From Styela clava (taxonomy: Eukaryota; Chordata; Ascidiacea; Stolidobranchia; Styelidae), in assembly GCF_964204865.1 (NCBI RefSeq), contig NC_135255.1, positions 13,669,135-13,733,134 on the forward strand: a DNA stretch of 64,000 nt, read 5' to 3'. Positions 1 to 64,000 of this stretch are shown here, in pieces. Position numbers and translations under genes: made by a program. Below the pieces are notes generated by a model. It saw only the letters and a list, made by a program, of their open reading frames with translations, was not told the DNA's origin and searched no databases. Every line of letters begins with the position of its first letter. The first letter of the stretch is position 1.

Positions 1-11
1 TGTCTGTTGCC

Positions 12-1619
12 ATGCTCCGAAATTTATGTATAGGCCAAAAATTAACTGTAACATCAGTTGCCTGCAGCGTCAGATTTGCTTCTTCAGTAAAAGTAAATGG
101 CCAAGAAATTCCCATTATTCGTTATCCACTTGGACAGCAAAAAAAGTTCATTCAAGCGAAGGATAAGAAGAAAAGAAGGGGTAAACTCATCTGCGTTCCT
201 AAGCCCGGGAAGCTTTTGATTTCAACAGATGACCGAAAACTTAATATGTACACGAATGAGTTTCCGACAAAGTTTGAACCACCAACTCTTGCATCACAAA
301 CATGGACAAGCAGGAATAGTCCAGGAAGATTTTTTGTTATTCACGCAACTAGGAATAATCCTGCAACTGATTATGATGATAAGGATAAAGCAAGTTTTAA
401 CGATTATGGATTGAATACCACTGTTAATGAATCATTACAGAAACTAGGTGTTGAGGCACCAACTCAAATTCAAAACAAGGTCTTACCTATCGTTATGAAT
501 GGTGAAAATGTTATGCTGGCTGCGGAAACTGGCAGTGGAAAGACATACGGATATCTTATTCCAATTATTAACAAAATATTAGAAATTGACAATGAGGATT
601 TTGTCTCTTCTGGACCTACAGCATTAATTTTAACTCCCTCAAAAGAGTTGAGCGCCCAGGTCGTAAAAATGACGAGAGACTTCAACCTTGCAATTAATGT
701 CACTGACTTAGATAATTTTCATTTAATGCGAACAAAAAAACATGTAAATCATGCGGATATCGTGGTTGGGACACCAATTATCATGTTAACGATGTTACGT
801 AATCGTAAACTATCGTTAGATAATATTAATTTCGCTGTTGTTGATGAGTGCGATACTTTACTTGATAAAAGTTTTAGTACATTTACTTGTGCCATACTTG
901 GAAGACTGAATATTAAACATGGTTTGTCAAAACCATTGGTCAGTAGTTCAGATGTTCAATTAATATTATGCAGTGCTACGTTTCCTGATTATGCAGAACA
1001 AGCACTCGAAGATATAGTTTCGTTATCGAACATATCTGCGATTTCAACCGGGTATATGCATCGTATTTCACCCCACGTTACCCATAAATTTCTAAGGGTT
1101 CGAAGCTCTGAAAAATTAGCCACACTTCTCAATATTCTCAACGAATCTAAAGTAAATGAATATTTAACGATGATATTTTGCAATAAAAAAGAAAGTGTAC
1201 ACTGGCTAACAAAAGAACTTATATTTCATGGACTACATGCAGAAATGATTCATAGTGGACTTGATATAAAAAAACGAAAGTCGATCATTCAACAAGTTCG
1301 GGCTGGTAAGGCGAAAATCCTTGTATGTACAGACCTGTCTTCTCGAGGAATTGACACTCAATCGATTCATCATGTTATAAACTTTGAGTTTCCGAATGCT
1401 GCCTCGGATTATGTTCATAGAAGTGGTCGTGTCGGACGAGTGGGACAAAATACCGGTGCCAAAGTTACAAGTTTGATAAGTAAGAGGTGGGAGATTCCAC
1501 TTCTTATGCAGATTGAAGAAGCAGCAAGGAGAAGAGAGAGAATTCAGAATGTAAATGCTAATATCAAGTCTCACCATAAAGACCGATGGAACGAAAAGAA
1601 AGAGGAAGAATTAGAGTAA
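12..1619 (+). CDS. DDX28: DDX28-like mitochondrial DEAD-box RNA helicase
   Basis: Single-exon reading frame of 535 residues. The N-terminus (about 1-25) is basic, Ser/Thr/Ala-rich and without acidic residues, as expected for a mitochondrial presequence. Helicase motifs appear in order: Q-motif region about 129-153, motif I AETGSGKT at 171-178, TPSKEL near 208, VVGTP near 251, motif II at 278-281, SAT at 321-323, CTDLSSRGID from 439, and motif VI HRSGRVGR at 469-476. The C-terminal block (VGRVG, then a wide gap, then IEEAARRR) matches DDX28 better than other DEAD-box families. DDX28 is known as an RNA helicase of mitochondrial granules needed for assembly of the large mitoribosomal subunit. 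Motif II reads DECD rather than DEAD. Like the human gene it has no intron. Two AATAAA signals follow at 1708 and 1751. The ATG lies 12 nt from the window edge, so a more upstream start cannot be excluded. Confidence 0.93.
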   Translation: MLRNLCIGQKLTVTSVACSVRFASSVKVNGQEIPIIRYPLGQQKKFIQAKDKKKRRGKLICVPKPGKLLISTDDRKLNMYTNEFPTKFEPPTLASQTWTSRNSPGRFFVIHATRNNPATDYDDKDKASFNDYGLNTTVNESLQKLGVEAPTQIQNKVLPIVMNGENVMLAAETGSGKTYGYLIPIINKILEIDNEDFVSSGPTALILTPSKELSAQVVKMTRDFNLAINVTDLDNFHLMRTKKHVNHADIVVGTPIIMLTMLRNRKLSLDNINFAVVDECDTLLDKSFSTFTCAILGRLNIKHGLSKPLVSSSDVQLILCSATFPDYAEQALEDIVSLSNISAISTGYMHRISPHVTHKFLRVRSSEKLATLLNILNESKVNEYLTMIFCNKKESVHWLTKELIFHGLHAEMIHSGLDIKKRKSIIQQVRAGKAKILVCTDLSSRGIDTQSIHHVINFEFPNAASDYVHRSGRVGRVGQNTGAKVTSLISKRWEIPLLMQIEEAARRRERIQNVNANIKSHHKDRWNEKKEEELE

Positions 1620-2422
1620 TATGTCATGCTGTTTCTTATTCTTCTATAAGCTACTATTTTATTTTATAATCTTTTGTGTTTTTCATATGTTTTATTGCGT
1701 CTGTGTTAATAAACTTTCAGAAAAAAAGTCTTTCCGAAATGAAGAAAAGTAATAAATGTGTAGTAGTTCAGGTGGAAATAATTTACCAAATTACTATTTA
1801 CTTGAAATATGAATATTAAAAAATGTTGGGATTAAAATAAATACGAATACTACAGACCCTAGTCACCTTTTACGAAAATCATCGATCCAAAATATCAATG
1901 ATTGCTGAAATATTATGTTGCAATTTATTATTGCAATTTCAAATATGATTGTGTTGCCCTAATTATTATCTGTCTCTGGTTTTATCTATCAAAAACGACT
2001 GTCATGTCTTTACCTTGGCGTTAATTACCGGTAGCTACAATTATTTAAAAAAAATTTATTTGTGAAATCACTTTCGTTTACCTATTACTATTGACTTTAT
2101 TTAAATGTTTCTACTGACATCCCTTTGCACTGATTTTTAATGAGAATATGTAGGGTCACATGCACTCACTTTAAAGTATAGGAACTCGCTTTTAATCAAT
2201 GTTACGGACTAACAGTGAACTGCTGAAACCATGCGAATTTTGATATTGCATTGCGCAATAATAAATTAAAGTTGGGGCGTGAACCTGTTCTAGTTCTTAC
2301 TATTTCCACATCTGGTGAAATGCTCACAACTTCGCTTTTGGCAAACACCAATAATAGTGAATTCATTCATAGAATACTCATTATCCCTTTTCATTATTTC
2401 AGACCTTAATTTATGTATAACT
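1620..2422. other. spacer between DDX28 and FKBPL genes
   Basis: AT-rich spacer. It holds the DDX28 polyadenylation signals AATAAA at 1708-1713 and 1751-1756. Near its right end is a pyrimidine-rich run ending in AG at 2402, just before the FKBPL-like start codon. I see no coding or RNA gene. Confidence 0.6.
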
Positions 2423-3223
2423 ATGTTTGAAATTACGAAAACAGTTCTGGAGAAAAGCACTGAGACTGAATATCCTTTGCTGACATCAGAATGTGAACTA
2501 ACCATCAAGGACTTTAGCAGTTTTCCTAATGCCTGCACGGATGAAGACATTTTTAAAAATTTTGGAATAAATGCAAATATTCGGAATGTATTTTCCTGTT
2601 GTCAAGTGAAGTATTATTATTCTGCAATTCTTTGTGAATGTGTGGAAAACATGAAAAGATCTGAAGTATCAGAATTTGATATCAATTTTATGAAAACTGA
2701 CTTCGACAAGCCGAAAAGTTTCAAATTTACACTCACATTGCATTCTATATCATCAGGAAAAGATTTTCATGATTTATCACTTGAAGAAAGGATAAATTTA
2801 TCAGAGAATTGGAAGGTTTCTGGAAATTCCTTATTTGTTGAAGGAAACATTTATATGGCTGGATACTGGTATAGCAGATCATTGAAATCGCTCTTATTAT
2901 GCTGTACCGATGATATGGAAAGTCCCATAAAAGAAAAGTATAAAAAATTAGTTGGTCAATGCCGAATCAATCTAGCAGCAGTACAGTTAAAGAACCATTT
3001 ATATGATCATGTTATTTCAAACTGTTCTCAAGCTTTATATATTGATTCAAAAATGATTAAAGCCTTATACAGAAGAGCTCAAGCCTATTATGCAGAAGGA
3101 AAAATGGAAAATGCAATGAAAGATTTAAAACAAGCTTTAAAAATTGAACCTAAAAATAGTTCTATTCGAAAACTCATTACGCAAATTAGACAGAATACAA
3201 TTGTAACAGCACATGCAGTATAA
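2423..3223 (+). CDS. FKBPL: FKBPL-like TPR co-chaperone
   Basis: Frame of 266 residues counted from the ATG at 2423; the open frame extends upstream to 2315, but a typical 3' splice site (pyrimidine run then AG) ends at 2402, so those 36 codons are probably intron or outron. The N-terminal half (about 1-110) aligns loosely with the degenerate FKBP fold of FKBPL. The C-terminal half has three TPR units (about 128-161, 178-211, 212-245), with the family-like stretches INLAAVQL, IKALYRRAQA and LKQALKIEPKN. FKBPL is known as an Hsp90-binding co-chaperone linked to p21 stability, and it lacks peptidyl-prolyl isomerase activity. No isomerase active-site residues can be recognised here either. Other FKBP/AIP-type TPR proteins are the alternative. 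An AATAAA lies at 3301-3306. Confidence 0.75.
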   Translation: MFEITKTVLEKSTETEYPLLTSECELTIKDFSSFPNACTDEDIFKNFGINANIRNVFSCCQVKYYYSAILCECVENMKRSEVSEFDINFMKTDFDKPKSFKFTLTLHSISSGKDFHDLSLEERINLSENWKVSGNSLFVEGNIYMAGYWYSRSLKSLLLCCTDDMESPIKEKYKKLVGQCRINLAAVQLKNHLYDHVISNCSQALYIDSKMIKALYRRAQAYYAEGKMENAMKDLKQALKIEPKNSSIRKLITQIRQNTIVTAHAV

Positions 3224-3370
3224 TTTTCTTATTATTGTTGCTCGATACCTATGCTTCTGAAAGTATATCATTTACACTAATTTGTTATGCTCACACCCTC
3301 AATAAAAGAAGATGTAGTGTTCATAATAAGGTGTTACGTTTGTTCTATACAATTGTTGAATCCATTAGAT

Positions 3371-3600
3371 CAGTGGCTCCCAACCGGGGGGGTCGGCCCA
3401 GAGCAGTTATTAAAGGGGGCCACAATGCCGGGCGCAAAACTTGATAATGTTATTTCATCAGGTTTTTTATTTATTTTTTTGATTTGGAATCTACTGAAGA
3501 ACATAACACTATAAATACCACTGGATTGATAAACAGGGGGACCATGAGCGTTAAAATCCGCCAGAAGGGAGCCCAGCCCATAAAAGGTTGGAAACCACTG
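3371..3600. mobile_element. hAT-like MITE, CAGTGG ends
   Basis: Starts CAGTGGCTCCCAACC and ends GGTTGGAAACCACTG; the ends are inverted repeats with two or three mismatches. Flanking octamers CATTAGAT and CAATAGCT match at 6 of 8 positions, a decayed hAT-type target duplication. There is no transposase. Confidence 0.72.
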
Positions 3601-3700
3601 CAATAGCTGATGTCATCAACATTTTCATCAGATTTCAAAGCTTATTTTAATTAAAGTGAATTGGAGGTCTGATATAGAATCCAACTTCTTGATTTTATAG

Positions 3701-3909
3701 TGCCACTTTGGTATGCGATCTCGAGTATGTGTGTTTTCACTCATTTTGGTAACTGAATTCTATGAGAATGTTTATATGAGATTGGACATATATAAAAAAT
3801 GGCACCATAATCTGTGTGCCACTTTGATATGCGGTTGATATCATGTTAAGCACGTGGGATCACATACCAAATTAGTTTCATGATGCTGGGATTGCATACC
3901 AATGTGGCA
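3701..3909. mobile_element. inverted-repeat MITE, TGCCAC ends
   Basis: The left end TGCCACTTTGGTATGCGATC is mirrored at the right end by a segment whose reverse complement differs at two positions. An internal copy of the same motif occurs near 3817. The element is short, noncoding and AT-rich, typical of a MITE; I found no clear target duplication. Confidence 0.55.
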
Positions 3910-5391
3910 TCGATTTCTCTTACCACTCGAAATCACAATACCCCCTCAATCAATCTTTTCTACACTAAAATGTATGAAACAACTGATTTATATAGTTTTT
4001 TCATAAATGATTATTCATTGAAATTCATTTCTACTAACTAAATAGTTGAAATTGACAAAAAATGTTTTATTGAAATTAATGAATAAATACTACTTATTCA
4101 AATATATTGAAAGTAGACCCAGAATTTATTTTTGTAATTTGTATCGTTTTGTGGATCAGACAGTTGATGTAGGATTTTGAAATAATAAAAATATCACGTA
4201 TAGAGATCCTCATATTTTGGGAATAGATATAGGCTACAGTCTGTATTGTATGGAAAAAAAGCATATGTGTGTGCTGCATGCTCTATCTCTATACTTTTGG
4301 AAATCAGGATGTTGCAAATACAAAGAGATGTAAAAGCAGACTAGAGCGATGCTACCTTCCATGTCAATAAGGCAAAGGTACCATGATATTAACTGATATA
4401 AATGAATTATAGTCATGGCGTTGAAGCTTTAAAAGCATGTGTTAAATCATGTTGTTAGTGGTTTAAATCCTTATATGTTAGCATTGGTGATTACACCTGC
4501 AGCAACTTCGATTCCCCTTTTTTTTTTAAATCGATAGTACGCCATTGCGCCTAATATATGGATCAAGTAGTGGTTTATTGGTTACACTCAAGACCAGTAC
4601 TATTGTTATAAAAACAAATCATTGTTTTACATTTTCTTGAAATAAAATACAATAATCATAAGAAATGTAAATTTCATTTTGTTTAATAGGTTTTGTACAA
4701 CAACCTTTTCTCCCTTAAAAACTTTGTGTCATTTAGTCAGGTACGCTTTGAGCATGGACAAAACCCCAATCTGAGTAATTTATTCCTGGTATCTCTCGTA
4801 ACTCAGTACGCATTATGGTCTTTATATGGTACATTTCAGTGGCTGACTCCTTTGTTTTGTGTTTTGATGAAAATATGGAAACACTTTTCAAAAAATATTC
4901 CACAGGCAAGATAATTGTTCTAAAAAGCATGCTTACAGTTTAGGATCTTTAAATTTTGAACTAAAAAATGCAGTACTTTTTTACATAAAATAAGATAAAT
5001 GTGTATTTTGCTGTGTTTTTTTTTTCTCAGAGATTGGCTGGGAGGATCCAGATATCGAATTGCAACATTTTTAACTACGTTGTTGGATTCTAATCTAATG
5101 TTTTTCGTCACAATGCAGTAAGTAGTAGTAACTTATTGTTAATATGATATGTGAATGTGCAGTTTGTAATTGTTTACATTATTCGTGATCAATTTTTTCT
5201 CATGGTTTAGCAGTTATATTCACATGTGCTCATCCACATATTCACTGCTACAAGGTTATTAGATGATTCCTAAATATGTATTATGATTATGGAGTTATCA
5301 AAAGTGTTTGCACTTCTAACCACGGTTTCAAACTAAATTTTGTTGATTACAAAACCTTATTCCCTGAGTCACGAATCAAATTGAATCATTG

Positions 5392-5675
5392 GTCACCCAA
5401 GTCTCGAGTCGAGTCAGATAATGAAGCCAAGCTAATCACTGAGTTAGGTCTCACTAGCGGTAAGTTGATGATTGGTTGAGACTGAGTTGTTTCATTTAGA
5501 TGACTTGAGTCTCTTTTATATAAAATGACTCAATCAAGTTTAGTCATAAGTCACCTGAGTCAGATATTGAACTCGAGCAAATCACTGAGTTAAGTCTCAT
5601 AAGCGGTAAGTTGATGATTGATTGAGTCTGAGTTGTTTTATTACATTACTTGAGTCTTATTAATAAAAATGACTC
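5392..5675. repeat. diverged tandem duplication, about 125-140 bp unit
   Basis: Copy 1 is about 5392-5531 and copy 2 about 5550-5675. Both run from GTCACC through ATCACTGAGTTA and GCGGTAAGTTGATGATTG to AAATGACTC. TGAGTCA/TGACTCA heptamers, the AP-1 consensus, recur in and around the copies (near 5363, 5526 and 5555). Confidence 0.7.
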
Positions 5676-6274
5676 CCAACTCGAGTTGTTTCAATACCTC
5701 AATTCTCCCCAACACTGTGAAATATTTTTAACTTTTTAGGCTCAATTTTTACCTACAATGTACAGTTCAAAAGGGAAACATTATTGGGATGATTTTTTTT
5801 CTATTTATCAATAAATATCTAATTCATAATAAATGCCGAATTACTAAAAAGCTTGGTTGGTTATCAGATTATACCCAATTCAACCCAATTATTTCTAAAT
5901 TTATTCAAGAGTGGATTGTCCTATTCACAGTAATATGTTAATTGAAGGTTGGAGTTTTATTGATCAAACAATTCTGGCCTTTGAAATCAGCTGAAACGCA
6001 TGTGTCTAATTTATTTATAAACTTGTATAATTATTTAATATTCATCATGCTAATCTCTGACAACATGTTCAGCCAAAATATGATAATCACATAAGAAGCG
6101 GATTAGGTTTTGTTTTTTCTCCATAGCAGGATAAATTATATAATACACAGAATATGCTCAGAATTAATAAGGTGTTATTATGAGTGATTGTTGTTGACTA
6201 ATGGAAGAACCATTTTAATTTATACAAAGGAGATAAAATGTGAATAATTTTCAACAATTTGTCAAAAATGTGCT

Positions 6275-6289
6275 TCACACACACACACA
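6275..6289. repeat. short CA/AC microsatellite
   Basis: About seven CA units in a row in the spacer upstream of the gephyrin gene. Confidence 0.8.
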
Positions 6290-6825
6290 TAAATGAGCCC
6301 TTTTATTCATGGAGTGGGAAAATATCATCACAGAATTATATTATATTAGTATTTATATTCTAAATCATTATTTAAAAACAGGAATATATATATTATGTGT
6401 CATCATAAATGTTGCAAGAGCTTTGTTTATTATTTTTGCAATAGATAAATTTACTATAGGTATGAGGAGAATACACAACAGATTATCAGCTCTGAAAATT
6501 CGTTAAAAAAATCATTATTATTTGTATACATAATAATGATATGCGACTCGGAAATATTTGCATTGATTGCATGGTATTAAATTCATATATTGAGTTATGC
6601 ATTACCATCAATAAAAAGAAAAAAGGTTTTTTTAATTTATTCTTCCTGGTAACACATTTTTAAAAATTATGAACGTCAGAATGCGAGAAATACAATTTTA
6701 TGCCCAAGGCTATGAGGAGAAAAAATGATAGCTGGTTTTCTAGGTAAACTTAAATTGCTTGCTATTTTTTGGTTGAAATTTTACGCTGGTGGTGATTGAT
6801 CAAAGTACTTTCAGGAAAGTAGCAA

Positions 6826-9800
6826 ATGTCTGCGTTAGGGAAGTTCTCAAAGATTCGAAGACTTAATGGTAACGATGATGTGGAGACTTCTCCCGGAATT
6901 ACCACCGATCCTAATCATACTATTTTTATTGGAGTTTTGACAGGTATATCATGTATTTCGTTACCAATGTTACCATGTTTTTGTTTATGTGTTATATAGT
7001 GAATTGGACAGTATATTTGGTGTTGTAGGAATATTCCAATTAAGGATTGGAAAATGCAGGTACTTGTAAAGCTTAATTTCTGAAATCTCTAAATTTCAGT
7101 GATATTATAAGTTAAAAATCTTTATTGCAATTTTCTCATAAAGTCTGATTTCATTATCAGAATTGTATTTGTACTTTTTCTCTTGTTTTTGATTTTTACT
7201 GAATTTATACCAAAAGCATAGTATTGTAAAGTGTAAACTAATATTTAAAATAACAATATATACGGTAACAATCATATGGTTGGTTACCTTCATGATTTAC
7301 AAAGATGATCTGATTCGTCAATTAAATTGCCTCAAGCCAAAATACAATTCTGATTTAAATCCGAGAGAGTGGTTTGCAAGAAGCCAAAACGTTTCTTCAA
7401 ATTTTTTATTTAAAGATACAAATATGTACAAATTCTATTTAAAACAATGTCACACAACCTTGTCAAAGAAATTGAATAACAACCAATAAACTCAAATCAT
7501 AATATCTACCAAGTGATTCAAAGCACAGTTTTATTTTAGGACTATGAGATTTAGATATTTTTAGTTAAAAGCTTAAATAGGGGATTGGTGTAAAGCAAAT
7601 GGAATAGGATGGATCCATTGCAAAATCAATAGTGAATAAGACATTCGATAATATCAAATAAATTTGGTAAGTTACGGAGTGCTGCAATGAATCTAAATTA
7701 ATTATTGAAGAAATTAAATGCTATGCTTTTGCATTAGGGTTGGTTGGACGGTCCAATAGGTAATATAATTTTGGACTGAACATTTATTATTGGTTACCTA
7801 ATTCGATTCATAAATTACCCTTTCATAAAATGCAATCGTTAGTTTACCAAATTAAACAAATTGACTCGTTTCAATCAGTCGTTTACGTTTTTTTAGAAGT
7901 GCAATATTCCCCCTCATCTCGGTGATAATTTTTCTGCCTAAATAGTTTTGCAATCTAGAATTTTTGCGATTGAATATTGATCTATGTCTATGATATTCGT
8001 GAAATGACCCGAAACTATATTTCCTAATTGAAATAACATGTTCACATTATATTTAAATTGATGATTATATATTTCTTAAAAACACTGAATTACTAATGGT
8101 AAATTTAATTTCATTATACATGATAAATTATTGGTTTTTCTATTGGTCTGCAGAAGGTATCTCGAAGAGGTTGCTAGTATCCAAATGTTCAAATGTGGAA
8201 AACTTCTCTGCAATTCAATTTCCTACTCTAGATTGATGCAGCAGTTATACAACAAGTTTTGACTATGTTAATTAGACCTAAATATGAATAATTTGAATTG
8301 GAAGAAAGTTTTTTTAATCATTTAAATCTGTGGTATTCATAGAAATAATGGGCAATTTGTGCATGACTGGGTGATTCCATAAATTACTCTCTATGATCAT
8401 ACTTCATAAATTTTCCTGTTTCAGTTAGCGACCGATGTGCGAGAGGAGAGAAAACTGATCTGAGTGGACCTTACTTACAACAAATATTACAGGAGTATAC
8501 TGGGTATGTGTTAAAATTATAAACCATTTTTTAATAGAGACCGTAGACAACCAATAGGAATATGATGAATACTTTATATAAGAGTTTGCAAAGGAAGGTT
8601 GCGAGCCCTCAACTGAAAATGGAATAAATGAGTATTGCTAAAAGATTTGCAAGCAAGCACTAGGGATGTCAGTTTCAGAACTTCGAATCGATTGGAATTG
8701 ATGTTGATTCGGAAGGCTTGATTCTATTTAAAAAAGAATTATATAGATAACACACTGCAATTGCACGACACAGCGGCGTTGTCTCGATATCGACCAAGAG
8801 CTTTCATTTTCCTTACGTTTACAACTTTCCAAAGTCGTAACACTCCCAGAGTTGCATTATTTTTTTTATTTTGGTAGCAGGTTTAGAGAGACCAACTGTT
8901 TCGCTCAATTTTGTTTGACTACTAAAAATGTTACCAAGTTTCACAATCACAAATATTCTAATATATAGTTAAACATTTCTTTAAATTATCTAAATAATAT
9001 TTTTATAATTAAACAACATTGCTTCATACCTTCTCAAAAACAAGTCTGCGATGCTTCCATCGTTATCATTTTTTTTTTTTAAATCACGGCGCAAACGGTA
9101 CTAACCAGCGTTTATCATATAGAGGTGTCAATAGATACTGTAATTGTTGGCACGGGACATGAAACAATTCAAGCTAACTCTGTCATGGAAACTCCTGAAA
9201 TTTCATGAAGCAGAATATTTGGCTAGAACAATTCGATTTGTTTTTTCTTTGTTTCTTCTAATTAGCCGTCCTAATACTGTTTTCTATAATTCTAGATTTC
9301 GTTCTGCAATAAAAGTTTACAAAATCCTTCCGGATGAGTCGGACGAAATTGTGGTAAGGAATATATTTTGATAAATCGTCTTGTTATACCGATAAATATA
9401 ATGTACCGATTTTATATTTATATACTAAATGGGTATAAATATATTTATTCCAAAACATGCACAAAATATTGCTTTTTCACAATATTTCGAATTTAATTGA
9501 AAACCCAATTTTAATTTGACTCAAATATGAATGAAATTGGCAAAAGGTTGAAAGACCTTTTTGCAATTTTTTTTTCAATATTATCAGCTTTTGACTAAAA
9601 TGATAGAAAAACACTAAAATATACACGATTCCAGCGTATTTTCATTTTGTTGAAATTATAAAGTTATGATGTCCAGTAGCAGTAAGTAGCAGAGAAATGC
9701 TACATGTTCTTTTCAATATTGAAGAGCTTCATAGTTCTCTCGCTCAATGCAAATTTGCTTTTGGAAAAAATTTAAGTATCAGTGACTTGACAAAGTTGAT

Positions 9801-12800
9801 TCACTGCATGATTAAACACTGTTTCTATTCATTTTCTTTTATTTAGGCAACTCTTGTGGACTGGTCTGATAATCTCAATTTAGAATTGATAATTACTACT
9901 GGAGGAACAGGATTAGGACCAAGAGACATCACCCCAGAAGCAACTGCTGCCGTCATTGAAAGAGAAACTCCTGGATTTACGATTGCAATAATAACAGCAT
10001 CACTTAAAGTAACCACAGATGCAATGGTGACAAGGTACGTTATAGTCATTTTTGGACATGAGGTATATGCATTCTTTACTTACATGTTTTGTGTGGTCCT
10101 GCATACCCTAGGAATTGATGGATAGCATAAGATGTTTCCTTCAAATACTGCACCAGGGAAAGGCACATGGACACTTTCATGTTATAGTTGAAAAATACTT
10201 GCTCAAAGAAGTCTGGCCATGGTCAGTTTGTGCGCATCAGTACTTGAAACCAATTATAACAAAGTATAACTCTTGCCAGTATATTAACAGGCTCAACATA
10301 TTATCACTTGTATAATGATGACAAATATAGTCCTAACGTTAATTTTCTTCTCCTTGTATGTTATGTTTTAAATACAAGATGCATTTATTTATATTTTTAT
10401 TTAGACTGAAGAGTGGAATTAGAGGAAAAACTCTGATCATTAATCTGCCAGGAAGCAAGAAAGCATCATCAGTGAGTGTTACAGTTAATCCTCTTAAAAC
10501 TGTTGAATGTTATTGGCCATAATTATTTTAACACCTTACCAGATTAATTTACTAAATTCTAGACCAACAAAGTTTCACAATTTCTGTGATGCCAGAAACC
10601 GAACAAGACTCAAAACAGCCTACTGTAATATATTAAATGAACTATTGCTTAAATAGAAATGCGTACATTTTTTAATAGGAATGTTTGAAAGTTGTTCTTC
10701 CTGCAATTCCACATGCAATAGAATGTCTGCAAGATGTCAAAGCCAGGATTTGCATTTGTACCTCCGTTGATGATTACCCGTAAGTACTTTTTATACGAGC
10801 AAGATCGCGAGAGCCCAAAACTGGTGAAAAGGTTACTAATATAAGAGATGTAACCTACTAATGCGTAAGATTTAATTTATATATATTTTTTTAATATGTT
10901 AGTAGGTAACAGACATTTTTTTTAAAAGATATTTTTTTCATTCCTTTTCTATAGACAGTAGGTTGACTAGATTCCATAATTATTTACTTTGAGGCCTGAT
11001 GCAGAATCCTAACTGCCAGTATTTTTATTCCTTTTCAGAGACGTTGAGGAAATCAAGAAAAATAGTAACGATGCACATGTGATCAAACCAACAATAGTTA
11101 TTCAAACTAACAGTGGAAGTCTGGAACCTCAAGGGCATTCACAATTCCAATCCCAACATCATGTGGTAAGCAAAGCAAGCATGCAAAACATAGATAACTT
11201 ATATAAATTTTTTATGCAAACTATCGTAAGCAGCTATCGCAGGATGTCCACTTACAGTTACAGCAGAGTTCAGGTTAATTAAGGTAAAAGCCTTCACTTT
11301 ATTAATGCAAGGATGCAAGACTATGATAACCAAATTATTATGTTATTTAAAGATGTGTTAAAATAATATTGCGTTTAATAAATTAATGAGTATTCACAGA
11401 GATGCAAAAAATCAAAGAAAAAGATGATTAAAATGAGTATCATTTTACATACATATCACTGCTGTTCTAATCCAGTGGTTCCCAACATGGGCTTCCATTA
11501 TCTCCAGGAGTCCACAGACAGATTTTGATGGGTTTGTGCGCTTTGAATGTATAGTTTAAAAACGGTCAATGTCACGTCAACAAGTGCTTGGTACTGTGTC
11601 GTGTCTATGCTAGGGGTTTCTGAAATGAACAACTTTAATGATCTTTTGAATTTGAGGTGACTTTTTGTGCACCGATTTCACAGACCATAAGGCGTACTGT
11701 CAATAAATTGCTTAGATTCGATTTTTATTCATACATAAGGCGTGCCGGGCTATAAAATGCAATTGTTTTTAAAGCAATACTGGTACTAGTTTTGAGTGTA
11801 TGCAATAAGCATGAAGTAGCCTACCTAATCCATACGTTGAGCACACCAGTTTACACGGCACATGATCGATTTTTGAGAAAAATAGGATTCAAATTACGCC
11901 TTGGGGTCTGTTAAATACGGTACTTTAATGAAAAACATTGCTTCTAGTGGAGACAACATATATATATAACAGTAAGCGATGGTTTCATTTAATAAAGGGG
12001 TTCGTAGCTTACAAGCATATCATCAAATAGTCCATCGCACTTTAAATTGAAAATCACTGTTTTATTCTGTCATAATATCGGTACTCCCGAAGTATGTGAA
12101 CCAAGATGGCGGTCACCGGAACATAGGATATGTATCAGATTAGGGTTAGGCTATAATTTTATTCCAATTTTAGTTCTATTACGAGTTTGGGGACTAGCCA
12201 AGTGACTAGTATTTGTACTTGGAATATGGCCTAACCTTAACCTGGTACACATACTATGTTTCGGTTTCCGCCATCTTGATTCACATACTTCGGGAGTACC
12301 ATAATATCTACATTATAATTTCCGATGAATTTGTTATTTTAAGATTTAATTGAGATCGGTAATTTTATATTATAGCTCATAAAATCCAAGAAGTTCTTCA
12401 ATTTTTCGTAATCAAGTATATATACATATTTATAAATATACCCACAGGGCATGTGAAACGAGACTGCAGTATTTTGCCTTTTATATAATGTTTTCCGTTA
12501 TGTAACATTATTTTCATTGGCCATTGTCAAACGTGAATATAGACAGGTTATATAATATTCACAATGATTTTTTTCATTGGAAGTTCAAGGAAAAATTATG
12601 TAATAAAACTAAAAATTATTGTTTACAAATTTATTATATCTGTTCGGTCAAATTTTTTCAGTTCATATAAATTTGCTCAAAGCGGGATCGCGAGCTTTCA
12701 ACTAAAAGACAAAAATTACTGCTAGAAAGAGTTGTAAAGACTGGTAATGGATCAAAAACATGGCGTATGCTTATGAGGCTTGCAAACACAGATAGATGTG

Positions 12801-15800
12801 TTTTTTGTTGTTGATAATGTACAAATAAATAGATCAATATTATTGAATGTTGGGTTTCTAGAATGTCAACGGCAAAAAGTAAAGATAGTACTTCCTGCTT
12901 CATTTTTAAGACACGTATAATCAATTATCATTTAGAATTTCGAATGTAACGTATTTGTACGGATTCTAAGTGAACTGTCGATAAATTGCTTAGATTGGGT
13001 TTTTATTCATACATAAGGCACAACTGGTAAAGATTTTGAATGTAGGCAGTAAAGCATAAAGCACTACCTGATTCATTCAGTGGGCGCATGATCGATTTTG
13101 GCGCACGATCAAAGCGGTAAAATACAGTATCTGAATTGATAAATCCATGACCGCGCACTGTCTTCCTCTAACCTAACCCAATGACCAGATTCGTCTACAG
13201 TACCATATAGCTGATGTATTTTTGAGGATTTTGAATATCATGTTTTTATGTTTGTTGATTTTAAATCTATGATTTTTCTTAGAGTCTCCCTGAAAGAACG
13301 TTGATCAACTTTTCTGAAGAAGATTTGGCTGATGCTGACGTGGACTTGGAGAGTCTTCTGTCAAATGTATTTTTATAAATTAATAATTTTTGCAAAAAAT
13401 AAGATCATTGTTAAGTTAAATATGAGGATATCACTCTTATAGATATACTCAATATAAAGATCACTCATCTTATACTCTACTATGAGATGATGTCATGTGA
13501 GACTCACTACTTATTCTTGCTGACTTATAATCAAGATGAGAAACTATGAATATTTTTTAAGAGTATTTTAATCCTTTATATGCACAAGCGGAAGTTGATG
13601 CTTAGATAGTAAACTACTATCTTTTTAGTAATTTAGTTATATTTCAGATTCTCTCATCTGCTTTTCTATGCCCTAAATAAATATGAAATTATATTTTGTT
13701 AAATATAGTTTATCTTTATTTCAAACCTTGCTACTTTTTTCGCAGAATGCTACAAACTCTTCAACTGAAATCATATCGAAAAAAGAAGGTACAATTTTTA
13801 ATTGATATTTGGTTGTTCTAATATTTTTTGTTTTACGTAACAATACCCTGAGATTTTATTAATTTTAATATGAATCGGGCTTTACAGAATCATATTTGAC
13901 CGCTAATATATGGTTATATATAATAATATGGTTGTCTGTATTTTAATGGTTTGTTATTTTAAACTTGGATCCCAACTATTTTTAACGATAATACATGTAA
14001 AATCCGTGTTCTCTCATGACTTCAACCTAATTTAGATTACCCAGTAAGAATTGAGTGATTGTGATGACTGATGATGCACTAAAACCAGTGGTGGTATTCA
14101 GGGGCTTTAGCGCCCTAGTTCTTTTTTAGGTGTTAGACTACAGCAACATTTGATTTGCACTGTATCTGTTGACGAGTGTTATATTTTGCGTTTCGAAACT
14201 TATAATTTGACTTTTATTTAAGGCATGTCATGTCAATGTAGCTCATGTAGTGGCTTTTGAATCTCGCCACTGACTCTATCTGACTGATAATGAGACCTTT
14301 ACTAACAAAATGTTGATTAAAAAACTGTCTCGGTTTACAGAGTTACCCGCAACTTTTTTCAGCCTATTATCCAAGAAAATTTATGTCTCTCTTTGTTTCT
14401 AGAGCAGGAATTCCCACCCTTAAGTGTACAAGGAGCTCTTGACACTGTTTTAAATACAACAGCAACACTCAAATCTGAAGAAGTAAGTTTGGCAGGGGCT
14501 TTTGGGAGGATTTTAGCTGAAGATGTGAGTGTTATACAACAAAACCAAACCCAAACTGCCGGGAGTAGTGGTTATGCACTTGCAGGTAAGTTATTCATAT
14601 TTGTGATTAATTCTGTCTGCCAGAGAAAATGACCATCACTAATTACCAACCAGTATATCAGTAACAATGATGTAATTTGATACTGCAAAATTTACTTAGC
14701 TTGCGTTAGAGCAGGGTGCCTCAAATGGGGCTCTCAGCGCCCTAGGGGCCAGCCATAAGCAAAGGCCTTCACTAGCATGGTTACATACCCAATCTTACGT
14801 ATTAATTGGTAATCGGCGGTTAAACTTTAAATTGTTGTTTTCATTATAAGGTCATAGACTTCCCAGTTGAAATTCTCTGACACGCCAGTTTGTTGGCTTT
14901 TTATTATAAAATGTGGCAATTGAAGTATCTGATGAAATATCATTCAAAGCAAAACTACCATATATTACGGCCAATAGGGCGCACTTTTTCCAATCTTATT
15001 TTTCTCTCAAAAACCGATCGTGCGTCTTTTGAGCCGGTGCACCTATTGTATGGACCAGGTAGTGCTTTATTCAGTTTATTGCATACACTCAAAATTAGTA
15101 CTGGACACTGGTCTATTGTTTTATATACAAACTGCCGTCTTTAACTTCCTAAAAATCGATGTGGGCTCAATGGGCCTTGTATGAATCTCAAAAGTATGAA
15201 TGTATGAATCTCAAAAGCTCAATCTAAGCAGCTTATTGACAGTGTGCCATATGATTCGTAAAATACATTATTTTTCTGAAAAGCATCCAGGCAACCCTCC
15301 CCCTCCCCCCTCATGGGGTCCAGATCTTGAGAGTCTTTGGAGGAAAGTTTGAGAACCACTGCACTAAGGCATAGTGACGGAGTGTATCCAAATTTAACAT
15401 TATTTCTTATGTATATTGCACACATTATCAAAGAGTATAGAAAATTAAAACTACCATACCATTTTGTAATAAGACATAAAGTGGTATATTCGACTGTCAA
15501 TAAAGCTCGCATTTCCAATGTTGTCCAGAATATCCTGAATACATAATTAATACAAATATCTATTTTTCTAGGTTCAGTATTGGCTGGAGAGATTCGAAAC
15601 ATCAATACAAAGGGAGTTTCGATTAATTATGACCAAGCGAGGCAAGTATCAGCTGGATCTCGTCTTCCGAGAGGAACAAACACAGTTGTGTCAGTTCGTG
15701 ATACCAGACTATTGGTTGGAGTAAGTTTAAATAATTTTTCTAATGACATCAATGGTATTGGTACTATAATGAGGATAGGTTACATATGCAGGCTATGGAA

Positions 15801-18800
15801 AGATGGATCTACTAGCATCACAGAATTCAAATTTTTTTGTACAACAAATTCTTATATTAAATAATTGGGATAATTAATATTATAGAATGACTTTGTTTTA
15901 GATACTGATAGATTACTGATATGATTGGAACTTTGCACCCCAAGTAAAATTATACATAAATAAAAAACAATAAGATAGGGAAAATTGGAATAAAATTATG
16001 GCCTAACCCTAACCTGGTACACATACTACGTTCCGGTGTCCGCCATCTTGATTCACATACTTCGGGAGTACCAGCTACAATATTTACATTAATAAGAAAG
16101 AATTATTAAGCGACAGAAAGTTAATCAGGCAGTATAATCATGATGTACCAACAGTTGAGCATTCAAAATCAAACATGGCAGAAGCGCCAATATTCCATTT
16201 ATCTTCTTGTTTTTGCAGAATAAGATTCAAGTTATTCAAAATGTGAGATCAGGTCAAGGAGTGCAGAATTCTCAGCTAAGTAACAGCCTTCGACCTTTGG
16301 TAAAGAAAGGAACCAAACTAGGACCGGCGAAAATTGGACAACTCACCACAAAAGGCATAACATCCGTCAGAACCTACAAAAATCCTGTGGTTGCTGTACT
16401 ATCAGTTGGAAGACAGGTACCATAGTAATTCTATCTCCAATCTCATTTCTATATTTTTTGTTTATAGTTGTCTGACAACTCCCTTTAGTTGGGAATATCA
16501 AGTGTATTTGCAGTGCAGAACATTAATCACTCATTGGTACCATTACATATATTCAAACAGTGCACGAGGACACACATTTCCAACTTGGTTTCCGAAGTAT
16601 ATTTCCTTACACTCCTAAGCTTCTTGAACAAAAAGCTCTAAATTTAGACAAAAAACTCAACTCTTAATGACAAGCAAATACATTTTTATTTTTGAAAAGT
16701 TAGTCTAATTTTTTCCCTAAATTCACATTCCTTTTTTAAATACTCATGTAAAAGGATATTGAAGCTACAAATCACATAACAATACAATCGTCTCTTCGTC
16801 AACATTCGGTTGTTCCATTGGACATTGGCATCATATCAGAAGAAAAAGAAATTTTATTTGCATCTATCAGCCAAGCTATAGCAAAAGGTAAGATGACCAG
16901 ATAAGTTTCTATACCAGTTGTTTGCAAAAAACGTGTTCAAAAACAGGGTGTTCATAATGTCCAATTTTATTATTTTGTTACAAAGTCAGTTAGCAATATA
17001 TTTTCTGTTTGTTTCATTTTATTCAGTGTCAATTCAAGTTTTTTTTTTCTTTATACACCTTTATTATATCATATGCCCACCATTAAATGGATTAGACGAA
17101 TCTGAAACGAACATTACAACAAATTACTGGTTAACTAACCATTCCTAAACCTGACATGAGCTGGTAACAAGGCGAGAGGCGTATTTCATCATATGGTTTG
17201 GCTATCTTATTAGCTTTACTCTCCCCTGTGATAAATTTCCTAGAGCATTCGTAGCAAATGCTAATTCTATCTCACCGAAGAAATGTTGCGTCGCTTTATT
17301 TATTCTGCAGATATTATAATGGACTTCTTCGGAACTTACTCCTCTAAAAAAATATTTATTCCCGAAGTTTTTATTCCACGAACCTCAGTTGAATGGGTAA
17401 CTCATCACCGCATACCTGTTTTCCTGATCGTATTAACAAACAACTGCTTCAAATCTAGCGACATTCGGTACTTACTAACTCGCAATACCCCACTATAAGT
17501 CTCAGTAGGTATTGGCACTTTAGTGGTCACCTGCTGCTTCCGCATTCTTTGAGAAAATTTGCTTATAGAAAAATGTACAAACCATTATAAACATCTGGCA
17601 TTACATGTATTTTCATGTGTGGCATAGCTGAGCAATGGTGGGGTTGTCTGCTATTTGGTTATTTTGATACAAAACCTTTTACATCCAGCTGATGTTATTG
17701 TTATTGGAAGCAAATCAGAGGCCAGCAGAGATGTTATTAGATCACTGATTAGGAATAAATTTGAAGCCATTGTTCATTTCGGGACTGTTTCGATGCTTCC
17801 GTGGTAAGTATAAAAGTTGTTGCTAGAGTTCGTTCTCGGTAGGAAATTTGTTTTTAAATCAGTGGTACACTCCGCAGACCTTCCTGCAAGACCGCCAGTC
17901 TGCAAAATTAGTTCTGCAATTTCCCAGTCCACAAAAAAAGTTGAGAACTACTGTTTTAAATGCTTATCCTGTACACAAGGTCTTGGTTTTTCTAAAAGTT
18001 TGAATTTCTAGGGTACCGAGCTATTATGCTACAACGAGATATGAAACTGACAGAAAATTATTCTTTGTCCTACCAGGTGAGTGATGCATAATAATTTCTC
18101 ATGTCGACTTGGCTTGCTCACCATCACTCAGGGTGTGATAGATTTGAGTAGGCGATGCCGAACTGGAAAGATTACGGTTCATCCAAACTTTATTAGATCC
18201 TTACCTAGTTGATTGTGCAAAATGGAAGATGTATGAGCACATCGCAGTAATTGTAACTTTGTGGTGTTCATATTTCCAGCGTATTGACCATTATGACATT
18301 TCCATTATTTTCTCAAGCGGGTCTCATCAAACTGGGGGTTCAAAAAGGCTCAATGGGGTCATTGGTTACCCATAATTGTCAGAACTAGCTATACTCGCTC
18401 TTCTTCTTTTATCCTTCTAATAGTTTTCGACACTAACTTAAACATCGATCAAACCGGAATCAAGCCAAGGATCGATCTTTTGTGTGACAATATTCACCTC
18501 GGTCTCATTAAAGTTCCTGAGGGCCGCAAAAAAAAAAAATTGTCTTTTTAGAATACAATTATGAAGCTTGTGTATAAGGGGTGCATCTTGCAAAAGTACA
18601 GTGGTATACTATACCTTAAACGACATGCTATTTACAAGGAAAAATCATTATGTACGAATTGAACTAATCATAATTATCTTGTTTATTAAGAGTGTCCTTT
18701 GGCAAGTATTCTGTGCACATTGTATATTGTTCCTGCTTTGAGAAAATTGGGAGGTCTTGAAAATACAAAGAATACTGTAATCAAAGCTAAGGTATTGATC

Positions 18801-19792
18801 TTTGTTTATGTCTCACAGTATGGAAAAATTATAGAAAAGAAAATGACCTAAGAAAACTGTAATTTCTTCTCGACATCAATCAAGAATATAGCATATCACT
18901 AACTAATCTGTTGAGGTTTATTTTCCTAAGGTCGTTCACACTTCTTAAAAGAGTTATTACTGGACATTTCATGGTTTCGCGTAAATTGGTTGTTAGTTAG
19001 GTCCAGGGTTATACGGATTGTCTTGTTCCTAAATTTGTGACCTTGATATTGAGTCTGGGACTCGAGCGACATACAGGGATGTACAAAATGAATTTTATGT
19101 ATTGGGAATGTTTTCATTTTAAGGCATTTAATATCTGATTGTCAGACAAAAAATAAACCAATTTTACACCTCCAGCTCAAACATAGAAAAAATTCGTTAT
19201 ATTCGAATGAATAAAGATGTGTGAAATTCATTATACAATTCTTACCATACGTGTGTTTTAGTTTAGTTTGTCTTTTTATATTTACCTGTATTTCGAGGAC
19301 CCTTAATTTGGATATACTTCATCTGGGTCCAGTTACTGTGAGACTCAGACCACCAAGTCAAGTCGTGAGATCTTCTTCGCTTGACTGTGTTGGGTCTCGA
19401 ACGTATTTTCCTGTGGTCTCTGTTTTAACTGTGAAGCTGCCTCATAATAAACCACAAATCCGGAATCTTCTGATTCTTTCAACACACAGAATAAAATCCA
19501 TTTTCTGTGACACATGCTAATAAATTCAGTTAGGTTATAAGTAATCATGTTTCCTTCATTTATTTAGTTGTCAAATGACCAACCGCTCAAACAAGATCCA
19601 GAATATTTGCAATGTCAAGTTAGCTGGCGACCACAAGAAACCGTTCCATTTGTGGAAAACATTGGGATCAACTTGGGTGAACAAGAAGCTTACGATGCCA
19701 GTGCAATTCTTGTGCTTCCAGCCAAAAGTAATCAGTTGTCTTTACTGAGAAAGGGAGATACCGTTGACATTATTTTAATAAGAAGTGTTTGA
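6826..19792 (+). CDS. GPHN: gephyrin/cinnamon homologue: MogA-like domain plus degenerate MoeA-like domain
   Basis: Seventeen exons, 677 residues: 6826-6943, 8425-8503, 9296-9353, 9847-10034, 10405-10471, 10679-10779, 11039-11165, 13283-13366, 13746-13788, 14403-14585, 15572-15720, 16219-16416, 16755-16887, 17689-17803, 18012-18076, 18691-18791, 19568-19792. The G domain (about 33-205) keeps VSD at 40-42, PDE at 78-80, the TTGGTG loop at 102-107, RDITPEAT from 111 and Ser137. These match the molybdopterin-adenylyltransferase residues of the family, so this half looks active. A short acidic linker (about 206-288) follows. The E domain (about 290-677) aligns throughout, including its C-terminal beta barrel, but the MoeA motifs are altered (see findings). 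In animals gephyrin completes molybdenum cofactor synthesis and scaffolds glycine/GABA-A receptors. The start codon follows an acceptor-like TTTCAG ending at 6814. The introns carry several DNA transposons. Confidence 0.93.
11473..12059. mobile_element. non-autonomous hAT-like element in gephyrin intron
   Basis: Left end CAGTGGTTCCCAACATGG; the right end reads as its approximate reverse complement, ending AAATCACTG. Flanking octamers TTCTAATC and TTTTATTC match at 6 of 8. An internal block (AATTGCTTAGATT...CATACATAAGGC) recurs at about 12974-13140, and a related stretch lies inside the element at 14712-15361, so these belong to one family. Confidence 0.65.
12080..12300. mobile_element. GGTACTCC MITE, full copy (hAT-like)
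   Basis: Terminal inverted repeats of about 33 bp beginning GGTACTCCCGAAGTATGTGA, with perfect 8-bp target duplications ATAATATC (12072-12079 and 12301-12308). The interior carries GATTAGGGTTAGGC and its rough mirror GGCCTAACCTTAACC. It sits 20 bp after the end of the previous element, in gephyrin intron 7. This is the reference copy for the family. Confidence 0.9.
12974..13140. repeat. fragment related to the 11473-12059 hAT-like element
   Basis: Shares AAATTGCTTAGATT, TTTTTATTCATACATAAGGC and CATGATCGATTTT in the same order as the element at 11473-12059, with internal deletions. No termini are visible. Confidence 0.6.
14712..15361. mobile_element. hAT-like non-autonomous element in gephyrin intron 10
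   Basis: The left end CAGGGTGCCTCAAA pairs with the right end TTTGAGAACCACTG, with mismatches. The interior shares AATTGCTTAGATT-type sequence, in inverted form, with the elements near 11.5 and 13 kb. Flanking octamers are poorly conserved, so the exact ends are less certain than for other copies. A 128-codon minus-strand frame over its right part has no recognisable domain. Confidence 0.5.
15981..16072. mobile_element. GGTACTCC MITE, half copy
   Basis: Reads as one half of the 12080-12300 element, running from AAAATTGGAATAAAATTAT through CCTAACCCTAACC and CGCCATCTTGATTCACATAC to GGGAGTACC. The partner inverted repeat is missing. It lies in gephyrin intron 11, about 145 bp before the next exon. 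Confidence 0.8.
17141..17236. repeat. dispersed repeat, copy 1 of 2
   Basis: Shares ordered blocks with 49383-49479: ATTCC-A-ACCTGACATGA-CTGG, AGGCGT, a GGCTATCTTAT/AGCCATCTCAT stretch and CTCTCCCC-GTGATAAAT. It lies in gephyrin intron 13. No termini or coding capacity seen. Confidence 0.6.
17860..17953. mobile_element. 94-bp hAT-like mini-MITE with perfect 8-bp target duplication
   Basis: Begins CAGTGGTACACTCC and ends TTGAGAACTACTG. The outer bases form CAGT-type inverted ends, and both sides carry the identical octamer TTTTAAAT (17852-17859 and 17954-17961). It occupies almost half of the 208-bp gephyrin intron 14. Confidence 0.82.
18474..18535. repeat. dispersed repeat, copy without the intron-like insert
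   Basis: Reads TTTTGTGTGACAATATTCAC, then CTCGGTCTCATTAAAG directly followed by TTCCTGAGGGCCGC. In the related copies at 27868-27985 and 53990-54125 (opposite strand) a GT...AG segment separates these two parts. It lies in gephyrin intron 15. Confidence 0.65.
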
Positions 19793-20767
19793 TTTATGAC
19801 TGAAATTATGTATATATGGTGCTGTTAATATGCTTTTCCAACTTTTCTAGCTCATCTGCAACTAAATACCCTAGTAATTATTGACTTGGCTAGATATAAC
19901 ACTTGTAATGGTGCACTTGGTTTTCTACGAGTTTATCATTCATGTCCCTTTTGTCTCACTTTCACTGTAATTTGCATATATTTATTGTGTGTTACCATAC
20001 AACAATATCGTTTTTTGATAGTTTATATAAGTGGGTGGGTGACCCATGCATATGCAGTTTACTGGAATGGGACAAACTAAAGCCATCTGTGAATGGTTTA
20101 TTAGCCCGCTACAAATTTGTAAAATATCAATTTTCAAACTATGATAAGTTCTTTTTGATATTGCTTGTCGTGATGAAGAATCCTCCTTGCTTGCTAAATT
20201 CAGACTGAATCAGTTCTGGGAAAAATCTACAATCAAGTCTAAACTCCGGGTTAAAAAATTTGATGTATGCAAGCGATTACTCACGGAATTGTACAAATCA
20301 TATGAAGTGCTCTTATGAATCCACTGGTCTACAGCAACCATTTCTCATGCGAAATAAAACTTGTACAAATGAATTATATTTTGTGTAATGCTGTGAAAAT
20401 GTGTGGCATTGCAGATGCATGGGGCAGACTGAAAGGGTTTGTAAGCTTTAAGAAAACAGTGGCGATCGCTAGTTCACATAATTAAACTAAAATCTGTTTT
20501 CTCACATGTTTGAAGTTGTAGCTCTCTGTGTATTTTATTAGTCACGAGGATGAAAATGTCTCAAAAACATACAACAGTGCTGCCGAACAAGGACGTTCGT
20601 TTATTTAAAAATGTTAAAATGGCAATGATAAAAATATTTTAAAAACAATGAACAGAAATTTATAAAAACTTTTGAATAAAAGGAGTGAACATTATTGAAC
20701 TCTCTCAAAAACGCACAAGAACTAAGCAAAATTTTTGTCGTTATAAACTTCTATGCTTCCATCAATC
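19793..20767. other. convergent spacer between gephyrin and REC8 3' ends
   Basis: Spacer of 975 bp between tail-to-tail genes. It holds an AATAAA on the plus strand at 20353-20358, far downstream of the gephyrin stop. On the other strand TTTATT at 20600-20605 (AATAAA for REC8) lies about 165 bp past its stop. No gene recognised. Confidence 0.6.
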
Positions 20768-23700
20768 TCACACCACGAGTGGCCGCTGCTCTATCTTAAT
20801 TTCTCCATAAATTTCTTTCTGCTTTATTACAACGGACCTAGCCTTTGCACATGCTGAAAATAAACCTCTGTTTAACGTATATACCTCTAGCTAACTAGAT
20901 CTGTTTCTAATTCTGCCACTTACGATGCAAAATAAACTATTTCACAGGATATGTGCTCTTATCATTATATAACACACCCTCTCTTTATGCACTTAATACA
21001 ACTAAATAACCTACCGTATTTCCCGGCGAATTCTAGACCCAAATTGGCCTGATTTTGGAGGTGCCGTCTTATTGGGCGAGTATGATAATTTTCATTTTTT
21101 CGGGTCGGCGTATTATTCAATTCGGACCATAGAATACCTTGGGCGATAGCATCCCCATAACTTCCCGACAAGGTATATTTAAATCAATCTACGTTCTCGC
21201 GCTGTGAATCTGGAATTTCAACGCTGTGATTATCATATTTGAAGTTACCGCATTTGTGTGTGCATCACGAGTGACGGGCTATTACCGATACCTTACCTTG
21301 GGCACAATTAGATTAAAATAGTTTGCATTCCCGTAGCTGTCATGAACTGAATATCACGCTACAAGAAAACGTCATTATGGGATATTTTAACGAATGTGCA
21401 AACGCGGGGAATGATCAGAAGCCGTTGCATAGTAATTTGAGGGTTCCATTACATTTGAACCCATGACAATTGCACCTGCATACTATTTCACCTATGGAAA
21501 TTTTTTTGTTTTACGGATATTTGAACCCATACTAACCCTAACCCATGGGTTTTAGCACCTGGATATAGATTGAACCCGCGGATATACACATGGGTTCAAA
21601 TGTACGTACGTTCACCTGATTTGAGATTCCGATTTTGATGCGATTTTACTGCCCGTCTTATTGGGAGGTTATGTGCAAAAACCCATTTTTTCAGGCATAA
21701 AAGCGGGGCTCGTCTTAGTCACCGGGTAAACTTATTTGCCAGGAAAAACCGTATATGTTAACATTGGTTCATACTTTAAAACCAACTACAATCACTTACC
21801 GAGCAGTCCATAAAACCTTCTAGCAGCTTCAGATCTCGAAGTTGATCTTGCTGGAGCAAGCATTGAGAATGTAACATGATCGTATTCTTCCCACAATGCT
21901 TTCACTTTTCTGAAGCAATTTAACAAGTTGTAAACCTGATTATTATGCTGTTTTCTATTTGTATTATGACATATATTGAAACCCTACACAAGGAGTATTC
22001 AGATGCCCATGCAAAAATAATTGGTATCGAAATATAGTTTGATTAACTGCGAGTTCTTCCTACTTTTTGACTTGACAGTGCTGATAGTTGCCAGCAGGAT
22101 GGTTGAACGATATAGAATTACAACAAAGGAAAATATAAAAATGGGAGAATCACAGCACAGTCAATTGTATGGGCCATACCAAATAAATGAAAATTTGTCA
22201 GATGTGTTTAGTGTCAAACGTCTGTCGTTTTTTTGCATGATTGCATTACGTGCACTGCTCCATTTGGAAGGACAAAAACAGACCGATTTTTTAGTGTCAA
22301 AGTCGCTCAATTATAGAATTTTTATTCAGTTTCACTGTTATATCTTGTTTTGCTTTGAAAGGTAGTCCACAATCTAAAAAATACTTGCGACTAAATTTTT
22401 TATTTGGTGAAAAGATTTTATAATATTCCCACACACAAATAGGCATTTCAAAGATGCACATCGACATTCTAAATATTCATTTATTCTAAATCAAGCCGAG
22501 TTTATAGCTTGGTAAAAACTGGTGAAAAACATACTCAAGCACAGAAGCCTCTTGAAACTGATCCATCCCCAGTTGCATATCATCGTCGATCAGTTGCAAT
22601 GGTTCTTGAAAAGAAGGTTCTGTAACCACATCTGGCATATCTATGCTACTAGGTTGCTCTGGTACTGGTGGCAACAAGTCCCTATTGTTGTGAACATATA
22701 AAAACATTGAAATGTATTATATTTTTTTTTGTCAATTATTTGCTTGTACACAGGAAGCAAGACACTAAACATTACTCTCAGAATGCATCACATATGCTAA
22801 AAACTTTTTAGCTACTGTGACAAAATGCATGACCGTACTACTTCATGTCCATATATTCAAGCATCACGCTCTTGTTTCTAACCAGCTCTTCAGCCCAGGT
22901 TCGAGTACCAGTAATTGGTCTATTACAAAGACTAAACTACAGAAAACGATTTCCATAGAATCTCATATGTATTTAATCAACCTATACAAATAAAACATTG
23001 AAAGGTCGTGGGAGCTAAATTTTCTACAATGTCTTGAGTTTTGAACTAAAAATATTCAGAACAACTCACATGTCAAATATATCTTCTCTTAGTGAAGAAT
23101 GATCCTTGCTAGTACCATCTATAACAAATAATTTGATATTAATATTTGTTACGACATTCAAATAGAGTCTCACTCGCTCACAAAATATTCCCCTTCATTT
23201 ATGTTTCTCTTTACTTTGTTTCACATAAATCAATATAAATCTGGTTAAATCTTCTCAAATTACTTTCTCAAAGGTGATTATGACTCTAATTACCTGATTT
23301 CGAAACCAAATATCCAGCACAAGTAAATGAATATGTTTCATGTCTCGGTTGCTGTAATTTTTGTACCTAATTACTCATCGATTTTAATCGGTAAGTATGT
23401 TGATAGGTATTTGTCTGTTTGTCTGTTAGATGCACGCGATATCTCACGAAAGCGAGATTGAATCTGCTCCAGATTTTGCATGTGCATTGATCATATGTCG
23501 GACCAGAAGCCTATTGATTTTGGATGAATTATGTCGTATAATTAGCGAGTTCGATAAGTATCGATAAGTTCGGTCTCTGACCGATATTCTCGTTTCTTGG
23601 TTTGCGGCCCGCGTGGTCAATAAATTTCAAAAAGTGTCCCGCGACATGTTTTGAGTTGGAGACCTCTGTTCTAATCATATGCATGAAATCCAACAGAGAA

Positions 23701-26700
23701 CACTATTTATTGTAGAATCGGATTTACAATTCGATAGGATGTCTTAATGATATGGCACCACAGCATTTCATTCGTTTTCCAAATTATGTGGGTATGGGAT
23801 TAGTTAGCAAGTTATTTTGTTTTCGGAAGCATGGACTTGACGGAGGAGGGAGCTGTGATTGACCAGCATTCACATAAACCACCCTGCGGCGCAAGAAGTC
23901 CAGCAATTCTTCTGCACATTAATATAATGGATAATACATTTTATTTTCAAACCTTCGGGAATATCGAGCATGCTCTTATTTCTTGTTGATCCTCTTCTTG
24001 TAGCAGGTCCTTCAAATGATGGATCAAGTTCGGGTACTGGTTCTAGTTCACTTAACCTTGATGCATCTCTCACAGGAGCCATGGATGATTCATCAAGCTG
24101 AAACAATAGAATAAGACTGTATACTAGCATTAGATTCATCGATACTCCTGTAGTGTGTGTACCAGGTTAGGGTTGGATGAAAGTAAAATTTGATGTAAAG
24201 TAGGCGAACAAAATTAGTTACCTCCATATTGGTATACACGCTTCTGGAGTGCCGATTCATCAATATTGAATGATAAATGATGTCGTGAATAAATAATACT
24301 CAGGCTTACACTAAAATACTTGAATTTAACTTGTTGTGTGATAAAACCAAACATGCCTTTCGATTCTCCTTCTCAATTTAAAATAAGGAAATGAAACAGC
24401 TTGCACTACTCATTTTTTCTTCATGATGTCACAAGCGAATAACTTTACGGGTTGCGAATAACTCCACTTTTCGGGTTGTGAACTACTTCATTTAGAATCC
24501 AAAAATTCAAAAGTTTTTTCCCTATACAGATAGCAAATTGTATATTTGACATAAGCAGTAAAAAATTAATTTCACATTCATATACCATCGAATCTTTTGA
24601 TCTTGCTGCACTAATATCTGCTTCAATCTCTGGATCTTAAAACAAACATTACCTTATTAAACCATTGTCTTGCTAAAATAATCACACTCAAAAGTTATGA
24701 TAACCTGTTCAACTTTACAACTGCTGCACAATATTCAGTCCGAAATTAACACTTTTATCAATGAAGTAAAAACATTTCTAAATTCTCATATTCATAATAA
24801 AAGCACAGTGTCATACATGTTATCAATGAAAACTTTGATAACAATTCCAATCTTCTACTTCAGGGGCAACTACTCTGAATTGGCCAGTTACAGATAATAG
24901 ACTTGGTTACTCAATCACATTATGAAAATCTATGAATAAAAAAGGTTTATTTACAAGAGATAGTCCAACAGATAGGCTAACGTTTATATAATATAATAAT
25001 AAGAAGCACAATGTAACAAATGGGGTCATCATGACGTTATTTTCAACATAACTTATATCCATAAAAAGAATATGTTGCATGTTATTTATCATGATTGCAT
25101 TACGGTCCTAAAAATGAGTATTCAGAAGCCATGATGTTTAATTCTTGTAGAGCACTATGTTGAAAAAAATTTTTGATTTCAACTTTGATTAAATATGTAT
25201 ATGTAACATATGTAATACATGTATGTAGGGAACCTTGTGGCAAATGAATATCCCTTCTTATTGCTTGAATTGATTCATTGAATAAATCTTGAATGTCAGG
25301 TTCAATAGATGTTGTCGAATCCCTTTCTTGCACAGGCTAAACATGAAGCATGAAATTAAAACAAAAATTATATTAATGTAATCGATATTATGAGAAATAC
25401 CAGGCTTTCCAAATAGAATTGGAAATTTATGTGGAAAATATGAAAAAAAGGAGTGCTCACATATCTTGCAACTTTTTCATGAAGATTATGATTCTAGAAC
25501 GGTGGTGGGCAAATTGCGGCCAGCGGGCCATATACGGCCCACAGACAAATTTTTCTGGACCTCGAACAATTTCACTTTTAATGTGTAAAAACAAAAATTG
25601 CATATTCTGTGCAAGGCTTTAGCCATTTAACAAATTAAGGCAATGACTAACATGACGCCTGAAATCAGCAATTTCCTGTTCAACCACTGGAGCAATTCAC
25701 ATCGGTATTGATGAGGCCTTAGCTGATATCTGTGATTGTGGAAAGGATGAATGGAGTAGTCTGACTGTACCACATATTACTATTCAAAAGTCCTGTGCCC
25801 AAGACAAGGCTCGAGGCTTGGGAATAAAAACCAAAACATAAACATACCCTTTGATGATCTATCCCACTACATTGTAGTACTGGTGTAGAAAACAACACGC
25901 TTGCAGGTACTATGTACAGCGGCTCTGCCAGTTGTTCCTACATGATTAAAGTAACATAATAATATGGCGTATGAGAAGTATCTCATGTGCCTGCCCACCA
26001 GCACGCACACAAAAACACAATTAAATGAGGCTTGGGCCAAACTTGAACAAACAAAATACACAATAGTATTAAACTTTCGGGCTGTTGTACTTTTAACAAT
26101 TACGTTGATAATGACCCATACCTACAACCTCATGAAAAGATAATGTGGGATAGTCATACTCATGAAGCCATGAAAGCTTTAAAGAAAAACAAAGCCATGA
26201 AAAACTACACTGATTGCTAGATTGAAACAAACGCAAAACCATGGCGGCAAAATCGGTGTGCGTGTGAAAGTAATAATAGGCCTAAACTTTATATACACCC
26301 ATATGCAACAGCAGACTGCGTTTAATATATAATTACGTATTTTTATCAGCGTTCAGGGAATATATACCGTATACATAAATATATATAAAATCATATCCAA
26401 TCAAGAAAACTATTTTGCTTATGAAATAGCTGTTTTTAGTATTGACTTTGGGTACTATTTTCTACTTGCTCATTTGCAATTGTGAGCTCTTTCAAGAAGC
26501 TATCTAGTCTTTTAGGCCGGATCAGTATTTAATTGATTGACAACACTTTCCAATACTGACATTAGAATAGTTATATGCAAACCCTACCCTCACATAATCA
26601 TCTTCAATCGTGTTCAATTTTGTTCTGAATTGTTGCCTGATTTCGGCTCCAGTCAGTCCAATCCTCTTGTCTATGATTAATTTTCTCTTTTTACGTTTCT

Positions 26701-29700
26701 TGGACAGAAGAAAACCTTCATCAATAGGGTCCAGTACAAGAGATGGCGGTTGAACTTCCTAATTATCAAAAAAGATTAATGTTGATTCTATGTTGACATG
26801 GAAGAAGAAGATTAATTAAGTCAGGTCCAGAGCTTAACTTCTACTCTAATTAGACTACAGAAGAGTGTAGATGAGAAAAACTTAGTGAGCACCACATTAA
26901 AATTGGTACGCAATTATCATGATAAATATAAAAAAAGTTTAATAGATGTTGATAAAAAGAAAGAGAATTATACCGATAAATTTTGCGCTGATGCACCTGC
27001 TTCTGGTGGAGGAAGCTGAAATTCTAGAAAAAAAAACAGAAATTGTTGAAATTAGTGCAAATAAAAAACGATGATTTTACAGAACAAATGCACGATCCCA
27101 AAATATAAATCATCAAATTACAAAAACTTTTGATATGTCATGTTGATAAAAATAATACCTGTAAATCAAAAAGCAAAAAAATAAACCATTAAATAATCAA
27201 AAAATTGAGTAAAGATATAAGAAGGAAAGGAACAGATCAATCAACATAGTAAAATTTAGAAAGTGACTAAACTGAACAAATAAACATTTTGCCATGAAAA
27301 TGAACTTACAGGTTAATATATAAACACAGGATGCGAGTCAAACAATTGCCTAATTTGAATTACCCTCCCCCAAATGAAGCATAATTCCCCCAGTCCACCT
27401 ACCTTCTTGTTCTTGTCCAACAACTGTGATATCTTGTATTGGAACAGCCAGTATAGATTCATCAACATCGGTTTGCCTTCTGCTGCTTCTTCTTATTTGT
27501 GGTGGCATTATACTGATGAGACATGGAGATTTTAGAAATTAGCTAGCGCATTTACATGTTACTGTGTACTTCCTGTGCTGTATGCTCCCACTGCACATCT
27601 AGTATTCGTGCACCATTTCTGATGCGGCTATCGCTACAGTTGGAGATGAGGATCCAGACTGTTGCAAATAAAGGGACCTTCAAATTTGGGATCCCGACAC
27701 CCCAAATGGGGCACTAAATGGCACAATGAGGATGCGGTATGTTTCATGAAAATTATCACAGGTAATAAAGTATCTTTTCTGACACTTACTCATGTTGAAA
27801 TAGAATATTAATCGAATTAGAAACCAGTACTGTGACCCACCATCACCGAAATAGAGTCAAAATTTTATCTCTTGTGTGAGAATATGCAAGCACCTCGGTC
27901 TCATTGAAGGTATTGTCAATTTTATTATTTTTCATTTTTTTACTTTATTTTCATTTCAGTTCCTGAGGGTTCCTGGCCGTGGTCAAGTGGTTTGTGATGA
28001 AAAAAGTTTGAAGAAAGGTGTTCTAGTATGCTTTACAAAATTTAAATATTTCTACAATGATTATTAAAAACATAGAGAACAGAAAACCAATCGATACCAG
28101 TGAGATCGCTCATTAATCAGTACATTTAAATAACACAGAAAAGTCGGTATTGGAGTAAGTGGCTCCTTGAAGAAATCGGCGAAAATGCTCCATGGAAATT
28201 TTTTAATTTAATACCATGTTTTCAAAATCAATAATTTGAAAATTTCATTCATACTAAATCTCTCTGAAATTCGTACTAGAAATGAAACACTAAAGGTCAT
28301 AAACAAGAATATCGGTCGGAGACCAAAGACTTATCGACCGAAAGTTAGAGGATCCCCCATTCATTCATTCTGATTCTATAGTGACACCGCGTGTCCCGTC
28401 ACTAATTAATTGATAACTCGCTAATTATACGACATAATTCATCCAAAATCGATAGGCTTCTGGTCCGAGCTATGATGAATGCACATGCAAAATTTGGAGC
28501 AGATTCAAATCTCGCTTTCATGAGATATCGCGTGCATCTAACAGACAGACAGACAAATACCTATCAACATACTTACCGATCTTAAGATCGATAAGTAACA
28601 ATAGTATATGGGTATAGGGGCAAAATTTGGGTATTGGGTGCAAGTTAACAGCCTTTTAGCAACTTAAGTACATGAACTTTGAAACCTGCTGTTCCATTTA
28701 GTTGGGAAGAAACACTGTATTTCACTAACAACAATTTAGTAAGGATCCATAATGTCCACCTCGTATCAAAACTATATGCCACAGTCTTATACTCACGGTG
28801 TTCCAGGTAACATAGCACCAGATGGTGTTGTGACATTTTGTTGTACAGTCCAACTTGGTTCTTTAGAAATTGATGGACCATCAAACATGGATGGAATGTT
28901 TGCGAATTCATGCAAATCATCAACATGAAACTGTCCTACTTCTCCCTGAATCAGGAGATCATCACCTCGCTGCTGTAAACAAGAGAGCAATGCTTAAATA
29001 TGTGAAGGTTGAATGACCAATACGGCCAATGCGGTTCCAGCTAAATCTTAAAAGAATTATACTGAATACCATATGAAGGTCTGTCTTTGAATTATATTCG
29101 GAAAGCAAAATTAAGAATTAAATATCATGCGCTGTAGTATTTGATTATCTCATGACAACAACATTTATTCTTTATATGCCGTTTACTTTCGACCAATTAG
29201 CAATGAAGAATTCCAGCCTGAATACCTGCTGTTTTAATTTCCATAGCATATATTAAATTCAAAGGGCAGAAGAACATACAAATAAATATTGAAAAAGGAC
29301 AGGAATAATTTAAATCAAACACACACTTCTGAATTTTGTAAAACATGATTTAATAGGGCCCACATAACCACGTTCATGACTAAGCAAAATGTTTAGTTCA
29401 AATATTCAACTTCATAATCAATGCCAAGTAAAAAATCTTAAAAGTGATAAACTATAATTTTTATACTTACTGTTTTTATATGCTGATTTTTTTACAAAAA
29501 AGATTCATCCAAATTAAAATGTATAAGACAGAATTTCAAACAATTGCAATTAATGTAAAGAAACAGTCAATAATTAAAAAACACCATGGTACGAAGATTG
29601 CACCATGAACAGTTGACCGAAGCGGTTTTCAGTATCAAAAACTCAACACAAATAACAATACATGTTATAGAAGAAATCCAACTCAAGTTAGTCTGAAATA

Positions 29701-32700
29701 TCCACAGGTAGATGTATTATCCAAATGCAATCCATAACACCACTTACGGTTTCCATGGTTGTAGATACTCCTTCTGGTAGAGTTATTTGACTGATATCGG
29801 CAACAACATGTCTATCAATCTTGCGACGTTTTTTGTCACCCTGGTAATGCATAGAGGTAGAGTTACACATACAGAAATTTTACAATGGTATAGATACAAT
29901 TTGCTCGGAATAGAAATATGTCAAAAAAACGAAAGAAACAAAAACTGTAACTTTATTTACAACAAATCATTGCTTGCCAGTGCTCTCACGGCGTTTAAAT
30001 GGCGTTAAAAAGAAGTGAAGTAAGGAGTGAGAGTAAAGTCAGCGTAAAAGACAGTAGATTCCGAACTCTAAAATTTCAACTTTTCTCAAATTAGATATTT
30101 GAACCTCGGGTGTCGCTGCTCAATAACCAGCTTCGGTTCCCCACGACTTCCCTTCCACAGTAAAACTGTGTATTTATCATTACCTCGTAATTTGTGTTCG
30201 ATTGTTGTTGATTTTACTGGTTGGAAAAAATAAACTTGACTTGACTGGTAAGCGAATGCCAATTGGAAATTTAATTTTTTTTATATGGCATCTACAACCC
30301 GCCTTTTGCTGCCTGAACAAGGCATTATACAGTATTAATGATATGAAACGAGCTACTATATATTTGGAAAAAAGGATCATATCTTTCCCGCTTCAGCATT
30401 GCCCCGACCCAATTTATTACGCCCTGGGTGAGGTGGGGTAATGATTATGAAATTTGAATCGGAGATGTGAAATCTGTGATGCCAATACAGTCGAGTCTAA
30501 CGCTTCAAATGCTTAGTAAATGCACCGCTTAAAAGTTATTTTCAATTAGAAAGTTGAGAACCTCAGATGAAGATGATGATGTAGATTCCTCAGTGGTTGT
30601 ATGAGGAGGTTTGATCGCCGGAAAATCTTCAAAGTTATCAGAAAATATCTTCCCAAACATCGGATCTTCATCAAAGTTTATGTCAAGTTGGAAATTCTGG
30701 AAATATAATGATACATATCTTTCAAAAAGGTGGAACGAACAGAGGACCTATTTCATTGTTCAAACAGAAGTCCCCAGCACTCAACTCGACAATAGTGTGT
30801 TGGGTATGGATAAAACACTCATCAGATGCACTCAGGCAGATGCTCTAAGTCTAAGAGTATAGACAGGTTTATTCATATAACAGTGTACATATGGGTCACA
30901 TGATGAGCCTATCACTAGAGGAGAGATGCACCAAACTCAATACTGGATCCAAACATCATTTGTACTCCTACTGATTGAATGCTCAATATCAGAATAAAAT
31001 TAGTATAGTAGACTAGTGGATTGACAGCCAGTAGTACCTCATCCACAGTATGGCAAATGATTGTTTAATGTATCTGCCAACAATCCTATAAAATGTTAGA
31101 AATATAAGTACCATGGACGATTTTAAAAAGTATAATAAACAACTGAATTTTCATCTCTGATGATGTATTGTGTACTTTTAACAAAACTTTATGCTGGGTC
31201 ACATCAAATCTACCGACGGGCTACTAACCAATATCTACCTGCCTTGATAATTTGACAAAAAGTGTTGTATAGGCGTTAGGAAATCTGCATTTAGGGTTTG
31301 GTTATTGTAGCTTTAATCTCTAATCTGATTTTATTTTTTTCTCGTTTTAAAATAAATCACCTGTTCCTTTTGCTTAGATATCTGACCTCTCTTGGATTCA
31401 GCAAGTTCCGTACAAAGTTCATGCATAAGATATCTTTTTGTGGCTGCAGATTTCCATGATGATCTGACCTCATCTGAACAACATAATACATGAAAATTCA
31501 ATATAATTAATATTATGAATAATATTATTATGGTCGTATAATAATATTATGAACTTATTATTAACATGCTTGTCATACTTATATATCATGCTCGTTCAAC
31601 CCCCATCCCGATTCAAAGTGTGAAAAAATATTATACACAGCAATTTCTCTTGAGACTTTTGAAAACCCGCTTTTTTGGTTCGGCCAATCTTGGCAAGAGG
31701 AAGGACCCCTTTGAAAATTTCTGGCTACACCCTTCGTCATAATAAAAAAAGTAAATATAAATTTTCCCACCTAGGTTGAATACAAGCTGGACTAATGATG
31801 GTTGTGAGTCATTCAAATAAAAGCAAAAAACCTCCCAAAAGTACCACTTAAACTTACTCAAGAAATAGGCCACTTTCAAATTAAAGCACACAATGACACC
31901 GTGAACAAGTTGAGCAGATAATCGGAGTGAGAATCCCTTGATATGCCCCATTCTAGGATCAGCAGACGGTTTGATGTACTTTATTAGATCTTTGCTGAAA
32001 TAAGAGATAGATTTTGAACATAAACGACAGAAACACTAAAATAATAGAACAAGCAACTAGAAAGATTGACACTGATAGTGAGGTGGTTGATAGTAATATT
32101 GCCAGGATACAAAACTCATAATGGGATATTCCAAGCGACTCTACGGGACAATTCCAGAAATTTTGTATGTTGTGATTTAAGGCTATATGACGCAATTTGT
32201 GTTGCTTACAATAGGAAATAATTGAGGCATGGCTGGTCAGAATAATTGTATTGTAACGAAAAAGTGCAGATATGTCTTTTCAGTTTTTTAATTTTAATCC
32301 AGCTTCCCAGTACTGACTGACTGATGTGTTATGGTAGACTATCGGTTTGTTACCTTATGGTATAGACTTGTCTACCACAATAAAGCAGTATGGTTTAGTG
32401 ACGTTGAAAATGTAACACAGTTGACCAGACTATTGCTGTATTGACTGCCTGTACAGCATTACGGTATCTTTATACTAATATTCTGGCGATGTGCGGTAAA
32501 GTTACTGTACCGATGTAGCCTACCAGTAGTCTAGCACGCAGTCAGTACCGGTAGGCCTACCTGGTAGGACCCACATTATTACCGGTAGTCTAGCTGACTA
32601 AATGAAACTAGGCTACTAGGTACCGGTAAATACTAAAATAGCTATCGTCCAAGAAATAAAATAAACTGATATCATTGATCCCTAGACACCACAGAAATTG

Positions 32701-32839
32701 CTTTGAAAACCAACCATGTTTCATAAACGTCAAGAGCATCCAGCTTTTTTTTCTTGATTTTCTCCTTTTTCATGGCTGCCCTCCATATCAGTGAAAACCT
32801 TCCACTTGGCCCAACGAGAAGATCATGAGTGTAAAACAT
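20768..32839 (-). CDS. REC8: REC8-type meiotic cohesin kleisin
   Basis: Seventeen exons, 629 residues, listed 5' to 3': 32839-32715, 31994-31858, 31473-31361, 30696-30562, 29840-29748, 28972-28797, 27512-27403, 27023-26974, 26758-26588, 25937-25848, 25336-25234, 24635-24586, 24097-23953, 23118-23070, 22681-22535, 21909-21800, 20853-20768. The N-terminus MFYTHDLLVGPSGRFSLIW and FSLRLSAQLVHGVI (about residues 66-79) match the SMC3-binding domain of REC8 more closely than RAD21. The middle has the basic KKRKKRKLIIDK block (about 333). The C-terminal exons give the SMC1-binding winged helix (SEAARRFYGLLA...VVIKQKEIYGEI). REC8 closes the cohesin ring in meiosis and is cut by separase; a D-x-x-R candidate is DASR at 462-465. 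Phases agree at all junctions. The small exons 8, 11, 12 and 14 are supported by frame and splice sites rather than by strong conservation. RAD21L is the alternative. Confidence 0.9.
21012..21754. mobile_element. DNA transposon remnant in the last REC8 intron
   Basis: Left end ACCGTATTTCCCGGCGAAT; the right end is a diverged mirror (GCCAGGAAAAACCGTAT). The internal motif GCCGTCTTATTGGG-G near 21063 recurs near 21652 as GCCCGTCTTATTGGGAGG. It is interrupted by a second MITE at 21451-21603. Boundaries are approximate. Confidence 0.55.
21451..21603. mobile_element. nested MITE with 15-bp perfect inverted repeats, mariner-like
   Basis: ACATTTGAACCCATG at 21451-21465 is the exact reverse complement of 21589-21603. 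If the element proper starts at CATTTG, it is flanked by TA on both sides, as for Tc1/mariner insertions. It is nested in the larger element around it. The interior includes CTAACCCTAACCC. Confidence 0.75.
23385..23599 (+). repeat. dispersed 200-300 bp repeat, copy 1
   Basis: Starts ATCGGTAAGTATGTTGATAG, includes ATGCACGCGATATCTCACGA and AGAAGCCTATTGATTTTGGA, and ends GACCGATATTCTCGTTT. Lies in REC8 intron 13, antisense to that gene. Related copies are at 28299-28600 (reverse) and 44374-44634. Confidence 0.85.
24141..24253. mobile_element. GGTACTCC-family MITE, short copy
   Basis: The ends GATACTCCTGTAGTGTGTG and ACACGCTTCTGGAGTGCC are inverted, and the left end runs into ACCAGGTTAGGGTT as in the family. 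Perfect target duplication GATTCATC at 24133-24140 and 24254-24261. In REC8 intron 12, 44 bp upstream (gene sense) of the exon starting at 24097. Confidence 0.85.
25502..25600. repeat. hAT-terminus-like fragment
   Basis: The stretch GGTGGGCAAATTGCGGCCAG followed by CGGGCCATATACGGCCCAC resembles the CG-rich termini often seen in animal hAT elements. A similar stretch occurs near 41957. No partner end was found. Confidence 0.35.
27868..27990. repeat. dispersed repeat, copy with 50-bp intron-like insert
   Basis: Reads CTCGGTCTCATTGAAG, then a 50-bp segment (27910-27959) starting GTATTG and ending in a pyrimidine run plus CAG, then TTCCTGAGGG. The copy at 18474 has the flanks joined with no insert. 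It lies in REC8 intron 6. Confidence 0.6.
28299..28600 (-). repeat. dispersed 200-300 bp repeat, copy 2 (reverse)
   Basis: Reverse complement of the repeat at 23385 and 44374, including the GATCGGTAAGTATG end (complement near 28580) and the CGATATTCTCG-type end near 28302. In REC8 intron 6, in the sense orientation of REC8. It contains a CAGA/TGTC tandem run near 28545. Confidence 0.85.
31640..31735. repeat. DNA-transposon terminus-like fragment in REC8 intron 2
   Basis: The minus strand reads GGGTGTAGCCAGAAATTTTC followed by AAAGGGGTCCTTCC, a pattern common at the ends of invertebrate DNA transposons. No partner end is visible. Confidence 0.35.
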
Positions 32840-32970
32840 ACTTGAAATATATTTTCGTGATATTTATACGATTCGTAAGCATTAAAACAAAATACAGACA
32901 CCCAACTGCCTAACGCTAACTCTACAATATAACAACCAGCAGGAATCGCTGGAAAAACATCCGAAAACTA

Positions 32971-32996
32971 TCCCGCCAATTTAACGCGTCACGTGA
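32971..32996 (-). promoter_or_regulatory. candidate REC8 promoter motifs: TCCCGCC and TCACGTGA
   Basis: TCCCGCC at 32971-32977 (E2F-type) and the palindrome TCACGTGA at 32989-32996 (E-box) lie about 130-160 bp upstream of the REC8 start codon at 32839. In mammals E2F6 and MGA/MAX bind such a pair at germline genes, including cohesin genes; a role here is inference. Confidence 0.4.
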
Positions 32997-33927
32997 TGTA
33001 GCGATCGAAGTCGACTCCGTGTTAATTCGTTGGAGTCGACATACCGTATGTAGGATATTATGAATTCCGAGATCAGCCGAGGACAATTAGAAAAAAATGT
33101 TATCAATTATCATTTGGTAAACCACCTACCTGTACAATGTATTGTAATAGCATTTTTTGCACATTGCCCCGTTCAGAAAGCTCCCAAGCTTTTCAAATTA
33201 GGAAGGGGTGAAATTTGGGGGCTGGTAAATATTTTACTATTATCGATAAAACTATTTGTAACTTGACCTATAAAAATAAATTATGTATTTGACTGACCAT
33301 CTACACTGGTATATAAACCACTTTATGGATTTTCAGACACAAATATATTTAAGCTAGAAACTAATGTGTGGTGTTACATCTCAAAATAAAAGGGTGGATT
33401 TGGATTTTTAGTGAGAGTGTTCACCCCGTATAGGAAGGTATAGAGAAATCACTGCTTCGGTTACTTATTTAAAACATTTAAATGGTACTAAAATATTTTC
33501 ACAATTCAAAACACTATTCTCGACTAAAAAGAAATCCCATGGAAATTATTCTTAGTGTTACGGTTGAACATCTTTTTATTTTAATTAAATTCGTCGTTAC
33601 GCGAGTACATTAGAGTTTCAAAATTCACATGCTTTACAAACAGAGCATAAATAAAGCATGCAATAATGGTAGGCTATAGTAAAATCAAGGGTCTCATTAT
33701 GACGGTTTGCAGCTGATATTATCAACAACAAACCACGACATCGCGTGAATCTATTGAACATATAAATAATTGACAGCACATTAATGCAACAGCATATAAA
33801 TCTGGTAACTTTCCATTAATTTTCAGAATGCACATATACTATTTACCGAACAAGTTTGACAGGTCAATTCAAATATAAATATTCCAGTGTTAAAAGAAGG
33901 TACATTTGTTTGCTTTAGATTCTGCTT

Positions 33928-33970
33928 AGTCATGACCAAAGTAACTATAACAGCCACTTTGGTCATGACT
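33928..33970. repeat. perfect 15-bp inverted repeat with 13-nt loop
   Basis: AGTCATGACCAAAGT at 33928-33942 is the exact reverse complement of 33956-33970. The loop is 13 nt. It is isolated in the REC8/GH16 divergent spacer. Confidence 0.85.
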
Positions 33971-34588
33971 GCTCGATAACGCTAGCATTTTTATATTTTA
34001 TAGGTGGGAAAGTGACGTAATAAATTTAGTATGATTTTGTAATTGAAACAGTCCACTATTTCCCGAACCCGGCTTTATTCAAAAACCAGTTGTTTTGCAA
34101 AAAACTGACTTTTTCATTTTCAATTGCTAAAACAAAAGGACAATGCGATCGAATATTATGAATTATGATGTAATTGACAGCATATCAGATGAAGATCTAT
34201 TTGATATTTATCGAAGGAGGCGTTGGTTATGTGCAAATGTTGTCTTATACTTAATTACCCCCTAAAGACCCATATTGTTGCCATGGAACGGGATGGTGAC
34301 GTCAAAGCTCCCTGTGCAAATCAAAATTGTGCAATAAACTTTGAATGAACTTATGCTTTAAGTGTTTTGGCTCTCGATACCGATAGATGAAGAGAGAAAG
34401 AGAGATAACAACTTCCGACTGCACCGTGACAGGCAAGAATGAAATTTTATGATTGTTCAATGATTAACTTTAACGTTATATGATTTTGATAGAATTTAAA
34501 GGGCACGAGGCAGCTCAAAATGCACATTTCGCACCTGGCGTTTGACGAATACACAGTTTTAGTTGCTAAGCTATCCCAACCTTGAGTA

Positions 34589-37500
34589 ATGCAGTCTAGC
34601 GTTGTCTACAGTCTGACAATATGTGCTATTCTACTAACAGCGATTTTAATAACCATCATCGTCGTGCTGGTGCCTGAATCGGATACACGTATGTTATTTG
34701 TATTTTTATTATAATGTAAACATTTGATGTGTCGTGAGTGTTAGCGCTCGCTTTTAAATGTAGTAATATGCAAGCCCTTACCGGCGTGGTATTCGAAATC
34801 TCGAATACATTTATATTTTTGAGATTTGCTCACATATTTGAAGAATTATCTCAGATACTTCCGAACGATAATTCCACGAAAAGTAGCGTGCGATTTTCTT
34901 CTGTCATACTGTACCGCCAATTGTTCTAGTTAGTTATAAACTGACTTTATTTTAGTTGCGGCTCCTCCGTCATGCTCTGCTTATCCTTGCGACGCAACGT
35001 GTGACATGAAGGTATCGCCATGCAATGGTCTCGTATTTGAAGAAAACTTTGATACATTCGACTTGCAAAGATGGCAACACGAAATCACAATGTCTGGAGG
35101 AGGAAACTGGGAATTTCAATTTTACACCAACAATAGGACAAACAGTTACGTCCGTGACAACACGCTCTTCATCAAACCGGTAAAATTTTCAAACAACGAC
35201 CATACTTGTCGTATTTTGAATAGATTTCGTAACGGTTCGCTGTAATTCAGTCGTAACGTAGAAAACAAATGTATAAATCGAACTGAACATCCATTGTCAT
35301 AGTAATTTAGGGCGAAAGTATTACATTCATAAGACTGCTCTTTATTTTTTATTTACTTTGAAGTTTTAAATATTTTTCAATTCTGACATTGTTCTAATAT
35401 TCACTACTATTGTTTTTACAAATTCATTCGACTCATTTTTTTATTATATTTTCGATTCTCTGTAGATTTAGGTTCTATAGATATAGACAGATCGTAGACA
35501 CTATTGCAACCTTCAATACAAACAAAAATGTTTAGACACTGACCGCAGATCACTACGGAGAATCGTTTTTGTCGTCTGGCGTTCTTGATCTATGGGGAGG
35601 AAGTCCTGCCGATTTCTGCACTGGAAATGCATTTTGGGGTTGTCAACGTACCGGAACTCCAGATAACTACATCAACCCTGTACAATCAGCCAGGTAAAAT
35701 ATAGAATACATTTTTCAAATTCTGATTGGACGATACATGATCCGCGACGACGTCTAACCCTCTGATGTCACGTATTTTGATGATTACTAGTGATAGCATG
35801 GGGTGTGAAATTCAATAAAGCAACCTCGTTTTTTGTTCGCTATCTACCCCATGGGGTGGGATAAATTTCGCATGTGCCATATTTGACCCTCCATGCATTC
35901 ACGGAAGAACGTCACTATAGCTTTTTTTAGGAAGCAATTACAGGCAAAACGAGTATAAAGTATGAAAATAAACAATTATGACTTTTAGTAACCACTTTTG
36001 TATATTTTGTCTAGCCTGAGATGTCCAAATCAGATTCAAATTGTTTGAAATTATATTTTCAGCAATATGTTGATCGAAAATAATCTAAAATTAGCAAATC
36101 TGAACAATTTGAATATATATTAGAAATTAAAAAGAATTTATTCAAGTGAATGCTATCGATGAAATTCCCCCAAAACAGTTTTGAGATTGTCTCATGCAAA
36201 GATATACACCACATTTTGCACAGTTCATGTTGCTTTTCATCGGACATCCCCTCTTTCTGCAATGGATTCTATCACCAATGCCCTTCTTCATCGAAACGCG
36301 CATCCATTGGTGGAAGAATACTACTTGCAGCTTTTTTTGGTGTTGATGGGAGATCACTATCAATACTTGGTCGACCACGGCAAAGTCCTAACTTGGCACT
36401 ATGTACTGACATGTAGAGATTTCAGTGCGGAAATCTTTTATTGGAAGCGGATTACAAGAGTTGTACTCTATTGTAAAAAAAGCCATGAATTGACAATAAT
36501 TAATAGGTACCGAGATCTAAATCTAAAAACAGTGTTTCTTCACGCCTATGCACTTATTTCAGTATTCAAGTACATTTTAATTTGCGTTCAAACTATCATG
36601 TCATAACCAAAATGACTTAATAATATTAAAAAACTAACAACAACCAACTACTAAACCTTGGTTTAACCTCGCAGGTGACAATTTAGCAGCTAGTCTACTG
36701 GCTTAGAAGTCAAATGGGGTTTAAAAATTTTACTTATCAAAATGTCGAAACTAATTGCCAAGGGCTACAGGAAACAACCCAGATTTTTTTGATGGCTGGA
36801 TTTGAGAATAACCGAGTAATTAAATACTAATATCTAAATAAATACTTATATAAACGGTATTCCGAACTAAAAATACTCAATTACTGAACATATGAAAACC
36901 TTCACGCCAGTGAATCAAGAAAACACAGCCTGAGCACTTAAAATTTTATTCCCCCAAATGCATGATGTGCCAAATTTGTCACACGCATTACCACCTAAAT
37001 ATTTCGAAATGCTGAAGAAATAGTTAAAAACTGCTAAGCTAGGCCTCTTCCTTGCTAATACCCCCACTATTACGAATTATCTCCTATTATCTCCTCCGTT
37101 TATTGCACAATAGAGAGAATGCGTTCCAGATGCAAAGAATCTACGTTACTCAATAGCATAACCAAGTGGACCAATATAAAAAACAACACGTGACCCAAAA
37201 GAGATGTTTTGAATTTGACCCGCCATGCATTAAAGCGCTAATAATATGCGGGAGTATTGACACGGAATAATAGCGTGTTAAATTAGTCAAATTCATTTGT
37301 TCTCATATATGGGCGCGATTGATATGTGCATTTTTTTACTCAAAATGTCATTTTACTTGCAATCGCACGAATCTTATATATTCAGTAGCGTAATAGACAT
37401 TTCATATTCAGAATACGTTCTGTGAATTCATTTGCGATCCAATACGGACGAATTGAAGTTGTGGCTAAGATGCCTAGTGGGGACTGGTTGTGGCCTGCGA

Positions 37501-40321
37501 TATGGATGTTACCCAGGTGAGAATTTAAAACATTTATATATGTTATTTTAACACTTGAGGAGAGTGCTCGTGTTTGAACTTTGAACTTTTTGAAAGTCTT
37601 TATATCTACTTCGACAACCATTACAAAATCGATGGTCATATGAGCATGCTTGAGACGTATGCCTGTAGACGCTCAATGCGAGACTGAGATGGGTTTTAAA
37701 ATATGACCCAAGTATCAACGTCACACTGGCAGATATTAGAAATCTTGAATTTGTCACCAAAGGTGCATCAACTTTGGATTTGGAGCTGGAGCAGTAATGG
37801 CTCAGGATTTGGTGCTGTAGTAATTTTTTTCCCCCACTTCACAGTCTCGATGGAAAATATGGAGGTTAAACTATGAATATATATAATTGTATATCCTCAA
37901 TTTTTGAGGACTACTGGCATGATAAGTAGAAAATCAAAATTCACACTTCAATTTGAAATGAAATTTTCCAATTGACGTTGGCCCTATATATTCGCGTAGT
38001 TATTGACTGTTTTTCATAAAGTTCAACCTTGTATGAATAATGCAATTACCTAACCACTCACGTTTTCATTGCCAAAAGTCAATAGGCATGCAATTCAACG
38101 TTGAAATGTTTTATCTATATCCACACTAATCTAAGTCTAAATAAATAAATACAAGAGAGTTATGAATACATAAAAACAAATACCCTCTATATCGGTGCAT
38201 AAATTGCGGACCATAATTAAAAAACATTCTAGAACTCAAGAAAGGTTTTCTAAATAGAAATATAGTAAAGTAACACACAATATCATTATGTAATTTTAAT
38301 AAACCCTATAACGAGTTAACCAAATTAAAAATGAGGCCTGTTGCTTTGGAACGACCTGATGTCAAATTTGAATTTACTTTAACAGAGACAATAGGTACGG
38401 AGGATGGCCAGCATCTGGAGAGATAGACATTATAGAATCAAGAGGTGAGTGAGTCCAAGCTTTTACGTTATAATCCCAAATACGTTTTTCAATTTATTCG
38501 ATTGCCATCTCACTATTTTGATATTATTGTTCGTTAATATTTAGTCATTCAAACAGGGGTTGCATTTTCTCTTACTTGGAAATACACGTCACATGATAAT
38601 CCGAATGAAAGATACATATCATGAGGTACATAACGGGCGTTCATTTCACACTTATGTTACACTAATGATTCTAATTTTGTCATCATTCTTTGTTTTTTAG
38701 GAAATATAAATCTCACAGATGCTGAAGGCGTTTCTAAAGGTCGTGACAATATGGGTATGACTCTACATTGGGGACCTTACTTTCCACTGAACGGATATCC
38801 AAAGACAACAATCGAAAGGTCTGTCATAAGCAGGAATATAAATTTTCGATAATGATTCGGTTTCTGTGGGACTAACTACTCATCCTTCTAAACGAAACGT
38901 TACAGAAATATATTTTAGCGTGCAGCAAGACTCTTGAATCACTTAGAATAAATTTTCGATTTATCGTTCTTTATTAGACGAAATCCTAATCTATAGACAC
39001 ACAGTTTAAGCATTCCACATTAGCTTCTTTCTTCTTTTCGTACTCAATGGCGTCCAATAATTTAATTAATGTTCGAAATTCGAATCTGGTTGCGTTATAA
39101 ATTTGCACCTAAATTATACATCAAAGAGCTTACAGAGTTTAATTGAATCTTCTCATCTTCGTGATATTTTATTCCAAGTTTTCTTAACGTTATGTAAAGA
39201 CGAGCAAAATTAAAAAATATAGAGAAAATATGAGCTGAATCATTAATTCCATTTCATTTATATACTACAATAATATATATCTGGCACAGTCATCCGGCTT
39301 CGGGAACGTACGCATCGGCCTTTCACACATGGGTTGTTGATTGGACAGCAGAATATATAGATTTGTTTGTGGATGGTAAATTGCTGCGAAGAGTTGATCC
39401 GGGACCTGGAGGATTTTTCGATTATGGTGAATTTGAAAAAGAAGCACCGGGTATCGATAATCCATGGGCGAATTCTAACAACAAAATGACACCATTTGAT
39501 CAAGAAGTAAGTTTTGGAAGTAATTTAACATGATAATAAAACATTCAGTTATTGCTCGTTTGTTTAGATTGTTTAATTATGGTTTATTCAGTATTTTCAA
39601 CAATTATTTCTAGTTCTATATTCTCATAAATGTGGCTGTCGGCGGCACCAATGGATTTTTCCCAGATTCTTGGATAAATGCACCTCGCGAAAAGCCATGG
39701 AAAAATGATTCACCAACGGCAATGAAAGATTTTTGGTTGAAAAAAGACGAATGGTGAGTAATTAAGTCATTCCCAATAATACCAAAATGTTGAAGAGCCT
39801 CAATGAATGTAATTTTCCTACCCGGAAACAATGAAGCGTGGGAGTATTCAGTTGTTAGTTATTAATTAATAAAAAAAAACAGAGATGTAGAAAAGTTAGA
39901 AAGAAGTGAGTTAAATAGATATGAAACAGCGATAGTTCGCGGGACCAATTCCTCTACGCGAATGTCATCGAAAAAGTCAGAGACAATTGAGATAAAAAAG
40001 AAATTTTTCGGAATCTATCTTTAGGTCTCAAATGCACAATATTTTTTCTGGTTTCCCGTATAGTGAATATCGAGAATTCCAATATTTTTGGCTCATCGTG
40101 ATCGTGACGAGTATATATATAAGTGTAGTAATTGTCAAAAGCTTGATGTTTAGTAAAAACTAAAAAAAAAATTAATTTGTCTATTAAAGTTAAATCAAAA
40201 TGTATCGCCCCTATTAAATTTGTTTTTCTTTTACTATAGGTATCCATCATGGCAGCCAGACGTTGACAATGGTGAGAACGCTGCTATGCAAGTCAGAAGT
40301 ATTAAAGTTTGGGCTAAATAA
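34589..40321 (+). CDS. membrane-anchored GH16 beta-1,3-glucanase / LGBP-like protein
   Basis: Nine exons, 400 residues: 34589-34688, 34956-35179, 35536-35693, 37412-37516, 38386-38444, 38701-38818, 39290-39506, 39614-39753, 40240-40321. Residues about 8-30 form one hydrophobic segment with no obvious cleavage site, so either a type II anchor or a signal peptide. A short Cys-rich stretch (about 38-56) follows, then a GH16 domain starting near GLVFEENFD. It carries the family blocks GGGNWEFQFYTNN, ADHYGESFLSSG and WPAIWMLP, and the active-site motif GEIDIIES at 207-214 (E208, D210, E213 all present). An enzyme acting on beta-1,3-glucan is therefore likely, unlike insect GNBPs that lost these residues. 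The N-terminal CBM39 of arthropod BGRPs is absent. The gene lies 741 bp upstream of the GBA gene, which shares its first-exon type. AATAAA at 40317 and 40530. Confidence 0.93.
36142..36382 (-). pseudogene. piggyBac transposase C-terminal relic
   Basis: On the minus strand one frame reads a Pro/Ser-rich stretch ending RFDEEGHW before a stop. An overlapping frame continues with HCRKRGCPMKSNMNCAKCGVYLC and then NCF before a stop at 36142. This order (Pro/Ser-rich linker, R-F/Y-D-G-H-W, then a CxxC-type zinc finger ending LC...NCF) is the C-terminus of piggyBac/PGBD transposases. A frameshift separates the two parts and the catalytic domain is missing. It lies in intron 3 of the GH16 gene, antisense. 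Confidence 0.75.
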
Positions 40322-41062
40322 ATATGAAGTCGCTCCACCAGATAATTCATTTGTAAGTAATAATTGATGTAAATGTCAACAACAACACACTAGTCGGGGA
40401 TCGAAGACTACGCTGTTTCGGACGTCTCAACTTCATTTCACTGTAATCTTGGAAATCAACAAATGTTGTTGTAAATTACCTCAGAAACTTTTTCCCGATT
40501 ATACATATTTACAAATGTATATAAATGGTAATAAATTATAAGTAAATACAGCATTCAATTTTTTTTCATATTTTTGTTGTTAAAAGTTTCCAGTGCAGCA
40601 TTACAATTAGTCTTAATGATTTCTGGATATTTGATATCTGGATTTCTGATATCCAATAAAAGAATCAGTCAACTAGAAAACTTGAGAAGTTGTATTAGAC
40701 ACTGAAGCGAAAGGTACATAAAATGTCTATTTTAGAACCGTTGAAAATGTATGTACGGAGACTCGGGGAGTGCATTCTTATTCGTAAACCTTGTGTTGGG
40801 CTTCCATGATTCGTTAAGGCGGAAGTATATATATCATCATTCTATGAACAGTGTCAGTCAATAATCCTCATTTAGTCTATAATCAACCATGATGAAATAA
40901 ATCAAACAATATTTAGTGGATAATTTCGATTAATAATTGACAGAAATTATGCAACTTATCCGTAATGTTTCATTACACATAGCGATAAAAATTAAAACAT
41001 GATGAGTACGTGATAGGAAGACGATATTTTAGTGTGGAGTTCAACGATAATAGAAGCGAAGA
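40322..41062. other. spacer between GH16 and GBA genes
   Basis: 741-bp spacer between two same-strand glycosidase genes. It contains the GH16 polyadenylation signals and the presumed GBA promoter. No gene or clear repeat seen. Confidence 0.55.
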
Positions 41063-44000
41063 ATGAAGTCAGTCGTGGGATATAGCTTAATATTGAGCAG
41101 CATTGTGATTGCAGGAGTTGTTTCGTTGCTGCTTGTATTGTTGATGCCTTCATCTATTCCACGTATGTTATTTTGTATGGTAATTTTTTTGAATATTTGT
41201 GAAATAATGTTCGATACATATTTCGGTGGGGAAAGTCACGTAGGCTATTTATGACAAGTCATATCATTCGTTTTATCGGAAGCATATATATATTTTCTAC
41301 AATAAGTCAAAGAAGAAATTTAAACCATGCCAACCCCAAATTTAGATGAATGTGGTTGGCGATAATCACCTGAAGCTCTCTTCATTGGCATCGCCAGCAA
41401 TAGAATGAAAATAGCATTGAAGGTACACTGGAAGTAACCGTACACAAAAATTAATATTTTGGAATATTTATTTTTAAATGGGAAATTCACAAGCTGGAAA
41501 CCCAATTTTTTCGATAATTTCCAACATTCCGAGAAATAGTTTAGAGGTTCAGTCTGAGCATCATAATGAAAGGTCTTAAAATCAAGAATAGCCCACGAGA
41601 GTGGCAATGTTATCTGCTTAAGTCATTGCTTACGCCGAATTGCCTTCGCTTGCTTTTAGAACAACGTCGAACATGTGAGCCGAAATATTTTGATCAAGAT
41701 CGTATGGTTTGTGTATGTAACTCAACATATTGCGATACACTCGATCCGCTTCCAGATTCATATCCTGAAGGATATATAATTATTTATACATCGAGTCAGA
41801 GTGGACTTCGTTTCAACGAGACATCGAATCAATTTCGCTCTCTATCGCAAAGTGATGTAGGTAAGGAATTAAATATTATTTGAATTGTTCATTTCCTAAC
41901 ATAGTCTATATATATGAGAGATGCACACAAATGTGGACACAAGGTCAAATGACTTAACCAGGGATGTGCAACAAGCGACCCGCGGGCCACAACTGACCCG
42001 ACAGGCCCTTTAGTGTAGCCCGTATGAACACCTAAATTTTTTCTCATCTAGCATAAAATCGTAATCCGACAGTTTATGTTAAGAACTGTTATTAACAAGC
42101 TATGCGAAAACTTGAAATTTCAATTGTTTCGCTAAAATGTTAAATAACTAAAATTTTGCATTGTGAGAATATTTCAATTCATTCAACAAGACCCCGAACA
42201 ACAACAATTAATCAAGTGCTCTTTTCCAGCCGCAGAACATTCGGCGTTTGTGTTTTATGAAGAGTTTTATCCTGGTTTTATCCCTTTTTGTGTAAATATG
42301 TATGTTATTGTTTCATTCAGCTACAATAACAGTCAATTCTGGTAAACGGTTGCAGACAATTAAAGGCTTCGGCGGTGCATTCACGGATGCTGCTGGAATA
42401 AATATTGCAAGCTTACCTCAACAGGCTCAAGAGAATTTATTGAGGTCATATTTTTCACCAGAGGGTAAGTTTATTGATATTTATGTACACCATAGGCTAC
42501 GATCCTTTTGTGTGGTTAGAATTCAAAAGCTCGCAAACAGTATATGTATATAAATCATTTTGAACGGTTTAAAAAACGTGTATTGCTTGTTGATTTCAAT
42601 TATAAATGTCAGTTTTCATAATTTTATGTATTATCTCTTGGTATTATAACATTTCTGTAACAAGGTCACTTCAACTTTTCCAGGTATCGAATATAACATG
42701 GGTCGAATTCCTATAGCAAGTTGTGATTTTTCAACTCGAGGATACACGTACAATGATTTCGAGAATGATTTCGCCCTAACAAATTTTTCGTTAGCAAGTG
42801 AAGATTTTGTTTACAAAGTAATTTCATTTAAATAAGTTGATGTTAAATTTATAATCGACTGCTGTTGAAAATCTTTCGTTTCTTTACATCTTCGAAGATA
42901 CCATACATAAAGAAGGCCGTGGCAATGAATAAAAGAAAGATGTCTTTTTATGCCAGCCCTTGGACAGCACCCGCTTGGATGAAAACAAACAATGACCTTA
43001 TCGGAAAGGGAAGTTTGAAAGGGGAACCAGGTGGACCATACTATCACACTTGGGCTCTGTATTTTGCAAGGTATTGGGACCTCCTGAAGTATGCGCACCG
43101 AGATGGCGCACAACCTGAACTCAGGTTGTGTACCAGGTTAGGGTTCAGGTTGTGCGACATTTTAGTGCGCATACTTCAGGAGTACCAGGTATTGTTCATT
43201 TTAGTCAGTCGAGAATGGGGATAAGCTTACACTTCTTTCAAACTAATAGATCCTATTTATGAAAAACTAACATTTCGATCCACGTGTTTATTATTATATT
43301 TCAAGTGTACAGTAATTGAAATCGCTACAATAACTTCTTTCTGTAATTATGTAATAGATTCATCGAACACGTTCTGTCTTGATTTTATGTATTATATAGA
43401 TTTATAGAAGAATATACAAAGAACGGTGTAGACATCTGGGGATTAACAGCGCAAAATGAACCAAGTGCTGGGAATATTCAGAATTTTCCATTTCAGTGCA
43501 TGGGATTCAGTGATATTCAGCAGAGAGACTTCATAAAACTAGATTTGGTAATAAATTAGTTCGTATTCTTTTGTATACTGTTAATAAAACTATAAAAGAA
43601 AATACTGACATACAATTTCTCCCATTTTATTGAGTAGGGTCCAACACTAGAAAACCGAGGTCACGGCGACGTAACACTGATGATAATGGATGATCAAAGA
43701 TTGTTGTTACCGGAATGGCCAAAGGTTGTCCTGAATGATTCAGTCGTGAACGACTATGTTGACGGAATAGCAATTCATTGGTAAACTTAGTTTATAAATA
43801 TCTGTATTTAATAAATACAGTTTTATTTGAATTAAAAGAATTCTATCTTGATCGACCGATTTTCGGAAGAATAGACCTCGCAAACAATTTTTCGCGTTGT
43901 GGAAGCCACTTTATCTTGCGTGTTATAGGCAAGCTTGACTTATTTCGAAGCACGTGTTACTAATTACTAGTGACTTCACATTAGTTGTAGCTTGCAACTC

Positions 44001-45360
44001 TTTTAGTGATATGTTTTTCACTTATAATTCTTTGGAACTTCTTTCGAGAAACTAGTATAGCATATAGCAGTATGTATATATATAATCATTCCAACAATAT
44101 AAAATTCATTTGTCACGACACCACTTTACGTTTAATTAATAAATGGCAGTGAAATTTTCCTTTTTTTTCATCCCCAGGTATATGGATTTCATGGTGCCAC
44201 CACAACGACTAACGGAAACCCATGAATTGTTTCCTGATAAATTTATGCTTGCATCGGAGGCATGTGCAGGGGCAAATCCTTTAGCAAATAAAGGAGTGGT
44301 GATGGGCAGTTGGGAACGTGGCGAACGCTACAGTGACGATATTATTGAGGCAAGTTCATATTTCTATTATTACTTATCGATCTTTAGATCGGTAAGTATG
44401 TTGATAGGTATTTGTCTGTTAGATGCACGCGATATCTCAAGAAGGCGTGGTTGAATCTGCTCCAAATTTTGCATGTGCAATCATCATATCCCGGACCAGA
44501 AGCCTATGTCGTATATATATTAGCGAGTTATTACTTAATTAGGGATGGGACACGTGGTGTCACTATAGAGTCATGAATCGAAACCGCAGTTTCGATCGAT
44601 AAGTCTTCGGTCTCCGACCGATATTCTCGTTTATATTTTGAAAAGATTTCTGACTCTATAATAATTTTAAGTGTGAATTTGCAATCAGAATCAAGGTTTA
44701 TATATGTGGAGCGCCAAATAAAGTATGTGGGAATGAGGACATCGCAAAACAATATTACAAATTTACAGGATATAACAAACTACGTGAGTGGTTGGGTGGA
44801 CTGGAACATTGCTCTTGATATGAGAGGGGGACCAAACTGGGTGAGAAACTTCGTTGATTCTCCAATCATCGTCAACAAAGAATCCTACGAGTTTTACAAA
44901 CAGCCCATGTTTTATCACATGGGTCATTTCAGGTTGTATATATATATATATTTATTTTCGTTGTAATTTATATTCCAATATTCAACATGAAACTTGGCGA
45001 AAATTAGTCGAACTATACGCTATATATGAATAATATAACAACAAATCCTATGCAATTGAAACATTTTCCCCATATGACATTTCTTGTGTATTTTGAGTTG
45101 CGTCATAATTGATTATTTTTAATTTTAGCAAATTCGTCCCCGAAGGCTCAGTAAGGATTGAAAGCTTGGCGAATCAACTTCCATTTAATGTCAAACATGT
45201 TGCGTTTTTGAATCCAAATACTAACCAAATATCGTTAGTCGTTTTAAACAAGTCAGAGAACGATATCATCATTACAGTTCGAGACTCGGCTTCTGGAGAA
45301 GTAGAAGACGTTTTGGAGAAAAGATCTATCAAAACATATGTTTGGTCACTTTATGTATGA
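41063..45360 (+). CDS. GBA: lysosomal-type glucosylceramidase (GH30, acid beta-glucosidase)
   Basis: Ten exons, 536 residues: 41063-41162, 41660-41860, 42321-42464, 42684-42817, 42898-43070, 43400-43547, 43638-43780, 44178-44349, 44769-44932, 45129-45360. It aligns with human GBA1 end to end. A hydrophobic leader (about 6-29) is followed by a Cys-rich start with [10 protein letters not shown], where the conserved first N-glycosylation site is kept. Then come [23 protein letters not shown] and GKGSLKG. The acid/base is E271 in AQNEPSAG and the nucleophile E375 in LASEACAG, 104 residues apart (105 in human). The C-terminal beta domain ends KTYVWSLYV. The reaction is hydrolysis of glucosylceramide to glucose and ceramide in the lysosome with saposin C. 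Intron 5 starts at a MITE-duplicated donor and intron 8 has a GC donor. AATAAA at 45368-45373. Confidence 0.95.
41957..42030. repeat. CG-rich hAT-terminus-like fragment in GBA intron 2
   Basis: AGGGATGTGCAACAAGCGAC followed by CCGCGGGCCACAACTGACCC, similar in style to the fragment at 25502. No matching opposite end was found. Confidence 0.35.
43077..43186. mobile_element. GGTACTCC-family MITE inserted at a GBA splice donor
   Basis: 110-bp element with ends GGACCTCCTGAAGTATGCGC and GCGCATACTTCAGGAGTACC, and inner TGTACCAGGTTAGGGTT as in the family. Target duplication AGGTATTG is perfect: 43069-43076 and 43187-43194. The duplicated octamer spans the last two bases of GBA exon 5 and the first six of intron 5. 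Confidence 0.92.
44350..44351 (+). other. non-canonical GC splice donor (GBA intron 8)
   Basis: Exon 8 must end at GAG (44349) to join GATATAACA at 44769 in frame, giving ...[14 protein letters not shown]... as in GBA. The intron therefore starts GCAAGTT, the classic context of GC-AG introns. Confidence 0.8.
44374..44634 (+). repeat. dispersed 200-300 bp repeat, copy 3
   Basis: Starts TTATCGATCTTTAGATCGGT and AAGTATGTTGATAGGTATTT, and ends CCGACCGATATTCTCGTTT. Same family as 23385-23599 and 28299-28600. In GBA intron 8, only 24 bp after the GC donor. Confidence 0.85.
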
Positions 45361-48300
45361 ATTCAATAATAAAAAATACTTGGAAAGGTACATATTTACA
45401 TCCAAACTGTATCTATTTAGTGTAAAATATTGTTTAGTCTACTCAGAAACGTTAAACAAGTATCATTTCCTGGCTACGACAGATCGTTGTGAACGGAGGG
45501 GATAGGATTTACATATTTATCTCGGTCATCTTCATGCCCAGATTTCAACGCCAAAAAAGATTTGTATCCTCGAGCATCGATTCGTAATATTAGGCAGTCA
45601 AGATGTTAAGACGACGATCAGCTGTCAATTAAAAGTTTAGTAGATGCTCAGGCCAGCCCTATCTCTTTTGAGTTGTTTTTCCCTCATTTTAAAACGATGT
45701 GTATAATAAATGCGACTTGTACGAGCTATACGCTGGGTTTGCTAATATAGGCGATATGGTTGGTAACGTCATACACATATAAAATAGCGCCAATGCCATA
45801 TGCATATACAGCCAATTAATTCTATGTATTTCTGGTAGCCTACAGTTGGTTATTCATCCAGGTTTATCGCCTTTCATCTCCCCCGAGATAAATATGAAAT
45901 TCCATTGGTGACATGGCAGGCTTATTCATTTTGGTAGGAGTACATAGGCTTGCTTGGTTAAAAGGACTAACCGTACCGCTCCATCTTATTATTAGTAGTG
46001 TCGAAGCACAAAATCAGAACATACGGTATAGCATAAACAACCCAGTTTAACATGCTATAACGGTACGTTACCTGGTGTTGCAGTATTCTGACATCGGACA
46101 CGCGGGCATGGGACATCAGGCCACTGTCTGACTTTAGTAGACACCAATTAGGGTTAGTTCGGATACCTATAATTTTTAATATCCAGATAACGGATATATC
46201 CGAGTATTCTGTATTTTAACTATCCGGCGAAACAGATAAGACAATGCGAAAAATCTAAAGGGGCAGGGGCGGGGGGAGGAAAATTATATTAAAATCGCCG
46301 ATCGTTTTCTTCATCATGGCGTTGGTATTTAGGATGTGAAAATAATAGGTATTATGTCGGCAAAATATATTTCGGCGAATTATAGCCTAACTCTCTCTCG
46401 CAGTTCACATCAGATCATGCTGCCTGCATGGAGTTTATCATGGAGAACGAAGCTGGGAATACGGTACTGGAATAACACGAACAGTCAAACGTCAAATGTA
46501 ACGGATATTTGATGATGGATTCTATAAAAAAGACTAGTCTACTTATACAAAGCACATGAATTTTGATTAAAACTAAAGTTAGAACGCCAGGGCGTGGAAT
46601 GCTCTTGTCATATTTTACTTGGTTTGTTGTTGTTTACTTTTACGCTGCTTTTATTATTGTTGTTTATCGTCCGGTACGGTAGACTATTAGTTGAGTGCAT
46701 TTGTAATCAAATTAATTTTATCACATATTGCGCACCGCTTGTTTGTTTGTTGTGTTCTACAATTCACGCTAGTCCCTTGTACAGATATAGTAGAAATTAC
46801 ACTCCATGTTGAAACTCCACATCCACAGTCAAGTATTTACGCCCGGATTATTTTTCGTGTCTCTCTTTTTTTTCCTTTAAATTTACTTCAATGTGTTGTT
46901 TGCTGTGTGGGGTAAGTGGGCACGTGCACCAGCACGTCTTAAATCTTTTTTAGATTTTGCCCACTTTCATGATTTTCCGTACATTGGTTTGTTTTGCCCT
47001 GTATTGCCTATTTGTTTTGTTGTAACGGAAAATCGAAATAAACACTTACACTTACTTACAAGTATTCCACTGGACATGTGCCACAAGGTCCTCGGAAAAG
47101 GTTTTTCCCCGGAACTGTGCGTAAAGTGTAAAAAAAAAACTCCTTATTATGTGATCATCTGAGACGAGACGTTAATACAAACTAAGGATTGAATCCGCAA
47201 ATCCAATTTTCAAATGAAGATGAGGAGGTGAATATTGTAAGTATGTTTGGGTGTCTCGACTCTCGAGACAAACCGGTAAAATATATCGGAAAACACCATG
47301 AATATTGTTTTAGGAGTGCCTTGACAGATTTAAAAACTCATTTTTAGACGTGGTAAATCGCAAAAATTCCGGAATTTTTAATCGGAAACATATTATATGA
47401 TTTTATGGCCGAATTTTGGATTTTGCAAATGGCGTCGTGGTGACGTAATTTTTGGATGACGCAGCCAGGTCCAGCTGGGCCTGGGGGTTAGGATTGACAT
47501 ACTGGCATATGCAAAAATTGTTATGCTACGCCCACTAGAAGTACTTTATTAAGTATGAAACTACACCAGACCCAGCGTCCAGCGATTCTAGGAATTTTAG
47601 TGGCAACATAGACCTGTCAGTCATAGATTTTACATAACGTTGTTCTGTTGTTATGCATTGTCTGTATCAGTAGATAGAAGGCATTAACGGAGTGCAGAGG
47701 TAGGCTATGGCCTACATAAGAAATATAGGGGCATTTATTATTATTTGTTACAATATTCCATGCATGACGAAATAAAATATCTGAATCTAGTACAATAACA
47801 CATATTCAAGAAACACATTGTGGCAGTGAAACAAATGCAAAAATGGGATACTGTTATCAAATAAAATAGACCTAAATTTTGATGATATACAGAAAGATGA
47901 TTTTGTTCAATATATTTTATTGTGATGGAAGTTTTTTCCACAAACAATTTATTCTACATTATGGTCTGACGGTACTGAATACTGAAATATATGTGCCCCA
48001 AATAGATGTGGGGAAAGAAGTGAATTCTTTTAGACATTGCAAGACAAAATAGAAACTGGGATAAACCGAAATTAAAAAAATGGCATTTTGAAATCAAAAA
48101 TCTAAATGGACCTGAAAGATGATATTACTGGGATAATTGCGAAAGGAAAATAAAAAAATAATTGTTCTGAACTAAAAAAAGATGAAGAAAAAAAGAAATA
48201 TTGTTACTGTATTGATGAATTCTTATAGGAAGGGAATGAATAGAACTACACATTTTCAGATTTTGGTATGAATGTGATGCAGTAACAGAGTAATGAGTAT

Positions 48301-48994
48301 CTTATAGCCCTTTTAGTAAAGACTCAACGTTTCAACCCTAGGCCACAGTACTTATACCAGTATACAGCTTTCAGGCTTTGATGTTTCAGTGTTTGGTTGT
48401 GTAGAGACAATAATATCAAGTTGATTGAGTTTCGGTAATTCGGGCAAAACTAGTATTATTACCTGTAAATCGTGTTTAACTCAGATTCGTTGAATTAGGA
48501 CAAAAACTGTTCATCTTATTGTAGAGAGTCAAGACAGAAAGTAACAGTATTTATTCGCAAGATATTGTATAATTGCTGAATTGTGTCGATCGAGTGGACA
48601 ATAAAATATCAATTGTGTGCTGGTAAAGGCTACAGTAGTACGCAGAGCTATTCTAATTCACTTTCTCTATATGTCAGTACCGTATGTCTCGTGTGAAAAA
48701 CTCATTCAAGGTTTTGGCAACATTCTTGAACCCAGTTTCTTGCGGTTTGTCAGGTACGATACCATGTGTTGTTAGCCAGATAACAGAGTTTAAAATATTG
48801 AAATATATCATCTCATCCATTACAACATTATTTCTTTTCAGATCTTTAATCAAATCTCCAAATATTTTTCTTTGTGTATTTGAAAGTTAAATACTGAAAT
48901 AGTTTTTGAGTTCATGCAATAATTTTTACTCATCCATGACTAGTTGATGTTACTCAATCACTGATGTAACACACAGACACAGATACCACATGCT
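45361..48994. other. 3.6 kb spacer between GBA and SNX17
   Basis: Holds the GBA polyadenylation signal at 45368. A Leu-rich 72-codon frame near 46594 and an 89-codon frame near 46893 have no recognisable domains, so I do not call them. No RNA gene seen. Confidence 0.5.
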
Positions 48995-51900
48995 ATGCAT
49001 TTTTCAATACCTGATACTCAAGAACTGAAAGACGAGAATGCGACCCCATATCAGGTATATTATTACTGTATTAGATCATAATAAATCCTATAGATATCGG
49101 TTGTGCACTTTATTATTATGTCTGTATGTACCGATCCATGTATGGTGAGTATTGTAAATTGAATTTGAGATTGAGATTGCTAAATAATTGACAGCAATTT
49201 GTCTGGAGGAGGCTGCAATCCGAAAATATAAGACCTTTGTTTTTGTTGGGAATGTATAAGTTGAACTTACATAGGCTACTATTTTTTCACTCAGCCAAAT
49301 TTCCAAGCATGGTTAATGGTTACGAACATTGAAATTGTCGATTATTATGATTGTTCCTAAAATCTGATTTCATTTTGCTAACTATTCCCATACCTGACAT
49401 GAACTGGCAACCGGACGATAGGCGTGGTTCGCTATATGATTAAGCCATCTCATTTACTTTTCTCTCCCCCGTGATAAATGTGTAAATTCTGTCCTATTAC
49501 TATGGAGTCTTCATTACAATTTTACTGAGTTCAAGATATTAAACTTGCAACAAAGGTGGTACATTTTTAAGACCGGACTACATTTTTTTCAGAAACTTTT
49601 TTACATTTATGCTTAGAACAGGTCTACCCAAGCATTCACTAATATAAGTTTTGCTTACTGGAAGATTTTTCATGTACAAATTTATTTATTTTCCAGGCAT
49701 TCAACATTCACATCAACGGTGTTCTACATTGCACCCTTCGATACAGTCAGCTAAGAGATTTAAATGATCAGGTAATTCTTCTGTATATTTTATTCTGTAT
49801 CCATATCTTTAATCAAAATTTCTCTGAGTCATATCTGTTATGGTTATGATAACAGTTATTCTATTTTGAAATGTTTGGAAATGCTTTTGTTTGCTAACAC
49901 TTATAATGCATACCTGACCCAAGGTATATTCAACAGCTTTAAGCTAACTTAAGAACCTCTGTGCGAATGTGATCTATTTAATTCTCTATTCAAAAATTAA
50001 TACTTGTATCATGTGTACTCAGATGCTTATTGCTTTCTTAACAGATTAGAGATCAGTTTCCAACATCGGAATTAGCTGATTTTCCCCCGAAGAAAGTTTT
50101 TTCACTAAGGGGTGAAAGTTTGAATGAGAGAAGAGTACAACTTGAAAAATACATTCAAAGTGGTAAATAGACAAAATTCAGTCTTGGTCATTTTGTTTCT
50201 TACTCTTTATTCTGGGTGTCTCTTTCCTGCTTGTGCTGTTAATATGGTAGCGGAACACAGAAACACACCATACAGTTTAATACATTTTTAACACATTCAA
50301 GTATATCTGTTATGTTGAAATTCTTAGTTTTTATCTAGTACACACTTGTATAATCTGGTGCATCACTGCTCTCTTTTAAGGGTTAGACAAATGAGCAGGG
50401 ATTTGATTCTTATTGCATGTTATCCTCTTATAGGATTCACATTTATTTTTTCTTGTCTTTTTTATTAATTTTTATTTGAATGTCGAATTCCTAGCACTTT
50501 TAGCAATACTATATGTCCTGGTTAAGGTTTCTTTTGAATATGATTGGCTAGGGAGAAACAATTATATATAAATATGTAGGGTTACCATATTTTTTGCGAC
50601 TTCAAAGTGGGACGCCTCCAAAGACAACGACCCCTTAGCTGTGATTTTGTAACTTTACATTTTCCGTTTTTACTATACATTGGCCTACACATAAAGCTAT
50701 CCCGACTGTCTTCATTGACCATTTTGTCATCGAGAATTCATGCGCATATTCTCTGTCCAAATATCGGGTTCAGTTCGAGAAAATGGAAAGGAATTGACGT
50801 TAACGATACCGATACAAATAATTCGAATTTAGACTAATTAGTATTGGTTTTACATGCGATATGTTTTCTAACAATGTTAGCGGGAAACAACAAAGTAAAC
50901 GCATTCACCCACAGTAAGTAGGCTAGCGCTGCGCTACACAGAAAAACAGTAATGAGAACATGTTCGTGTACTATGCTGGATGGCTCAACGCCAAAGGGGG
51001 ACTTTTGGCCGACTCGGGGGGACAGGGTGCTGAAAAGCGGGACTGTCCCGCCTAAAGCGGGACGTATGGTAAGCCTATAAATATGCAACAAGTTTATTAT
51101 CAAATTCTATATTTTTTTTTTGCAGTCGGTCAGAATCAAGAAATATGTGCATGTGGAACTTTCAGCTCATTTTTACATAAGGCTCAACAGGTAAATATCA
51201 GAATACAGAATATCAATTTTCAAAAAATTTCCTGGTATCAAGATAGAGCCGAGTTTAATCCAGAGAGTAAAATAAAGCTTCTTTTGCCGGCGTTCCGTTT
51301 TTGATTGTCAATATGTCTAAGAGTACCGGTTGACTGGTTAGGATTTATGTAAGGCTAGGTATTATCGTATCTTTTACTTCCTATTATGGCACAGTGAGCT
51401 CAGGGATATCCAGAGCAATTTGTTCAGAGCGTGAAATCAAGCAAAGCCATCTTCAAATGTGAATGAATAGACTGATAATTTAAGGATTTTCGTAATACCA
51501 AATTTGTATGCTGGTTCTAAATTTGACATACCAGTGGAATATGGTTAACTACAAAAGTCAATGAACTTTTTTTTCACAAGAATAGGTCTATTTACAAGCA
51601 TTTATTTGAATATATTTCAATATATAGTTACTGCATGTTCGGTATCATTATCTTTAGTCAATGCTCAAAACAGGCTTAATTTGGAATGCGTTGTTGAAGA
51701 ATAACTCTCCTCCAATAATAACTGAAGTACATTATTTCAAACACTGAAATTTTTATCCGAGATGTATATTTAACATGGGCCTTTTTGCATTCAGGAAACA
51801 CGGAGAGAAGAAACAATACCAGTTTCGTTAGATATATTTTTGATGAATGGAGCAAAAGTCACAATTGATATTAATAGCACAGATCAAACGAATGATGTTA

Positions 51901-54900
51901 TAGAAGTAACTTTTTTTTAGTTTGACTTATTCAGGGAGAAAATGCACAGAATGCAACCCTCATATGAATGCACCATTGCATAAATATGCCTTTCTCAAAT
52001 TCGATTTGTTCACTTAGCTAGTTGAATTGTGATGCAGAATAGTGGCAAAAGCCAAAAACCTCTTATCAAGAAATACGAATACTGTATAATTTGAATTCCC
52101 GTGATATATATTTAGTTCATTATATCTACTTCAATGTTCACTACATTAACTTGCTATAAATAGAGATCTATTTCTGTGAAAGTTAGCATCTGAAATGGTA
52201 TTTTCAGAATGTTGCTGCATGTATCGGTATACCTGATGACTTCACATATTATTTTGGTCTTTATTTAATGAAATCTGAAAAAGATGGAAAGTTTTCGAGT
52301 AAGTATAGTCATATCCTGTTGATCATGTGTAATAATTATAATAGTTTATACTTTTTCGCAGCTTTACTCCGATTACTAATATGTAAAAACCAACTATTTT
52401 TGAAGTTTCGAAATCTTTTCGTTTCGGTATTGCCTACCCAATGAGGTTTGGGAATCAAATCCAAGATTTTCAATATGTGATGCTGATACCTGTCCCTTTA
52501 ACAACAACTGTTCCATTGTGTCTACAAAAATGGTTGTGAATCACACATCTCGGGTTCAAATTCAAGCCTCTCCACGTCTCCCAGAGCAGAGTGTAGAAAA
52601 ATGGGTAGTCAATGCCAACTTGGAATGATTCCTGCCTTCCCAAATAATAGCATCTTCTTTTATATCATTAGATATCAGTGCTTGCTTGTACTGGGCCTTG
52701 TGCAGAGCGAAAGGCATGATTTAACATCGCATAAAATATTTGGCTGCCCTAATAGTTACTTCGAGGAGAAAAAAAGATTTCTGGTCACTTTCCAATCTGA
52801 GCTATTGGTCACTGAGAGGTCAATAATGGCAGCATCGTTGACTAATTTGTCTATAAAGTAGTCATCATTGCAGTGAGCTTGCCTTGTCTTATGAATTTCA
52901 ATTTAAGCTTTAAAGAAATCATTGCTAATGAGTTAGATCTGATTGATTATTGCTTGTTTGTTTATCCGGTATTCTTCAACATATCAGTGAGAAATTTATA
53001 TCGACTCGTATTTACTTTTGGCAGTTGTACGAAAACTACAAGACTTTGAATCTCCCTATATATCCATGAAAGCATTGACAGAACGGAGATCATATAAAAT
53101 AACAATCAGAAAAGCATACTGGGATCAAGCATTTGATGACGATATTTTATCAGATACAACAACATTTAATCTTCTGCATGTACAGGTGAGAAAATTACAA
53201 TTTGTGATCTTGTAGTTCTGATTCCGAAAGATTTGACATTGATATTTTTTTGTGATGTTTTGTACCTAAGCTTTAAAGAGAATGAGGCTGGTCATTTCGT
53301 TTTTATCCTGTTCATTCTGGTTTCTGTTTTTTCATTACTACGCTCCTTTGCCTAAATGGATCTAATTACTCATATTTTTTTAGAAATACCTGTATTGCCT
53401 ATAACAGTATACCGGAAGCCTACATTATATATAGCCCACAATAAGGCTGATGTCTGTAAATATTATTTTGGTTAGATAATTATTTGTATTTCTATTTGAA
53501 GTAAAGTTGTGAAAACATTTTTAAATTGTGAAAAATAACCAGGGCTTAATGTGATATTGTAGACTATAAATATTTGGTTGATGAGAGGAAAATTTTCAAA
53601 AAACTATTTTGTTTATAACATTTTTATTTCCCCTGTAGGCTCTCAGCGATGTTGAAATGGGCTGGACAATATGTCCGAAAGATAATTTACAGAGATTAGA
53701 AAGTTTGCAAAATAGAGGATCAAAGAGAGAGGTGGGTTTTTTGATTTGTGAACTTTTTATACTTTTTTGGCCTTTTTAAATCCTATTCAGTATATCAGAT
53801 TTCGCACTTCCTTGTTGAAAACATTCTTTAGATTAACTTTCTATGGTGTCAGCAACTTGTTCTCCCTGACAGCTCATTAATTACATTCAGAGTAAGAGGT
53901 TCTTTCTATTAACATTATGATTAATAACCTCTTTTAAAAGCCTATTTTTCCTCTAACTTCTTCAAACTTTTTTTATCATGCACAGCCAAATATTTTTGCG
54001 ACATCCAGAAACTAAAGTAAAAATTATTAAGTGAAATTTAACAATACAGCAAGAATTAAAAAATTTAATAAAATACCTTTAATGAGACCTGTGTGCTCAC
54101 ATATTCTCGTGCAAAAGCTCGAATCTCGGCTTTATTTAGGTGATGTTGGGTGATTTAGGTGATGTTTAGGTGATAATTTGTTTTAACACAATCAGTGTCG
54201 AAAAGGATTTACAGCAACCCACATTGAGACCCAAAGGGGTGCCGGGATCCTCGGTTTGAAGTGCCCTGTTTTAGATAATTATGAAATCAAGTCACTAAAA
54301 GTAGGTCCATACAATAGAGAAAAGAATGTTTATTATTTTTCTTGATATTGTTTTGTTATAAACAATAGAAAATTTCATGGCTAGTTTATGTATTGTTTTT
54401 GCTTTAACATTTTAATATCATTTTCTAATAAATGTTCAATTATGTGAAAAGTAAATATATTTAATTTATTTTAATTTTATGATAACAAAAAGTCTTCATT
54501 TCTATTCATACTAATTTCATGCTGTGTCTTTATCTAACTTATGATTTTTTAATGATATTAGTTACGGATGTTTTGTGAATGATTATCAGGTGGTGAGACT
54601 GAGAGTGATTGTTTGTAAGTGGATCATGTTCCACTGTAACTAATTTGGGAAACAATGATGATAATGATATTAATTTATATGGCTGTTAGTGCAATAACAT
54701 TGTTTTTATAGTATTGACTAAATTAATTTAGTTTTACGATGCTGCATATTTATCTAATATTGTAATTGTGATAGTTTTTTCTTAAGTAATAAATCCTATA
54801 TTATTGCGCTGTTCCATAATAAAATATCATTTTTATTCACTTTACTCATTTTTTTCTTTTCTAATTCGGTTATTTGCTGGATTTTAAATAATATCATATT

Positions 54901-57900
54901 CTTATACCGGTATTGAAAGAGGTAATAGATGTTCAAATTTACCTTAAATTGTAAGTTTGAAATGAATTTATATTTTAATTTCTTCATTTAATTATTAATA
55001 TTCAGCATTCTATGTATTAGGTGATTTATGTCTAAGTATATTTTTGTTATCATTTTTCATTTTTAAACTAAAAAACGAAAACTGTAGAAAATATTTTCCT
55101 GTTGTGAAATAATAAAAATTGGATTGGATGTGATTTTTCAAATATAATTATAAAATAACTGGATAACTTTTAGGTTCATTTAAACATGTTTTTTCGCAAG
55201 TGTATTCATAATGAAACACATTTTATATCAGAATCCAACTTTAGACAAACACTTTGAAATACATCCTGCTGTGCTTTTGAGGCTCCATTAAATATATTTG
55301 ATTCAATTATATTTGTTATGGTTCATTGTAGGAATGATTGGCAGGTGGTGAGAGAAATCATTATTATGTAATTAGTTTTCCACTAACTAATTAGGAAGTT
55401 TATCATACTTCTATTTGCAAACATAACGCAACTGGTATTGTTTAATATAGTCAGTTAATGTGTAATCAGATGTTAATTTTTTTTTATATCAAAACCTTGG
55501 ACATCTGATCTTTGTCATATTGATATATTTTCTGTATTATTAAGCTTACTATTCAATAATAAAATAAGAAAAAATGCTTTTAGTGAAATGTAATGTATTA
55601 TACTCGTTTGCATATTTTTATCTGTTTACGTGGATAATATTTTACTTAACAAAAAGGACCTAGAAGTCAATGTTTACTCAATGAGTTTAAATTTGGCATT
55701 GCAAGAAATTGACTTGATTGGCTGGTTCTCTAATTTCACATTTTCCATAAATTAAATAAGGGATTTTCAAGTCACACTTCAATTTCTCAAAATGCTAATT
55801 TTTCAAATATTTCTGTTTTAAACTATTCCTAGGATTAGAAGTTAAATAGATCAATTTTTGACTCAATTCAAGTATTCGTTTCGGACTCTCCTGATTTAAA
55901 CTTATTATATATAGTCTCTCTCTATGAATAGCAAGTACATTTGTGAGATTTTGTTAAATCATAGTCGAACTTCTTCAGACTGAACAAGATACAGAAAGTG
56001 ATTTACTTGCTTATGTTACTTGCTGGTATACTGAGTCATGAATTACGTCATTCTTACCTTGTCCAAGCATCCTTGTGGCAACTGCCATATAAATACAAAG
56101 TAGGGAATAAACAAGGTGAAAGGACTTGTAGTCCGATACACAATATCCTTGTACTGGTCATCCCATGTTGAATGTTTTATAAAGTTGATAGTTTCAATAT
56201 AATGATTCAATTAATATAATTATAATATAATTTTAATAATAGGGTATAAAATTGCATTTCATTTTGCGCTTTTTTTTACCCAATAATTCTATTTACACAA
56301 ATCGCCATACATACCTCTGAATTTTATAACACTATTCAATCCATTATTAATATCACTTGCTAGTCATAAAATATTTACTTACCAAAATACATATATAAAT
56401 TATAATGTGACAATCCTATGGGCCATAGATTCTAACATGTGTTGAGGCAGGCACATTTATTCAGTGCAATGTTTGTTTGTCTAGGCAAACATTTTATCAT
56501 GTATTAGGCTGTAATGATGTTGAGTAATGCACTGACGTGTAAAGAATTGTTGCGTAATCAAATACCAAGGTCAATCTCGTGCAAAATAACTGTTTCAATT
56601 TTCAGTAAATAACTGAAGATATCATAATCAGCATGTTTTCTTTTCTTGCAGAGTTTGAAATTGTGTCGAACTCTTCGTCATTACGGTTATGTGCAATTTA
56701 AGCCATGCATCACTGATTTTCCAAGTGATAAAAGACGAGTTATTGTCAGCATGGGAAATTATGAAATACATTTCAGGTGATACTAACTTTATTTTGTTTT
56801 ATCATGTTATTTTGTATTATCCTTCATATTCATGTATGGATCAAAAGCTGGAAGCCTGCTGAAATAGTTTTTTGCACTTATATTATATGTCACAAGCTGA
56901 GATTGTATATGTAACTTGCATGCACATGTTTTATATCTCATTTAAAGTTTTGACAACTTTCCCGGTTATTTGTTCTGTGTATTGTAATTTTCAAACCAAG
57001 TTATCTATTTATCTGAAACATTTTCGTTCTAAAATTGTTTATTGTTGAGATAAAATAAAACATACGAGCAATAATGGTCATTATCAATGATTCTGCCTAT
57101 TTTTTAATATACTCATGAACTTCAAAGCAAGTTAATTTCTTATGCAACATTAAAAGAAAAGAAATATTGTTTCTATGTACGGTGTTTGATGAATGAATAT
57201 TGCTTGAAATTTGAAATGAACAAAACATTTTATTTAAAACAGGGTTCAACTAGACAAATCTGAAGTAAAGGAAGCTGCATTTTCTGTAACAAGGATAAGA
57301 TGCTGGCGGGTGAGTCGAGTTCGTTGGCTTAGTCAATTAGCTACCTGCTATTTCAAGCCATCCGTAATTTCCCAAATGTTCTATTCTCACCATAATTCAA
57401 TTTTGTTTTTAGGCATCATCGCAATTCAAGGAAAGTGTAGAGTTGAACCAAAATAGTCAAGTTGAACAAGAACATCCAGTTCTTCAATTAAGTTTTGAAT
57501 ATCTTGTCAGTAAAGGAAATATGAAATGGATTTCTTTGATTAGTGATCAGGTACCGACACAGTGATAGCATTTTTGTGGGTTTGAAAATAGTAAAAAAAT
57601 TTGGTACTCCCTATGTGAACCGAGATGGCGGACATCGTAACATAGTACGTGTACCAGGTTAGGGTTAGGCTATAATTGTATTCAAATTTTCCTTATTTTA
57701 GTTTCAATATGAGTTCAGGGACTAGACAAGTGACTCCCGTGGTATTTGTACCTGAACTTATGGCCTAACCCTAACCTGGAAGCTACCATTTATATGGAAG
57801 GGCTGAAATGTTTTCAGTCCGGTATTGCTTACCCTGTTTATTACTTCCTGGGTAAATTGAAAGAAATGGGATTTGAACTCGACATATAATCTGCGAGGCC

Positions 57901-59805
57901 AACACAGCAAAGTACAATACTTTAGCAGATAGGCCATTGTGCTATAGCCACACATTGAACCAATTTGGCATATTGAGAGTTACGGTAAGTGAATGATACC
58001 AAGTCTTCTAGAATTTAGAGACTGTTTTCATATTCCTATGATTTTTGAAGCTGATCTAGTTTTCTATATTCAGGCGATAATGATGAGCATGTGTATAAAA
58101 GATATGGTTGATGAATTACTCAGAAAAAGAAAAGGAGGGAGAATTAAAAAGGTATGAATTTGTATGATTTCAGGTACATTTTCCCCCTTCTTTCCCCACA
58201 TTCTATCATTAGCCTATACTTGGCATTATACGGAAGGTAACACTAATTCACTTCCTCGAAAGATATGCTACATTTTTCTATTCCATACCTGCTCCAAACA
58301 AACAATGCATGACTACCATTGACCTCCCTGTTTGCTGTCTTTATTTTATTATTTTTAATGCGTTTGTGAGTGATGTAGTAATCACTTGATGATTAATCGA
58401 GGGTCATATCGAAGATTTTTGATATATTATGCATCCGGTACGATGAACAAAAAGCCAGCAACCTATTCAGCTAGAGATAAAAACATATGAACTCTGTAGT
58501 TTTTATTGTGATCCTCGGAAATGAAAACTATCAATGTTAATGCGCTTTAACTTAGTCACTCAATTTAATAATGTTGTCGACAAAGTCATCAGTCAATAAC
58601 CAAACTTATTCATCATTTTTATTATATCATTTTGCAGCCTTCTGACAGATCAAAGAGCAAAATTCGATTCAAACCTCGAGATAAAAGCACTGAAGCATTG
58701 TTTGGTCCAGAGGTGAAATCTATTTTTTCTTGATTTGATTATAATGTATTGTATAGCCTACTATTCTAAAATTGTTTATTTTGAAATGGTTATTTCAGAT
58801 AAGTGAAACCAGAGATTCGACAACAAAGAAAATATCGGTAGGTTGATTTCATTTTTTTAACAAGCAAACATGCAGTGATGTTAAATGTGTTTCATTATTC
58901 TGCACTGGTTTGCAAGAACCAGAATTAATTTGGCAAGTTTATGTCCCGAACAAACCTGTACCTGTTTCGTGAAATTTATCGTAAAATTTAGCAACTTAAT
59001 CCAATCTCCATCCTTCACACCTGAACCTAGGACATGTACTTGCCATAAACTGACTATTTTACATATTGTCGTTGTACCGTATCTTCTGCCCTGTGTATTG
59101 TACTGGAGTTTTATTTGTATAGCCTATTTCATGTATATTGTCCTAATATAACGCAGCAGTCCTAAACTGCTGTTATACTTGTTAGGGGTTCATGTCACAC
59201 ATCTGTGTCCTAGGCCAGTAAGGTCTTGATCATGTATCCCGTCTCTTTTACACTGTTTAATTATTATGCAGATACTGGTACATTTGAGGCAAACAAACAT
59301 ACATACATGTGAAATAATGAACACTGGTCAGTGGTCAGCACTTGCACCCAATACCTCCAGCCCCCAAAGTCAACTTTTTAAACAATCCTCTGTCCAAGTG
59401 TCTCATCAATTGTCGGTCTAATAAAGATGACCTATCAAGCCATGCTTTCCACAGAATTATATTGACTTTCAAAAAAATTGTTGGCAAGGCCTTTCTAAAT
59501 CATATGTGTATATTTAAGGTTATCTGTCCATATCTCTGCAGTGCACTATCGTAATTTTATATCCTTGTACCGTTTGAACATCCGTCTCGTTATTTGCCCT
59601 AAAAATTAACATTTCTCTTCTGGGTATCTTCGCTTCTTTATCCCAATTTCCAACCTCCAACGTTGTTTTTTGTATTTCTCAACAGGAAAAAATATCTTCA
59701 GTCAAATCCTCGACAGGCAATTCAAATTCAAGCTCAAAAGACGACATATCACCGTTTTTATCAAACAGCTCAGCTTTTGAAGGAATAGGAGATGATGATT
59801 TATGA
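48995..59805 (+). CDS. SNX17: sorting nexin 17 (PX-FERM endosomal cargo adaptor)
   Basis: Fifteen exons, 471 residues (human 470): 48995-49054, 49697-49771, 50045-50162, 51126-51190, 51795-51905, 52208-52298, 53025-53185, 53639-53731, 56652-56776, 57243-57309, 57413-57550, 58074-58151, 58638-58712, 58799-58837, 59686-59805. The start MHFSIPDT is that of SNX17. PX domain about 21-105 with R35 (RYSQL), K61/K62 (PPKK) and R75, the PI3P-binding set. FERM-like domain about 110-390 (AYWDQAFDDDIL, LRHYGYVQFKPC, MKWISLISDQAIMMSMC). A Ser-rich tail follows, ending FEGIGDDDL. In animals SNX17 binds NPxY/NxxY cargo tails on early endosomes and uses its C-terminal leucine motif to engage the Retriever complex for recycling. 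Intron 8 is 2.9 kb. AATAAA at 59809-59814. Confidence 0.96.
49383..49479. repeat. dispersed repeat, copy 2 of 2
   Basis: Matches 17141-17236 in block order (TATTCCCATACCTGACATGA, CTGGCAACCGG, AGGCGTGG, CTCTCCCCCGTGATAAAT). In SNX17 intron 1. The tail motif CTCCCCCGAGATAAAT also occurs alone near 45878. Confidence 0.6.
50577..51077. mobile_element. 501-bp hAT-like element with perfect target duplication
   Basis: Left end TAGGGTTACCATATTTTTTG; right end GGGACGTATGGTAAGCCTA, whose reverse complement begins TAGGCTTACCATACGTCCC. Perfect flanking octamer TAAATATG at 50569-50576 and 51078-51085. The interior shows no transposase. In SNX17 intron 3, ending 48 bp before the next exon. Confidence 0.88.
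53990..54125 (-). repeat. dispersed repeat, third copy with intron-like insert
   Basis: On the minus strand: GAGAATATGTGAGCACACAG, GTCTCATTAAAG, then a GTATTT...TTTAG insert, then TTTCTGGATGTCGC. Same arrangement as 27868-27990. The plus-strand continuation to about 54270 ends GGTTTGAAGTGCCCTG, possibly the other end of the element. In SNX17 intron 8. Confidence 0.55.
54580..55400. repeat. two diverged copies of a short repeat in SNX17 intron 8
   Basis: GAATGATTATCAGGTGGTGAGAC near 54579 and GAATGATTGGCAGGTGGTGAGAG near 55332 are each followed by a GTTCCACTGTAACTAATT or TTTCCACTAACTAATT stretch. The rest of the intron is AT-rich and featureless. Confidence 0.5.
57603..57779. mobile_element. 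GGTACTCC MITE, right end truncated
   Basis: Begins GGTACTCCCTATGTGAACCG, contains ACCAGGTTAGGGTTAGGC and the mirror GGCCTAACCCTAACCTGG, where similarity stops. It matches the 12080-12300 copy over most of its length, in SNX17 intron 11. The right terminal repeat is missing. Confidence 0.82.
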
Positions 59806-62800
59806 TTTAATAAAATCATAGTAGCAAATTTTCCACAATATGTTCAGTATTCTAAAAGCTGTTACAACGATCACAGTCCAAGAAATGCTCAAATCTAGTG
59901 TAATGGTTATTTCTTCAAAAATAATCAAGTCATATCAATTACCGTAGGTGCTTCTTCCTCCTCCGTTATGCCATACTTCACACAAATAATAGTTTAGAAT
60001 TGGAAAATCAGACCAACAAAATACTAACAACTCAATCCTGTTTTTTCATCATAATTCCAAAATATAGTATATATTATATTCATTGTCAAGTCATCTATTC
60101 CGCTTTTTATTTTTATTTTGCTGAAAATTTACTCATTTTATTACTTGTTTGAGTGTGTAGAGAGCAAAGCTTGTTATTATTTAGGTTTCAGCTTTTCTAT
60201 TTTACATAGTGCAAAGTTGAGAGCTCTTTCTGCTCAGGTGCTCGAATCACTCGGTTTCCATAGAGGTCAATTTGACATATTGAAATTACCAGTTGGTTCC
60301 AGTAATAACCAACTCATTGATCAATCAAATTATATTCACTCCATTACCATATATGTGATCAATACTTATACGTTCAGAACATTGACTGCATTGTTCTTTT
60401 TCTTAGTGCCTGGGTATATCGTATATACACTATGCATTTCTGTAACATCTACCTTTTTGGCCTTAGGTGCAGACATCACGAGACTAATAAGTCAAGGTGT
60501 TTGTTTCTTATCATACAACGAAAAGTAGCAAACAAAAATCCATATTGAAAAAAATGCTATCCGATGCATTCAGTTATATGAAAATTGAAAACAATGTCTT
60601 ATTCCAACTGTATTTTTGAGTGACATAGTGACAATCTATTATTTATTGCCTTTGAAATATGCTCCCATCGGGGTTGAAATTCAAATATCGCTTTCTTATG
60701 TAAAAATGTATGATAAAACTCTTATCGCGAAATTCGTAGTCGCTCTTGATATTTATTGATCTGTTTGTATCCATGTAGACATCCTCATAAAAGTGTCTTG
60801 TATGTTATGCAGAGCATTTATGATTACATAACCGATGCCTTTTATTGCTAATATATGAATATACCTGTAATGCTTTTGGTTGCCAATTCTTCATTGATTA
60901 CTAATGAATATCTCTCATTTTGGACAAAATATGTGTTACTTCTCATTTTTGATTGATAAACAGTATTTTTGCAGAAAAGTTGGAAAAAAAATTGCCAATT
61001 TTCCCATTTTCTTATTAGGATATATTATTCTGTCCATGAAATTATATAAGTTGTACTTCATGCAACAGAAAATACTTGAATATGAAAATGGAATAATAAC
61101 AAAGAGCAAACCTCGTTTAGAAATAATTATACTTTATGAACACCAGGGAATTTTAAAGCTTTTCACTTTTCAGTATTATCTCAAAATTTGGATGAATTTT
61201 TTCACCCAGTGTAACCCCCCTATTTTTACTAACCCGTATAGACGTCACCAAGTGCAATTACTTTGCTATAAATTTTCATAACATATTCTATCATTCAGTT
61301 ATCAACCATGCTTTAAAAACATTGTGATGTTGATTATGAACATTGAAATGCTCAATCCGTCTTCCAAGTGCCTATTACGAGTTTTTTTTTTTTAATTTTA
61401 TTGATAATATATTTTAATCACTGATTCCGTAATAAAATTTTGTTAAAAATTATACACCACAAAAGTATTTTCATACAAATTTGAATAGAAAATATTTTTG
61501 TTTAAATGTATTTTACGCAATTTTTTATAGTGTTATGCCCTGGCAACCCTGGCCGTTACTAAACCAGGCTTTGATCTACGTAAAATCACATAGCGTTCAT
61601 ACATGGACTTATATTTATGTTATTATTTACTTCACTCGAATGATCAACTTTTGCGATCATTGAAATATATACGAAATTAAACTTGGCTTTGGTTTCATAT
61701 CCGTCGACATTGAGAAGTTGGGCACCTGCTGAAATAGGGTAAATTATTATATGTATTATGTTCTCGTAAAATTGTTTACTCGACCTAGAAATGCATATTT
61801 GCGTAAAATTTATGTATATGCGGAAGTTTTGGAAATTACTAATAATATGTGTTAATTGGAGGAAGAAGCTGAAAGCTCTTTGTATAATGAGTGACTAATG
61901 AGAAATTAATAAACTCCCGAGGTGTCTCAGCCTGAGTATTCAACTTCAATGGTGTTAGGGGTGCTTGGGGCGAAGCTGATATGTAGCCCATGGTCACGTA
62001 ACCAGAGACGATACAACAGACAGCTATACAAGTATCATACGCGAACATTATACATCAAGTGACTTGAAATTTCGGAGCTACTACTAATCCTTCGTTAACA
62101 CGACACGCATCTTCAAGGCGTTAAAATATTTTCTCCTGGCATATGAATAAATTTCAACAAGATCGTTCAGACTATCGGACCATGCTAATCATGGAGGGCG
62201 CTGTTTGTTCACCAAACGCACCTATTATTTATCAGTACTCTTCGGTTGGATTCCTTAAGGGTTGTATTATCATAATCTTCCAAGTGTTCATCTGATCTTT
62301 AGTAGGATCGAGACCTTAGCGGGAATGACTGGAGCACTTCGGCTGATCTTTCTCTGTGGGATTTTATTACGCGTAATAATCAGGTGGGCTCTGTCGTGTT
62401 CATTTCATAGAACGCTCTTTAAAGATTATTTTACGATTGCGTGAACATTTATGATTTCTCGGTGATAAATACAATGAGTGTGCGGCAAGAATGCACAAAA
62501 CTTGAAAATTTTTCGTTTTTGAATATATATATATATACGATTTTAGCGTTTCATCGAACTATTTTATGAAGAAATCTTAAATTGTCAAGATCTACAGCTA
62601 CATCTCTGCGCTTATCTTTTAAAACTGAATATATGAAAAAGTTGTTGAAATCAACAATCGATACCTGCTAATTTTCCGCCCATACCGATTGAGATATTAA
62701 TTCGATGAAACCACCCAAATTACAGAGCAATATCAAGAATTTCCAGATGCTTTTCAGTTATACAACTATGAAAACACACTCGAGACATATATATATATCA

Positions 62801-64000
62801 ATATCGAAATTTTTATTGAATCACTAATACATTTTGCATTAGAAATAGAAAAATTGGAATTTCAAAATAAATTAAAATTCAATTTTAGGACTCCTTCAGA
62901 AGTTTCAAATTCATGACGTTAGGTATGGAAGCCTTTTGATGTCAACATATTCCCATATTTTATCTCCGTTTGATGGAAGTTATTCGCAAGCATATCTGCA
63001 TGACAGCTCAAACATATCAATGACAATCGCGGTTCCATTGTTCTGCGTTGTTTTATCAGCGTGATTGTTAACACCTTGAATGTTTTCGCTGCGTGCGTGA
63101 CTGGAACCGACATGCGTAGGATTGAACGTGGATGAGAAATCATATCACGCACGCACGTTCACTATTATTGGTCTTATCTTCAACAGACAAACAATGTTAT
63201 TCTTAATGGAAATTATTCAATAAATCACTCAAAATCGGGCAAAATAACGCAAAACTCATATATTTACATTGAATTCTATTATGTACCCCACGAAAAGTTA
63301 CCGTCCACATGTCAAATGCTTTTATGCAACTCAAAATAATCACATATTTCAGAAATATCACATGAATTAATCTATGTGTAATTTGTTCTCTCAGTTGATA
63401 GGGCATCCATTCGCATTTATTATATATATCTGAAAATGACAGTAAATGTGTTCAATAAAATTACCCCAGCATTTCTCTTGCATTTCCAACAGCTGGTCTG
63501 AATATGTATACTCAATATGTCAACTGCAGATACGGTGAAATTAAATAGAATGCCTTTCATGGAAAATAAAGATTGTACCACGGATTGCATAATACAAAAT
63601 TGAGCTACGTATTATACATAATAGTAATGTGGTTTTCGTACACAAAAATCGATTCACAATAATACTAAATTCTCTAACTAAATAGGATGTAGTACGAAAG
63701 TTAAATACTCGCAGAATGTCGGCCCTGTACGTTTTGTGCCAATTTCTGCCTCTAATTGGATCCTTCATAATTACCATTCCTCCACATTTAACACCTTAGA
63801 CGTGTCACAGAACGGCAACTAACTCTCTGGCTCTAAACTAGTCGGTGGCTATAGGACCTCCTTCAACTATATGTTGCTTACTAGTACTATCCTAATAGTA
63901 TGTAATGTATATATCAATTTATGAGAAACACTTCAAAACTATGGAATTATTTAACTTTAAATATTCCACTGTACTGATTCGCTAAAACACTGGTTTAAGT
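59806..64000. other. 4.2 kb right-end region without a recognised gene
   Basis: After the SNX17 polyadenylation signal I find only AT-rich sequence, poly-T runs and TA repeats (for example near 62525). Two open frames of 136 and 125 codons (60118, 60904) lack recognisable domains and look like chance AT-rich frames. A 69-codon minus frame at 61839-62048 starts with a signal-peptide-like segment but is unproven. Confidence 0.5.

Follow-up and report, generated by a model that had tools for sequence, protein, structure and literature searches.

Two adjacent genes on the forward strand of the window, the 64-kb stretch of DNA analysed here, are predicted to encode glycosidases. The upstream gene (GH16) is complete as modelled, with 400 amino acids from nine exons. 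Its exon 1 (34589-34688) is followed by a 267-nt intron 1 (34689-34955) that begins with GTATGTTATTT and ends with TTTTAG, and exons 2-9 (34956-40321: 34956-35179, 35536-35693, 37412-37516, 38386-38444, 38701-38818, 39290-39506, 39614-39753 and 40240-40321) encode a beta-glucanase-like body. In a profile search this body matches PF00722 at 46 bits, and beta-1,3-glucanase structures also match; its SGEIDIIES stretch is what we take to be the GH16 ExDxxE motif. The downstream gene (GBA) is likewise complete, with 536 amino acids from ten exons: exon 1 (41063-41162), a 497-nt intron 1 of phase 1 (41163-41659) that also starts with GTATGTTATTT and ends with TTTTAG, and exons 2-10 (41660-45360: 41660-41860, 42321-42464, 42684-42817, 42898-43070, 43400-43547, 43638-43780, 44178-44349, 44769-44932 and 45129-45360), which encode an acid glucosylceramidase body. 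The latter matches PF02055 at 494 bits, plus PF17189, as a GH30 TIM-barrel with its C-terminal domain, and HMMER aligns the model to human GBA (PDB chain 6t13_A) with E 3.4e-168. NEPSAG and ASEAC of the model align to the human enzyme and are presumably the catalytic acid and nucleophile motifs. The profile matches bear out the assertion of an earlier note on this DNA that the two bodies are unrelated, GH16 (PF00722) on the one side and GH30 (PF02055) on the other.

Each first exon is a predicted exon of 100 nt that ends in phase 1 and encodes a leader, MQSSVVYSLTICAILLTAILITIIVVLVPESDT in GH16 and one of 33 residues in GBA; the lengths, phases, coordinates and sequences are all as the earlier note had given them. 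Each ATG is preceded by an in-frame stop, at a distance of 3 nt in GH16 and of 9 nt in GBA, and either gene's exon 1 joins either gene's exon 2 in frame. A GBA start that dispenses with exon 1 was considered at the ATG at 41566, which is in frame to exon 2 through the end of intron 1. It was rejected and the exon 1 model kept, because the leader from 41566 is weakly hydrophobic (best 19-residue Kyte-Doolittle mean of 0.77, versus 2.94 for GBA exon 1) and because the acceptor is preceded by a tract with pyrimidines at 14/17 positions. The human GBA leader, which we take to be 39 residues from the first ATG (the numbering of the 6t13_A alignment is consistent with this), differs from the GBA leader of the window in that HMMER aligns only its last ~20 residues, and those loosely.

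In both genes a leader exon is bounded by a phase-1 intron, an arrangement common in secreted proteins. By alignment, GBA intron 1 lies within one codon of the human GBA intron at c.115/116, and the accessible text of PMC4043325 places that phase-1 intron after c.115 (c.115+1); human GBA1, the same enzyme, is a comparable case whose phase-1 intron lies no more than a codon away from the leader/mature boundary seen here. Phase-1 introns at the ends of signal peptides are, moreover, a common and general feature of secreted proteins, according to the available portions of PMC1626468 and PMC5308243. Since the boundary intron is also present in human GBA and the phase bias is general, we reject the agreement of the two first introns in phase and position as evidence of shuffling or of common descent; the exon layout of the two leaders is ordinary. 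The same facts favour coincidence and convergence, in which two independent leaders of about 20 hydrophobic residues, each followed by the usual phase-1 boundary intron, coincide by chance in length, in some of their polar residues and in the donor site, the pair having been picked by scanning many gene pairs. We put the chance of this at slightly under one half.

Against coincidence stands the agreement of the two leaders in register. Eleven of their 33 residues are identical, in keeping with the first estimate of about a third. When residues were shuffled within the n/h/c regions, the identity was reached with P = 0.019 (0.009 when the regions were split in a second way) and the BLOSUM62 score with P = 0.0007; a shuffle of the whole leader gave P = 0.0018 for identity. 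Codons shuffled within the same regions gave 32.3 +/- 4.0 identical nucleotides, versus the 47 of 96 observed (P = 2.7e-4), and the likeness is also high near the start codon (12/21 nt in codons 2-8). Among 17,808 stop-free six-frame positions the two leaders are each other's best non-self ungapped match, with a score of 54, the next unrelated matches scoring 29 for the GH16 leader and 22 for the GBA leader. A further null was drawn from 211 open frames in five 50-kb stretches of E. coli, whose membrane segments are an imperfect yardstick for these leaders. Its result is carried by 30 transmembrane segments, among whose 429 pairs none reaches the BLOSUM score of the leaders and two reach their identity count; the few N-terminal leaders (seven, giving 21 pairs) include no pair that reaches either. 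From within the window, 13 hydrophobic ATG segments give only 77 pairs; the true pair is one of these, and the rest are less hydrophobic. Judged from these comparisons, the likeness in register is above composition-matched chance, and somewhat more than composition alone would be expected to give.

The second line of evidence lies at the splice donor. Both first introns do begin with GTATGTTATTT, as the earlier note had observed, and a scan of both strands of the window finds this 11-mer only at 34689 and 41163; in shuffled sequence it occurs 0.20 times on average, with at least two copies in 2 of 100 shuffles. Together with the preceding CAC of exon 1 it makes 14 identical nucleotides across the junction, although this match alone is weak (blastn-short E = 0.13, with another pair equal). 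The most similar stretch covers the end of exon 1 and the start of intron 1, at 34665-34699 in GH16 and 41139-41173 in GBA (both +), and its 27 of 35 identities (-24 to +11 of the donor) rank first among 136 donor pairs, the next having 20. This first place, like that among the six-frame positions, argues against coincidence. When each exon 1 was extended by 50 nt of its intron and the two were aligned locally, the score was attained by 0 of 300 resampled sequences and by 0 of 5,084 other (overlapping) 150-mers, the runner-up among the latter being close under one scoring scheme (32 versus 33). Likeness peaks at about -24 to +16 around the donor and falls along the intron, from 14/20 (+1 to +20) to 8/20 (+11 to +30) and 3/20 (+31 to +50); the 14/20 of the first 20 bases is shared by two other donor pairs among the 136.

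Such a peak, and an intron start that is identical despite saturated synonymous sites, would suit a short cis element common to the two donors, consisting of CAC, GTATGTTATTT and, after a one-base gap, GTAT, with the remainder being ordinary leader likeness. It might be a first-intron site for splicing or for a transcription factor, or else a fragment of some dispersed repeat. We consider this highly improbable, given that the 11-mer is found nowhere else in the window on either strand and that the exons are also alike near the start codon.

Comparisons made out of register, and those of the flanking DNA, were weak or null, and these favour coincidence. Local alignment of exon 1 alone was no better than for resampled sequence (P = 0.79 and 0.54), and no similarity was detected between the 600 nt upstream of the two genes (P 0.43, 0.27) or between their first introns from +12 onward (P 0.61, 0.45). 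In the comparison of the two introns that the earlier note had proposed, only the first ~16 bases match, with no similarity deeper in. With tblastn each leader finds its partner at E = 0.058 and its next match at 0.080 (GH16 leader) or 0.21 (GBA leader). At E up to 10, with both leaders and both proteins as queries, the window yields, besides the exons of the two genes themselves and the partner leader, only weak hits at scattered places, the best of which has E = 0.080; none of these is a convincing further copy of the leader. Searches of viral contigs, a collection poor for animal genes, gave no pattern match for GBA and, for GH16, a single stretch that matched a pattern and is no relative.

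In the DNA of the leaders, the excess identity is concentrated at codon position 2 (24/33, with 12 and 14 at positions 1 and 3), as hydrophobic codons give, and positions 1 and 3 alone are weakly alike (P = 0.027); the share of transitions is not significant (P = 0.13). The ten shared residues other than Met use the same codon at two, versus 2.74 expected from codon usage alone, a likeness no greater than chance: synonymous sites are saturated and hold no trace of synonymous ancestry. This lack of similarity in flanks, intron and synonymous sites is expected if a copying event was old and fatal if it was recent. A recent duplication of the leader exon was rejected on the absence of similarity upstream (600 nt) and in intron 1 past +11, and on synonymous saturation, and appears very unlikely. 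Because flanking DNA is unlike and synonymous sites are saturated, any copy of the leader exon would be old.

The earlier note had claimed that one exon was duplicated or shuffled to the adjacent gene. What survives of that claim is the in-register likeness, which beats composition-matched nulls; the layout is no evidence for it, and a recent copy is very unlikely. We give about an even chance that the two exons represent an old local copy of one leader exon, and regard their common descent as plausible, as a candidate. Under the old-copy model, a phase-1 leader exon with its splice donor would have been copied locally long ago, by tandem duplication or gene conversion. The boundary intron is probably ancestral in GBA, which makes GBA the likelier source and the upstream GH16 gene the likelier recipient. 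Each exon 1 would encode a hydrophobic ER-targeting signal or signal anchor, and, if the genes are expressed as modelled, splicing in phase 1 would join it to an unrelated mature glycosidase for entry into the secretory pathway. The persistent identity of the first 11 intron bases is not accounted for by an old copy alone. The equal exon length, the adjacency of the genes and their common strand have been counted in favour of an old copy. It is far less probable that the leaders form a portable, splice-swappable set of phase-1 signal-anchor exon plus donor that is copied between glycosidase genes; in that case GH16 exon 1 could be spliced in frame to GBA exon 2, and would supply GBA with a second promoter and N-terminus.

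The targeting conferred by the two leaders may not be the same. A type II signal-anchored enzyme would keep its leader uncleaved, as an anchor in the membrane. The -3/-1 rule describes the residues that precede signal-peptide cleavage sites, and a scan by this rule past the hydrophobic core finds SDT/LA, TLA/AP and SCS/AY in GH16 (TLA/AP being a possible site just beyond the exon junction) and no site in GBA. Since GH16 has a possible cleavage site and GBA has none, even the membrane fate of the two proteins may differ. The proposal that both enzymes have the same targeting holds for predicted ER entry, which secreted and lysosomal enzymes need anyway, and does not extend to their possible cleavage sites.

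Among the matches listed from open-licence papers, in a search that did not query the pair by name, no title concerned the GH16/GBA pair, and comparison is with other systems. At the human WFDC/semenogelin/SPINT locus (20q13.1), for which the available part of PMC3209443 discusses exon shuffling, a signal-peptide first exon is likewise kept in sequence and size among related genes of one locus while the exon for the secreted product differs or is unrelated. There, however, whole three-exon genes are held to be homologous, with a conserved third exon and a fast-evolving body exon, whereas GH16 and GBA are large multi-exon enzymes of unrelated families with at most the leader exon in common. The signal-sequence gene family of Schistosoma japonicum, as described in the accessible sections of PMC3434034, also carries a leader stretch in different genes by duplication at the DNA level, but its copies are spread over 34 genome contigs, are flanked by repeats and have core promoters that resemble one another; the window has only two adjacent copies, and their flanks are without similarity. 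A further case is that in the excerpted text of PMC5308243, where exon shuffling is proposed for unrelated mature proteins with a phase-1-bounded leader exon. The argument there rests on intron phase, to which GH16 and GBA add sequence likeness in register.

Phase-1 introns at the ends of signal peptides have been read either as relics of leader-exon shuffling or as insertions at proto-splice sites (PMC1626468, in its accessible part). The GH16/GBA pair is a candidate for leader-exon transfer and not yet proof of it. A clear, datable transfer of a leader exon between adjacent unrelated enzymes would directly support the shuffling view.

The two glycosidase genes under study lie 741 nt apart on the plus strand, in animal-type DNA that is rich in introns and 34% G+C across the window. 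The upstream gene (34589-40321, nine exons, 400 aa) encodes a beta-glucanase-like GH16 enzyme that matches PF00722 (46 bits) as well as beta-1,3-glucanase structures, and keeps the EIDIIE motif. The downstream gene (41063-45360, ten exons, 536 aa) is plainly GBA, the GH30 acid glucosylceramidase (human GBA, E = 3.4e-168; PF02055, 494 bits). Both models read open from start to stop; in each, exon 1 is a prediction guided only by splice signals, reading frame and a hydrophobic leader. In-frame stops occur 3 nt (GH16) and 9 nt (GBA) upstream of exon 1 and fix the N-termini in that exon. As modelled, GBA intron 8 has a GC donor at 44350 (GAG|GCAAGT), and in intron 5 the stretch 43090-43190 (+) contains short copies of CAACCTGAAC/CAGGTTGTG, some direct and some inverted. 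Translation from an ATG in GBA intron 1 (41566-41659, +) would run across the acceptor and into exon 2 in frame, yielding a different N-terminus that lacks a strong signal.

Exon 1 of GH16 (34589-34688) and exon 1 of GBA (41063-41162) both have, as the earlier note described, a length of exactly 100 nt and a phase-1 end; they agree at 11 of 33 leader residues in register, and both are followed by an intron beginning GTATGTTATTT, an 11-mer with no further occurrence on either strand of the window. This in-register likeness exceeds chance against nulls that preserve the n/h/c layout of the leader, with region boundaries of our own choosing, both for residue identity (P = 0.019, or 0.009 with a second split) and for BLOSUM score (P = 0.0007). 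Codon shuffling within regions gave an expectation of 32.3 +/- 4.0 identical bases, against 47 of 96 observed (P = 2.7e-4). In a scan of all six frames, comprising 17,808 33-codon positions free of stops, the leaders are each other's best non-self match (score 54); the next-best scores are 29 for GH16 and, for GBA, 25 (the GH16 leader shifted one codon) and then 22. E. coli transmembrane segments, compared in 429 pairs, reached the identity twice and the BLOSUM score never. From -24 to +11 the donor regions agree at 27 of 35 positions, first of the 136 pairs formed by the 17 donors of both genes (next 20; mean 12.4, sd 2.9). The junction-spanning local alignment scores higher than every one of the 5,084 other overlapping 150-mers. 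For GH16 it reaches 33 in one scoring scheme, where the best competitor has 32, and 23 in the second, where the best has 19; for GBA the corresponding values are 33 against 28 and 23 against 16.

Local alignment of the two genes is carried by this junction and not by exon 1 alone, which does not score above resampled sequence (P = 0.79 and 0.54). The first 20 intron bases agree at 14, a count that two other donor pairs equal. The leader match is weak once register is no longer imposed. In tblastn the partner leader scores E = 0.058, with unrelated matches at 0.080 (GH16 leader) and 0.21 (GBA leader), and the 14-nt junction match (blastn-short E = 0.13) is level with another pair. Restricting the comparison to codon positions 1 and 3 gives P = 0.027, and the transition share has P = 0.13. 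The same codon is used at just 2 of the ten non-Met residues that the leaders share, against 2.74 expected from codon usage. No similarity was found between the genes in the 600 nt upstream or in intron 1 from +12 (P 0.27-0.61). Whole intron 1 gave P = 0.11 and 0.045; for the final 120 nt of the introns P was 0.025 in one scoring scheme and 0.82 in the other, a result taken as noise.

IVS2+1G>A, a splice mutation in human GBA, corresponds to c.115+1G>A (PMC4043325); because 115 = 3 x 38 + 1, the human intron splits codon 39 after its first base. Residue 39 aligns with Gln35 of the window GBA in an alignment to human chain 6t13_A, whose 536 residues are assumed to follow precursor numbering, and GBA intron 1 splits Gln34, one codon off and in the same phase. 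Since the human intron lies this close, the GBA leader boundary would most simply be ancestral, not imported from GH16. Phase-1 introns are generally in excess at signal-peptide ends, according to PMC1626468 and PMC5308243. The phase and place of intron 1 are ordinary given this excess and the human boundary, and the phase shared by GH16 and GBA should not carry evidential weight.

Each leader has about 20 hydrophobic residues (mean Kyte-Doolittle over residues 9-28, 3.13 and 2.89), a stretch long enough for a signal anchor, and exon 1 of either gene reads in frame into exon 2 of either. Both leaders would take their enzyme into the ER. The same targeting proposed earlier comes down to ER entry. 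Past the core, a simple -3/-1 scan finds possible cleavage sites in GH16, the most canonical being TLA|AP after residue 35, just past the exon junction, and none in GBA.

GH16 intron 3 contains an open frame (36145-36387, -) with a cysteine-rich C-terminal part (CRKRGCPMKSNMNCAKCGVYLC) and a Pfam match, below threshold, to the C-terminal domain of Tc5 transposase (14.8 bits, cut-off 27.4; E 0.037), possibly a transposon remnant. A 141-aa frame on the opposite strand (36181-36606, +) overlaps it, and the frame 36163-36603 of the same intron has no Pfam match. Elsewhere in the window lie a DEAD-box helicase in a single open frame of 535 aa (12-1619, +; PF00270, PF00271), which resembles DDX28, and a TPR protein (2315-3223, +) with a sub-threshold FKBP-like N-terminal match. 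Within 9847-15861 (+), a MoCF_biosynth match at 9847-10122 is accompanied by MoeA_N matches below threshold at 14321-14629 and 15547-15861, consistent with a gephyrin gene. Downstream of GBA, an exon of a further gene (52991-53212, +) matches the SNX17/27/31 FERM F1-lobe (43.3 bits) and, below threshold, the F2-lobe.

The earlier note saw in exon 1 a signal-anchor exon duplicated or shuffled to an adjacent gene; the in-register likeness argues for this, whereas the phase says nothing and the upstream DNA, the intron past +11 and the codon choice are unlike, so that any such copying must be old. The identical intron start is equally odd under an old copy and under chance, unless constraint preserves it. 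We put an old local copy at an even chance and coincidence at slightly less than that, and consider a donor-site element common to both genes very improbable; these odds hinge mainly on the frequency of such copies and the number of gene pairs inspected. Because the GBA intron appears ancestral, copying would probably have run from GBA to GH16. The two nearest precedents are the WFDC/semenogelin locus (PMC3209443) and a Schistosoma signal-sequence family (PMC3434034). If the old local copy is true, it would be a further case of a known phenomenon, here between full-size enzymes that belong to two unrelated families.
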